Shown here piece after piece: positions 1 to 47,132 of a stretch of DNA of 47,132 nucleotides. Made by a program: the position numbers and the translations under genes. This DNA comes from Candidatus Methylomirabilis sp. Lineage in GTDB: Bacteria > DYJV01. Numbering within the stretch: the stretch's first letter is position 1; each line of letters begins with the position of its first letter. The stretch is from contig DYJV01000009.1 of the NCBI GenBank assembly GCA_020722945.1, forward strand, positions 1-47,132, given 5' to 3'. The notes beneath the pieces are model-generated. The model searched no databases and had not been told where the DNA came from. It worked only from the letters and a program-made list of their open reading frames with translations.

Positions 1-30
1 TGCACTGTAGTTTTTTCTTTTTTTACTCAT
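1..30 (-). CDS. Transposase OrfA, first ten codons only (IS3 family, partial)
   Basis: The minus strand from 30 down to 1 reads Met-Ser-Lys-Lys-Arg-Lys-Asn-Tyr-Ser-Ala and then leaves the window. This lysine-rich start with a Tyr-Ser-Ala step matches the usual N-terminus of IS3-family OrfA proteins, the helix-turn-helix subunit of the OrfAB transposase. A GGGGG ribosome binding site lies eight bases upstream of the ATG. The rest of the protein cannot be seen, so the family call is an inference from a short peptide plus the repeated element end. Confidence 0.55.
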   Translation of the reverse strand, partial: MSKKRKNYSA

Positions 31-118
31 TACATTGTCCCCCTTTTTTACCTACGTATTATAACATTAAAAATTTAAATTCTACACTTTTTCATTCTTT
101 TTTTACAGGGACATTATA
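1..118 (-). mobile_element. Left-hand partial insertion sequence, IS3-like, reading out of the window
   Basis: Bases 66-118 are the exact reverse complement of 47080-47132, so the same mobile end occurs at both window edges. Read on the minus strand, the element would begin near 113 with TGTCCCTG. An AT-rich leader follows, then a strong ribosome binding site (GGGGG on the minus strand, 39-43) and an ATG at 28-30 that opens an OrfA-like frame. A short leader before orfA is typical of IS3-family elements. Five further bases outside the TG (114-118) are also shared, so the exact element tip could be 113 or 118. Family assignment rests on ten residues and the layout. Confidence 0.7.
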
Positions 119-244
119 ATCTAAACTCCCCCTATTTTTCAAGATAATTTTTTCTAATTTATTAAGGAAATCTTTTATCAAAATGGGTGAAGTGATAGCT
201 ATTTAGAAAAAAGTTTAATTTCAGTAAACTGATTTTTAAATTAC

Positions 245-273
245 TTGACATTCAATAAGATCTAAATTATATA
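245..273 (+). promoter_or_regulatory. Sigma-70 promoter for the TRAP binding-protein gene
   Basis: TTGACA at 245-250 and TATATA at 268-273 are separated by exactly 17 bases. The start codon is at 325, with AAGGAGG at 314-320. Just upstream, 212-230 holds a 6-bp inverted repeat (AGTTTA / TAAACT) followed by a T-run, possibly the remains of a terminator from a gene now lost beyond the insertion sequence. Nothing else recognisable lies between 119 and 244. Confidence 0.65.
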
Positions 274-324
274 AAATAATGTTTTATTTTATCTTCTAAA
301 AAGATTTCATTAAAAGGAGGAAGT

Positions 325-1416
325 ATGAAAAGGAGAGATTTTCTTAAAAAAGCAGGAATAGGAGTTGCAGCTACTGCAGCAGTTGTTACGGCAAAGGCTC
401 CTGCTATAATTGCTTCTCCCAAATACAACTGGAAAATGTGCACAACATGGCCGCCACATTTCCCTGTTCTTGGAGAGGGAGCAGATCTTCTTGCAAAATG
501 GATTGAAGAGCTTAGTGATGGAAGAATTAAAATTCAGGTGTATGGCGGTGGTGAATTAATCCCACCATTAGGAGTTTTTGATGCAGTAAAATCGGGGCAA
601 GTCGAGATGGGACACGGTGCTGCATACTACTGGGCTGGGAAACATCCAGCTACACAATTTTTTGCAGCAGTTCCATTTGGAATGAATCCACAGCAGCTCA
701 ATGCTTGGTTTTACGGTGGAGATGGAATCAAATTATGGGAAGAGCTTTATGCCCAGTTCAACTTAGTCCCATTTCCCACAGGCAATACAGGAGTTCAGAT
801 GGCAGGATGGTTTAGAAAAGAGATTAAATCAATAAATGACCTAAAGGGTCTCAAAATGAGAATACCTGGCCTTGGAGGAAAAGTTCTTGCTAAAGCTGGT
901 GGAAGTGCAGTTCTTCTTGCAGGTGGCGAGATATATACAGGTCTTGATAGAGGCGTAATAGATGCTACTGAGTGGGTTGGTCCTTACCACGATTACCTTA
1001 TGGGCTTCCAAAAAATCACCAAAAATTACTACTATCCAGGATGGCATGAGCCTGGAACATGTTTAGAATCTTTCGTTAATAAGCAGAAATTTGATGCACT
1101 CCCAAAAGATCTCCAAGGAATAATAAGAACTGCTGCTATGAAATCAAATATATGGATGTTATCAGAATTTGAAGCTAAAAACCAAACATACCTTGAAAAA
1201 TTGACAAAAGAGAGTGGAGTCAAATTACTCAGATTACCTGATGATGTTCTAAAAACTCTCCACAAATTATCTATCGAAACCCTTGATGAAATTGCAGCAG
1301 CAGATCCTTTCAGCAAAAAAGTTCTTGATAATTATAGAGCTTTTCATAAAAATATTCAAAAATGGTACAAAACTACTGAAGATGCTCTCTACTATTCAGA
1401 ATCTCTGCAATTCTAA
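325..1416 (+). CDS. TRAP transporter substrate-binding protein, DctP/TakP-like, Tat-exported
   Basis: Periplasmic solute receptor of a tripartite ATP-independent periplasmic transporter. The N-terminus has a twin-arginine motif (RRDFLKK), a hydrophobic stretch and an Ala-rich cleavage region around residues 22-32, so export is probably by Tat. The body shows the family pattern: MRIPG, whose arginine normally clamps a carboxylate, and later ATEWVGPYHDY and YYYPGWHEPG. Those later motifs resemble the 2-oxoacid/lactate subgroup (TakP-like), so a monocarboxylate or 2-oxoacid ligand is likely but unproven. Length (363 aa) is normal. The membrane subunits DctQ and DctM are not in the window; the gene stands alone between an insertion-sequence end and a terminator. 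Start chosen from the perfect AAGGAGG site five bases upstream. Confidence 0.9.
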   Translation: MKRRDFLKKAGIGVAATAAVVTAKAPAIIASPKYNWKMCTTWPPHFPVLGEGADLLAKWIEELSDGRIKIQVYGGGELIPPLGVFDAVKSGQVEMGHGAAYYWAGKHPATQFFAAVPFGMNPQQLNAWFYGGDGIKLWEELYAQFNLVPFPTGNTGVQMAGWFRKEIKSINDLKGLKMRIPGLGGKVLAKAGGSAVLLAGGEIYTGLDRGVIDATEWVGPYHDYLMGFQKITKNYYYPGWHEPGTCLESFVNKQKFDALPKDLQGIIRTAAMKSNIWMLSEFEAKNQTYLEKLTKESGVKLLRLPDDVLKTLHKLSIETLDEIAAADPFSKKVLDNYRAFHKNIQKWYKTTEDALYYSESLQF

Positions 1417-1430
1417 ATTCTTTACAAACA

Positions 1431-1460
1431 AAAAAGCCAGCCTAAAAACTGGCTTTTTTT
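1431..1460 (+). terminator. Rho-independent terminator of the TRAP binding-protein gene
   Basis: A 10-bp perfect stem (AAAAAGCCAG at 1431-1440 with CTGGCTTTTT at 1449-1458), an 8-base loop and a run of T directly after the stem. It lies 15 bases beyond the stop codon. Confidence 0.9.
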
Positions 1461-1629
1461 ATAAATATATCTCTCCCACAATATCTACAACATCTAATAT
1501 AATTTTAATCTTCAAAGTTGCAAGAAGCGTAGAGCTGGAACAGCTGAACCCATTTTGTAAAATGATGAATGGTGAATAGATAATTGAGAATAGTAAATTA
1601 TTTTTTCCAAGTCTGTTTTCTCTCGCTTT

Positions 1630-1722
1630 AATTCCCCTCATCATTGAGGAGGTTTGCAGCAAAACGGTGGGAAGGATAATTCCCCTCTATGGAGGGGTGG
1701 CACCGTCAGGTGACGGGGTGGT
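1630..1722 (+). repeat. Dispersed double-hairpin repeat, one good and one degenerate unit
   Basis: The good unit is 1679-1722. It starts AATTCCCCTC, folds as CCCCTC-TATG-GAGGGG, then as CGTCA-GG-TGACG, and ends GGGGTGGTT. A decayed unit at 1630-1672 keeps the AATTCCCCTC start and a CCTC/GAGG hairpin but loses the second part. The same unit recurs at 15645-15774 and 15882-15969, and inverted at 1937-1982. Confidence 0.8.
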
Positions 1723-1816
1723 TATTAATGTTGAATTTTGAATATTGAATTGATAATGGATAATTATTTTTTTTAACTTATTCCTCTCTTTTGATGTGAA
1801 TTTTTAAAAAAATATA

Positions 1817-1928
1817 GCAACGGAGGAGTGGTTTCTTTATTTTTTTCCTCTAAACACTCCCAACTAATAACCATCTTTTACACCATATTTTTTCAATTTA
1901 TGGGGTAAACTATTCTGATATATCAGGA
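1817..1928 (+). repeat. Long dispersed repeat, left copy
   Basis: Roughly 110 bases that align with 15957-16072 in the same orientation. Shared blocks include the ACTCCCAACTAATAAC core, TTTTCAATTTATGGGG and ATTCTGA-ATAT-GGA. The copies differ by scattered substitutions and small indels, so they are old. In both places a double-hairpin unit sits nearby, suggesting one composite repeat. Confidence 0.75.
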
Positions 1929-1936
1929 ACTCTTTT

Positions 1937-1982
1937 AACCACCCCGCCGCTCTGCCTGCCACCCCTTGAGTAGAGGGGAATT
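1937..1982 (-). repeat. Dispersed double-hairpin repeat, inverted copy
   Basis: Read on the minus strand it begins AATTCCCCTCTACTCAAGGGG and ends GGGGTGGTTAA. The first hairpin (CCCCT/AGGGG) is intact; the second is a variant with GGCAGGCAGAGCGGCGGGG. It faces the 1679-1722 unit across about 215 bases that include the longer repeat. Confidence 0.75.
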
Positions 1983-2152
1983 TTTTAAAAAAATATAACA
2001 TTAGAAATGTGGTCATCCTTTTGGATTTATCTTTGCTTTTAAGTTTTTGTTTTTCCCTCAACATCAGCCTACTTTTATATTTCCTCATTATAATTTAAAT
2101 TCTGAAAATTGAAGGCGTATAATATATCTCCATTTAAGGGAGTGAAAATATT

Positions 2153-2809
2153 TTACAAGCAGTTTGACAACTCTTCAAGAAATTTAAGGAGTTTAAGTGA
2201 GTTTTTGTCTAATACATCTTTATGATATTTTTCAAAATCTGATAAGATATTTTCGTTACCATAATCTGTAATACTTTTTAAAACGATACATTTGACATTA
2301 TTTAATTTTGCTACCTGCATTATTGATGAGCCTTCCCAGTCAGCCAAAGAAGCATTATACTGCTTTATCAAATAATTTCTCTTATCCTGTGAATCTACAT
2401 TCTGTGTTCCAGAAACCAAAACACCCTTTTTTATATTAAATTTTTCCAACAAATCTGATGCTATATCAACATTGCTTTCAAATTGAGGTATAAATTTTCT
2501 TGTAGTATAAAAATCATGTTCTACTGTTTTGGTGCAGAGATAAATATCACCAATCTTACCATCTTTATCTAATAAACCAGCAGAGCCAAAATTGACAATA
2601 ATATTTAATTTGTCAAACTTGCAGATAGAGTATTGGATAAAACTTGCAGGACGGACCTTACCGAGCCCACATTTACCAAGAATAAACCTAAAATTATTGA
2701 ATTTACATTTAGTAAAAGAGAAGGGAGCTTGACCAATGACCTCTTCTTGTTCACAATGATTTAAAATAAATTGAAGCTCACTTTTTAAAGCAGAAACAAT
2801 TAAAAACAT
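2153..2809 (-). CDS. Nucleoside phosphorylase/MTA-SAH nucleosidase family protein
   Basis: Probable purine nucleosidase that cleaves the glycosidic bond of a nucleoside such as 5'-methylthioadenosine or S-adenosylhomocysteine. It has the PNP/UDP-phosphorylase fold signals: the NFGSAG loop near residue 74, VEHDFYT near 95, a WEGSS segment near 157 where the family usually has a Met-Glu substrate site, and SITDYGN near 182 that matches the catalytic Asp loop. Length 218 aa is close to Mtn. The Trp in place of the usual Met before the glutamate makes the exact substrate uncertain; futalosine hydrolase is another possibility. It follows flgD by seven bases and is probably the last gene of the yajC-to-flgD transcript. 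Confidence 0.7.
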   Translation of the reverse strand: MFLIVSALKSELQFILNHCEQEEVIGQAPFSFTKCKFNNFRFILGKCGLGKVRPASFIQYSICKFDKLNIIVNFGSAGLLDKDGKIGDIYLCTKTVEHDFYTTRKFIPQFESNVDIASDLLEKFNIKKGVLVSGTQNVDSQDKRNYLIKQYNASLADWEGSSIMQVAKLNNVKCIVLKSITDYGNENILSDFEKYHKDVLDKNSLKLLKFLEELSNCL

Positions 2810-2816
2810 TTACTCT

Positions 2817-3496
2817 TTACAATCCTATCCCCACAACATCAGAAATTTGAACACTACTGTTGTTTACTTTAAGGATTGTTTCGGAGGTTTCACTATTAAA
2901 AGAGACATTGTTTACAGTGCCTTTCCCGTAAGGAGTATATGTAATCTGAGTTCCATTACCATTATATGCAGCTATCTTATAGTTGTAAATACCAGCAGGA
3001 ACAGTTGAGCCATCTGCGGTTTTCCCATCCCATTGGACACTATTATCACCAGCATCAACATTTTTTAATGATAATGTTCTAAGGTAATTTCCATCTTTAT
3101 CATAAATATTTACATTTGCTTCTTCACACCCCTCATTTAATTTGAAGTCAATCTTAATATTTGATGAAGACGCAGGATCGTATTTGATTTCGTTACCTTC
3201 ATAGGTTATATCTTTTCCTATCAGATTAACACCTTGAAAATATAAATTTTTTGATGTCAATTCAGTAAAATTTTTAAAATTCTCATTTATATTTACAAGC
3301 TGCTCTAAAGATGAATATTGTGCTAATTGCGATGCAACTTCGTAGTTTTCCATAGGGTTCATCGGGTCTTGGTTTTTTAGTTGTTCAACAAAAAGTTTCA
3401 TAAAATCTTCTTTGCCAAGAAAATCAGACTTTTTTAATACACTCGATGTGGTTGCTCCTGTTGAAGAAGCTGCTGCGGCTGTATTTTCTGTAACCA
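2817..3496 (-). CDS. flgD: Flagellar hook-assembly (hook-cap) protein FlgD
   Basis: Caps the growing flagellar hook and guides FlgE subunit addition outside the cell. The N-terminal part carries the FlgD signature FMKLFVEQLKNQDP-MNP followed by a Gln/Ser-rich helix (SQLAQYSSLEQL). The C-terminal half is the FlgD Ig-like/tudor domain, with WDGKTADG and VPAGIYNYKIAA. The ATG at 3494-3496 is preferred because GGAGGG lies just upstream on the minus strand; an in-frame ATG at 3507-3509 has no such site. The first 25 residues are Ala/Ser/Thr-rich, as usual for this secreted protein. No other flagellar gene is nearby, so flgD is detached from its usual hook operon. Confidence 0.92.
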
Positions 3497-3554
3497 TCTT
3501 ACCCTCCATGGAAAAAATTTTTTACTTTAAAATAAAAAGCAAAAATAATGCCAT

Positions 3555-4235
3555 CTATATTTTACCATCCTCTTTAAAACTATAATATTTATCTACTGCG
3601 ATTATAACATGATCATGAACAACTATATTTAACTGCTCTGAAAGAGCAATGATCTTCTTTGTAATGTTTATATCCTCTTTGGATGGGGATGCTTTACCAC
3701 CCGGATGATTGTGTATAAGTATCATTGCAGTAGCATTATTTTTGAAAGCTTTTTCAAAAATTTTTCTCAGATAAATATATGCTTCATTAATAATACCCTC
3801 TTCTATTGTTTCTATAGATAGAATTTCATTTTTTGAATTAAGAAATATTATCTGAAATACCTCTTTTTTTAGATCAAAAAATGAATTTTTGCAGTAAGTT
3901 ACTACATCTTGAACCCCTTCAATTTTATCTTTTTTCTTTAACTCTTCATAAGTTATCTTTTTTAAAATATCCTTTATTAATGAAAAAAGTATTAAAGATT
4001 TATCTCCAATCCCCTTTACAGATAAAAATTTATCTTTATCAATATTATAAATTATCTCTTTAATACTTCCAAATTCATCAAGTAACTCCTTTGCTTGGGG
4101 TTTTACATCTTTAACAGGGATAGAGAAAGTAAGAAGTAATTCAAGAATCTCATAATCATTTAGAGAGTTAATCCCTTTTTCGAGATATTTTGATCTCAAT
4201 CTCTCTCTATGATCGTAATAGTGTGGTTTGCTCAT
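3555..4235 (-). CDS. radC: RadC family protein (JAB/MPN domain)
   Basis: Member of the RadC/YsdA family. An N-terminal helix-hairpin-helix (SVKGIGDKSL near residue 70) precedes a JAB1/MPN metalloprotease-like domain. The zinc motif HNHPGG...SKED is complete near residues 175-188. The family's cellular role is unsettled; the old link to radiation repair was not upheld. The start codon overlaps the queE stop as ATGA, implying translational coupling inside the sec-queE-radC cluster. Length 226 aa is typical. Confidence 0.9.
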   Translation of the reverse strand: MSKPHYYDHRERLRSKYLEKGINSLNDYEILELLLTFSIPVKDVKPQAKELLDEFGSIKEIIYNIDKDKFLSVKGIGDKSLILFSLIKDILKKITYEELKKKDKIEGVQDVVTYCKNSFFDLKKEVFQIIFLNSKNEILSIETIEEGIINEAYIYLRKIFEKAFKNNATAMILIHNHPGGKASPSKEDINITKKIIALSEQLNIVVHDHVIIAVDKYYSFKEDGKI

Positions 4236-4864
4236 TTTAAATTGAGTATTTTATGGAGTTGGACTTGAACTCTTATATTAAGATTATTCTCTATTACCCA
4301 TTCAGCAAGAGTTGATCCTGATAATTTCCCAAATACTGGGGAAAAGATAATATTTTTAGTTTTCTTATTGATATTAAATTTTTTGATGAGATCTAAACAC
4401 CAAAAGAAGTCGCTCTTACTCTCTATTACAAATTTTACCTCATCATGTTTCGATATATATTTGATATTGTCAAAATTATTTTTGTGAGACATAAGACTTG
4501 ACGGAGTCTTAAAATCTATAATTTTGATTACTTTTTTATTAACCTTATCTGTGAGTATTGAACCATTAGTCTCAAGAAGAAGCGTTTTCTTTAAAAACAA
4601 TATCTCTTCTATAAGTAAGTATATACTTTCTTGGAGTAAAGGTTCCCCACCAGTCAATAAAACTTTATCAAATTTACTCTCTGAGACATCTTTTACAAGC
4701 TGAGATAATGTAATCTCATGACCACCTGAATAGGCATAAGTAGTATCACAGTAAGAGCACCTGAGATTACAACCTGTAAATCTTATAAAAAAAAAGGGGA
4801 AACCTATAAAAGAAGATTCCCCCTGAATACTTTGGAAAGTTTCTGAGATTTGAAGTTTACTCAT
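4232..4864 (-). CDS. queE: 7-carboxy-7-deazaguanine synthase (radical SAM)
   Basis: Converts 6-carboxy-tetrahydropterin to 7-carboxy-7-deazaguanine in queuosine/7-deazaguanine synthesis, using a 4Fe-4S cluster and S-adenosylmethionine. It shows SETFQSIQGES at the start, the CNLRCSYCDTTYA cluster-binding motif (CxxxCxxC) and LTGGEPLLQ. The ATG at 4862-4864 is preferred since the family begins close to the SIQGE motif; a TTG seven codons further upstream is possible. It overlaps secF by eight bases and radC by four. Other queuosine genes (queC, queD, queF) are not in the window. Confidence 0.92.
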   Translation of the reverse strand: MSKLQISETFQSIQGESSFIGFPFFFIRFTGCNLRCSYCDTTYAYSGGHEITLSQLVKDVSESKFDKVLLTGGEPLLQESIYLLIEEILFLKKTLLLETNGSILTDKVNKKVIKIIDFKTPSSLMSHKNNFDNIKYISKHDEVKFVIESKSDFFWCLDLIKKFNINKKTKNIIFSPVFGKLSGSTLAEWVIENNLNIRVQVQLHKILNLK

Positions 4865-5750
4865 TATTTTTGTGCATTTTTTCAAAGAGTATGACTACAG
4901 GACTTGCTATATAGATAGATGAGTATGTTCCTACAATAATCCCTAATAGAAGTGCTAATGAAAAATCTTTTATCACTTCACCACCAAATATAAAGAGTGA
5001 TAACACCATAAAAAGAGTAAGCCCAGATGTCAAAATTGTCCTACTTAATGTTTCATTTATACTTTTGTTGATGATGTTAGGGAAGTTACCTTTAACAAAT
5101 TTATTGATGTTCTCTCTGATTCTGTCGTAAACAATAATTGTATCATTGAGTGAATACCCTACGAGAGTAAGTATCGCAGCAAGAACAGTAAGGTCTATCT
5201 CTTTATTAAAGATAGAGAATATCCCAAGAGTAATCAATACATCATGAATCAAAGCAATAACAGCACCTACAGCAAATTTAAATTGAAATCTTACTGATAT
5301 ATAAATTAGAATCCCTACAATAGTAACAATGACAGCAAGAAAACCTTTCTGTCTCAAATCTTTACCTATCTTTGGACCTACCATATCTATTTTCCTGATT
5401 TCATAACTATCTTTACCAAAATTCTCCTCTAATTTTGTTTTTAGGTTGGTTGATAAAGCTTCTGTATCAGCAGTTGTCTGATTAAATCTAAAAAGATACT
5501 CTCGCCCTATGTCCCCAAAATTTTGGATAGATGCTTCACTCCCCATTACCTTTCTTAAGTCTGAAATTGTGATATCCTTATTGAATTTGAGCTGAACTAT
5601 TGTCCCACCTGAAAAATCGATACCGTATTTGGGACCACCTTTGATAATAAGTGACAAAAGACCTATAAGTATCATAATTAATGACATTGTAATAAATAAT
5701 TTTCTCTTACCAATAAAGTCAAAATTTGTATCTGGTTTGATGAATTCCAT
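4857..5750 (-). CDS. secF: Protein translocase subunit SecF
   Basis: Inner-membrane partner of SecD, which uses the proton gradient to pull secreted proteins across SecYEG. A first membrane helix near residues 18-38 is followed by the GIDFSGGT motif and a periplasmic domain to about residue 125. Five further helices follow, including the LVGYSLNDTIIVYDRIREN signature. Length 297 aa is normal. A GGAGG site lies ten bases before the ATG and abuts the secD stop. Confidence 0.96.
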   Translation of the reverse strand: MEFIKPDTNFDFIGKRKLFITMSLIMILIGLLSLIIKGGPKYGIDFSGGTIVQLKFNKDITISDLRKVMGSEASIQNFGDIGREYLFRFNQTTADTEALSTNLKTKLEENFGKDSYEIRKIDMVGPKIGKDLRQKGFLAVIVTIVGILIYISVRFQFKFAVGAVIALIHDVLITLGIFSIFNKEIDLTVLAAILTLVGYSLNDTIIVYDRIRENINKFVKGNFPNIINKSINETLSRTILTSGLTLFMVLSLFIFGGEVIKDFSLALLLGIIVGTYSSIYIASPVVILFEKMHKNNE

Positions 5751-5766
5751 ATATTTAGAACCTCCG

Positions 5767-7356
5767 TTATCCGATGCTAATCTTCTTTAGGTTGTATTTT
5801 GAAAAAGCATAATCAAAAATGAATCTTGTGGCAAAAACTGATGTAAATAGTGTTGATACTATCCCAAGCGACAATGTAACTGCAAAACCTTTTATAGGAC
5901 CTGTCCCATACTGATATAAAACTATAGCTGCAATAAGGGTTGTGATATTTGAGTCAAATATAGTAAGAAAAGCTCTTGAAAATCCATTGTCAATGGCTGT
6001 TCTTACTTTACTACCCTTTCGGAGCTCCTCCCTTATCCTTTCAAATATTAGTATATTTGCATCAACTGCCATACCGATAGTAAGGGCTATTCCTGCTATA
6101 CCAGGCAGAGTAAGGGTAGCTTGAAAAGCTGCCATTGCTGCAAACATAAAAAAAGCATTCAGAAGTAGTGCTATATTAGCCACAATACCCGAAACTCTAT
6201 AATAAAATATCATAAACAGTAAGATAACAATACTACCCAAAACAGAGGAGTGAAATCCTTGCCTTATTGAATCTTCACCCAAAGATGGACCAACAGTTCT
6301 CTTTTCAAGGACTTTTACTGGTGCAGGTAATGCACCCGCTCTTAAAACTATTGCAAGGTCGTGAGCCTCTTTTTCGGTGAATCGCCCTGTAATTTGAGCT
6401 CTACCACCAGATATCCTCTCCTGAACAACAGGTGCTGAATATATACTGCTGTCAAGGATAATGGCAATTCTTTTGCCGGTATTATCCCCTGTTATTTTGT
6501 CAAATATCTTGCCACCTTGGGAATCAAATTCTATCGATACATATGGCTCGTTGTAAGTTTGGTTGATGTTGACTCTTGCATCTTTTATAAACTCACCTGT
6601 AAGTAAAACCTTTTTGTAGAGTGCAAAAGGTTGTTTTGATGTAATTTTCCCTGAGACTTCATCTCTATTGATTTTGTATAGAATCTGAGTATCTTCAGGT
6701 AAATTTTTGGGATCAAAGTTTTCTACATTAAAATTATCTTTTACAAGTTTAAACTCAAGTCTTGCAGTCTTCCCAATGAGGTTGAGTGCTCTGTCAGGGT
6801 CCTTTATCCCCGGAAGCTCAACAATAATCCTATCTTCACCCATTGATCTTATCTCAGGCTCTGTAACTCCAAATTGATCAATACGATTTCTTATTGTTTC
6901 CACAGCTTGATCAACTGAAAATTTCCTTAAATATTTGGTGTAGCTATCTATAAAAGATAAAGTATAGCTGCTCCCATCGGATGAGGTAATTTTTAGGTTG
7001 GGAAACTCTTCAGATAGCAATTTTTCAACTTTTACTTTGTCTGGAGTGTCAAGTTGTAAAATAATATTAAAATTGTCTCTCTTTATCTTTTTGTAGAATA
7101 TTTTGTTCTCTTTAAAAACCTGTGCAATATTGTCAGAATATCTGTCAAGAGTGCTTTTTATAGCTTCATCAGCTTCAACTTCAAGAACAAGATGCATTCC
7201 ACCTTGCAAATCAAGACCCAAGTGAATTTTATTTGTAGGAAGGAGTGATGACCACCAAGATGGAACAGTGTTAAAAACAGAGGGCACAACATATACAAAT
7301 GCCCATATTAAAACACCAATAAAAATTATAAATCTTATTTTTAAACTCTGAATCAT
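5767..7356 (-). CDS. secD: Protein translocase subunit SecD
   Basis: Large Sec accessory subunit. It has one N-terminal membrane helix, a long periplasmic region with LGLDLQGGMHLVLEV near residue 46 and the P1 base pattern VDQAVETIRNRIDQFGVTEP. A C-terminal five-helix bundle contains GMAVDANILIFERIREEL, whose aspartate is implicated in proton use. Length 529 aa fits stand-alone SecD. Its ATG overlaps the yajC stop (ATGA) and secF follows by 16 bases, so yajC-secD-secF is one transcript. Confidence 0.97.
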   Translation of the reverse strand: MIQSLKIRFIIFIGVLIWAFVYVVPSVFNTVPSWWSSLLPTNKIHLGLDLQGGMHLVLEVEADEAIKSTLDRYSDNIAQVFKENKIFYKKIKRDNFNIILQLDTPDKVKVEKLLSEEFPNLKITSSDGSSYTLSFIDSYTKYLRKFSVDQAVETIRNRIDQFGVTEPEIRSMGEDRIIVELPGIKDPDRALNLIGKTARLEFKLVKDNFNVENFDPKNLPEDTQILYKINRDEVSGKITSKQPFALYKKVLLTGEFIKDARVNINQTYNEPYVSIEFDSQGGKIFDKITGDNTGKRIAIILDSSIYSAPVVQERISGGRAQITGRFTEKEAHDLAIVLRAGALPAPVKVLEKRTVGPSLGEDSIRQGFHSSVLGSIVILLFMIFYYRVSGIVANIALLLNAFFMFAAMAAFQATLTLPGIAGIALTIGMAVDANILIFERIREELRKGSKVRTAIDNGFSRAFLTIFDSNITTLIAAIVLYQYGTGPIKGFAVTLSLGIVSTLFTSVFATRFIFDYAFSKYNLKKISIG

Positions 7357-7706
7357 TTATTTGTACCTTTTTCATTAGTTTTATCAGAAACAGCTTTTTC
7401 AACTGCTTTAGTTGAAACAAAATTTCTTGATACCTTTACCTTAACATTTTCAGCTATCTCAAGTGTAAGAAAATTATCAGCTACCCCTACAATTTTACCA
7501 AAAAGTCCCCCTGCTGTTACTACTTCATCCCCTTTTTGTAAAGATTGGAGCATATCTCTATGCTGTTTTGCTTTTTTCTGCTGGGGTCTGATAAGAAGAA
7601 AATAGAAAACCAGAAAAATAAGTATTAACGGAACAAACTGTGCTATTGCGGCTGCACCACCCTGCTGTGCTCCACCCTCTGCTGCATTTAGTATCTCTAC
7701 AAACAT
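7353..7706 (-). CDS. yajC: Preprotein translocase subunit YajC
   Basis: Small single-span inner-membrane protein of the SecDF-YajC complex. A helix near residues 22-41 ends in FYFLLIRPQQKKAKQHRDM, the family hallmark, and is followed by a cytoplasmic domain with GDEVVTAGGLFGKI. GGGAGG stands seven bases before the ATG. It heads the seven-gene minus-strand cluster. Confidence 0.96.
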   Translation of the reverse strand: MFVEILNAAEGGAQQGGAAAIAQFVPLILIFLVFYFLLIRPQQKKAKQHRDMLQSLQKGDEVVTAGGLFGKIVGVADNFLTLEIAENVKVKVSRNFVSTKAVEKAVSDKTNEKGTNK

Positions 7707-7926
7707 AATATCCTCCCATTAAATAAATTGAAGAGTTACATTACTAATAGATAAAAAAAAAATCAAGTTTTTTATTGATTAAGTTTTAAAAAATAAAATA
7801 GTTTTACTTTTACCTTTTAACTATGGATCTCTAAATATAAAATGTAAAGGATAAAAACAAGGGATTAGCTCACGGTTAAAAATTACACTAAATGACTGAG
7901 AAATAGGCTGTAAACTTATGATATGA

Positions 7927-8012
7927 TGGTGCCGAAGGCGGGATTTGAACCCGCACGACCATTGGACGCCACCCCCTCAAGATGGTGTGTCTGCCAATTC
8001 CACCACTTCGGC
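7927..8012 (-). tRNA. tRNA-Leu (anticodon GAG), CCA encoded
   Basis: On the minus strand the acceptor strand GCCGAAG (8006-8012) pairs with CTTCGGC, and the discriminator A at 7930 is followed by an encoded CCA (7927-7929). The anticodon stem CCATC/GGTGG encloses a TTGAGGG loop with GAG at 7976-7978. A long variable arm and a T-arm with GGTTCAAATC complete a class II leucine tRNA. It reads CTC and CTT codons. Confidence 0.95.
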
Positions 8013-8118
8013 ACTAAGAGATACCTCTACTACTATAATTTTTTTTTAAAGTCAATAAAGTAAAATCTTAAATTTATAAAATTTTTATAGTGGGTTTACA
8101 ATAAATCGGGCAAAGCAA

Positions 8119-8147
8119 TTGATTTTTTTTTTATTTGAGTATATTCT
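8119..8147 (+). promoter_or_regulatory. Likely promoter of the NtrC-type regulator gene
   Basis: TTGATT at 8119-8124 and TATTCT at 8142-8147 with a 17-base spacer, 31 bases before the TTG start codon. The -10 region overlaps the dyad at 8133-8152. Confidence 0.45.
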
Positions 8148-8152
8148 CAAAT
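8133..8152. promoter_or_regulatory. Perfect dyad overlapping a -10 region, candidate operator
   Basis: ATTTGAG (8133-8139), a 6-base centre TATATT, and CTCAAAT (8146-8152). Arms of seven bases match perfectly. Its place over the -10 box suggests repression, perhaps autoregulation by the downstream regulator. In AT-rich DNA a chance dyad cannot be excluded. Confidence 0.4.
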
Positions 8153-8178
8153 AAATTTTACTCTTTAAGGGGATAATC

Positions 8179-9534
8179 TTGGATGATATTAGAATTTTAG
8201 TTGTTGAAGATGATTTGTCGGCACTTGAGTCGTTAATTGAGATATTAAAGATAGATAATTTTGACGTTGTTGGATTTAGTGACCCTTTAAAAGCTTTGGA
8301 GTATTTTAAAAATAATGAAATTGACTTAGTTTTGTCAGATATAAAGATGCCCCATCTTGACGGATTGAAACTTCTTGAGAAGATAAAAAATATCAGTAAA
8401 GAGACAGAAGTTATCCTTATGACTGCTTTTGGGGATATAAATAGTGCTGTTGATGCTGTAAAAAAAGGAGCAAACCACTACATTCTAAAACCTGTAAATT
8501 ACGATGAATTGAAAAATCAGATATTAAAAATCTCTGAATTTAGAAAATTAAGAAATATTGTATCAGATTCATCTTCTATTGGCATCCAAATGGTAGCTGT
8601 TTCCCCACAAATAAAAAAGATATTAGAGTTTTCCAAGAAAGTTGCAGCCACAGATTCTGCTGTTCTTATAGAGGGTGAGACAGGAACAGGTAAAGAGTTA
8701 GTCTCCAAATTTATCCATCATAACAGTTCAAGAAGCAAAGCAATCTTCCTACCTATCAACTGTGCTGCTCTTCCAAAGGAGCTCCTTGAAGCAGAGCTGT
8801 TTGGATTTGAAAAAGGGAGTTTTACAGGTGCCATTAATTCAAAAAAGGGTAAATTTTTACTTGCAGATGGAGGAACTATCTTTTTGGATGAGATATCAGA
8901 GATGGATTATGATATTCAAGCCAAATTGCTTAGGGTTCTTGAAGATGGCATTGTTACAAGGATAGGTTCTGACAAAAATTTTAAAACAGATATCAGAATA
9001 ATTGCAGCTACCAATAAAAATTTAGAACAACTTGTTCAGCAAGGGAACTTCCGTAAAGACCTTTTTTTTAGACTCAATGTTTTTAAGATAAAATTACCTT
9101 CACTTACTCAAAGGCGAGAAGATATTTTGCCACTTGTTGAGATGTTTATCAAAAATTACTCCAAAAAATACAATAAAAATATTAAAAGCATACTCCCATC
9201 AGCATTTGAGATCCTATCTAATTACAATTTCCCCGGTAATATTAGGGAGCTTAAACATATAATAGAGAGAGCAGTGATAGTAGCAAAAGGTGATTTTATT
9301 GAAGATAACGATATACTCCTTTATAAACTTGAAGATACACAGCATACAGATGATTTTATTCTAATCCCTTACAGTTTATCACTTAAAGATGCTGAAAATA
9401 AGATAATAATAGAAACATTAAAAAAACATAATTTTGACAAAAGGAAAACTGCCGATATACTCGGTATAAGCGTAAGAAAGATAGAGTTGAGATTTAAGGA
9501 GATTGGGACATCACTCAAAGAGTTAAAAAGTTGA
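8179..9534 (+). CDS. Sigma-54-dependent response regulator, NtrC family
   Basis: Two-component transcription activator. Receiver domain residues 1-120 have Asp11/Asp12, the phospho-acceptor Asp54 and Lys104. The AAA+ domain (about 140-375) has Walker A GETGTGKE at 166-173, the sigma-54 contact loop as GSFTGA at 213-218 (usual GAFTGA), and Walker B GGTIFLDEIS at 231-240. A Fis-type helix-turn-helix ends the protein (KRKTADILGISVRKIELRFKEIG). The start is TTG with AAGGGG at 8168-8173. No sensor kinase adjoins it, so input and targets are unknown. Its length (451 aa) is standard. Confidence 0.92.
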   Translation: MDDIRILVVEDDLSALESLIEILKIDNFDVVGFSDPLKALEYFKNNEIDLVLSDIKMPHLDGLKLLEKIKNISKETEVILMTAFGDINSAVDAVKKGANHYILKPVNYDELKNQILKISEFRKLRNIVSDSSSIGIQMVAVSPQIKKILEFSKKVAATDSAVLIEGETGTGKELVSKFIHHNSSRSKAIFLPINCAALPKELLEAELFGFEKGSFTGAINSKKGKFLLADGGTIFLDEISEMDYDIQAKLLRVLEDGIVTRIGSDKNFKTDIRIIAATNKNLEQLVQQGNFRKDLFFRLNVFKIKLPSLTQRREDILPLVEMFIKNYSKKYNKNIKSILPSAFEILSNYNFPGNIRELKHIIERAVIVAKGDFIEDNDILLYKLEDTQHTDDFILIPYSLSLKDAENKIIIETLKKHNFDKRKTADILGISVRKIELRFKEIGTSLKELKS

Positions 9535-9561
9535 TATTATAAAAGTCTACACCTTTATATT

Positions 9562-11193
9562 TTATATATCTTTAGGTAATTCATTCAATGTTCTTACAGA
9601 TGTCTCTAAAGACTTGGTTTCTGGAATATCTTTATCCATCAAACTCCCTCCTATCTCTTTAAGTTTCTTCACCTGAGGGATAAATCTACTTTCAAGTGAA
9701 CCTATCACCTTATTATAATTTTGTGTTGCTTGATTGAGATTCTGCCCAAGTAAACTGATATGTTGGATAAGGGTGTTTATCCTGTTGTAAAGTTCTACAC
9801 CTGCATCTCTTATCTGGTAAATATTTTCCGCAACTCTTACCTGCTGCCAACTAAAAGCTATTGTTTTTAGCATCGTTATTAATGTGGTAGGTGTGGCAAA
9901 TATAATTTTGTTGTTCATAGCATCCTCTATCAAACTTCTATCTATTTCAAGAGCTGCACCAAAAGAGGATTCTATCTGCATATACATTATTACATAATCG
10001 GGTGAATCCTGGAATTGGCTCCAGTAAGATTTGCTGCTGAGAGTTTTTAGATGCTCCCTCACTGCTGCTGCATGTTTAATCATAAATCCCTTTTTATCAT
10101 TTTCATCTATTGTCTCAAATATCTGAATATATGATGCAAGTGGAACTTTGGCATCAACTATCACTCGTCTCTGCCCCGGGAGATTTACTATCATATCTGG
10201 CCTTAACCTTCCTGCCTCTGTGGTCAGTGATGTCTGTTCGTCAAAATCACAAAACTCTGACATCCCCGCAAACTCGACAACCCTACGTAATCCAATTTCA
10301 CCATATCTACCCCTAACATGGGAAGTTTTGAGAGCTGAAACAAGTGTATTGGTCTCTTTTTGTAGTTTGGTGGTTGTTTCTTTCACATTATCGAGAAATA
10401 CTTTGATCTCTGAATATGCACCCTGTCTTGCTTTTTCGATCTCTTGAATTTTATTATCAAATTTGTTTAGACTTTCATTTATAGGTTTGAGCATAGAATC
10501 TATAGCTTGCTGCCTTTTTTCAAGGTCACCCCTTGATTCATTTATATATTTTTCAAGCGTGGTTTTTGCAAGAGCAATAAATGAGTCATTGTTCCTCTTC
10601 AAAGCCTCCGAAGAAATAAGTCCAAACGACTCTCTTAATGAAGTATTTATATCTTCAATAAATTTTTTCTGTTCATTGATGGCTTTTACTGCTTCATTAT
10701 ATTTGGCTGAAAAATCAGCATTGGCAGTTTTGAGACTAATATTCTCATCAGATATAACATTTTTTTCACTATTTAATTTTTCAATGGTTAATTTTAGTTC
10801 TGAGATAGATAAATTTGCTTCATTAAGAGTGGTCTCCGCCTTTGTTCTGAGTGATTCCGCTTTAATAAGAGAGTCATTAAGTTTTAAAATATCTTCATTT
10901 AAAGACAAAATAACCCTACTCTTCTCCTCTATCTGTTTAGCTGCTTCATTATATTGGGTTTCAAACTTTACATGCTCTTTCTGTTCTATTTGCAAAGTTT
11001 CAGAAATTTTGTTTAATGAGATTTCAAGTTGTGAAAGATTCTTTTTGGTCTGCTCATGAGAAGTTTTTTCATTATCAAGCATTAGTTGTAATTCTGAGAT
11101 AGCTCTTCCCAATTGCAATTTTGAGATAAAAAATCCCAGAAGAGAGCCTATTACAATCCCACTAACTAACATTACAATTGATGTTGCCTCCAT
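9562..11193 (-). CDS. rmuC: DNA recombination protein RmuC
   Basis: RmuC family, thought to limit inversions at short inverted repeats. One N-terminal membrane helix (VMLVSGIVIGSLLGFFI) anchors a long coiled coil to about residue 260. The nuclease-like domain follows, with RGRYGEIGLRRVVEFAGM, GRLRPDMIVNLPG and VIVDAKVPL, the family signature. The ATG at 11191-11193 is chosen for the strong AAAGGGGG just upstream; an in-frame start eight codons earlier is less likely. It converges with the regulator gene, with 27 bases between. Confidence 0.93.
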   Translation of the reverse strand: MEATSIVMLVSGIVIGSLLGFFISKLQLGRAISELQLMLDNEKTSHEQTKKNLSQLEISLNKISETLQIEQKEHVKFETQYNEAAKQIEEKSRVILSLNEDILKLNDSLIKAESLRTKAETTLNEANLSISELKLTIEKLNSEKNVISDENISLKTANADFSAKYNEAVKAINEQKKFIEDINTSLRESFGLISSEALKRNNDSFIALAKTTLEKYINESRGDLEKRQQAIDSMLKPINESLNKFDNKIQEIEKARQGAYSEIKVFLDNVKETTTKLQKETNTLVSALKTSHVRGRYGEIGLRRVVEFAGMSEFCDFDEQTSLTTEAGRLRPDMIVNLPGQRRVIVDAKVPLASYIQIFETIDENDKKGFMIKHAAAVREHLKTLSSKSYWSQFQDSPDYVIMYMQIESSFGAALEIDRSLIEDAMNNKIIFATPTTLITMLKTIAFSWQQVRVAENIYQIRDAGVELYNRINTLIQHISLLGQNLNQATQNYNKVIGSLESRFIPQVKKLKEIGGSLMDKDIPETKSLETSVRTLNELPKDI

Positions 11194-11518
11194 AAATCCC
11201 CCTTTATCAGATATCAAAATCTAATTTTTTGTAGATATAGAAATATGGTAAAGTATAAAATAAAGTTATAAAAAGCAAGAATATTTTATTTTCTAATCGT
11301 TTTAGAATATTTTTTGATAACTAATTTTTGTAATTAAGAAATTCCTCTATTTCTATATTTAATGAAAATATTATTGTTCTAAAATTTGCTTTGAAAAATA
11401 AAAAAAATAAGTGACTTTTTTTCTGATTATAGTATATAAATCAATCAATGTAAATTTTTTTACAACATAACATCTTTTGATTTTATAATATAGCCAAACT
11501 TTATTTAAAGGAGATGAT
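11194..11518. other. AT-rich divergent intergenic region
   Basis: About 325 bases between divergent rmuC and the DUF2148 gene. No gene or stable RNA structure is seen. A TATAAT at 11484-11489 with TTTACA 19 bases upstream could drive the plus-strand gene run, but the spacing is poor. Confidence 0.5.
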
Positions 11519-12052
11519 ATGGTAAGTTTTCAGAGTCAATATGAGAGTGAAGCATCTGTTATAATAGCCCAACTTATGGCAGTTGCAGCCAAGACAGCAC
11601 CTAAAAGTAAGGGGAGTGACAATATCTTTTCTGCTGTTGTTTCTGGTGAAGATATCAATATTATCAGAAATCAGATGAAAAGTTACGGTGAGAGTAAAAA
11701 TATCCCATTTTTCATCAGGGATTTTAAATCTACAGAGCATATTACTGCCATTTTACTCATTGGGGTTCAGTCAAACCCACTTGGGCTGCCAGATTGTGGA
11801 TATTGTGGTTTTAAAAACTGTAATGAGTGTGCAAGTAGTGGTGCCAACTGCTTTTTTAATGTTGTTGATATGGGTATTGCACTCGGTTCTGCTGTAAGCA
11901 GTGCTTCTACACTAAAAGTTGATACAAGAATAATGTATTCTATCGGCAGAGCAGCAAGGGATTTAAAAATTTTACCCGATAGATATAACCTTGTTTTGGG
12001 GATACCTATAAGTGTCAAAAGCAAAAGTCCCTTTTTTGATAGGGAGAGTTAA
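11519..12052 (+). CDS. DUF2148 ferredoxin-like protein
   Basis: Small protein of unknown function found mainly in anaerobes. A central cysteine cluster, Cys93, Cys96, Cys101, Cys104 and Cys111 ([13 protein letters not shown]), could hold an iron-sulfur centre. The flanks are Ala/Gly-rich and conserved in the family ([24 protein letters not shown]). AAAGGAG precedes the ATG. The aminotransferase gene starts 47 bases downstream, probably in the same transcript, which might hint at a redox role in amino-acid metabolism; that is only positional. Confidence 0.85.
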
Positions 12053-12099
12053 AATATTTACTGATTCGACTTTTAAATATAACAATTAGGAGGGATAAA

Positions 12100-13266
12100 T
12101 TGGAAGAGTTTTACAGAATAAAAAGATTGCCACCGTATGTTTTTGCTATTGTCAATGACCTTAAAATGAAGCTCAGAAGAGAGGGGGAGGATATTATAGA
12201 TCTCGGAATGGGTAATCCTGATATCCCTACTCCTCAGCATATTGTTGATAAGGTTGCTGAAGCAGTTTATAATCCTCGTAATCACAGATACTCAGCGTCA
12301 AAAGGCATATACAAGCTCAGGGTCGCAATATGTGATAGATATAAAGATAAGTATGGTGTAGATCTTGATCCTGAAAGTGAAGCTATTGCCACAATAGGTG
12401 TAAAAGAGGGGTATTCTCACCTTGTTCTTGCCATTACAAACCCTGGTGATTGTGCTATTGTGTCAAATCCATGTTATCCGATACACTCTTACGCTGTTAT
12501 TATAGCAGGTGGAGACGTGCGAAGTGTCCCTTTTGAAGAGGGTAGAGATTTTCTTGAAGAGATAGAAAAAGTTGTCAAGCAGACTTGGCCTATTCCTAAA
12601 TATATGGTTCTCTCTTTTCCTCATAACCCCACCACTCTCTGTGTTGATATAGATTTCTTTGAAAAGATAGTTGCTTTTGCCAAAGAGAATAATATGTATA
12701 TAATTCATGATTTTGCATATTCAGATATTTCATTTGATGGATACACACCTCCAAGCATACTTCAGGTTAAAGGTGCAAAGGAGAATTGTATCGAGTTTTA
12801 CTCTATGTCAAAATCTTACAGCATGGCTGGTTGGCGGATAGGTTTTGCACTTGGCAACAAAACTTTAATACATGCACTCACACGTCTGAAAAGCTATCTT
12901 GATTACGGTGTATTTCAGCCTTTACAAATTGCTGGCATTACAGCATTAAATTCAGGTCAAGATTGTATAAATGAGATATGTGAAATTTACAAAAGTAGAA
13001 GAGACAAGCTCATTTCAGGTCTGAATAAAGCTGGATGGGAAGTTAAACCCCCTAAAGCAACAATGTTTGTTTGGGCAAAAATTCCTGAAAAATATAGAAA
13101 AATGGGTTCTGTTGAGTTCTCCAAATTTCTTATCAAAGAGTCAAAAGTTGCTGTTTCTCCCGGTATAGGTTTTGGTGAGTATGGTGATGAATATGTTAGG
13201 TTTGCATTAGTAGAAAATGAGATGCGTATTCAGCAGGCTGTAAGAGGGATAAAAAAGATATTTTAA
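12100..13266 (+). CDS. Class I/II PLP aminotransferase (alanine/LL-DAP aminotransferase-like)
   Basis: Fold-type I aminotransferase of 388 aa. The PLP lysine lies in [15 protein letters not shown], and GNPDIPTP near the N-terminus, FPHNPTT and the terminal [13 protein letters not shown] complete the pattern. The sequence most resembles alanine-glyoxylate/AlaC-type and DapL-like enzymes; substrate cannot be fixed from sequence alone. The start is TTG with AGGAGGG seven bases upstream. Its stop overlaps the Nudix ATG by one base (TAATG). Confidence 0.88.
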
Positions 13267-13754
13267 TGAAGTCTGCAGGTGTTCTACTCCTCATACTTCC
13301 GAGTGATAAAATTTTATTTATAAAGAGAAGTTCAAATTTACCTATCCACTCTGGGGAGGTCTCTTTCCCCGGAGGTAAATTTGAATCTACTCTTGACAAT
13401 GATATTCTTGATACTGCAAAGAGAGAGACATTTGAAGAGATCGGCTTACAATATCAAGATTATAAAATCATCGATTCCCTACCCCCTCACAAAACAGTAA
13501 CCACAAATTTTATTGTCAATACTTTTATAGCAAGGTTAATCAGTGAAAAGTGTGATTTTACAATCAATCATTCAGAGGTTGATGAGTTGATTACTATTCC
13601 CATATCCCATCTGAGAGATAGAAAAAATTTTGTAAAAGTTCCTTTAAAAATTGGGGGAGACTTTTATTACAACACTTTTTACTACTACTCCAAATACCTT
13701 ATCTGGGGAGCAACTTCACGGATACTTGATGATTTTTTCAAAAAATATGATTGA
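13266..13754 (+). CDS. Nudix hydrolase, CoA pyrophosphatase (NudL) type
   Basis: 162 aa with a full Nudix box, GGKFES...AKRETFEEIGL, near residues 37-62. It is preceded by the UPF0035-type motif FIKRSSNLPIHSGEVSFPGG seen in coenzyme A diphosphatases. It likely cleaves CoA or its derivatives to phosphopantetheine and 3',5'-ADP. It overlaps the aminotransferase by one base and uvrC by eight, so the three are translated together. Confidence 0.82.
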   Translation: MKSAGVLLLILPSDKILFIKRSSNLPIHSGEVSFPGGKFESTLDNDILDTAKRETFEEIGLQYQDYKIIDSLPPHKTVTTNFIVNTFIARLISEKCDFTINHSEVDELITIPISHLRDRKNFVKVPLKIGGDFYYNTFYYYSKYLIWGATSRILDDFFKKYD

Positions 13755-15543
13755 TGTCAGCACAATCCCAACCAATTCTGGGGTTTATATATTCAAAGAT
13801 TCTGAAAAGATCCTTTATATCGGAAAGGCTCTAAGTCTAAGAAAGAGGGTTAAATCTTACTTTCAGAAGGGTAGAAATAGAAATAGTGTAAAAACAGAAT
13901 TTCTCACTCAGAAGATAGAGAGTATAGAGTGGATCATTACAAATAATGAAGTAGAAGCTCTTATACTTGAAAATAACCTGATAAAAAAGCATAAACCACC
14001 CTACAATATCAGGCTTGTTGATGACAAAACATACCCTTACATAAAGATAGACTTCTCCAAAAAATTCCCTTTTATCGAAATTACAAGAAGTAAAAGTAGT
14101 AAAAGTTCAGTTTATTTTGGTCCATACACAAGTGCTCTAAAATTGAGAGACACACTTAAATTTGTTTATAAAAATTTCCCTTTGAGACGGTGTAAAGATA
14201 GTAAGTTCAAAAGTGCCTCAAAACCTTGTCTTAACTACCAGATAAAGTTGTGTCCTGCACCCTGCTGTGAAAAAATTTCTGAATCAGAGTATAGGAAAAA
14301 TTTAAAAAAGTTAATTCTTTTTCTGAAAGGTAAAAATAAGAAACTTCTAAAAGAGCTTGAAACTGATATGCTACGATACAGTGATAACCTCCAATTTGAA
14401 AAAGCTGCAAGTATAAGGGATCTTATCAATAATATCAAATTAATATCAGAAAATCAGATAATGGAGCACTCATCTTTTTTCAGCAAAGATATCTTCTGCT
14501 GTGAGTATGATGATGAGAGCATATTCTTAATTGTTTTGAGAGTCCGTAGAGGAAAGGTATTGGATTCCGATTTTTTTACTTTTAAAAATCTTGAAATAGA
14601 CAAACAATCTTTTTTTGAAGAGTTTATCCCTAAATATTACAATTTTAAAGACGGTATCCCAGAAAAAATTGTCATTCAGGAGCAAATTGATACAACTCTT
14701 TTGCTAAAATTTTTTGACTACAAATATTCAAAAAAGATAAAAATAGGAAAGACAGCAGATAGTGATGAGGAGAAACTTCTTCAACTTGCCTCAAAAAATC
14801 TAAAGGAGAGAATTTTATATAGTAGAGAAAAAGATTCTTTTCTGCAAAAGATTATGGAAAAGCTCAAATTAAAGAAGATTCCTCAAAGGATAGATGCCTT
14901 TGACATTGCTACTTTTCAGGGAAAATCCTCTGTTGGAACAAGGGTTGTATTTAAAAATGGTAAACCTTTAAAAAAATATTATAGGAAATACAATATTAAA
15001 AGTATCGAGGAGAACTATCTCAACGACTTTGCAATGATAAATGAAGTTGTTTTAAGAAGTTCTAAAGAGTATCTAATATCAGGTGAGAAACCTGATCTTA
15101 TCCTGATAGATGGCGGGAAAGGTCAGCTCAACGCTGCTCTTGCTGCATTAAAAAATTATGGGCTTGATAAAGAAATTGACATTATTTCAATAGCAAAAGA
15201 GCATGAAAAAAATATTGATAGACTCTACCTTCCCAATATAAAAAATCCTTTGAATATGAGCAAGAATCCTGAAATAGTAAAATATTTTATGATGATAAGG
15301 GATGAAGTTCATAGATTTTCTGTAAACTTTCATAATAGAAAAGAGGAGAGTAAAAATTTATCCTCCATACTTGAAAATATTAAAGGGATAAGTAAAAAGC
15401 GAGCTGCAATATTAATGAATCACTTTAAAAGCATTGATGCTATTAAATTAGCAACTCCTCAAGATATCGCATTACTCCCCTCAATGAATCTCCCTTTGGC
15501 TGAGAGTATTGTTTCTTATCTTAACAAAATAAAAAATGAATAG
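13747..15543 (+). CDS. uvrC: Excinuclease ABC subunit C
   Basis: Makes both incisions in nucleotide excision repair. The N-terminal GIY-YIG nuclease has GVYIFKDSEKILYIGKA within the first 30 residues. A UVR helix pair for UvrB contact lies near residue 200 (YSDNLQFEKAASIRDLI). The RNase H-like domain has RIDAFDIATFQG and LILIDGGKGQL, and two helix-hairpin-helix motifs end the protein (IKGISKKRAA). The ATG at 13747 places the GIY-YIG motif at the usual distance; the frame remains open upstream to 13651 inside the Nudix gene, but that extension has no family similarity. 598 aa is a normal length. Confidence 0.95.
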   Translation: MIDVSTIPTNSGVYIFKDSEKILYIGKALSLRKRVKSYFQKGRNRNSVKTEFLTQKIESIEWIITNNEVEALILENNLIKKHKPPYNIRLVDDKTYPYIKIDFSKKFPFIEITRSKSSKSSVYFGPYTSALKLRDTLKFVYKNFPLRRCKDSKFKSASKPCLNYQIKLCPAPCCEKISESEYRKNLKKLILFLKGKNKKLLKELETDMLRYSDNLQFEKAASIRDLINNIKLISENQIMEHSSFFSKDIFCCEYDDESIFLIVLRVRRGKVLDSDFFTFKNLEIDKQSFFEEFIPKYYNFKDGIPEKIVIQEQIDTTLLLKFFDYKYSKKIKIGKTADSDEEKLLQLASKNLKERILYSREKDSFLQKIMEKLKLKKIPQRIDAFDIATFQGKSSVGTRVVFKNGKPLKKYYRKYNIKSIEENYLNDFAMINEVVLRSSKEYLISGEKPDLILIDGGKGQLNAALAALKNYGLDKEIDIISIAKEHEKNIDRLYLPNIKNPLNMSKNPEIVKYFMMIRDEVHRFSVNFHNRKEESKNLSSILENIKGISKKRAAILMNHFKSIDAIKLATPQDIALLPSMNLPLAESIVSYLNKIKNE

Positions 15544-15644
15544 AATTATTATCTTTTTTACTATCTGTGATACAATTTCAATCTTGAAATTATATTCTCC
15601 TGCTATTATTACCTTCTGCTCAAAAGACTATATACGGGGTGGCC

Positions 15645-15774
15645 AATTCCCCTCTACTCAAGGGGTGGCACCGTCAGGTGACTGGGAATTCCCCTCTGCG
15701 GAGGGGTGGCAGGCAGAGCCTGACGGGGAATTCCCCTCTATGGAGGGGTGGCACCGTTAGGTGACGGGGTGGTT
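15645..15774 (+). repeat. Three head-to-tail double-hairpin repeat units, 42-base period
   Basis: Units start at 15645, 15687 and 15729, exactly 42 bases apart, each opening AATTCCCCTCT. The first hairpin loops vary (CTACTCA, TGCG, TATG) while the C/G stems stay. The second hairpin changes sequence but keeps pairing: CGTCA-GG-TGACT in unit 1 (nearly paired), CAGGC-AGA-GCCTG in unit 2, CGTTA-GG-TGACG in unit 3. Confidence 0.85.
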
Positions 15775-15798
15775 GTTTTTTAGTCTTTTCTCTTTTAG

Positions 15799-15829
15799 TT
15801 TTTATTTTTATTTTTATTTTTATTTTTTT
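15799..15829 (+). repeat. TTTTTA microsatellite
   Basis: Four six-base units of TTTTTA followed by seven T. It separates the two groups of hairpin repeats and is a likely site of slippage. Confidence 0.85.
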
Positions 15830-15881
15830 GTTTTTTAGTTTTCTCTTCAGCCTTCAGCACTTGAGCCTTAAACCTGCTCTT

Positions 15882-15969
15882 ATTCCCCTCTTTGGAGGGG
15901 GTGGACAGCGAAGCTGGACGGGAAATTCCCCTCTATGGAGGGGTGTCACCGTCAGGTAACGGGGTGGTC
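15882..15969 (+). repeat. Two more double-hairpin repeat units
   Basis: Units at 15882-15923 and 15924-15969. The first has CCCCTC-TTTG-GAGGGG and a second hairpin CAGC-GAA-GCTG; the second has CCCCTC-TATG-GAGGGG and CGTCA-GG-TAACG, ending GGGGTGGTCATT. The period is again about 42 bases. Confidence 0.8.
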
Positions 15970-16072
15970 ATTCTTTATTTTTTTCCCTCTAAATACTCCC
16001 AACTAATAACTATCTTTCTTTTCCCACGCATATCTTTTCAATTTATGGGGGCAATTATTCTGACATATATGG
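15957..16072 (+). repeat. Long dispersed repeat, right copy
   Basis: Aligns with 1817-1928 in the same orientation, about 14 kb away. It begins within the end of the adjoining hairpin unit (GGGGTGGTCATTCTTTAT), contains ACTCCCAACTAATAACTATC and TTTTCAATTTATGGGG, and ends ATTCTGACATATATGGA. Confidence 0.75.
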
Positions 16073-16379
16073 ATTTTGAATTATTTTTTTAACTAAAAAC
16101 CTCTTGCTCTCAATTTTGATAGCCAAACAAGAAATATCTCAGAGTTGAAACGGGCATCTGGGTAATTGACAATTGATAATTTTTAATGTTGAAAATTAAA
16201 ATTCTATAATATAGAAAAATTTTAAGTTACAAACTTATATTTTTATTAAAAATAATAAAATCCATTAAATTATCTTGACAATTTCAAAAAATTTTTATAG
16301 CAACAAAAAATTATACACTGTTTTATTATTAATAATAAACAGATTTTCTTGTAAAATTAAATGATTAGGAGGATATTAA

Positions 16380-18020
16380 ATGATCCAATGGCCAAAATCT
16401 AATGATGTATTAGGGACAGTAAATCGAGGTAATCCAGCAGAATCAGGATTATGCACACTTTGCAGATCTGACTGTCAAGGTAAATGTGAAACATGGATGT
16501 CAACTCTAAAAGGTAGAAAGATGCTTTATCCGAGAGATTTCGGGACAATTACAGCAGGGTGTTCAAATACTACCCATATTGGTGTATCATACAACTCTTT
16601 GAGAATACAAGGTTACAATTATGGTGCAAACGGAATTCCTAAAGGTTTATCCAATGATCCTGATGACTGTATCTTCCCAAATGTAAATATTGAAGTTGAA
16701 TTTGGGAAAAAGATGAAAACAAAATCAAGAATTCCAATCATGACAGGGGCACTTGGTTCTACTTTTATTGCTGCAAAATATTGGGAATCTTTTGCAATAG
16801 GTGCTGCACTGGTAGGATTTCCAATAGTTATTGGCGAGAATGTTGTTGGAGTTGACAAAAACTCAATTATTAAAAATGGTAAAATATCAAAAGCTCCAGA
16901 ACTTGAAAGGAGAATTGATTGTTATCTCAAATATTATGACGGATATGGATCGATAATTGTCCAGATGAACGTTGAAGATACAAGAAATGGTGTTGCAGAA
17001 TATATTATCGATAAATATGGTGACAAAGTTATTATTGAGCTCAAATGGGGTCAAGGTGCAAAAGATATAGGTGGAGAAATTCAGGTTACTGACCTCGAAT
17101 ATGCTACATTCTTGAAAAACAGAGGTTACATTGTTGATCCTGATCCTACAAAACCTGAAGTAATCGAAGCATTCAAAAATGGTGCTATCAAGTCTTTTGC
17201 AAGACACAGTAGACTCGGTTACACCAATCTTAACAACTCTGATCAGGTAATGGCAGATTTTACTAAATCTATAAAATATTTAAGAAAAATAGGTTTTAAA
17301 AGAATCACTTTAAAAACAGGTTCTTACGGTATGGAAGCACTTGCTATGTCAATCAAGCTTGCTACAGATACAGGTCTTGACCTACTCACCATTGATGGTG
17401 CTGGTGGCGGGACAGGGATGAGCCCATGGAATATGATGGAAACTTGGGGAGTCCCTTCAATATTCCTCCACTCAAAAGCACATGAGTATGCTTCAATTTT
17501 AGCAGCTAAAGGCTGTAATGTTGTTGATATGGCTTTTGCTGGTGGTCTTGCAAGAGAGGATCATATTTTTAAAGCATTGGCACTTGGTGCTCCATATACA
17601 AAGCTTGTATGTATGGGGAGAGCATTGATGATACCTGGATTTTTAGGCTCTAATATAGAGGGTGTTCTCAAGCCTGCAAACAAAGTTAAAGTAAATGGTA
17701 ATTGGGATGCTCTTCCAAAGAGTGTTTCAGAGCTTGGTGGCAAAGCTGAAGAGTTATTCGCATCATATTTTGATGTAGAGAAGAAAGTTGGCAAAAGTGA
17801 AATGAAAAATATTCCATTTGGTGCTATTGGAGTATGGACACTATCAGACAAACTTGCAGGTGGTTTACAGCAGCTTATGGCTGGAGCAAGAAAGTTTAAT
17901 TTAAGTGAAATTACAAGAGATGATCTCTTCTCAGCAAACAGAGAGACAGAAGCAGAAACCAAAATTCCTTTTATTACTGATGTTCAGGATCAATTTGCTA
18001 AAAAAATACTTAATTCATAA
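16380..18020 (+). CDS. FMN-binding glutamate synthase-family protein, standalone
   Basis: 546 aa related to the FMN/synthase domain of the glutamate synthase large subunit (archaeal-type GltB). A (beta/alpha)8 barrel is indicated by IPIMTGALGST, IELKWGQGAKDIGGE, LLTIDGAGGGTGMSP and DMAFAGGLAREDHIFKALALGA. An N-terminal cysteine set, Cys25, Cys28, Cys32 and Cys36, may bind an iron-sulfur cluster in addition to the usual central one. No amidotransferase domain or GltD adjoins it, so ammonia and electrons must come from elsewhere, or the real substrate differs from glutamate. AGGAGG stands before the ATG; a terminator follows. Confidence 0.85.
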   Translation: MIQWPKSNDVLGTVNRGNPAESGLCTLCRSDCQGKCETWMSTLKGRKMLYPRDFGTITAGCSNTTHIGVSYNSLRIQGYNYGANGIPKGLSNDPDDCIFPNVNIEVEFGKKMKTKSRIPIMTGALGSTFIAAKYWESFAIGAALVGFPIVIGENVVGVDKNSIIKNGKISKAPELERRIDCYLKYYDGYGSIIVQMNVEDTRNGVAEYIIDKYGDKVIIELKWGQGAKDIGGEIQVTDLEYATFLKNRGYIVDPDPTKPEVIEAFKNGAIKSFARHSRLGYTNLNNSDQVMADFTKSIKYLRKIGFKRITLKTGSYGMEALAMSIKLATDTGLDLLTIDGAGGGTGMSPWNMMETWGVPSIFLHSKAHEYASILAAKGCNVVDMAFAGGLAREDHIFKALALGAPYTKLVCMGRALMIPGFLGSNIEGVLKPANKVKVNGNWDALPKSVSELGGKAEELFASYFDVEKKVGKSEMKNIPFGAIGVWTLSDKLAGGLQQLMAGARKFNLSEITRDDLFSANRETEAETKIPFITDVQDQFAKKILNS

Positions 18021-18021
18021 A

Positions 18022-18048
18022 AGAGAGGGGGCTATCCCCCTTTCTTTA
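18022..18048. terminator. Terminator between convergent glutamate synthase and larE genes
   Basis: AGGGGG (18026-18031), a CTAT loop, CCCCCT (18036-18041), then TTCTTT on the plus strand. On the minus strand the hairpin is followed by CTCTTTTA, so it may act both ways. Confidence 0.75.
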
Positions 18049-18800
18049 CTCCTTGTCAAATCTACCCTTTTCATAATTTTCAAAAAATATATCTCTACTT
18101 AATAACATTGTAGATAGTATTTCAAAGTAATTTTCTGCTTTTTTAATGTTGTCACTCTCAATAAGCCATTTACCATCCTCTAAAACTCTTACCCTCAAAG
18201 ATTTCAACCCTTGATTATTTAAAAATTCCTCTGTGTCTGATATTACTTTCAGTAATTTTGGTGTGAGCTCTCTATTGTAGTTGACCCTTGTTGCTATGCA
18301 GGTTGAGGATGGAGATATTAGGTATGAAAGAGATTTTTCTTCGAGGTATGATAAAATTTCCAATTTCCCAATTTTCAAATCTCTAAATGGGGACAGAACA
18401 TTTAATTCTTTGATTGCTCTATTGCCGGGTCTAAACTCATTTATTTCAGAAAAATTACCACCTTCTAAGATAGTGCAAGGTCCATATTTATTAATTATTG
18501 TATGAAAAATCATCTTTTTACAGTAGTAACATCTCTCTCTACTGTTATTTCTAATATTTTCATCTTTTAGTGTGTCAACTTTTACTACATCAAGTGGTAA
18601 AGAGAGTTGGTCTGCTTTGGAAATTGCATTTTGCAAATGAAAATTTGTGTGTAGAGGTGTATGGATATAAATTAGGTTAAGGTTGGGAACTTTTTTTTTA
18701 ATAGGTAACAGAGGCAACAGCTATCAGTCCCTCCACTGAAAGCTATTGCCAATTTGGATGTATCTAATATATTTAAATATTCTTGAAATCTATCTAACAT
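18046..18800 (-). CDS. larE: LarE-type sacrificial sulfur transferase, frameshifted at a nine-A run
   Basis: PP-loop ATPase family that donates its own cysteine sulfur to the nickel-pincer cofactor precursor. The continuous frame 18046-18717 lacks the N-terminus. The missing part is encoded just upstream in another frame, from the ATG at 18798-18800: MLDRFQEYLNILDTSKLA, then AIAFSGGTDSCCLCYLLKKK, including the PP-loop SGGTDS. The two frames meet at nine A on the minus strand (18691-18699); ten A would join them. Downstream are RCYYCKK and PSSTCIATR, whose cysteine matches the sacrificial position. The ATG overlaps the htpX stop by 11 bases. This may be a sequencing error, a real mutation, or slippage. 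LarB and LarC are not in the window. Confidence 0.85.
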
Positions 18801-19650
18801 TATTAGACATCTGCTCTAATCTTCTCACTCTCTCCTCTACAGGCGGATGTGTGCTGAAAAGATTAAATATTGCACGTCCTCCACTTAGTGGACTCACTAT
18901 AAACATATGAGCAGTTGCTGGATTGACATTGTTGTGTGTATAACTCACACCAGCAGTCAATTTCTTTAAAGCATTTGCAAGATATATAGGCTTTCCACTC
19001 AACATCGCTCCGCCTTCATCGGCAAGATACTCTCTTGAACGAGATATAGCCATCTGAACAAGCATAGCTGCGAATGAAGCAATTATACTAAAAATAATTA
19101 CAAATACTAAATTTAGAGCTCCGCCACCCTCTTCATCTTCGGAACCACCACCAAATATAGCTCCCCACTGAGCCATATTGGCAATCATACTTATTGCACC
19201 TGCTATTGTGGCTGCTACTGTCTGAATAAGTATATCTCTATGTTTGATATGTGATATCTCGTGAGCCAACACACCAAAGAGCTCATCTTCATTGAGGAGA
19301 TTCATAATTCCTGTTGTAACTGCAACAGCAGAATTTTGAGGATTTCTGCCTGTTGCAAAAGCATTTGGCATCTCTGTATCAACTATGTAAACTTTTGGTT
19401 TTGGAATATCTCCCCTTTCACTTAAAATCTGAACCATTTTGTGGAGCTTTGGAGCTTCTGACTCTGAGACCTCTTTGGCTCCATACATAGTTAGAACTAT
19501 TTTATCACTAAACCAGTAACTGGCAAAATTCATAACAGCTGCAAATATAAATGCAACAAACATCCCCCCTCTGCCACCTATAAGACCACCGAGCATTACA
19601 AGTATTATGGTCAAAAGAGCCATAAGAAAAAATGTTTTGAATTGATTCAT
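18790..19650 (-). CDS. htpX: Membrane protease HtpX (M48 zinc metalloprotease)
   Basis: Inner-membrane quality-control protease. Two helices lie near residues 5-45; the zinc site HEISH is at 130-134, with the third ligand Glu207 in SREYLADE; two more helices sit between them. The Gly-rich GGRGGM loop is typical. 286 aa is the usual size. TAGGAGG precedes the ATG, with a sigma-70-like promoter at 19688-19715. Confidence 0.94.
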   Translation of the reverse strand: MNQFKTFFLMALLTIILVMLGGLIGGRGGMFVAFIFAAVMNFASYWFSDKIVLTMYGAKEVSESEAPKLHKMVQILSERGDIPKPKVYIVDTEMPNAFATGRNPQNSAVAVTTGIMNLLNEDELFGVLAHEISHIKHRDILIQTVAATIAGAISMIANMAQWGAIFGGGSEDEEGGGALNLVFVIIFSIIASFAAMLVQMAISRSREYLADEGGAMLSGKPIYLANALKKLTAGVSYTHNNVNPATAHMFIVSPLSGGRAIFNLFSTHPPVEERVRRLEQMSNNVR

Positions 19651-19687
19651 AAATTATAACCTCCTAAATTTTATTTTTATTAATTTT

Positions 19688-19715
19688 AAGATATATCAAA
19701 AATAAATTTTGTCAA
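19688..19715 (-). promoter_or_regulatory. Promoter for htpX-larE
   Basis: Minus strand: TTGACA at 19710-19715 and TATCTT at 19688-19693, spacer 16, with the start codon 38 bases further on. Confidence 0.5.
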
Positions 19716-19782
19716 GAATTTTTGGATTCTGAGAGAGTATATTAAAAAAAATTATAAATCATCAACTTTCTTTAAAACTCTG

Positions 19783-19811
19783 TTGAAATAAACAGTAAAA
19801 TCTTGTAGTAT
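19783..19811 (+). promoter_or_regulatory. Promoter for the EamA-glnE pair
   Basis: TTGAAA at 19783-19788, 17-base spacer, TAGTAT at 19806-19811 with TG just before it. The ATG at 19822 is so close that a transcript from here would be almost leaderless, and no ribosome binding site is visible. Confidence 0.45.
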
Positions 19812-19821
19812 ATTTTCCCTT

Positions 19822-20685
19822 ATGAAAAGCTATTTTTACATTATCATATCTATGGTTATATGGAGCAGCTACAGCATTATATTGAAAAAAGTAGACCTCG
19901 ATCCTGTTATATTTACTTTTACTACCAATATTTTGGGGGGAGTGTTCATTTACCTTTATGGAAGAACAAAAAATATAAGTTTTAAAATATCAAACAAGAA
20001 TAAACTGATGATCTTCTTTACAGCTATTTTTATTTTAATCAACTCCATATCATTTTTTTATGCGTATAAGCTTACATCTGTTTCTAATGCTGTTTTTTCA
20101 CACTACCTTGCCCCTATATTTGTTTCTATTGCTGCACCAATTCTGATAAAAGAGAGAGTTGAGTATAAGACTCTGATATCTCTCATACTTGCAATTATGG
20201 GGATGTATTTTATATTTTTTCAGAATAGTCATTCATTCAATATTTCAAGAAATGATCTTCTTGGTATCTTGCTTGGGACATTATCTGCTGTATGTTATGC
20301 ATTAGTTATAATAATAGTGAAACATCTCATAAAGAGCTCTAATTATATTGTCATGATAATTTACCAAGATTTATCAATGCTGTTTATCAGTTTGCTTGCT
20401 TCACCCATTATCTTTTCCGATTTTGATTTTTCCCTTAATATCCTTATTGTTACTCTGCTTGTAGCCTTTACTCACTGTTTTATTGCACCTCTATTTTACC
20501 TGAAAGGATTAGAGAGTATAAAAGCTCAATATGCAGGTCTTCTCGGTTACACAGAGGTTTTAAGCAGTATCTTGCTTGGTATAATCTTCTTAAAGGAGAT
20601 CCCAAACATGGCAGTATTTGTTGGGGGTCTATTAATAGTCATCTCTGGAGGGATATTAATTGTATCAGCCAAACAAACTGAGTAG
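19822..20685 (+). CDS. EamA/DMT-superfamily transporter
   Basis: 287-residue membrane protein with about ten hydrophobic helices arranged as two EamA repeats, each ending in a Pro/Gly-rich helix (FSHYLAPIFVSIAAPIL; LLGYTEVLSSILLGIIFL). Members export amino acids, metabolites or nucleosides; substrate unknown. It overlaps glnE by 26 bases. Confidence 0.85.
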   Translation: MKSYFYIIISMVIWSSYSIILKKVDLDPVIFTFTTNILGGVFIYLYGRTKNISFKISNKNKLMIFFTAIFILINSISFFYAYKLTSVSNAVFSHYLAPIFVSIAAPILIKERVEYKTLISLILAIMGMYFIFFQNSHSFNISRNDLLGILLGTLSAVCYALVIIIVKHLIKSSNYIVMIIYQDLSMLFISLLASPIIFSDFDFSLNILIVTLLVAFTHCFIAPLFYLKGLESIKAQYAGLLGYTEVLSSILLGIIFLKEIPNMAVFVGGLLIVISGGILIVSAKQTE

Positions 20686-23554
20686 TTACAATATATTGGA
20701 TAATGATACCAATCGTTATCTCACAGAGGTGTTGTCCAGATACTTTAAAGAAAAGACAGATAATGTTCTTCAAAGTATAGCTTCAACACCTGTTCCCGAA
20801 CAGACACTAATAAATCTTGAAAAGATAATCGATAATATAGATAAATATACTTTCACTGATGACACTCTAATCTATACAATTAAAATAGCTTCATTTTCCC
20901 CTTTTTTGACAAAGATAATTCGTAAAAATCCCGATTATTTCCTCTCATTTCTCTTTTCAGATAAAAATTATCAAAAAACTCCCGATTTTCAATCATACAT
21001 AAAAAGTTTAGAGAGATTTTGCAGCAAGGTTAAGAGTGTTGATGAGCTTAAAAAATATATAAGATATTTTAAACAGAGAGAGTTTTTGAGGATAGGATTT
21101 CAAGATATTCTAAAAATAGTTGATATAAAGAGAGTTACCCAAGAACTTTCAGATTTGGCAGCTGCATTTGTTGAATATGTATCTGTATGGCTTTCCGAGA
21201 ATAAATTTAAACAGATAAACAGAGATGAAATTTTTATACTTGGTATGGGTAAATTATCTGGTCAAGAGTTGAATTTCTCATCAGATATAGATCTGATATA
21301 CTTTTACAAAAGAAATGAGACTCACGATATTGTCATTATAAATTTTTTTGAACAATTAACCAAAATAATAAATGATATTACTGAGGATGGCTTTGTTTTC
21401 AGAGTTGATCTAAGATTAAGACCTGAAGGTATAAATGGACCCATTGCTGTGGATTTCGATAGTGGATTATTCTACTATGAAAATTTTGGCAGATTTTGGG
21501 AGAGAGCTGCTCTGATAAAGGCAAGACCTATTGCTGGTAACATCGAAATGGGAAACTATTTCCTCAAATCCTTGAATCCTTTTATTTATAGGAGAAGCCT
21601 TGATTTTAATGTTATCAACGAAATTAAACTTCTAAAAGAGAAGATAAATAGGTCTCTTAACTCCTCAAATTTTGATAAAAATATCAAATTAGGGTTTGGT
21701 GGAATAAGGGAGATAGAGTTTATTATCCAAAATTTACAACTTATTTTTGGTGGTAAATACCCTGAAATACGAGTAAAAAACAGTCTTGATTTTCTTGAAA
21801 TTATGAAGAATAATTATCAGTTGATATCTGTTTCAGATATTGAAACTCTAACATCAGGTTATAGGTTCTTAAGAAGTCTTGAGCATAAGATACAGATACT
21901 TCATGAGCAGCAAACACACGATTTACCTGATGATAGTAACGATTTAAAAATTATAAGCAGCTATTTTAATTTTGATAAAGTTGACAATTTTTTATCCCAT
22001 CAAATGCAAGTGAGACAAGATATACACAAAATATTTATCAAATTTTTCGAATTGGAGATAGCAAAAAGTATTCAAAAAGATATTCATGAAATATTTGTCG
22101 ACCTTGAATCTGACAAAATTGATACTATCGAGCAGCTCAGAAAACTAAATTTTGAAGAGCCATCAAGGATTTATGACTCATTTATATACTTTAAATCAAT
22201 TTTACCTTCTGAAAATTATAAACTTCTAATTCAGATTTTATCAGATGTTTTGTTACTTATAGGAAATTTTAGAAGAAAAGATAATATAATTAACGGTTTT
22301 TTACAACTTTTAGAGAAAATCAAATTCAGTAAAGGTTATCTCAATTTTTTTATAGAAAATATTTCAGTTATAGAGATCATTATGAATATTTTTGAAAAGA
22401 GTGATTATCTTGCATCAGTTCTTACAAGCTACAAAGAGATATTTGAAGAGATATTTTTTACTGATTTTCTTACAAGATATAGAGATAGTGATTCTACCTA
22501 CAATGATCTTGATAAAAGTCTTGCGAGAGTGTCAAGTTATGAAGATTGCATGGAGCAGATACGGATATTCAAACATCGAGAGACTTTAAGAGTTGGGTTA
22601 CCATTTTTGAATGATCAATTAGAAGTAGATCAGGTAATTACTCAGGTTACAGATGTTGCTGATGCAATTTTAAATAAAAGTCTAAAGATTGTAGAGGAAG
22701 AGTTTATAAATAGATATGGATTTATAAAGGAGAATAAATTTGCTGTTATTGCACTTGGTAAGTTTGGTGGACGGGAGTTAAATTTTTTATCTGACCTTGA
22801 TATTATATTTTTATTTGAAAAAGATTCCTACTCTGAGAAAGGTTTGAGAGCAAATGAGTATTTTTCAAGGTTGCTACAAAGATTGATATCTTTTCTTTCA
22901 ATAAGAACATTAAACGGCATAGCTTACGAAATAGATACAAGATTGAGACCATCAGGGAATGCAGGAACATTGGTTACCTCTTTTGAAGCATTCTCTCACT
23001 ACCACAATATCAGCTCCTCTCTCTGGGAGATACAGGCTCTCCTTAAAGCAAGATTTGTGGCAGGAGATTATCAATTTGGAGAGAAAGTTACTTTATTTAT
23101 AAAAAATTTGATTTTAAATAGAGAAATATCTCAAGAGGGGATAGACAAAATCCTGAAAATAAGGAATAGGATAGAAGTTGAAGAGGGTCAAGAGAGTAAA
23201 GAGTGCATCGATATAAAGAGCGGTTTGGGTGGATTGATAGATATAGAATTTCTCATCCAGATGTTGCAGTTAAAACATAAAATTCTAACCCGCAATACCT
23301 TTAATGCAATTAAAATTTTTAAAGATAGAAATTTATTGGAGAGAGATACTCTTGATTTTATTGATCATTCTTACAGATATTTAAGAAAATTAGAAAATAT
23401 TTTAAGACTTTCTGAACAAAAGAGTAAAAACAAAATATATTTAAACAATCTTAAAAGTGGATATATAACTACCCAAATTGATAAAATTATAGAGACAAAA
23501 AGGGGAGTAAGAGATATTTTTGATAAATTGTCAAAAAATTTATTAAAAATATAA
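20660..23554 (+). CDS. glnE: Glutamine synthetase adenylyltransferase/deadenylylase
   Basis: Bifunctional enzyme that attaches and removes AMP on glutamine synthetase according to nitrogen status. Two nucleotidyltransferase modules are clear: GMGKLSGQELNFSSDIDLIY near residue 195 and ALGKFGGRELNFLSDLDIIF near 695, each with its DxD metal pair, plus RLRPEG and RLRPSG. 964 aa is close to the E. coli protein. The TTG start at 20660 lies inside the EamA gene and is supported by GGAGGG seven bases upstream. Both active sites look intact. Confidence 0.94.
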   Translation: MYQPNKLSSYNILDNDTNRYLTEVLSRYFKEKTDNVLQSIASTPVPEQTLINLEKIIDNIDKYTFTDDTLIYTIKIASFSPFLTKIIRKNPDYFLSFLFSDKNYQKTPDFQSYIKSLERFCSKVKSVDELKKYIRYFKQREFLRIGFQDILKIVDIKRVTQELSDLAAAFVEYVSVWLSENKFKQINRDEIFILGMGKLSGQELNFSSDIDLIYFYKRNETHDIVIINFFEQLTKIINDITEDGFVFRVDLRLRPEGINGPIAVDFDSGLFYYENFGRFWERAALIKARPIAGNIEMGNYFLKSLNPFIYRRSLDFNVINEIKLLKEKINRSLNSSNFDKNIKLGFGGIREIEFIIQNLQLIFGGKYPEIRVKNSLDFLEIMKNNYQLISVSDIETLTSGYRFLRSLEHKIQILHEQQTHDLPDDSNDLKIISSYFNFDKVDNFLSHQMQVRQDIHKIFIKFFELEIAKSIQKDIHEIFVDLESDKIDTIEQLRKLNFEEPSRIYDSFIYFKSILPSENYKLLIQILSDVLLLIGNFRRKDNIINGFLQLLEKIKFSKGYLNFFIENISVIEIIMNIFEKSDYLASVLTSYKEIFEEIFFTDFLTRYRDSDSTYNDLDKSLARVSSYEDCMEQIRIFKHRETLRVGLPFLNDQLEVDQVITQVTDVADAILNKSLKIVEEEFINRYGFIKENKFAVIALGKFGGRELNFLSDLDIIFLFEKDSYSEKGLRANEYFSRLLQRLISFLSIRTLNGIAYEIDTRLRPSGNAGTLVTSFEAFSHYHNISSSLWEIQALLKARFVAGDYQFGEKVTLFIKNLILNREISQEGIDKILKIRNRIEVEEGQESKECIDIKSGLGGLIDIEFLIQMLQLKHKILTRNTFNAIKIFKDRNLLERDTLDFIDHSYRYLRKLENILRLSEQKSKNKIYLNNLKSGYITTQIDKIIETKRGVRDIFDKLSKNLLKI

Positions 23555-23666
23555 AATTTATGTATGTAGGGTGGTAAAAAAAGTTTCTAAACAAAAAATA
23601 TCTATTTACTACCAGCAGATATAGTGAAATAAAGTGAAAATTAAATATTTAAAAATATATCAAAAT

Positions 23667-25895
23667 CTATTCGGTGTTAGAACTATCTTTCTCTATGTAG
23701 TTACACTTTTTGTTGGGACATTGGATGATGATTCCTGATTTGAGATGTTTCTTGATCATGTAGCGATTACCGCAGTTACTGCATAGTTGGTTGACAGGTT
23801 CATACCACGATACAAATTTACATTTAGGATAGTTGCTACAACCGTAAAATACTCTCCCTTTCTTACTCCGTCTCTGCACAATTACCCCTGAACATTCATC
23901 TTCAGGGCAAGGCATTATTGAAATAGGCTTACTAAAATTACACTCAGGATATTTTTCGCAAGATATAAATTTACCATACTTACCATTCCTCAAAAGAAGA
24001 GAATTGCCACATTTGGGACATTTTTCGTTGAGGACCTCATCCTTTACAATCTCAAGCTCTCCATTTGGAGCAACTTTGAATTGTTTGGTATTTTTACACT
24101 CTGGGTAATTAGAGCAAGCAAGGAACCTTCCATTTCTGCTCCATTTGATTATCATTTTGTTACCACATTTTTCACATACAAAGTCTGACTCTTCTGTTAT
24201 TTGGTTGATATGAGACATATTTTGATAAGCACTTTTTAGAGTGGCATCAAATTTATGGTAAAATTCTGAAAGAACATCTCTCCACTGAAACTTACTGCTC
24301 TCTATATCGTCAAGCTTGTTTTCAAGCTGTGCTGTAAAATTTACATCGAATATTTCTGGAAAACTCTCAATAAGCATATCATTGATAAGCATCCCTATCT
24401 CTGTAGGATAAAGCTTCTTCTCTTTTATATGTGCATACTTTCTCTCCTGTATGTTTTGAAGTATTGGAGCGTATGTGGATGGGCGTCCAATACCCTTTTC
24501 TTCAAGAGCCTTTACAAGAGTGCTCTCTGTGTATCTTGGTGGTGGTTCTGTAAAATGCTGCTGAGGAGAGATACTCTGAATTTTAAGTGGATCACCCTGA
24601 TTCACTGTTGGAAGGAGCTTATCGTCAGATTCTTCAGAAAATACTTTTAGGAAACCATCAAATTTAAGGATTGAACCAGTTGTTCTAAATGTATACTCAC
24701 TCTCTGTATCTGTAATGTCAATAGTTGTTTGATCATAGAGAGCTGATTTCATCTGACTTGCAACAAATCTCTCCCATATAAGTTTATAAAGTTTGTATTG
24801 GTCGTTAGTAAGGAATTTTTTTATATTTTCAGGGTGTATCTCAACAGAAGTAGGTCTTATAGCTTCATGTGCATCTTGGGCTGTAGATTTGATAGAATAC
24901 TCTTTTGGGTGTGATGGTAAATACGATTTACCAAATTTTTCTGAGATAAATTTTCTGCATGAATCTATTGCAGTAGGCGAAATCCTGACAGAATCAGTCC
25001 TCATATAGGTAATAAGCCCCACACTACCCTGCTCACCTATATCAACACCCTCGTATAATGTTTGAGCTACTTGCATTGTTTTGTATGGTCTAAAATTTAT
25101 CTTTGTGGATGCTTCTTGCTGAAGTTTACTTGTGGTGTATGGTGGTAGAGGATTTCTCTTTTTCTCTTTTCTCTCTACACTGCTTATGTGAAAATTAGAG
25201 GCTTTAATATTGTTTACTATCTGATCTGCCTGTTCAGAATTTAGGATGTGGGGGGATTTGTTTCCTATTTTGAAAAGTTTAGATTCAAGCTCTTGGCTGC
25301 TACCTGTCAAGAATATACCTTTTACTGACCAATACTCTTCAGGCTTAAATGCTTGTATCTCCTTCTCTCGTTCGCAGATTAATCTAAGAGTAACAGTCTG
25401 AACCCTTCCTGCACTTAAACCTCTTCTTATCTTTTTCCATAAGAGGGGACTTACTTTGTAGCCCACTATCCTATCAAGAATTCTCCTTGTTTGCTGTGCA
25501 TTGAATCTGTTTTCATCAAGCTGTTCAGGATTGTTTATAGATTTTAAGACTGCTTCTTTGGTAATTTCGTAGAATAAAACTCTTTTGATATTTGTTTTCT
25601 TGATTTTAAGATGATTTGCAATATGCCATGCTATTGCTTCACCCTCTCTGTCAGGGTCTGACGCAAGATATATATTTTCCGATTTTTTAGCTTCATTCTT
25701 CAGCTTTTTTAAGACTTTCTCTTTCCCCTCCATTACATCATATTTAGGCTCAAAGTCATGCTCTATATCAACTCCCAACTCTTTTTTAGGGAGGTCTATC
25801 ACATGCCCAAAAGAAGCTTCTATTTTGAAATCATCACCCAAATACTTCTTTAATGTTTTGGCTTTTGCAGGAGATTCTACTATAACAAGGTTCAT
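23667..25895 (-). CDS. topA: DNA topoisomerase I (type IA)
   Basis: Relaxes negative supercoils. The Toprim domain begins MNLVIVESPAKAKT and holds SDPDREGEAIAWH. The catalytic tyrosine is in GLITYMRTDS near residue 300. Four C-terminal zinc ribbons follow (CEKCG, CPKCG, CPEDEC and CSNCG blocks). The ATG at 25893-25895 has GGAAGAG upstream and matches the family start; a TTG five codons earlier is less likely. It follows smg by 20 bases. Confidence 0.96.
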   Translation of the reverse strand: MNLVIVESPAKAKTLKKYLGDDFKIEASFGHVIDLPKKELGVDIEHDFEPKYDVMEGKEKVLKKLKNEAKKSENIYLASDPDREGEAIAWHIANHLKIKKTNIKRVLFYEITKEAVLKSINNPEQLDENRFNAQQTRRILDRIVGYKVSPLLWKKIRRGLSAGRVQTVTLRLICEREKEIQAFKPEEYWSVKGIFLTGSSQELESKLFKIGNKSPHILNSEQADQIVNNIKASNFHISSVERKEKKRNPLPPYTTSKLQQEASTKINFRPYKTMQVAQTLYEGVDIGEQGSVGLITYMRTDSVRISPTAIDSCRKFISEKFGKSYLPSHPKEYSIKSTAQDAHEAIRPTSVEIHPENIKKFLTNDQYKLYKLIWERFVASQMKSALYDQTTIDITDTESEYTFRTTGSILKFDGFLKVFSEESDDKLLPTVNQGDPLKIQSISPQQHFTEPPPRYTESTLVKALEEKGIGRPSTYAPILQNIQERKYAHIKEKKLYPTEIGMLINDMLIESFPEIFDVNFTAQLENKLDDIESSKFQWRDVLSEFYHKFDATLKSAYQNMSHINQITEESDFVCEKCGNKMIIKWSRNGRFLACSNYPECKNTKQFKVAPNGELEIVKDEVLNEKCPKCGNSLLLRNGKYGKFISCEKYPECNFSKPISIMPCPEDECSGVIVQRRSKKGRVFYGCSNYPKCKFVSWYEPVNQLCSNCGNRYMIKKHLKSGIIIQCPNKKCNYIEKDSSNTE

Positions 25896-25915
25896 CGTTA
25901 TCTCTTCCAAAAAAA

Positions 25916-26386
25916 TTAGTTGTAGATAACCTCAGTTTCATTATTGAGGATATAATCGAAAAGATTTTTGTTGTTGTTGTAGGCAGTGAGGGCAGTAAGC
26001 AATTTTATATCTTCAAGACCTACTTTATTGCCATAAGTTGATATTACGACTCTTTCAAGTATGCTCTCAAAGATATCATCATCTACCAAACCCTTTTTTT
26101 TGAGTAAATAAAGGTAATTTATCGCATCTTTTGTAAGGAAGTCGGTCTCTTCCTTTGTAAGTATTCTGAAGTTTTTAGGGAGCTTGTTGTTGCTACTCTC
26201 CTGCTTGTAGAAAAAATTATCAAAGCTTATACCCATTGTTTCGAGCCAATAAAGAGCATTATCAATCTCTCTAGAATCAAAACCCATCTGCAAAAGGTCA
26301 TTTATTATTTCATCTTCATAAATAGTGTTGTTTTTAGAGAGATATTTGGCTATAAGATTAACTATTTTGTAGGTTTTACTTTTCAA
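25916..26386 (-). CDS. smg: Smg/DUF494 family protein
   Basis: 156 aa, helical, with the DUF494 pattern MGFDSREIDNALYWLETMG and FRILTKEETDFLTKDAINYLYLL. Function is unknown, but the gene often sits beside topA, as here, or dprA. The start is TTG with AGGAGGGG upstream. Confidence 0.85.
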   Translation of the reverse strand: MKSKTYKIVNLIAKYLSKNNTIYEDEIINDLLQMGFDSREIDNALYWLETMGISFDNFFYKQESSNNKLPKNFRILTKEETDFLTKDAINYLYLLKKKGLVDDDIFESILERVVISTYGNKVGLEDIKLLTALTAYNNNKNLFDYILNNETEVIYN

Positions 26387-26453
26387 ATTTCCCCTCCTAA
26401 TATTACAAAAATAAACAAATAAAAATAGTATCTGCCATATTTTTAGTTACAAA

Positions 26454-26482
26454 CATATACAGATAAAAGGTTGACAAGTCAA
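26454..26482 (-). promoter_or_regulatory. Promoter for smg-topA
   Basis: Minus strand: TTGACT at 26477-26482, 17-base spacer, TATATG at 26454-26459, about 68 bases before the smg start. The -35 box lies in a short dyad, TTGAC-AA-GTCAA (26471-26482), in the divergent smg/ABC-transporter spacer. Confidence 0.45.
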
Positions 26483-26528
26483 TTTATTTTTCTTTCTTTT
26501 TTCTTTAAATTTTGTTAATTCAGTAAGA

Positions 26529-28253
26529 ATGAGTCCATTTATAAAAGTTATATCAAGGTTAAAAGAGTATAGAAAAGAGATAATTATTTCTATATTTTCG
26601 ATTGTAATTGTTTCTCTTGCCACTTCAGGTATAGCTTTTCTTGTAAAACCTGTCCTTGATGACATTTTTATTAACAAAAATCTAAAAATGCTTTACTTTA
26701 TACCGATTGCTGTTATTGGTCTGTATGGTGTAAAGGGGGTATTTGATTTCATACAAACTTACCTTATCGGGTATATCTGCCAGAAGATAGTTACAGATAT
26801 AAGGCAGGAGCTTTTCTCTCATATTGTAAATCTTCCTCTTAAATTTTTTACTCAAAATCCTACCGGTAGCATATTATCAAGATTACTCTACGATGTTTCT
26901 CTCATCCAAAATGCTATCTCAAACGCAATTATCGGCATAATAAAAGACTTTTTCACTATAATAAGTCTTATTTTTGTTGCTTTTTACAGAGATAGCATAC
27001 TTGCAAGTATCACAATGTTTATACTCCCGTTGGTCATTATCCCAATAGTAAAACTTGGCAAAAAATCTAAAAAAGTAAGTAGCAAGAGCCAGACACAGGC
27101 TGGAGAGCTTACCACTTCTGCTCACGAAATCATAACAGGTATCAAGGTTGTAAAAGCTTTCAATATGCAAGATTTTGAAGTGAAGAGATTTTTGAGTGAT
27201 AATTACCAATTTCTCAAACTTATTTTAAAAAGGTTAAAATATAGAGCGATCTCTGCACCTACAATGGAATTTATAGGTGGGATAGCCACAGCAATAATTA
27301 TCTGGTATGGTGGTTTTCAAATAATTCAAGGATACTCTACTCCAGGGACATTTTTCTCATTTCTTACCGCTGTCTTTATGCTTTATCAACCTATAAGGGA
27401 TATATCCAGAAAAAACAACCAAATTCAGGAGAGTGTGACTGCCGCAGAGCGTATATACTCTGTTATCGATATGGATAAGGAGAAGGATACAGGAGAGCTT
27501 ATTTTTAATGATTTTAGAAAAAGTATAAATTTTGACAAAGTGTGGTTTCGATATAATGATGATGAGGATTATGTCTTAAAAGATATCTCAATAGAGATAC
27601 CAAAGGGTAAAAGATTTGCAATTGTTGGTAGAAGTGGAAGTGGTAAATCCACTATGATCAGTCTAATTCCAAGATTTTACGATATTCAGAAGGGGAACAT
27701 TTATATTGATGATAATGAAATTGGAAGTTATACACTCAATTCTTTAAGAAATTCTGTATCTATAGTGACTCAGGACACAATTTTATTTAACGACACTATC
27801 GCAAACAATATTTTATACGGTTCCTCTGATAAAAACTTTGATGATATTTGCAATGCTGCAAAAAAAGCTAACGCATACGATTTTATAATACAGTTCCCTG
27901 ACAAATTTAATACAGTAATAGGTGAGAAAGGGGTAAGGTTGTCAGGTGGTGAGAAGCAGAGGATAGCAATAGCGAGAGCAATCCTTAAAAACTCTCCAAT
28001 TCTTATATTAGACGAAGCAACCGCATCTTTGGATACCAAATCTGAAAAAGAGGTTCAGAAGGCACTTGACAATCTAATGATAGGCAAAACATCTATTGTA
28101 ATTGCACACAGACTAAGCACTATTTTAAATGCTGATAGTATAATTGTGATGAAAGATGGTTGTATCATTGAAGTAGGGACACATGACAAATTACTCTCTG
28201 ATGGTGGCGAGTATACTCAGCTTTACAATATTCAATTAAAAAAAAGTGAGTAG
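26529..28253 (+). CDS. msbA: Lipid A export ABC transporter, MsbA-like
   Basis: 574-residue half-transporter with six N-terminal helices, then an ATPase domain: Walker A GRSGSGKST, Q-loop VTQDTILFN, signature LSGGEKQR, Walker B ILILDEATASLD and the H-loop AHRLST. Fused exporter architecture and overall length match MsbA, which flips lipid A-core to the outer leaflet. Presence of lptE in the window agrees with an LPS outer membrane. Other lipid or drug exporters share this design. No strong ribosome binding site precedes the ATG. Confidence 0.85.
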   Translation: MSPFIKVISRLKEYRKEIIISIFSIVIVSLATSGIAFLVKPVLDDIFINKNLKMLYFIPIAVIGLYGVKGVFDFIQTYLIGYICQKIVTDIRQELFSHIVNLPLKFFTQNPTGSILSRLLYDVSLIQNAISNAIIGIIKDFFTIISLIFVAFYRDSILASITMFILPLVIIPIVKLGKKSKKVSSKSQTQAGELTTSAHEIITGIKVVKAFNMQDFEVKRFLSDNYQFLKLILKRLKYRAISAPTMEFIGGIATAIIIWYGGFQIIQGYSTPGTFFSFLTAVFMLYQPIRDISRKNNQIQESVTAAERIYSVIDMDKEKDTGELIFNDFRKSINFDKVWFRYNDDEDYVLKDISIEIPKGKRFAIVGRSGSGKSTMISLIPRFYDIQKGNIYIDDNEIGSYTLNSLRNSVSIVTQDTILFNDTIANNILYGSSDKNFDDICNAAKKANAYDFIIQFPDKFNTVIGEKGVRLSGGEKQRIAIARAILKNSPILILDEATASLDTKSEKEVQKALDNLMIGKTSIVIAHRLSTILNADSIIVMKDGCIIEVGTHDKLLSDGGEYTQLYNIQLKKSE

Positions 28254-28295
28254 TTTAACAACTCTCAACCTTAAATAAAAATATTGGTAGTGTGG

Positions 28296-28667
28296 TTAAT
28301 CGAGAATCTCAATCTTTTTTAATGCACTACTTTTTATCATGTTTACAGCAGATGTAAGTGCATAAAAAACATTTTCACGGACATCCCCAGCTACTCCCAC
28401 AAACATAAGATCTTCACCTTTATAAAAATTACCCTCAAAAATAGCAGCATCAACCTTAAAAATACCTTTAAACATTGAAATATCTTTCAATATTTCATCT
28501 ACTTTATCATTATTGCAACTAACAATCAGCTCTTTGACTTGCTGATATTGAATGTTTCTACCTCTCATAACTCCATTATGAAAAAGTATCATCCCTACTT
28601 TATCAAAATCTATATCTTTTTTAAAATTGGAAGTAAACTCCTCAAAAGTAATACTATTTTTTACCAA
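28296..28667 (-). CDS. MoaE-like molybdopterin synthase large-subunit family protein
   Basis: 123 aa. The middle, GNFYKGEDLMFVGVAGDVRENVFYAL, parallels the GELxxGDEIVFVGV...R...AF stretch of MoaE. NMIKSSALKKIE retains lysines where the catalytic pair sits, and FHNGVMRGR recalls the GxVR motif. The usual His-Arg before the Gly-Glu is absent. MoaE inserts dithiolene sulfur into molybdopterin; a molybdenum hydroxylase gene lies at the window end. MoaD and other Moco genes are not here. It overlaps the DUF2207 gene by seven bases. Confidence 0.6.
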   Translation of the reverse strand: MVKNSITFEEFTSNFKKDIDFDKVGMILFHNGVMRGRNIQYQQVKELIVSCNNDKVDEILKDISMFKGIFKVDAAIFEGNFYKGEDLMFVGVAGDVRENVFYALTSAVNMIKSSALKKIEILD

Positions 28668-30370
28668 CTTCCACCACCTCCACCTCCGGAGCCGCCGCCA
28701 CTAAAACCACCACCACCTGAAAATCCTCCACCTGAGTAAGATGAGCTACTGTTTATATGATTGTAATTAGTGTAAAGGGTATCCAAATCAGTATTAAGAG
28801 CTGAAATAAGGTATAATGAGCTAAATCTGTCAGTGGTTAAACTTCTGTTTACATACCAATTTGGAGGGACAAGATCAAGTTTTTCAAACTTCTCTCCCCA
28901 CTTATTCTCAAGTCCAAAAGCAAGAGCATAAGGGAGAATCTCTGAAAACATATTTGGGTTCTCCATAGCCATCTTTTCGATTCTATCCTTTTCAACTTTA
29001 TCTATAAACTCTTTAAATCCAAGTAACTCTCTATAAAGCTTGGACCCCTTTGGACTCTTCTTAGGCATTATTTTAGAGAAAAATATAATTATAAGGCCTG
29101 AAGCAACTATATTTAATGAGAGAATTAGATTCTGAAAATTTTTAATAAATAGAAAGACTATCCCAATTTGAATAAAAAGTGTTCCAATAAAGAATATTAC
29201 TTTTCTTATCTTATCAGGATTGACTGTATAGAGATTCTCCCTCTCTGTGATATTTTGGTATAAGGTCTTTCTAAAATTCTCAACTGTTTTAGCAAAATCC
29301 TCTTTAAGATTTACAAGTGCATCTATTGAAATATAATTTCCAAATTTGAATATACCGTTAAAAATAATCTGCTCATGAGGCTTCATATCTGCTCCGGCTG
29401 GCTTTAACTGTTCAAAATAAACCTTTACCTTTTCACCCAAAAATCCTTTCTCAGATTTTTTCTCAAGTTTTAAGTAACCTTTGGCTGCCAAACCAAGTAT
29501 TGCTGCACCCAAATCTTTTTTATCTGCCTTATCATCAATCAAAACACCTGCTTGAGCAGGAGCAAGATCCTTTGGAGGCTCATATTTTATTGTTATTACA
29601 CCTCTTTTCTCATCTCTTCCCCATAAAAACCAAATACTCCACATTACAAAAAAGATAAAGAGTGTAAAAAAATATGGAGCATTTTCGATAAAGAAATACT
29701 TTAATTTCTCTCTAATTGGTGGGCTACTGAAAAAATCTTTAGGAAATAGTATACCTGCTGTAATACCATTGTGAGGCGGAAGAAATATCGATTTTGAAAT
29801 CCGTAGATAACTACTACCAATATCATAATTAACTTCACTCCTGCTACCCATTAAACCATAAAACACTTTGGTTTCAATAGGAGAATCTTTATCCACTTCA
29901 GGAAATTTTATTGAGAAATAGGCTCTTTTTATAGGGACATCCCAAGCATGACCGATAATATTCCAATAAAATTGGTTATTAATAATCGGATTTATGACTT
30001 TATAATTTATTCTGTAATATTTTTCTCCTATATGAGTTCTTAATTTGCTTCCAATTTTAAGGAGGATATTCCCCCTATAACTGCTCTGTTTATAATCTTC
30101 ATTATAAAAGTTTTCACCATCATCAGATATCTCAACTGAAAAAATTTTGTAGTATAATTTTCGGTCTTGATATTTGTATGGAAGAGTGCGGTAGATCCCG
30201 TGTCTTGGCCCTGCATTAAAATTTACTAATATAATCTCTTCAAAGTAAGCTGTGGAATCTTTGTTTATAATAACATCGACATTGTATCTCTCTATTGCAA
30301 AAGGAGCAGCTTCAATAGTAATATTGAGGATAAAAAAGAGAAAAGGGATTAAAAAGATAAATCTTCTCAT
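28661..30370 (-). CDS. DUF2207 predicted membrane protein with Gly-rich tail
   Basis: About 569 aa. A signal peptide at the N-terminus is followed by the extracytoplasmic DUF2207 region (ERYNVDVIINKDSTAYFEE, GPRHGIYRTLPY), a membrane helix around residue 240, a cytoplasmic stretch and two more helices near 400-450. The C-terminus is a Gly/Ser/Phe tract ending in Ser-Trp, a hallmark of the family (TPM-like tails share it). Function unknown. The ATG at 30368-30370 gives a clean signal peptide; a GTG six codons upstream is also open. The signal and topology fit an envelope protein. Confidence 0.85.
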   Translation of the reverse strand: MRRFIFLIPFLFFILNITIEAAPFAIERYNVDVIINKDSTAYFEEIILVNFNAGPRHGIYRTLPYKYQDRKLYYKIFSVEISDDGENFYNEDYKQSSYRGNILLKIGSKLRTHIGEKYYRINYKVINPIINNQFYWNIIGHAWDVPIKRAYFSIKFPEVDKDSPIETKVFYGLMGSRSEVNYDIGSSYLRISKSIFLPPHNGITAGILFPKDFFSSPPIREKLKYFFIENAPYFFTLFIFFVMWSIWFLWGRDEKRGVITIKYEPPKDLAPAQAGVLIDDKADKKDLGAAILGLAAKGYLKLEKKSEKGFLGEKVKVYFEQLKPAGADMKPHEQIIFNGIFKFGNYISIDALVNLKEDFAKTVENFRKTLYQNITERENLYTVNPDKIRKVIFFIGTLFIQIGIVFLFIKNFQNLILSLNIVASGLIIIFFSKIMPKKSPKGSKLYRELLGFKEFIDKVEKDRIEKMAMENPNMFSEILPYALAFGLENKWGEKFEKLDLVPPNWYVNRSLTTDRFSSLYLISALNTDLDTLYTNYNHINSSSSYSGGGFSGGGGFSGGGSGGGGGGSW

Positions 30371-30404
30371 AAATGGTTGGACCTTCACTTTTAAATCTGA
30401 AAAT

Positions 30405-30440
30405 AAAAAACCCGATGCAATTTAAATTGTATCGGGTTTA
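30405..30440 (-). terminator. Terminator of the lipoprotein/BACON operon
   Basis: Inverted repeat CCCGATGCAATTT / AAATTGTATCGGG (30411-30436, one mispair), followed on the minus strand by a run of T. It sits just after the stop of the secreted protein gene. Confidence 0.8.
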
Positions 30441-30452
30441 GATAGTGGAAAT

Positions 30453-32009
30453 TTACTTTCCAGAAAAGGTGTTTATATTTTTGACTGCTGTAAAATGATC
30501 ATAGCTTGAACAGTAGCTATCCTTACACCATCTCCATTTTCCTGAAAATTTAAGGGAATTTATACTCTCAACAAGGTATTCAAAAGTATAACCGCTGTAT
30601 GTAAAAGATATCTGATAAAGGATATCAGGTGAACCATACCCGTAGTCTACATCTAATCCATTAAAACAAACCCCATTTTGATACATACAACCAATTAGGC
30701 TCTGACCACTATGCCATATTGCAAATGTCTCTGGGTGTTGATAGATTGTCCCTTGATATTCATCCGTAATAACCCAATCACCCTCCAAAGTATAAATATT
30801 CATATTAATATCTTGAACAGTCTGAGATGTAGCAAAAGTCTCACCTACTTTGACCTGTATATGCATCTTATCTTTTAACCCATTTATTATAAATGGTCCA
30901 AACGGTATTGAAGAAAGCTCACCCTTTGCATAATAGAGATTATCGGCATTAGCAACAGATACCCCATAGTAAGATATAGGTTGAAAAATAGCTGAAGATG
31001 TTGCCGTATATGACCAGACTAAACCGTTGTTGAGCTCTGGAAAATCAAGAAGGATAAAAGTTTTGTAATTAGAGAGTAATGAAGTAGGGAGAACGGTAAA
31101 GTAACTCCCTATATTAAATGATAAATATAGATTTTCAGCATCACAACTTTCAAGAAAGAAAGAGTTGGATGCATCAGAATCGTAGTCGTAGTAACTTGGG
31201 ATAATCAGAGGATCCCCCTCCCCTCTTATCTCAACAGTTACAGGGATTACTTTGGATATATTAAAAGCCTTATCCTTGATTGTAATGGTGGTTTGGTAGT
31301 AACCCTGCTTTACATCTGCAAAGAAACTTTCAGAAGGTTTTACGGTAAGAGTAGAATCATCTGCTCCCTTTGTAATAGTAAGCCATTGGACATTGCACTC
31401 ATAATCCCAACCTTTAAGAGAGTTTGAAATTTTTATAGTTTTTTCATCAAAAGTATAAGTTGAATTGTCACCTTGATATTTTGATGACCAGAGTAAATTT
31501 TCTGGAGATACACTTAGAAGATAATCATCAAGATTAGAAACATTTAGTGTAATATTTAGAGTGTCTTCAGCATCATCAAAACCATTACTGCAAGAAATTT
31601 TTATTTGAGCAGTAAAAGTTTGAGAAGAAGCTGATTGTATAGGCAGCTTATTAAAATCAAAATTAAAAGGAACTGCAGAGTTACATACAGCAGAGCCACT
31701 TTCAGGTTCAAGCCATGCAACATTTGAGGAAACAAAACATCCAATCTTTGCAGTATCAAATGTGCATACCGCTCCAGTATCTTCCATTGTGAGAGTTTGA
31801 AAACCTACACAAGTAAAACCAAGGTATAAGGTAATCGGTTCTGTAAAATTTTGTGGAACATCTATCGTATAGTTGATAGAATCGTAACTTATAGTTACAA
31901 CTCCACACTCCTGACATACTTCATCTGAACACTTTGTATAACCTTGCTGAATATTAAAAATAAATAGAAAGTTAAGAAAAATAGTAAAAAATACAATTAA
32001 TTTTTTCAT
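30453..32009 (-). CDS. Secreted Cys-containing protein with BACON-like repeats, unknown function
   Basis: 518 aa with a clear signal peptide (MKKLIVFFTIFLNFLFIF) and a mature start rich in cysteine (CSDEVCQECG). Two segments resemble the BACON beta-sandwich: VAWLEPESGSA in the first, and VQWLTITKGADDSTLTVKP followed by KQGYYQTTITI in the second. The C-terminal 250 residues are unassigned, with paired cysteines (CMYQNGVC, WCKDSYC) that could form disulfides. The ATG at 32007-32009 has GGGGGAG upstream. It lies 31 bases after the lipoprotein gene and is probably co-transcribed and surface-exposed or periplasmic. BACON domains elsewhere go with carbohydrate or mucin binding; that is not shown here. 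Confidence 0.7.
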   Translation of the reverse strand: MKKLIVFFTIFLNFLFIFNIQQGYTKCSDEVCQECGVVTISYDSINYTIDVPQNFTEPITLYLGFTCVGFQTLTMEDTGAVCTFDTAKIGCFVSSNVAWLEPESGSAVCNSAVPFNFDFNKLPIQSASSQTFTAQIKISCSNGFDDAEDTLNITLNVSNLDDYLLSVSPENLLWSSKYQGDNSTYTFDEKTIKISNSLKGWDYECNVQWLTITKGADDSTLTVKPSESFFADVKQGYYQTTITIKDKAFNISKVIPVTVEIRGEGDPLIIPSYYDYDSDASNSFFLESCDAENLYLSFNIGSYFTVLPTSLLSNYKTFILLDFPELNNGLVWSYTATSSAIFQPISYYGVSVANADNLYYAKGELSSIPFGPFIINGLKDKMHIQVKVGETFATSQTVQDINMNIYTLEGDWVITDEYQGTIYQHPETFAIWHSGQSLIGCMYQNGVCFNGLDVDYGYGSPDILYQISFTYSGYTFEYLVESINSLKFSGKWRWCKDSYCSSYDHFTAVKNINTFSGK

Positions 32010-32040
32010 AAAAAACTCCCCCTTGCAGTTTTGGAAACTT

Positions 32041-33138
32041 TTAATCAAGGACACAATAATCATCTAAAAGATTCATTGTTTTATAATTTGTCCAAAATGG
32101 AGCAAAAACCCTATATACAGACTCTCTTATTGCAGTATAAACAAGCTTTTCTGCATCCTGCTCAGCCCACATAGTCTCAGTGCTGACAGAAAGTTTTACC
32201 CTATTTGTCCAGACTAAATCCTCTGAAGCTACATCGTATACATACACTCTTATGATTAAACCAACTTCAGGAGAGTAACCACCATGCGAACCTAAATATG
32301 TTGTAAATCCGGCAACAGCTCCCCAAAATAAAGAGTTCCCTATTTGGTAATCACCACTACTTGTCCCACTTTTATAAACATTCCCCATCAGAGGGTGACC
32401 AGAAACTACAGTTTTTGAAGATGAAGGGGAGAAAGGTTCATTTGCCATACTGCCAAAAACTCCACCAATCAAAGCACCTGTATATACATCAAGACCTGTG
32501 CCCCAAGAATCACTCTTGGCTTTACCGTATAATGTTCTACTCATAAACTTGGTAGGGAAATTAGAAAATCCAACTTTTAGAGGATTTAGGGTATCTTGAT
32601 CCTTGACAGATAATTTGCTGATACTACCCTTTACGACAAATTTAGCATTGAAATGTTTACCAAGATTGTAAATTTGCTGTTCTGAGATATTTAGCAGAGG
32701 TTCTATCTCATCATTTAGAAAAGAGCGTTCCTTCTCATCTTTTAATATTTTGGCAATTTCACCCTTCATTGCTCGGGACCAATTATTATTGTTGTATTCA
32801 TTAACAAGACTTGAAGAAGTCTTAGTAGATTTTAGGTTGAGAAAGTTATTAGATTTAAGTGTATAAAAGACCTCATCATTAGGTATTGAGATAGTATTGT
32901 GAGAGTAAAATATCTCTGTGATTAAGTCGTGTATTGCAGAATTGGTGTCATACCAACCCTTTGAAGCTTTTGGTAAATCATTGCATTCAAAAGGAAGAAT
33001 AACAAGCTTATCATACTTATAAGAGGGATCATAGGGTAGAACTTTGGATTCCTCCTTGACCTTGACTCTATGTGAACATCCTGAAAAAAGAGATAATATA
33101 TAGGCAGTAACCAATACAAAATAAAAAACTTTTCTCAT
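32041..33138 (-). CDS. Outer-membrane-type lipoprotein, TolB/CsgG-like, unknown function
   Basis: 365 aa with a lipoprotein signal ending LFSGC (Cys21). The early motif LVILPFE and the later AKFVVKGSISKL recall the N-terminal fold of CsgG/TolB-type proteins. A Gly-rich middle (TGALIGGVFGSMA, FWGAVAGFTTYLG) could be a membrane-inserted or flexible segment, followed by VGLIIRVYVYDVASEDLVWTNRV, as in CsgG-like proteins. AAGGGGGAGG precedes the ATG. Paired with the BACON-like secreted protein. Function is unknown; export or surface anchoring is a guess from the fold resemblance. Confidence 0.65.
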   Translation of the reverse strand: MRKVFYFVLVTAYILSLFSGCSHRVKVKEESKVLPYDPSYKYDKLVILPFECNDLPKASKGWYDTNSAIHDLITEIFYSHNTISIPNDEVFYTLKSNNFLNLKSTKTSSSLVNEYNNNNWSRAMKGEIAKILKDEKERSFLNDEIEPLLNISEQQIYNLGKHFNAKFVVKGSISKLSVKDQDTLNPLKVGFSNFPTKFMSRTLYGKAKSDSWGTGLDVYTGALIGGVFGSMANEPFSPSSSKTVVSGHPLMGNVYKSGTSSGDYQIGNSLFWGAVAGFTTYLGSHGGYSPEVGLIIRVYVYDVASEDLVWTNRVKLSVSTETMWAEQDAEKLVYTAIRESVYRVFAPFWTNYKTMNLLDDYCVLD

Positions 33139-33267
33139 AACCTCCCCCTTAATAAATCTTTTTTAATGAAATAATATACTTTTTATATTTTTTCAACTAA
33201 TTTTTAAACTTTAAATAATCACTATAAATATTTACAAGTAAAAATAATATAAACTTACTCACACTAT

Positions 33268-33288
33268 CAAAAATATCAGATATTTTTG
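33268..33288 (-). terminator. AT-rich perfect hairpin at the end of the acyltransferase gene
   Basis: CAAAAATATC-A-GATATTTTTG, ten-base arms around one base, spanning the stop codon of the acyltransferase gene. It lacks a long T-run after the stem on the minus strand, so terminator activity is uncertain; it may instead protect the mRNA end. Confidence 0.4.
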
Positions 33289-34469
33289 AAATTTAATAGA
33301 GAGAATTTAGATATTAGTAAGTTGTTTAACTCTTTCAAAAAATAAGCTGCCCCAATGATAACAGAAAATAGCAGTAATGAAGAAAAGAGAAAAAAACCTT
33401 TTTTAAGTATCATAATAGCAATAAAAAGGTAGTGGATAAGATACACTTCATAAAATATCGGTGTAATATATCCAGCAACTTTCATTAAAAAATTTGAGTG
33501 TCGAACAATCTTATAAATGGCATAAATAGAGAAAAAGAACAAAATTGTAATAACTGTATCTGATATTAAGAAGAAAGATTTATTGTAACGTAGATAAGTA
33601 GAGTAAAGCCACAAAAGAGGAGCTAACCAGCAAATTCTATCAAAGAACTTTATAATAGTGTATCTATCTTCAATAAGGGTAATCCCAATATAAATACCAA
33701 AGATAAATTCAAAAAATCTAAGTGCAAAAACTATTACCGGATATGGTGGCAAATCAATTTTATAATAATTGTAAAAAAATCTTATAAGTAGAGAGATTAG
33801 CAGATATAAGAAGATTGTCCCCCTCCTCTTTTGTAATGTTCTATAAAAAAATGGGAAAGCTAAATAGTATAAAATTATAACATTAAGGAACCACCATGTT
33901 CCATTAAAAAAAGTTGCCCATTTGGGGATAATGTCATTTGTAAGCGTAACAATGTGAAACCACTCTGAAAATGTGTGATGAATTCTAAAAACAGGTGATT
34001 CAATTTTTATATCAAAGATAGTAAGTAGTATTATAATAAAAACCGAAAAGATAAGAGCTATCCAATACGGGATATAAATTCTAATAAATCTTTTAAATAT
34101 AAAATGCCCCCAAGAGTTACCCCTATTTATCGATAAGGTCAGACCAATACCACTTACCAGAAAGAAGACTCCAACACCCTGATAACCGAGTAGAGGCAGG
34201 GCTGATATTGATATAATTAAAGGTTTTGTAAGAGGATTTGCAAGAAAATTTGAAAATGTTTCTCTGATAAATATACTAAAATAATCTATTTTATCAAAAT
34301 AAGCCTGATACCAATGGAAAATAATTATGTAAAACATCGAAAATATCTTTATAAAATCTATCCATAAATATTTTGGGGTTAAGGTATCACGATTCATATT
34401 TTTACAACTTATCGGCATAAGAGTAAACTTTTTAACAATAGTATAAAAATCATTTTTTAAGTTTTCCAA
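33276..34469 (-). CDS. Acyltransferase 3 (OafA/YrhL) family membrane protein
   Basis: About 370-397 aa with ten hydrophobic helices. Helix one is LWIDFIKIFSMFYIIIFHW, with the conserved His; the RFIRIYIPYW motif lies near residue 130 and NGTWWFLNVIILYYLAFP further on, as in this family. Members O-acylate surface sugars such as O-antigen or peptidoglycan. The start is uncertain: the longest frame begins with TTG at 34469, overlapping holA by 20 bases; ATGs at 34418 and 34397 fit the family better, but none has a good ribosome binding site. It is third in the lptE-holA run. Confidence 0.85.
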   Translation of the reverse strand: MENLKNDFYTIVKKFTLMPISCKNMNRDTLTPKYLWIDFIKIFSMFYIIIFHWYQAYFDKIDYFSIFIRETFSNFLANPLTKPLIISISALPLLGYQGVGVFFLVSGIGLTLSINRGNSWGHFIFKRFIRIYIPYWIALIFSVFIIILLTIFDIKIESPVFRIHHTFSEWFHIVTLTNDIIPKWATFFNGTWWFLNVIILYYLAFPFFYRTLQKRRGTIFLYLLISLLIRFFYNYYKIDLPPYPVIVFALRFFEFIFGIYIGITLIEDRYTIIKFFDRICWLAPLLWLYSTYLRYNKSFFLISDTVITILFFFSIYAIYKIVRHSNFLMKVAGYITPIFYEVYLIHYLFIAIMILKKGFFLFSSLLLFSVIIGAAYFLKELNNLLISKFSLLNFKNI

Positions 34470-35454
34470 AGTAGTTTTGGAGGAAGTTTATAAGGAGTGT
34501 CTTCTTATCTAAACCACCACTTCTTATTTTGTATTGTAACTTTACCAATTCAAAAAGTATATAATAAAGCCTATCAAATGTGAATAGTTTCGACTTATCG
34601 ATATTAATTTTTAGAGCGTAGCTATTCATATTGAGAGTTTTATTTATCTCAGGAAAACTCAAACCTTTTTCGTTTAACATAGATTTAATTTTCAAAAGTG
34701 TATTAACTTTGTTTAAGGTGGTATTTATTATCTGCTCTACATCAGTGTTGAGTGAGAGGAGATTATTGAGACTTTCAAATGTAAGAGTTACATTCCCTTC
34801 AATAATATTATCAGCAAATTTAAAGATGTTCTCAACCTTACTATACCCAATAAATTTCTTCACATCGTCAATAGCAAGAGACCCTTTACTATTGACAAAA
34901 CCTGATAATTTTTGAATTTCAATAGAGATAGCTTCAATATCTTTACCGATAAGCTCAAATATAATATCTTCAACACCATCCTCTATAGCTATTTGATTTT
35001 TGCTAAAATAGTTTTTTATATAACTTTTTATATCCGATTCAGTAAAGTCATCGATAACAATATATAAACCACTCTTTTGAGCTTCATCAATAAGTTTCTT
35101 TACAGATTGTTTATCTTTTGAATTTATAAAAAGTATTAAAATATTTTTTGTGGCAATAGTTGAATCTTTAAAAACTCTGATAATATGTTTTAGATCATCT
35201 TTATCAATACTCTCAACTTCAGTAACAGATATAAGAAAATTATTACCAAACATCGGATTTTGATAAAAATGATTAATTATATTAGTAACTTCTGTGTCTG
35301 AAATGGAAAATTTTATCAAAGAGTGAGTCTCTGCCAATCTATCAGAAAAGTGAGATAAGATCTGCTTTCTTAAAAAAGGGTTAGGTGAATTGATTAGGTA
35401 GAACGGTTTGATTGGAGTATCTAAAAATGTCTTCTGAAACTCTTTAAAATTCAT
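34450..35454 (-). CDS. holA: DNA polymerase III delta subunit
   Basis: 334 aa. Clamp-loader subunit that opens the beta sliding clamp. The N-terminal PFYLINSPNPFLRKQIL and the stretch VTEVESIDKDDLKHIIRVF...NILILF match the family's AAA+-like domain without a working ATP site, as expected. The C-terminal collar region (KSMLNEKGLSFPEINKTL, SYALKINIDKSK) is typical. The ATG directly follows the lptE stop; the lptE-holA order is conserved in many Gram-negatives. Confidence 0.88.
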   Translation of the reverse strand: MNFKEFQKTFLDTPIKPFYLINSPNPFLRKQILSHFSDRLAETHSLIKFSISDTEVTNIINHFYQNPMFGNNFLISVTEVESIDKDDLKHIIRVFKDSTIATKNILILFINSKDKQSVKKLIDEAQKSGLYIVIDDFTESDIKSYIKNYFSKNQIAIEDGVEDIIFELIGKDIEAISIEIQKLSGFVNSKGSLAIDDVKKFIGYSKVENIFKFADNIIEGNVTLTFESLNNLLSLNTDVEQIINTTLNKVNTLLKIKSMLNEKGLSFPEINKTLNMNSYALKINIDKSKLFTFDRLYYILFELVKLQYKIRSGGLDKKTLLINFLQNYFGKLKK

Positions 35455-35964
35455 TTAGAAATCATTAGACAAGAACCAATGATATATCTCTGCTGAAATA
35501 TCTTGAAAAATTACTATTATAAACTCTTTCTTCTTAGCCTCAGAAGCTCCGATATCAAAATCTTTAACTCCTGTATATCCAGATTTATACTCTTTGTTCC
35601 AGACAAAGTTTTTCTGGTTGATCAGCTTACCTTTTTTATCTTTTACAATAACTTTTACATTAACAAACAATCTATATTCGAGAGTCCTATCATCTACAGA
35701 GTATGATATAGATGCTTTTTTAAAGTCTTTAATTTCACCAGAAATAACAAAATCAGCTTGATCTTTAAATACAACTTTAATATTCGGATGAATTATTAAC
35801 TCTTTCTTAAACTCTTTTATAAAATAATCTTCAAGTCTTGGCTCAGCTGTTTTATTGTTAAAAAAATCGACAAAAACATTGTAGTTTGTATCACTATTAT
35901 AACCCATCTTGTATCCGCATGATGAGAGAATTAGCAAAATCATAAAAATTATATACTTTTTCAT
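35455..35964 (-). CDS. lptE: LPS-assembly lipoprotein LptE
   Basis: 169 aa lipoprotein with a signal ending ILSSCGY (Cys16). The CGYKMG start, the conserved VFVDFFNNKTAEP and EDYFIKEFKKEL, and the adjoining holA identify LptE, the plug of LptD at the outer membrane. Sequence similarity in this family is low, so context counts. A promoter-like element ends seven bases before the ATG. Confidence 0.82.
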   Translation of the reverse strand: MKKYIIFMILLILSSCGYKMGYNSDTNYNVFVDFFNNKTAEPRLEDYFIKEFKKELIIHPNIKVVFKDQADFVISGEIKDFKKASISYSVDDRTLEYRLFVNVKVIVKDKKGKLINQKNFVWNKEYKSGYTGVKDFDIGASEAKKKEFIIVIFQDISAEIYHWFLSNDF

Positions 35965-35971
35965 AGCCGCT

Positions 35972-36000
35972 TCTATAATTTAAAATCTCCGATAAATCAA
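35972..36000 (-). promoter_or_regulatory. Possible promoter for lptE-holA, nearly leaderless
   Basis: Minus strand: TTGATT at 35995-36000, 17-base spacer, TATAGA at 35972-35977. The expected transcript start would fall at or next to the lptE ATG (35964), and no clear ribosome binding site exists. Confidence 0.4.
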
Positions 36001-36064
36001 GATAATTTAATAAACTTTAAGAAATAGTAATAGGGAGAGGGATTATCAATATCTAATCATTCAG

Positions 36065-36991
36065 CTATATACCAAGCTTTTCAAGATAATTTTTGACTGA
36101 ATTAGCAGCAACTGCACCATCTCCAACAGCAGTTGCAATCTGTCGCAAACTTTTATGAACAGCATCACCTGCTGCAAAACAACCATTACGGTTAGTTTTA
36201 CATTCAGAATCAACAATTAGATATCCATCTTTGCTCTCTATAAAAGATGGGTCTATAAATTCGGTATTTGGATCAAGCCCTATAAAAACAAAAACTCCAC
36301 TAACATTTATATCCCTCATATCACCTGAAATTTTATTTTGAATGACAATTTTTTCAACCACATTCCCACCTTTTATTTCAAGAGGTACACTGTTTAAGAG
36401 AAGTTCTATCTTGCTATTTTGGGAAACTCGCTCCTGAACTATCTTATCAGCTCTAAACTCACCTCTCCTATGAATAATATAAACTTTACTAACAAATTTT
36501 GTAAGGAAAATGGCCTCTTCAAGTGCCGAATTACCACCCCCAATAACAGCAACTTCCATATTCCTAAAAAATGCACCATCACAAGTAGCACAGTAAGATA
36601 CCCCTCTACCGATATATTGACTTTCACCCTTGATCCCCAATTTTTTGTATCTTGCCCCTGAAGCAATTATAAGAGCTCTTGAGTAGAATGTATCTTTATT
36701 GCTGTTAATCTCAAATATATCTTGACTCATACTTATCGATTTGACCTCTACACCTGTGATAATCTCTGTCCCTAATCTTTTAGCTTGTCTTTGGAAATTG
36801 TCCATCAGAAGAAAACCGTTTATAGGTTCTGCAAAACCGGGATAATTTTCTACTTCATGAGTAGTCGTAACCTGCCCTCCAACTATCATCTTTTCAAGAA
36901 TTAAAGTTTTAAATTTGGCTCTTGATGTGTAGATAGCAGCAGTCAAACCTGCAGGACCTCCACCTATTATTAAAACATCGTAAATATTCAT
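36065..36991 (-). CDS. trxB: Thioredoxin reductase-like flavoprotein
   Basis: 308 aa FAD/NADPH disulfide reductase. The FAD site GGGPAG is near the start, the redox pair CATC is near residue 134, the NADPH site is GGGNSALEEA, and the end has FAAGDAVHKSLRQIATAVGDGA. The second of two adjacent ATG codons is preferred because GGAG sits six bases before it. It lies 17 bases after the DUF4130 gene and may share its transcript. No thioredoxin gene is adjacent. Confidence 0.92.
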   Translation of the reverse strand: MNIYDVLIIGGGPAGLTAAIYTSRAKFKTLILEKMIVGGQVTTTHEVENYPGFAEPINGFLLMDNFQRQAKRLGTEIITGVEVKSISMSQDIFEINSNKDTFYSRALIIASGARYKKLGIKGESQYIGRGVSYCATCDGAFFRNMEVAVIGGGNSALEEAIFLTKFVSKVYIIHRRGEFRADKIVQERVSQNSKIELLLNSVPLEIKGGNVVEKIVIQNKISGDMRDINVSGVFVFIGLDPNTEFIDPSFIESKDGYLIVDSECKTNRNGCFAAGDAVHKSLRQIATAVGDGAVAANSVKNYLEKLGI

Positions 36992-37011
36992 CATACACTC
37001 CTACTGTTATT

Positions 37012-37740
37012 TTAAATCTGAAACTCTGTCATATATTCCCTATAAATTAGTGGAACCAACTGTTTCTGTAGCTTTATATTAATTCTTTCGGTTATAGTAA
37101 CATTATTGAAAAAAGTTTTCCATAATTTTTTAAAATCTCTCTCTTCAGATGAGAAGGATGGCAAATCAAAAGATTCAAGTTGATAAACACCCTTTACCAT
37201 ACTATTATTTAAAAATACAATACCCCTTCCAATATCATGGATAATAAATTTTTCACTCCCCAATCTTTTCTGAAAATGGTTACCAAGAAACCATAAAATA
37301 TTGTATTTAGCCTCAAATTTTGCATATAATGTCTTATCTCCCAACTCTTCAAACCGCAAAAACCCATACATTTTGTGGATATACCTGTAAAATTTCTTCT
37401 CAAGCTCATCAACAAACAGTATTGACCTATTACTTATATTATCAAGATTCTTCACATCAGAAAAACCAACTACTATGTAATTAAGTAGCTCTAATTCAAA
37501 TTTAACAGTATCACACATAAAAGTATTCAAAATTTTATTTAAATATTTTGTAGGGAAACTCTTTTTTAAAGCTTTAAAAACTTTTTCACTTTTTTGTTCA
37601 GATGATTTTATCTCAATATACTCTGAGAAGAGAAAGTTATCCCCTCCCCTTACAATATCGGAAGGTGATAATTTGTCATAATAAACATCATAAACCAAAG
37701 ATAAAAATCCTTCAAAACTACCATCATACTTTAAAATCAT
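37012..37740 (-). CDS. DUF4130 (TIGR03915-type) partner of a radical-SAM DNA protein
   Basis: 242 aa. The N-terminus YDGSFEGFLSLVYDVY and the middle ELEKKFYRYIHKMYGFLRFEEL are the hallmarks of the family annotated as a probable DNA-metabolism protein linked to a radical-SAM enzyme. Elsewhere it may be fused to or neighbour a uracil-DNA-glycosylase-like domain; none is seen here. It overlaps the radical-SAM gene by four bases, so the two are coupled. Confidence 0.85.
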   Translation of the reverse strand: MILKYDGSFEGFLSLVYDVYYDKLSPSDIVRGGDNFLFSEYIEIKSSEQKSEKVFKALKKSFPTKYLNKILNTFMCDTVKFELELLNYIVVGFSDVKNLDNISNRSILFVDELEKKFYRYIHKMYGFLRFEELGDKTLYAKFEAKYNILWFLGNHFQKRLGSEKFIIHDIGRGIVFLNNSMVKGVYQLESFDLPSFSSEERDFKKLWKTFFNNVTITERINIKLQKQLVPLIYREYMTEFQI

Positions 37741-38969
37741 AACTCACCAGTAATAGGAGTAAGATCTGTAAAGATAAGATTTTGATTCTTTTTTTCAGGG
37801 ATAAGTAAATTTTGGAAATTCCCCTTTTCAAATGAATGACCAGAAGAGTATTTACCATCAGCAGTGATGAAAAACTTTGCCCTTTTAAGAGAAATTTTAA
37901 GATATTTTAGATCCTCAAAGTTTAACCTCTTATATTTCCTTGCCTTTACTATCTTATGAGCACCCCTTATCCCTATCCCTGGAATCCTTATCAACTGCAT
38001 AAAATCAGCTTTATTTATTTCGATGGGGAAGAGGTGAAGGTTGTTTAACGCCCAGAAACTTTTAGGATCAAGAGCTTCATTGAGATTCATATTCTTCTCA
38101 TTTACTATCTCATCAAATGAAAAATTATAAAAACGGATAAGCCAGTCAGCTTGATAGAGTCTATGCTCTCTTAAAAGTGGAGGCTGCAAAGTAACAGCAG
38201 GTAATCTATTATCTTGATTTATAGGGATATAAGCACTATAATACACCCTTTTTAAAAGTTGTTTTTTATAAAGAGAGGATGAAAGTTGTAAAATATCGTA
38301 GTCAGTTTCCGGAGTGGCTCCCACTATTATCTGAGTAGTAAGCGATGCAGCCTTGCCAGTAGTATTGAGTGAAAAATTTTTTGCAGCTTTTATAGGTCCC
38401 AAGACTTTATCTTTGCTCTTATCAGGTGCAAGTAACATAAGGCTTTTGGCACTCGGAAGCTCAATATTTGAACTTACTCTGCTTGACAGTTTCATCACCT
38501 CTTTTATAATTTCAGGTGAAGAATTGGGAATTAACTTGGTATGGATATATCCATTAAATCTGTATTGGTATCTCAATATTTTCAGAGTTTTGAGTAGTAG
38601 TTCCATAGTATGGTTCTCATCTTTTATTATACCAGAACTCAAAAATAACCCTTCAATATAATTTCTTTTATAAAAATTGATTGTCAAATCAGCAAGCTCT
38701 TGCGGTGTAAAAGAAGCTCTTTCAACATCGTTGCTTGCTCTATTGATACAGTATGCACAATCGTAGATACAAAAATTTGTAAAAAGGACTTTAAGGAGTG
38801 AAATACATCTTCCATCAGGGGTGAATGAGTGGCAGATACCACTACTTTTTGTGGAACCAAGCTCACCTTTACGGTAATAATCACCTGCTCCACTTGAACT
38901 ACAACTTACATCATATTTTGCACTAATACTTAAAATTTTAAGCTTATAAAATATATCTTTTACCACCAT
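37737..38969 (-). CDS. Radical-SAM putative DNA modification/repair protein (TIGR03916 type)
   Basis: 410 aa. The 4Fe-4S SAM motif is Cys67-x3-Cys71-x2-Cys74 (CIYDCAYC), preceded by GICHSFTPDGRC, a second cysteine region typical of the family. SSGIIKDENHTMELL and SSNIELPSAKSL fit the barrel. Near residue 325 a helix-hairpin-helix (LIRIPGIGIRGAHKIVKARK) should bind DNA. Proposed to act on DNA or a base; the reaction is unknown. Always paired with the DUF4130 protein, as here. Confidence 0.88.
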   Translation of the reverse strand: MVVKDIFYKLKILSISAKYDVSCSSSGAGDYYRKGELGSTKSSGICHSFTPDGRCISLLKVLFTNFCIYDCAYCINRASNDVERASFTPQELADLTINFYKRNYIEGLFLSSGIIKDENHTMELLLKTLKILRYQYRFNGYIHTKLIPNSSPEIIKEVMKLSSRVSSNIELPSAKSLMLLAPDKSKDKVLGPIKAAKNFSLNTTGKAASLTTQIIVGATPETDYDILQLSSSLYKKQLLKRVYYSAYIPINQDNRLPAVTLQPPLLREHRLYQADWLIRFYNFSFDEIVNEKNMNLNEALDPKSFWALNNLHLFPIEINKADFMQLIRIPGIGIRGAHKIVKARKYKRLNFEDLKYLKISLKRAKFFITADGKYSSGHSFEKGNFQNLLIPEKKNQNLIFTDLTPITGEL

Positions 38970-39012
38970 ACTAAACTCTAACTTGCCTATAATGTATTTT
39001 CAGAGTATTCAT

Positions 39013-39783
39013 TTAAATAGAAAATTTATCATCTGTTACATCAGCAATCCCTTCAAATAAGGGGCGGGCAAAATAGTAACCTTGGAAATAATTTATATTC
39101 AAATCTCTAAGGCATTGTAACTCTTCATATGTTTCTACACCTTCAGCAAGAAGAGATACATTAAGCTCTTTACAAATTTCAACCATTCCCTTCACAATAG
39201 ACTGCTTTGCCCTGCTATTATCTATCCCCCTTATTAGGAGCATATCTAATTTTATAAAATTAGGTTGAAAATCTGCAAGTAAATTTAATCCTGCATAACC
39301 CGAACCAAAATCATCTATTGCTGTCAAAAAATTAAGTTTTTTGTAATACTCAACTATATCCTTTATCTTTTTTGTATCTTTTACCTCTTCAACCTCAGTA
39401 ATCTCAAATATTATCTTATCAGTAGGGAATCCATAAATCTTTGCAGCTTGAAGAGTTGTCCTAATGCAGAGCTCTGGCTCATAAACAGCATTAGGGAGAA
39501 AATTGATACTCAAAAAACTTTTAATCCCAAGCTTTGCAGCTAACTCTATTGCTTTGATCCTGCAAGCCTGATCAAATTTGTATAGATTGTCGCTATTGAC
39601 CCTGCTCAAAACAAAAGCTGCAGATTCATTATTACTACCTCTGACAAGTGCTTCATAACCAAAAACCGCTCTCTGATTAAAATCAACAATAGGTTGAAAC
39701 GCCATTGTAAAATCAAATCCAAGTCCATAGCCACCATCACATCTTTCACAACCAAAATTTTTAAAATACTCTGGAATTGCCAT
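39013..39783 (-). CDS. EAL-domain cyclic-di-GMP phosphodiesterase
   Basis: 256 aa made almost wholly of an EAL domain. Catalytic and metal-binding residues look complete: EALVRG, the Asn in SINFLPN, FEITE, AIDDFGSGYAGL, FIKLD and AEGVET. A short N-terminal cysteine pair (FGCERCDGG) precedes it and might bind metal or sense redox. No other sensor or GGDEF domain. Probably lowers c-di-GMP, which would fit control of motility or attachment. The ATG at 39781-39783 has GAGG upstream; the frame extends ten codons further without one. Confidence 0.9.
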   Translation of the reverse strand: MAIPEYFKNFGCERCDGGYGLGFDFTMAFQPIVDFNQRAVFGYEALVRGSNNESAAFVLSRVNSDNLYKFDQACRIKAIELAAKLGIKSFLSINFLPNAVYEPELCIRTTLQAAKIYGFPTDKIIFEITEVEEVKDTKKIKDIVEYYKKLNFLTAIDDFGSGYAGLNLLADFQPNFIKLDMLLIRGIDNSRAKQSIVKGMVEICKELNVSLLAEGVETYEELQCLRDLNINYFQGYYFARPLFEGIADVTDDKFSI

Positions 39784-39899
39784 AATACCATTCCTCTTTA
39801 CTATAAAATACAACCTTAAAATTTTAAATAATAATTACTAATCTACTTGATTTATCTATTTTTTAGCTTTGAATCTAAATATTCAAATTTGAAATTGTA

Positions 39900-41222
39900 T
39901 TACTTTTCTATAATATCAAAAAATTTCTCCCTTGCCTGACTATGTATAACAATAGGTTTTGGATAGTCAAATAATTTTGTATTCAGAAGATACTTCTCAC
40001 TATGTAGATATTCTGAAGGAATATCTTTTAGCTGAGGTAACCAATGTTTGATATAACTCCCATCAGGATCAAATTTCTTTGAATTACTATACGGATTGAA
40101 AATTCTAAAATATGGCTGGGGGTCTATCCCTGTGCCAGCACACCATTGCCAAGATAAAACATTGGACGATTTATCAAAATCCATAAGGTAATTTGCAAAA
40201 AAATCTTCACCCCACCTCCAGTCAATATGAAGGTCCTTAGTCAAAAAAGAGGCAACTACCATTCTTGCCCTATTGTGCATATTGCCAGTAGCAAGAAGCT
40301 CTCTTATCGAAGCATCTACAATAGGAACACCTGTTTCTCCATTTGAGAACTTTATAAACTTCTCTTCGTCGTTAATATAATGTATCTTGTATCTGTAGTT
40401 AACCTTTTCAAGATTATTAAAATGGTAAAGTAGATGAGCATAAAATTCTCTAAATATCAGTTGTCTAAAAAAAGGTTCAACCTCAAGACCCTCACTCTTC
40501 CACTGAATTAAAGTTCTCAAAACTTCTCTAATGCTTATTGTGCCAAATCTTAAATCAACACCCAAATGAGATGTCGAATCAATATTGAGAAAATCTCTAT
40601 CTTTGCTGTAAGAATTAATTTTATCCTTAAATATTTTAAGTTTATCGTAAGGAGATAAAGGGGAAATATTAGAATCCTCAAAATATATATCTGATAAAGA
40701 TTCTATACTTTTAATATCATATTGAACTTGGGTCTTTTCATTACTATTACAAAGATACTCTAAATGATAAGATGGGGAGTATATAAACTTAACTTTTTGA
40801 TAAAAAGGTGTAAAAACAAGATATGGAGAACCATCATCCTTTTTTATCTGATCAGGGTCGAATATATATGTATCTTTTAATCTTTCAAAAGAAATAACAT
40901 CAGATACTTCTTTATCTCTTTTGATAGCATAAGAATCGTAATCACCAGATGCATATACTTTTTCAAAACCAGCTTCTTTTAACTTGCAAAATATCTCAAG
41001 AGGGTCACCATACAAAATGTGTAGGTTTAATCCTATTTTGAGAAGATCAGATTTTAACTTTTTTAAGTAAAACCATACAAAGCTGACTCTTTTATCTTGC
41101 TTGGAGAGAGGTTGAAGGATATTTTTGTCAAAAATAAATAAAGGAAAAACTTCACCTTTTACAGATAAACTTGGGTTGTCTCTAACTCTAAGGTCTCTTC
41201 TAAACCATAGTATCTGTTTCAT
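39900..41222 (-). CDS. phrB: Deoxyribodipyrimidine photolyase (class I-type)
   Basis: Light-driven repair of cyclobutane pyrimidine dimers. The family start MKQILWFRRDLRVRDNPSL opens the antenna-binding domain; the FAD domain holds TSHLGVDLRFGTIS, HNRARMVVASFLTKDL and WQWCAGTGIDPQPYFRIFNP. 440 aa is normal. The ATG at 41220-41222 is chosen on family similarity; an upstream TTG at 41276 and an ATG between are also in frame, and no ribosome binding site settles it. A photolyase suggests the organism meets light at times. Confidence 0.92.
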   Translation of the reverse strand: MKQILWFRRDLRVRDNPSLSVKGEVFPLFIFDKNILQPLSKQDKRVSFVWFYLKKLKSDLLKIGLNLHILYGDPLEIFCKLKEAGFEKVYASGDYDSYAIKRDKEVSDVISFERLKDTYIFDPDQIKKDDGSPYLVFTPFYQKVKFIYSPSYHLEYLCNSNEKTQVQYDIKSIESLSDIYFEDSNISPLSPYDKLKIFKDKINSYSKDRDFLNIDSTSHLGVDLRFGTISIREVLRTLIQWKSEGLEVEPFFRQLIFREFYAHLLYHFNNLEKVNYRYKIHYINDEEKFIKFSNGETGVPIVDASIRELLATGNMHNRARMVVASFLTKDLHIDWRWGEDFFANYLMDFDKSSNVLSWQWCAGTGIDPQPYFRIFNPYSNSKKFDPDGSYIKHWLPQLKDIPSEYLHSEKYLLNTKLFDYPKPIVIHSQAREKFFDIIEK

Positions 41223-41353
41223 AAAAAGAGTTGTAGCAGAGATTGGAATAATTTTCAACATCTTTAAATTACTCAATATTGGCAGATAATTTTAAAATAA
41301 TTTGACATTTTAAAACCAAAATAATAAGCAAAAGATTAAATCTTTAATCAGAA

Positions 41354-43069
41354 TTGGAGACTAAAGCAGAATTGATAAACAAATTACGTTCACTACTTAC
41401 AAGAAGGGATAAACAATTTTTACTATTTCTCCTTATCTTTTCAATATTCATATCAGTAATGGAAACCGCAGGTGTATCAGTAATAATGCCATTTATCTCT
41501 GTTGCGAGCAACTTTTCGCTTATAGATAGCAACAAATATTTTAATTTTTTATACTCTCTATTTGGTTTTAGGGAACATATAGATTTCGTAATAGTTTTTG
41601 GAATTTTCCTTATAATTTTCTATTCAGTTAGAAGTGCCATAAATCTCTTCTACTTTTACCTACTATCAAGATTTTCAAAAGGTAGATACCATCTTCTTGC
41701 TTATAGACTTTTTGAGAACTATATCGGTATGAGCTACCACTCTTTCATTCAGAAAAATAGTGCTGATATTAATAAAGCAATTATAAATGAAGCACAAAAC
41801 CTTACCAACATTATTTCAGCAATACTATTTATGATGAGTGAGATATTTGTGGTAATGTTTATCTACTCTATGATGCTTTATATTAACTGGAAAATTACAA
41901 TTCTACTGACCATAATACTTATCTTTAATTCACTTCTCCTCATACTTACTATCTCTAAAAAAATTAAGAGAGCAGGAGTAAAAAGGGAGGAGCATCAGAA
42001 AAAATTTTACGAAATAATAAATACCACACTTGGTAATTTCAAAATTATGAAATTACGCTCCAATACAGATGAGATACTCAAAAAATTCATCGAATCAAGT
42101 TCAGGTTTTGCAAAAGTAAATATTCTTAATGAGACTCTTGTGCAGTTTCCAAGATTATTCCTTGAAGCAGTAGGTTTCTCAATAGTTACTTTTGTAGTGG
42201 TATATCTTGTTTTTAAATATCAGAGAGATGTATCTTCAGCTCTTGGACTTATATCTATGTTTGTGCTTGGACTTTACAGACTCATGCCATCAGTCAATAG
42301 GATACTTAGCAGTTACAACCAAATACTCTACAACAAACGTTCCCTTGATATTGTCCATAATGACCTTATGTATAGAAGTGAAGAGTTAAAAGATAAAGAG
42401 ATAGAATTTAACGATAAGATAGAGTTGAGAGATATATCATTTGAATATAACAAAGATAGGATTGTTCTAAAAAATATAAATATTACAATTAAAAAGGGTG
42501 AAAAGATAGCTTTTGTAGGTGAAAGTGGCAGTGGGAAAACAACCTTAGTTGATATAATCATCGGCCTTTACAAACCTCAAACTGGCTTTATTGCAGTAGA
42601 TGGGAAGAAACTAAATCAGGATAACATAAAATCTTGGAGAAGAAAGATAGGTTATATACCTCAATCTGTTTATCTCTTTGATGGGACAGTTGCACAAAAT
42701 GTTGTTTTTGATGGAGTTGAAGATAGAGAAAAAGTTATAGATGTTCTTAAAAAAGCAAATATTTACAAATTTCTACAAACTCAAGAGGGGATTGACACAG
42801 TTGTTGGTGAAAATGGAATAAAATTGAGCGGAGGACAGAAACAGCGAATTGCAATAGCAAGGGCTCTCTACCACGACCCTGAAATCCTTGTCCTTGACGA
42901 AGCTACAAGTGCACTTGACAACGAAACAGAGAGCAACATAATGGATGAAATTTACACACTTGCCGAAAGTAAGACAATGATAATAGTTGCCCATAGATTA
43001 TCAACCATAAGTAGATGTGAAAAGAAGATAGAGCTTTCAAACGGTGTAATCAGAGAAAATCAAAATTGA
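41354..43069 (+). CDS. ABC exporter, PglK-like (lipid-linked glycan flippase type)
   Basis: 571-residue half-transporter: six helices, then an ATPase domain with GESGSGKTT, a Q-loop in IPQSVYLFDG, LSGGQKQR, ILVLDEATSALD and AHRLST. The first helix, FSIFISVMETAGVSVIMPFISVAS, recalls PglK/WlaB flippases for lipid-linked oligosaccharide. Substrate is inferred only; no glycosyltransferases adjoin. The start is TTG at 41354 without a clear ribosome binding site. Divergent from the photolyase. Confidence 0.75.
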   Translation: METKAELINKLRSLLTRRDKQFLLFLLIFSIFISVMETAGVSVIMPFISVASNFSLIDSNKYFNFLYSLFGFREHIDFVIVFGIFLIIFYSVRSAINLFYFYLLSRFSKGRYHLLAYRLFENYIGMSYHSFIQKNSADINKAIINEAQNLTNIISAILFMMSEIFVVMFIYSMMLYINWKITILLTIILIFNSLLLILTISKKIKRAGVKREEHQKKFYEIINTTLGNFKIMKLRSNTDEILKKFIESSSGFAKVNILNETLVQFPRLFLEAVGFSIVTFVVVYLVFKYQRDVSSALGLISMFVLGLYRLMPSVNRILSSYNQILYNKRSLDIVHNDLMYRSEELKDKEIEFNDKIELRDISFEYNKDRIVLKNINITIKKGEKIAFVGESGSGKTTLVDIIIGLYKPQTGFIAVDGKKLNQDNIKSWRRKIGYIPQSVYLFDGTVAQNVVFDGVEDREKVIDVLKKANIYKFLQTQEGIDTVVGENGIKLSGGQKQRIAIARALYHDPEILVLDEATSALDNETESNIMDEIYTLAESKTMIIVAHRLSTISRCEKKIELSNGVIRENQN

Positions 43070-43218
43070 TATTAAGGGTTAGATAAATAATTAATAGCAA
43101 TATAAAAGTAGCTTTTATAATTCAAAAATTTTTATAAAGTGGTTAGGTAACATTTCTATAATACAACTTTAAAAATTAAGATTGTATAATTTATAAGATC
43201 TTGAATCGGAGAGATATA

Positions 43219-44565
43219 ATGGGGCTAAAAAACAATACATTCACTAAAATAAATAGCGATACCAACCAAAATTATATGACTCTCAAGGTCAAATGCTCCA
43301 ACAAATTTCTACCCATCGTCACATCTTTTGCAGAGGAAGCTGCTGGTGCATTCGGTTTTGGGATAGAAGAGAGATTTTCATTGAGGCTCGGAGCTGAAGA
43401 GATATATTCATATATATGCAAAATTCTCTCATTTGACACCTTTATAGAGATAATTGTTTCAAATGGCGGATATTTTATGGAGTTATCATTTATATTTTCA
43501 GGGCATATCCCTTTAAGAACATTCAATCTTACCACATCAATATCTCTGGATAATGATCAAGACATAGATGAACTTGGTCTTATGCTTGCATCAAGAACAT
43601 CAGATAAATTTCAGGTTTATGAAGACAATAAGGGGAATATCTGTTTATCCCTAATAAAGGAGAAAACCTACCCATTTGCCACAAAAGAGAAAGAGCTTCC
43701 ATCTTTCAAAAATATTGAATCTTCCTCTGTTACCACTCCCAACAATGAAGAGCTTAAACTTTTTTCAAAATATTTAAGCAATTTTCCAAACAACCAGCTA
43801 ATCCCAGATTTTATTAATTATCCTGGGAAACTTGTTGACATGGTTACAAATGGAACATTCAATGCTTTGATTGCAAAAACTACTGACAATCATATAACCG
43901 GAGGGATTATCTGGAATCTTTTAAATCATAAATTAATAGAATTTTATGGACCTTACACTCTTACTCCAAATTTAAACAAAGATATTAATGAGCAATTGAT
44001 CGAACATTTTATCCAATCCGTTGCTAAATCAGGAGTTACCGGATTATTCTCAAAAGTCCACAACAACTCTCTCTCTCTTGAATATTTTGAAAAGATAGGT
44101 GAACTAAGAGTGCACAACACTTCAAAAGAGCAGCCAGACAACATCCAAGTCTATTTCAGACAGCTCAATGAAGATTCTGGTGGGACTGTATGGTGCGACA
44201 TCTCTGTAAAAGATTTTTTATTTGAGACTTACAGCAATCTTTTTCTTACAAGAAATATAGAGGTTGTAAAAGAGATGGGAGAAATTTTCTCTCCATACTC
44301 TGTAATATCAGCAGAGATCAACAGATTTCAAAAAACAGCAGTATTAAGAGTAATAGAATTTGGTGCTGATATAAAAGATAATCTTTATAAACATATCCAA
44401 CTTCTAAATAGCGAACTCATTAATAATATCTTTTTTGAGATAGATCTTGGAATATCTTGGCAGGCATACACTATCCCTGCTCTGAAAGAGGCAAACTTTA
44501 CCCCAAAAGTAGTAATCCCCTCTGCAGGTGTCAGTGATATAATTATTTTTCAGTGGATTGAATAG
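43219..44565 (+). CDS. RsbW-like ATPase domain fused to a GNAT-like domain, unknown function
   Basis: 448 aa. Residues about 20-155 resemble the HATPase_c_2 fold of anti-sigma kinases: FAEEAAGAFGFGIEERFSLRLGAEEI, then DELGLMLASRTSDKFQVYEDNKGNICLSLIKEK, matching the end of RsbW-type domains. The N-box Asn expected after the Glu-Glu pair is replaced (EEIYSY), so ATP binding may be lost. The rest resembles one or two acetyltransferase-like units (GTFNALIAKTTDNHITGGIIW, EYFEKIGEL). GGAGAG precedes the ATG at 43219. hisC follows after three bases. Function unknown. Confidence 0.6.
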   Translation: MGLKNNTFTKINSDTNQNYMTLKVKCSNKFLPIVTSFAEEAAGAFGFGIEERFSLRLGAEEIYSYICKILSFDTFIEIIVSNGGYFMELSFIFSGHIPLRTFNLTTSISLDNDQDIDELGLMLASRTSDKFQVYEDNKGNICLSLIKEKTYPFATKEKELPSFKNIESSSVTTPNNEELKLFSKYLSNFPNNQLIPDFINYPGKLVDMVTNGTFNALIAKTTDNHITGGIIWNLLNHKLIEFYGPYTLTPNLNKDINEQLIEHFIQSVAKSGVTGLFSKVHNNSLSLEYFEKIGELRVHNTSKEQPDNIQVYFRQLNEDSGGTVWCDISVKDFLFETYSNLFLTRNIEVVKEMGEIFSPYSVISAEINRFQKTAVLRVIEFGADIKDNLYKHIQLLNSELINNIFFEIDLGISWQAYTIPALKEANFTPKVVIPSAGVSDIIIFQWIE

Positions 44566-44568
44566 ATA

Positions 44569-45684
44569 ATGCCTTACTCAAATTTACAAAATCTGATTCC
44601 AGATTATATAAAAAAATTTGAAGCCTATACCCCTTCAAAGCCTGACGATATCCTTTGTAAAACTTTCCATTGTCCACATCTTTACAGGCTCAACAATAAC
44701 GAAAACCCTCTTGGACCACCTCAAGCATCTCAAAAGATAATAAAAGAGTTTCTACCTTTTAAAGCATCAGTTTATCCAAGTGGTGATTCATACCATCTTC
44801 GATCTAAACTTGGAGATAAATTTAATTTACATCATGACCAATTTCTTGTTGGCAATGGAGCTAATGAGTTAATTTCATTCGTAATTAAAGCTTTTTGCGA
44901 AAAGGGAGACAATATCGTTACTGCTGACAAAACTTTTGCAGTCTATGAATGGGTAGCTGAATTTTCAGGTTTTCAAAGCAAGCTCGTTCCACTTCTCAAC
45001 TACGGTTTTGATCCTGAGGGGATTTTAAATGCCATAGATAACAAAACCAAAATTATCTTTATATGCAACCCCAACAACCCTACCGGGACTTACTGGGATA
45101 CAACTACTCTGACAAATTTCCTTGATAGAGTCAACGGGCGGCAGATTGTTGTTCTTGATGAAGCTTATTTTGAATTTGTTGATAAAGAAGATTACCCTAA
45201 TGGGATGAATTTAATAGAGCGATATCCAAACCTTGTAGTATTCAGAACTTTTTCCAAAATGTATGGTCTTGCAGGGTTAAGAGTAGGATTTCTTGCAGGG
45301 ACAATAGATGTTGTTGACACAATAAGGAAAACTTGTGTAGTTTATTCAGTCAATGTTCTTGCACAAGAAGCTGCTACCGCTGCACTTGATGATGATACAC
45401 ATATTTACAAAACTCGTAATCTTATCAAAACTGAAAAAAATTTTATAACAGAGGAGCTTTCTCGTTTGGGAGTTTACCATATCTCTGGTGAAGGTTGTTA
45501 CCTTATGTTTAAGCTGCCTATTAGTGATACTCTTGCCTACAGGAAATTTATAACTCAAGGGATTATTATAAGGAGTATGACAGGTTTTAGATTTCCCAAC
45601 TGGATAAGGGTGAGTATCAGCACACATCAAATTATGGAAAAATTTATAGATACATTAGAAAAGATACTTAAAAAAAGAGTTTAA
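44569..45684 (+). CDS. hisC: Histidinol-phosphate aminotransferase family protein
   Basis: 371 aa fold-type I aminotransferase. LNNNENPLGPP, NPNNPTGT, LDEAYFEF and the PLP lysine in FRTFSKMYGLAGLRVGF, plus IRVSIST near the end, are HisC signatures. It normally makes histidinol phosphate in histidine synthesis, though close relatives act on aromatic or other amino acids. No other his genes are near. It sits between the RsbW-like/GNAT gene and the xdh-type gene with gaps of three and two bases. Confidence 0.85.
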   Translation: MPYSNLQNLIPDYIKKFEAYTPSKPDDILCKTFHCPHLYRLNNNENPLGPPQASQKIIKEFLPFKASVYPSGDSYHLRSKLGDKFNLHHDQFLVGNGANELISFVIKAFCEKGDNIVTADKTFAVYEWVAEFSGFQSKLVPLLNYGFDPEGILNAIDNKTKIIFICNPNNPTGTYWDTTTLTNFLDRVNGRQIVVLDEAYFEFVDKEDYPNGMNLIERYPNLVVFRTFSKMYGLAGLRVGFLAGTIDVVDTIRKTCVVYSVNVLAQEAATAALDDDTHIYKTRNLIKTEKNFITEELSRLGVYHISGEGCYLMFKLPISDTLAYRKFITQGIIIRSMTGFRFPNWIRVSISTHQIMEKFIDTLEKILKKRV

Positions 45685-45686
45685 AA

Positions 45687-47084
45687 ATGAAAAATAATAT
45701 TTTTGATATATCTTGCGAAATAGGGGCGAGAATCCCAAGAGTTGATGCCTACGAAAAAGTTATAGGTAAGACAATCTATGCGTCAGATTACCACTCAAAA
45801 GATATGTTATGGCTTGGAGTAAAAAGAGGTGGTGCACCACACGCTAAAATACTTGATATAGATATAGAACAAGCCTCAAAAGTCGATGGTGTAGTAAAAA
45901 TTTTTACCTACAAAGATGTTAAAGGCACAAATCGTCAAGGGGTTGCTAAAAAAGATCAGCCTGTATTAGTTGACAGCATCATAAAACATTACGGAGATCC
46001 TATTGCACTTGTTGCTGCAAAAGATATAGCATCACTAAAAGATAGTCTTGATAAAATAGTTATAAAGGTAGAACCTCTCACCCCTATCTTTGATGTTGAT
46101 GAAGCATTAAAGAGTAACGCTCCACTGATACAGCGGGAGAATTCCGAAACAGACAACAAATTATTAGGTGGTAAGATAAAAAAAGGTCTTGGAGCAAAAG
46201 GTTTTGAAGAGTGTGATGTTGTAGTAGAGTTAGAGATAAATCTTCCTATGCAGGAGCACGCTTATATAGAGACCGAAGCGGGCTGGGCAATAATGGGTGA
46301 AGATGGGAGATTGAATATTACTGTATCCACTCAGACACCTTTTAGAGATAGATTTGAAGTCTCTGAAGCACTTGGTATCCCATTAGAGAGAGTAAATATA
46401 ATTGCTCCCTATTGCGGAGGAGCATTTGGTGGGAAAGATGGGATAACTGTCCAGACATTTCTTGGCCTTGCAGCTATCAATTTACCGGGTAAACCTGTAA
46501 AAATCTACAATAGTCGTGAGGAGAGCTTTGTATCAAGTAGCAAAAGACACCCTGCAAAAGTTTTTTACAAACTTGGAGCAAAGAGTGATGGATCACTCAA
46601 TACCCTATATGCAAATATAAAATACGATACTGGTTGTTACGACCACTTAGGTGGTGTGGTTATGGCTCTTGGGCTTGAGCATGCTGGCGGGGCATACCGT
46701 ATTCCAAATACCGAAATTGAATCTGCCAGCATCTATACCAACAATCCTTTGGGTGGTGCATTCAGAGGGTTTGGGGTTACGCAGGTAAATGCAGGATTAG
46801 AACAGATTATTGATATGATTGCAGAGAAGCTCAAAATATCAGATATAGATATACGGATGAAAAATCTTATAAATAAAGGGGAAAAGAGTGCTATTGGCTC
46901 CACAATAACCACTTCAATGGGATTTAAAGAGTGCCTCAAAACCATAAGCGAACACTATTTTTACAAAAATAGGGAAGAGTGGAAAGATGGAGCTGCTAAA
47001 AATTTTAAACGAGGTGTGGGAATTGCTTCTGCTATTCATGGGATAGGATATGGTCCAAAAGTCCCGGACATTGCAAATGTATAA
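45687..47084 (+). pseudogene. Xanthine dehydrogenase-type molybdenum subunit, interrupted by an insertion sequence
   Basis: 465 codons of a protein that in this family is usually about 750 residues. The first domain is ARIPRVDAYEKVIGKTIYASDY. The molybdopterin-binding part has TVSTQTPFRDRFEVSEALG, PYCGGAFGGKDG and GAFRGFGVTQVNAGLEQIID. Similarity continues to PKVPDIANV, where the frame meets TAA at 47082-47084, right at the start of the insertion-sequence end. The C-terminal third, including the catalytic glutamate region, is absent from the window. Family substrates include purines and aldehydes; the FAD and iron-sulfur subunits are not here. Last gene of a three-gene run. Confidence 0.85.
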
Positions 47085-47132
47085 TGTCCCTGTAAAAAAA
47101 GAATGAAAAAGTGTAGAATTTAAATTTTTAAT
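47080..47132 (+). mobile_element. Right-hand partial insertion sequence, same element as bases 1-118
   Basis: All 53 bases are the exact reverse complement of 66-118. The element starts TGTCCCTG at 47085 and points out of the window, opposite to the left copy. It interrupts the xdh-type gene. The five bases TATAA outside the TG are also shared by both copies, so the element may begin at 47080 or the two target sites may be alike. Confidence 0.7.

Follow-up and report, generated by a model that had tools for sequence, protein, structure and literature searches.

A conserved RsbW/GNAT-like protein and HisC-type aminotransferase pair as the candidate core of a proposed metabolite biosynthesis and export cluster in anaerobes

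Three genes, A, B and C, close the window, which is the whole of contig C134 from start to end (47,132 nucleotides; Table 1). Proteins A and B are encoded side by side across phyla and in three genomes form a single polypeptide, and genes for a molybdenum hydroxylase, a second A-like protein and a transporter recur around them. With confidence that is evenly poised, we propose that A and B are a functional pair and the core of a cluster by which anaerobes would make and export a small nitrogen-containing metabolite, that A may gate B, and that the copy in the window is apparently broken. If this is true, an apparently undescribed metabolite pathway is common to many uncultured sulfate reducers and syntrophs and to some Firmicutes, and its core would be a new architecture in which an anti-sigma-type domain fused to dead acetyltransferase domains works with an aminotransferase. 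No description of this gene combination turned up in the open-access literature that was searched; one may exist elsewhere.

Gene layout and conservation of the A-B pair

The window belongs to a 2.51-Mb draft assembly of 184 contigs that is 98.1% complete and 5.8% contaminated. A re-check of the open reading frames bore out the coordinates of the three genes and the gaps of 3 and 2 bases between them that the earlier note had given, and the frames of A and B are intact. The start of A is the ATG at 43219, with GGAGAG a few bases 5' of it, while the mechanically called ORF begins at TTG 43201. Promoter and terminator scans gave no excess over shuffled sequence. A PglK-like ABC transporter (41354-43069; 704 bits against an equivalog cut-off of 1000) lies immediately 5' of A across a gap of 149 bases, and further 5' are a photolyase-family protein (39900-41276), a RimA-like EAL phosphodiesterase (39013-39813; 345.9 bits against 430) and the TIGR03915 and TIGR03916 neighbours (37012-38969; a putative DNA-repair protein and a UDG-linked radical SAM protein); the two TIGR families both exceed their cut-offs.

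Table 1. Positions of the genes, domains and terminal repeats in the window
Feature	Position	Strand	Description
Gene A	43219..44565	+	448 aa; RsbW/SpoIIAB-like domain and tandem GNAT-like region
RsbW/SpoIIAB-like domain of A, residues 16-152	43264..43674	+	Fold match of the predicted model; without the N-box Asn or a glycine-rich G1 box
First GNAT-like domain of A, residues 167-322	43717..44184	+	Fold match of the predicted model
C-terminal part of A, residues 323-446	44185..44556	+	Shares homology with the C-terminal region of cluster protein E
Gene B	44569..45684	+	371 aa; HisC-type PLP aminotransferase paralogue; 3 bases after A
Gene C	45687..47084	+	Truncated gene for a molybdenum-hydroxylase large subunit of xdhA type: 5' 60% present (465 of ~770 aa), 3' end missing; 2 bases after B
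53-bp repeat	47080..47132	+	Contig end, where the stop of gene C falls; probably an insertion-sequence end
Inverted copy of the 53-bp repeat	66..118	-	100% identical; opposite end of contig C134

The lineage of the window is thinly sampled: among 60 genomes searched as relatives, A is present in one besides the window's own. In the phylum of that second A-bearing genome (Desulfobacterota-type), 31 of 297 sampled genomes contain relatives of A. Such relatives also occur in 80 named loci, which come from Desulfobacterota-type MAGs, Firmicutes and one Competibacteraceae MAG. The cultured hosts Sporomusa malonica, Clostridium thailandense and Syntrophomonas wolfei subsp. methylbutyratica make the cluster directly testable. 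A first scan of genome contigs with a single A protein as query returned no relatives, and none was present in the viral contigs searched. Additionally, a Thiodictyon plasmid (L108) carries a relative of A in the order A-hisC-MFS-IS607-XdhC-XdhB-E, together with RsbW, SpoIIE, binding-protein and STAS genes; the IS607-type transposase genes (15850-17879) sit between MFS and XdhC.

The two genes share a strand in 80 of 85 loci, B coming after A with gaps between ORFs of -385 to +10 bases, commonly -4, as measured from mechanically assigned starts. In L145, L164 and L185, A and B are fused into one polypeptide of 799-819 residues, with the motifs of A on the N-terminal side and those of HisC on the C-terminal side. 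The order A-B-XdhA is likewise kept in relatives across phyla. The gene order and the fusions give good support to the suggestion, made earlier from the close spacing of the three genes, that they share a single function. The outcome that the earlier note named as refuting it, an order kept by no second genome, is thereby ruled out. In L159 and L186, relatives of A occur without B nearby, through either a real absence or the limits of the contigs.

Predicted architecture of A and assignment of B

No Pfam or NCBIfam family matches A above cut-off, the sole hint being HATPase_c_2 (PF13581) at 13.7 bits against a gathering score of 27.4. An AlphaFold2 model built from a 66-sequence input (pLDDT 89.8, pTM 0.87) resembles known folds in two regions. 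Specifically, VIA-align matches residues 16-152 of the model to RsbW/SpoIIAB structures, with Z 17.1 to 1l0o_A (135 residues, rmsd 3.4), Z 17.0 to 1til_E and Z 16.6 to 6m37_C (1.9 Å over 112 residues), and a profile search of PDB sequences is in weak agreement, RsbW proteins being its sole matches (E 0.12-0.18). Residues 167-322 adopt a predicted GNAT fold (Z 15.7 to 4mbu_A; 146 residues, rmsd 2.2). The C-terminal part is putatively called GNAT-like because of its homology to protein E, a second A-like protein of the cluster: in an hhalign profile comparison, residues 155-442 of A align with residues 8-311 of E over 283 columns (E 1.8e-6, probability 89.8). A is therefore best described as an E-like protein with an added RsbW-like domain; its parts are an RsbW/SpoIIAB-like domain and two GNAT-like domains, the second putatively so.

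The ATP and acetyl-CoA motifs expected of these folds have disappeared from the family. Across 66 relatives, the N-box retains two invariant Glu residues, and the position that aligns by motif with its ATP-binding Asn is Tyr, Phe or His in all 66, the preceding position being Asn in only 7; the D-x-G-x-G of the G1 box is absent from columns 84-106, and the acetyl-CoA loop, Q/R-x-x-G-x-G/A, is unrecognisable in columns 239-262. Because the N-box Asn, the glycine box and the acetyl-CoA loop are lost, A is unlikely to work as a kinase or as an ordinary acetyltransferase. Like the RsbW/SpoIIAB anti-sigma factor kinases, A has the fold of residues 16-152 and the N-box Glu pair, and STAS, SpoIIE and true RsbW genes are linked to it in many loci; unlike them, it lacks the N-box Asn and the G1 box, falls under the Pfam cut-off and continues into a tandem GNAT-like region, with the aminotransferase fused on as well in three genomes. 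The predicted structure, the motif columns and the alignment of A with E show that the earlier note was correct in reading A as a degenerate ATPase fold of the anti-sigma type with acetyltransferase-like domains attached.

B scores 295.1 bits against the TIGR01141 hisC model (cut-off 276.55), which upholds its label as a HisC-type aminotransferase. HisC enzymes are its closest solved structures, and B and its relatives, of which the complete ones adjoining A are about 53-67% identical to it, keep the PLP lysine (FRTFSKMYGLAGLR conserved) and the C-terminal arginine positions typical of HisC. B could thus be a working histidinol-phosphate aminotransferase on a side branch of histidine metabolism, with the other genes modifying an imidazole compound. 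Against this, a second HisC on contig C4 reaches 352 bits and outscores B, which rules B out as the only HisC of the genome; the conserved neighbourhood of B relatives holds no further recurrent his gene; and these relatives carry motifs of their own, TFAVYEW and TGFRFPN, unlike the other HisC. We consider a histidine side branch quite improbable. B differs from ordinary HisC in being a second genome copy, in its coupling to A and in these conserved motifs.

The hydroxylase gene and the state of the cluster in the window's genome

C matches the PF02738 molybdopterin-binding domain (E 1.3e-71), and the assignment to the molybdenum hydroxylases stands; as a complete gene it does not, since C comprises the first 60% of the protein. 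Specifically, C aligns to its relatives at 44-59% identity through residue 464 and stops inside a conserved block, GYGPKVPDIAN, that the relatives, about 760-800 aa at full length, continue; a naturally short protein was rejected on this ground. The frame ends at the 53-bp repeat, of which less perfect copies lie near the ends of contigs C152, C2, C37 and C53. Just inside the inverted copy is the start of an ORF whose first residues, MSKKRKNYSA, appear to resemble IS3-family orfA; the repeat probably marks one terminus of an insertion sequence. No named IS could be matched to it, and the only HTH_Tnp_1 match, on C119, is a different element.

The missing parts of the cluster were sought in the rest of the draft assembly. 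An orthologous xdhA 3' half or XdhBC was not found there, the matches being paralogues on C19 and C164, and the three other MoCoBD_2 genes of the genome were rejected as the missing half because they are complete paralogues with 31-33% identity to C. E was found only as a 3' remnant inside contig C157; within this remnant, a run of N (L189, 1403-1501) with identical sequence on either side makes the scaffold uncertain. No STAS, RsbW or SpoIIE partner-switching genes were seen beside the genes of the window. Because xdhA ends at an IS-like repeat, E is only a remnant and XdhBC orthologues were not found, the cluster looks broken in this genome, and incompleteness of the draft may contribute.

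The same observations bear on a further reading, compatible with biosynthesis and export in relatives, in which the trio of the window itself is a decaying, functionless leftover and A and B survive by chance after insertion and rearrangement. The cut in xdhA, the remnant of E on C157 and the failure to find the rest of this XdhA or orthologous XdhBC in the assembly all favour decay; the intact frames of A and B speak against it, the missing pieces may sit in unassembled sequence, and decay is silent on the cluster in other hosts. We regard decay as a real prospect that falls somewhat short of even.

For an intact XdhA relative, the best solved match is the nicotinate dehydrogenase of Eubacterium barkeri (3hrd; 282 bits for the large and 147 bits for the medium subunit), which places an intact XdhA close to this enzyme and other molybdenum hydroxylases; unlike nicotinate dehydrogenase, XdhA is one chain instead of two, and the window copy is without its last 40%. 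The XdhA family retains STQ and AFRGFG-type motifs. A full-length relative in L069 falls under the NCBIfam xanthine dehydrogenase equivalog cut-off (pucD, 516.7 bits against 783.65), and at the positions that align by motif with the bovine xanthine-contact residues, which we take to be E802 and R880, XdhA has Asp in 48 of 48 sequences and Leu or Met in 48 of 48, with no Glu or Arg. Since the contact positions are Asp and Leu/Met in all 48 sequences, xanthine is an unlikely substrate. A complete xanthine dehydrogenase was rejected, as C is truncated and its full-length relatives have neither above-threshold scores to the xanthine models nor the contact residues. The earlier idea that the genes process a nitrogen heterocycle or amine fits the kinship of the intact hydroxylase with nicotinate dehydrogenase and is otherwise kept here as a conjecture.

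Linked genes and a proposed role in biosynthesis and export

Linkage was assessed by comparing the same reference proteins with 32 A-bearing loci of at least 17 kb and with 40 stretches, mostly of 20 kb, from elsewhere on A-bearing contigs; related genomes are not independent, and the counts are descriptive. XdhA is present in 25 of the 32 long loci (missing from 7), XdhB in 24, XdhC in 26, E in 23, MFS in 19 and MATE in 7, each against none of the 40 controls. One or other transporter is found in 26 of 32 loci, and both together in none. Pfam confirms Xdh maturation genes linked to A-B in some loci. Protein E matches no Pfam family; its model (pLDDT 94.2) has a predicted GNAT fold at residues 13-185 (Z 14.1 to 1yvo_B), and the acetyl-CoA loop is partly retained, as R-x-x-G-I in many members. 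The transporter and this second GNAT protein as parts of the set, like the truncation of the hydroxylase, had escaped the earlier note.

Regulatory genes are linked as well. At least two of STAS, RsbW and SpoIIE accompany A in 13 of 32 long loci against 1 of 40 controls, which supports, for the relatives, the suggestion that the process is regulated. Pfam confirms among these regulators SpoIIE with a Cache sensor and HAMP, STAS, HATPase_c_2 and an NMT1/THI5-like binding protein. Partner switches that act on something else than a sigma factor are a known type; the linkage of SpoIIE phosphatase, STAS and RsbW genes to A-B resembles such systems, and differs from them in that the putative target would be the RsbW-like domain within the metabolic protein A itself.

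We propose that B would transaminate a precursor, that XdhABC would oxidise a ring carbon or an aldehyde in it, that E would acylate the compound and that the MFS or MATE transporter would secrete the product, export being the assumed direction. A may be a catalytically dead scaffold or gate that holds or gates B. In particular, an unphosphorylated STAS protein could bind the RsbW-like domain of A, and the SpoIIE phosphatase would thereby set the activity of B. The absence of partner-switching genes from more than half of the 32 long loci counts against the proposal, as do the two loci that have A with no B close by and the seven long loci without XdhA.

Because MFS proteins can import, a catabolic role is possible, and catabolism of a nitrogen heterocycle is the main rival to biosynthesis and export: the transporter would import a heterocycle or amine, XdhABC would hydroxylate it, B and E would process it further and the regulators would induce the genes on substrate. 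Nicotinate dehydrogenase, to which XdhA is closest among solved structures, is a catabolic enzyme, and the NMT1/THI5-like substrate-binding protein encoded beside SpoIIE and STAS in some loci could sense a substrate. On the other hand, the conserved neighbours include no recurrent ring-opening hydrolase or amidase, MATE, best known for efflux, substitutes for MFS, and a GNAT step is unusual in catabolism. We hold catabolism to be rather unlikely.

Within the preferred reading of biosynthesis and export, a bolder version, to which we give little credence, is that the product is an exported anaerobe signal which its producers perceive by way of the NMT1/THI5-like binding protein and the Cache-SpoIIE phosphatase encoded nearby, with STAS acting on the RsbW-like domain of A to switch the aminotransferase directly. 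A STAS protein switching the aminotransferase via A would mean that the partner switch controls an enzyme pair, not a sigma factor. The NMT1/THI5-like gene lies near STAS, RsbW and SpoIIE in L123, L134, L135, L136, L144, L165 and L108, and these genes are perhaps a ligand-sensing partner-switch module of their own.
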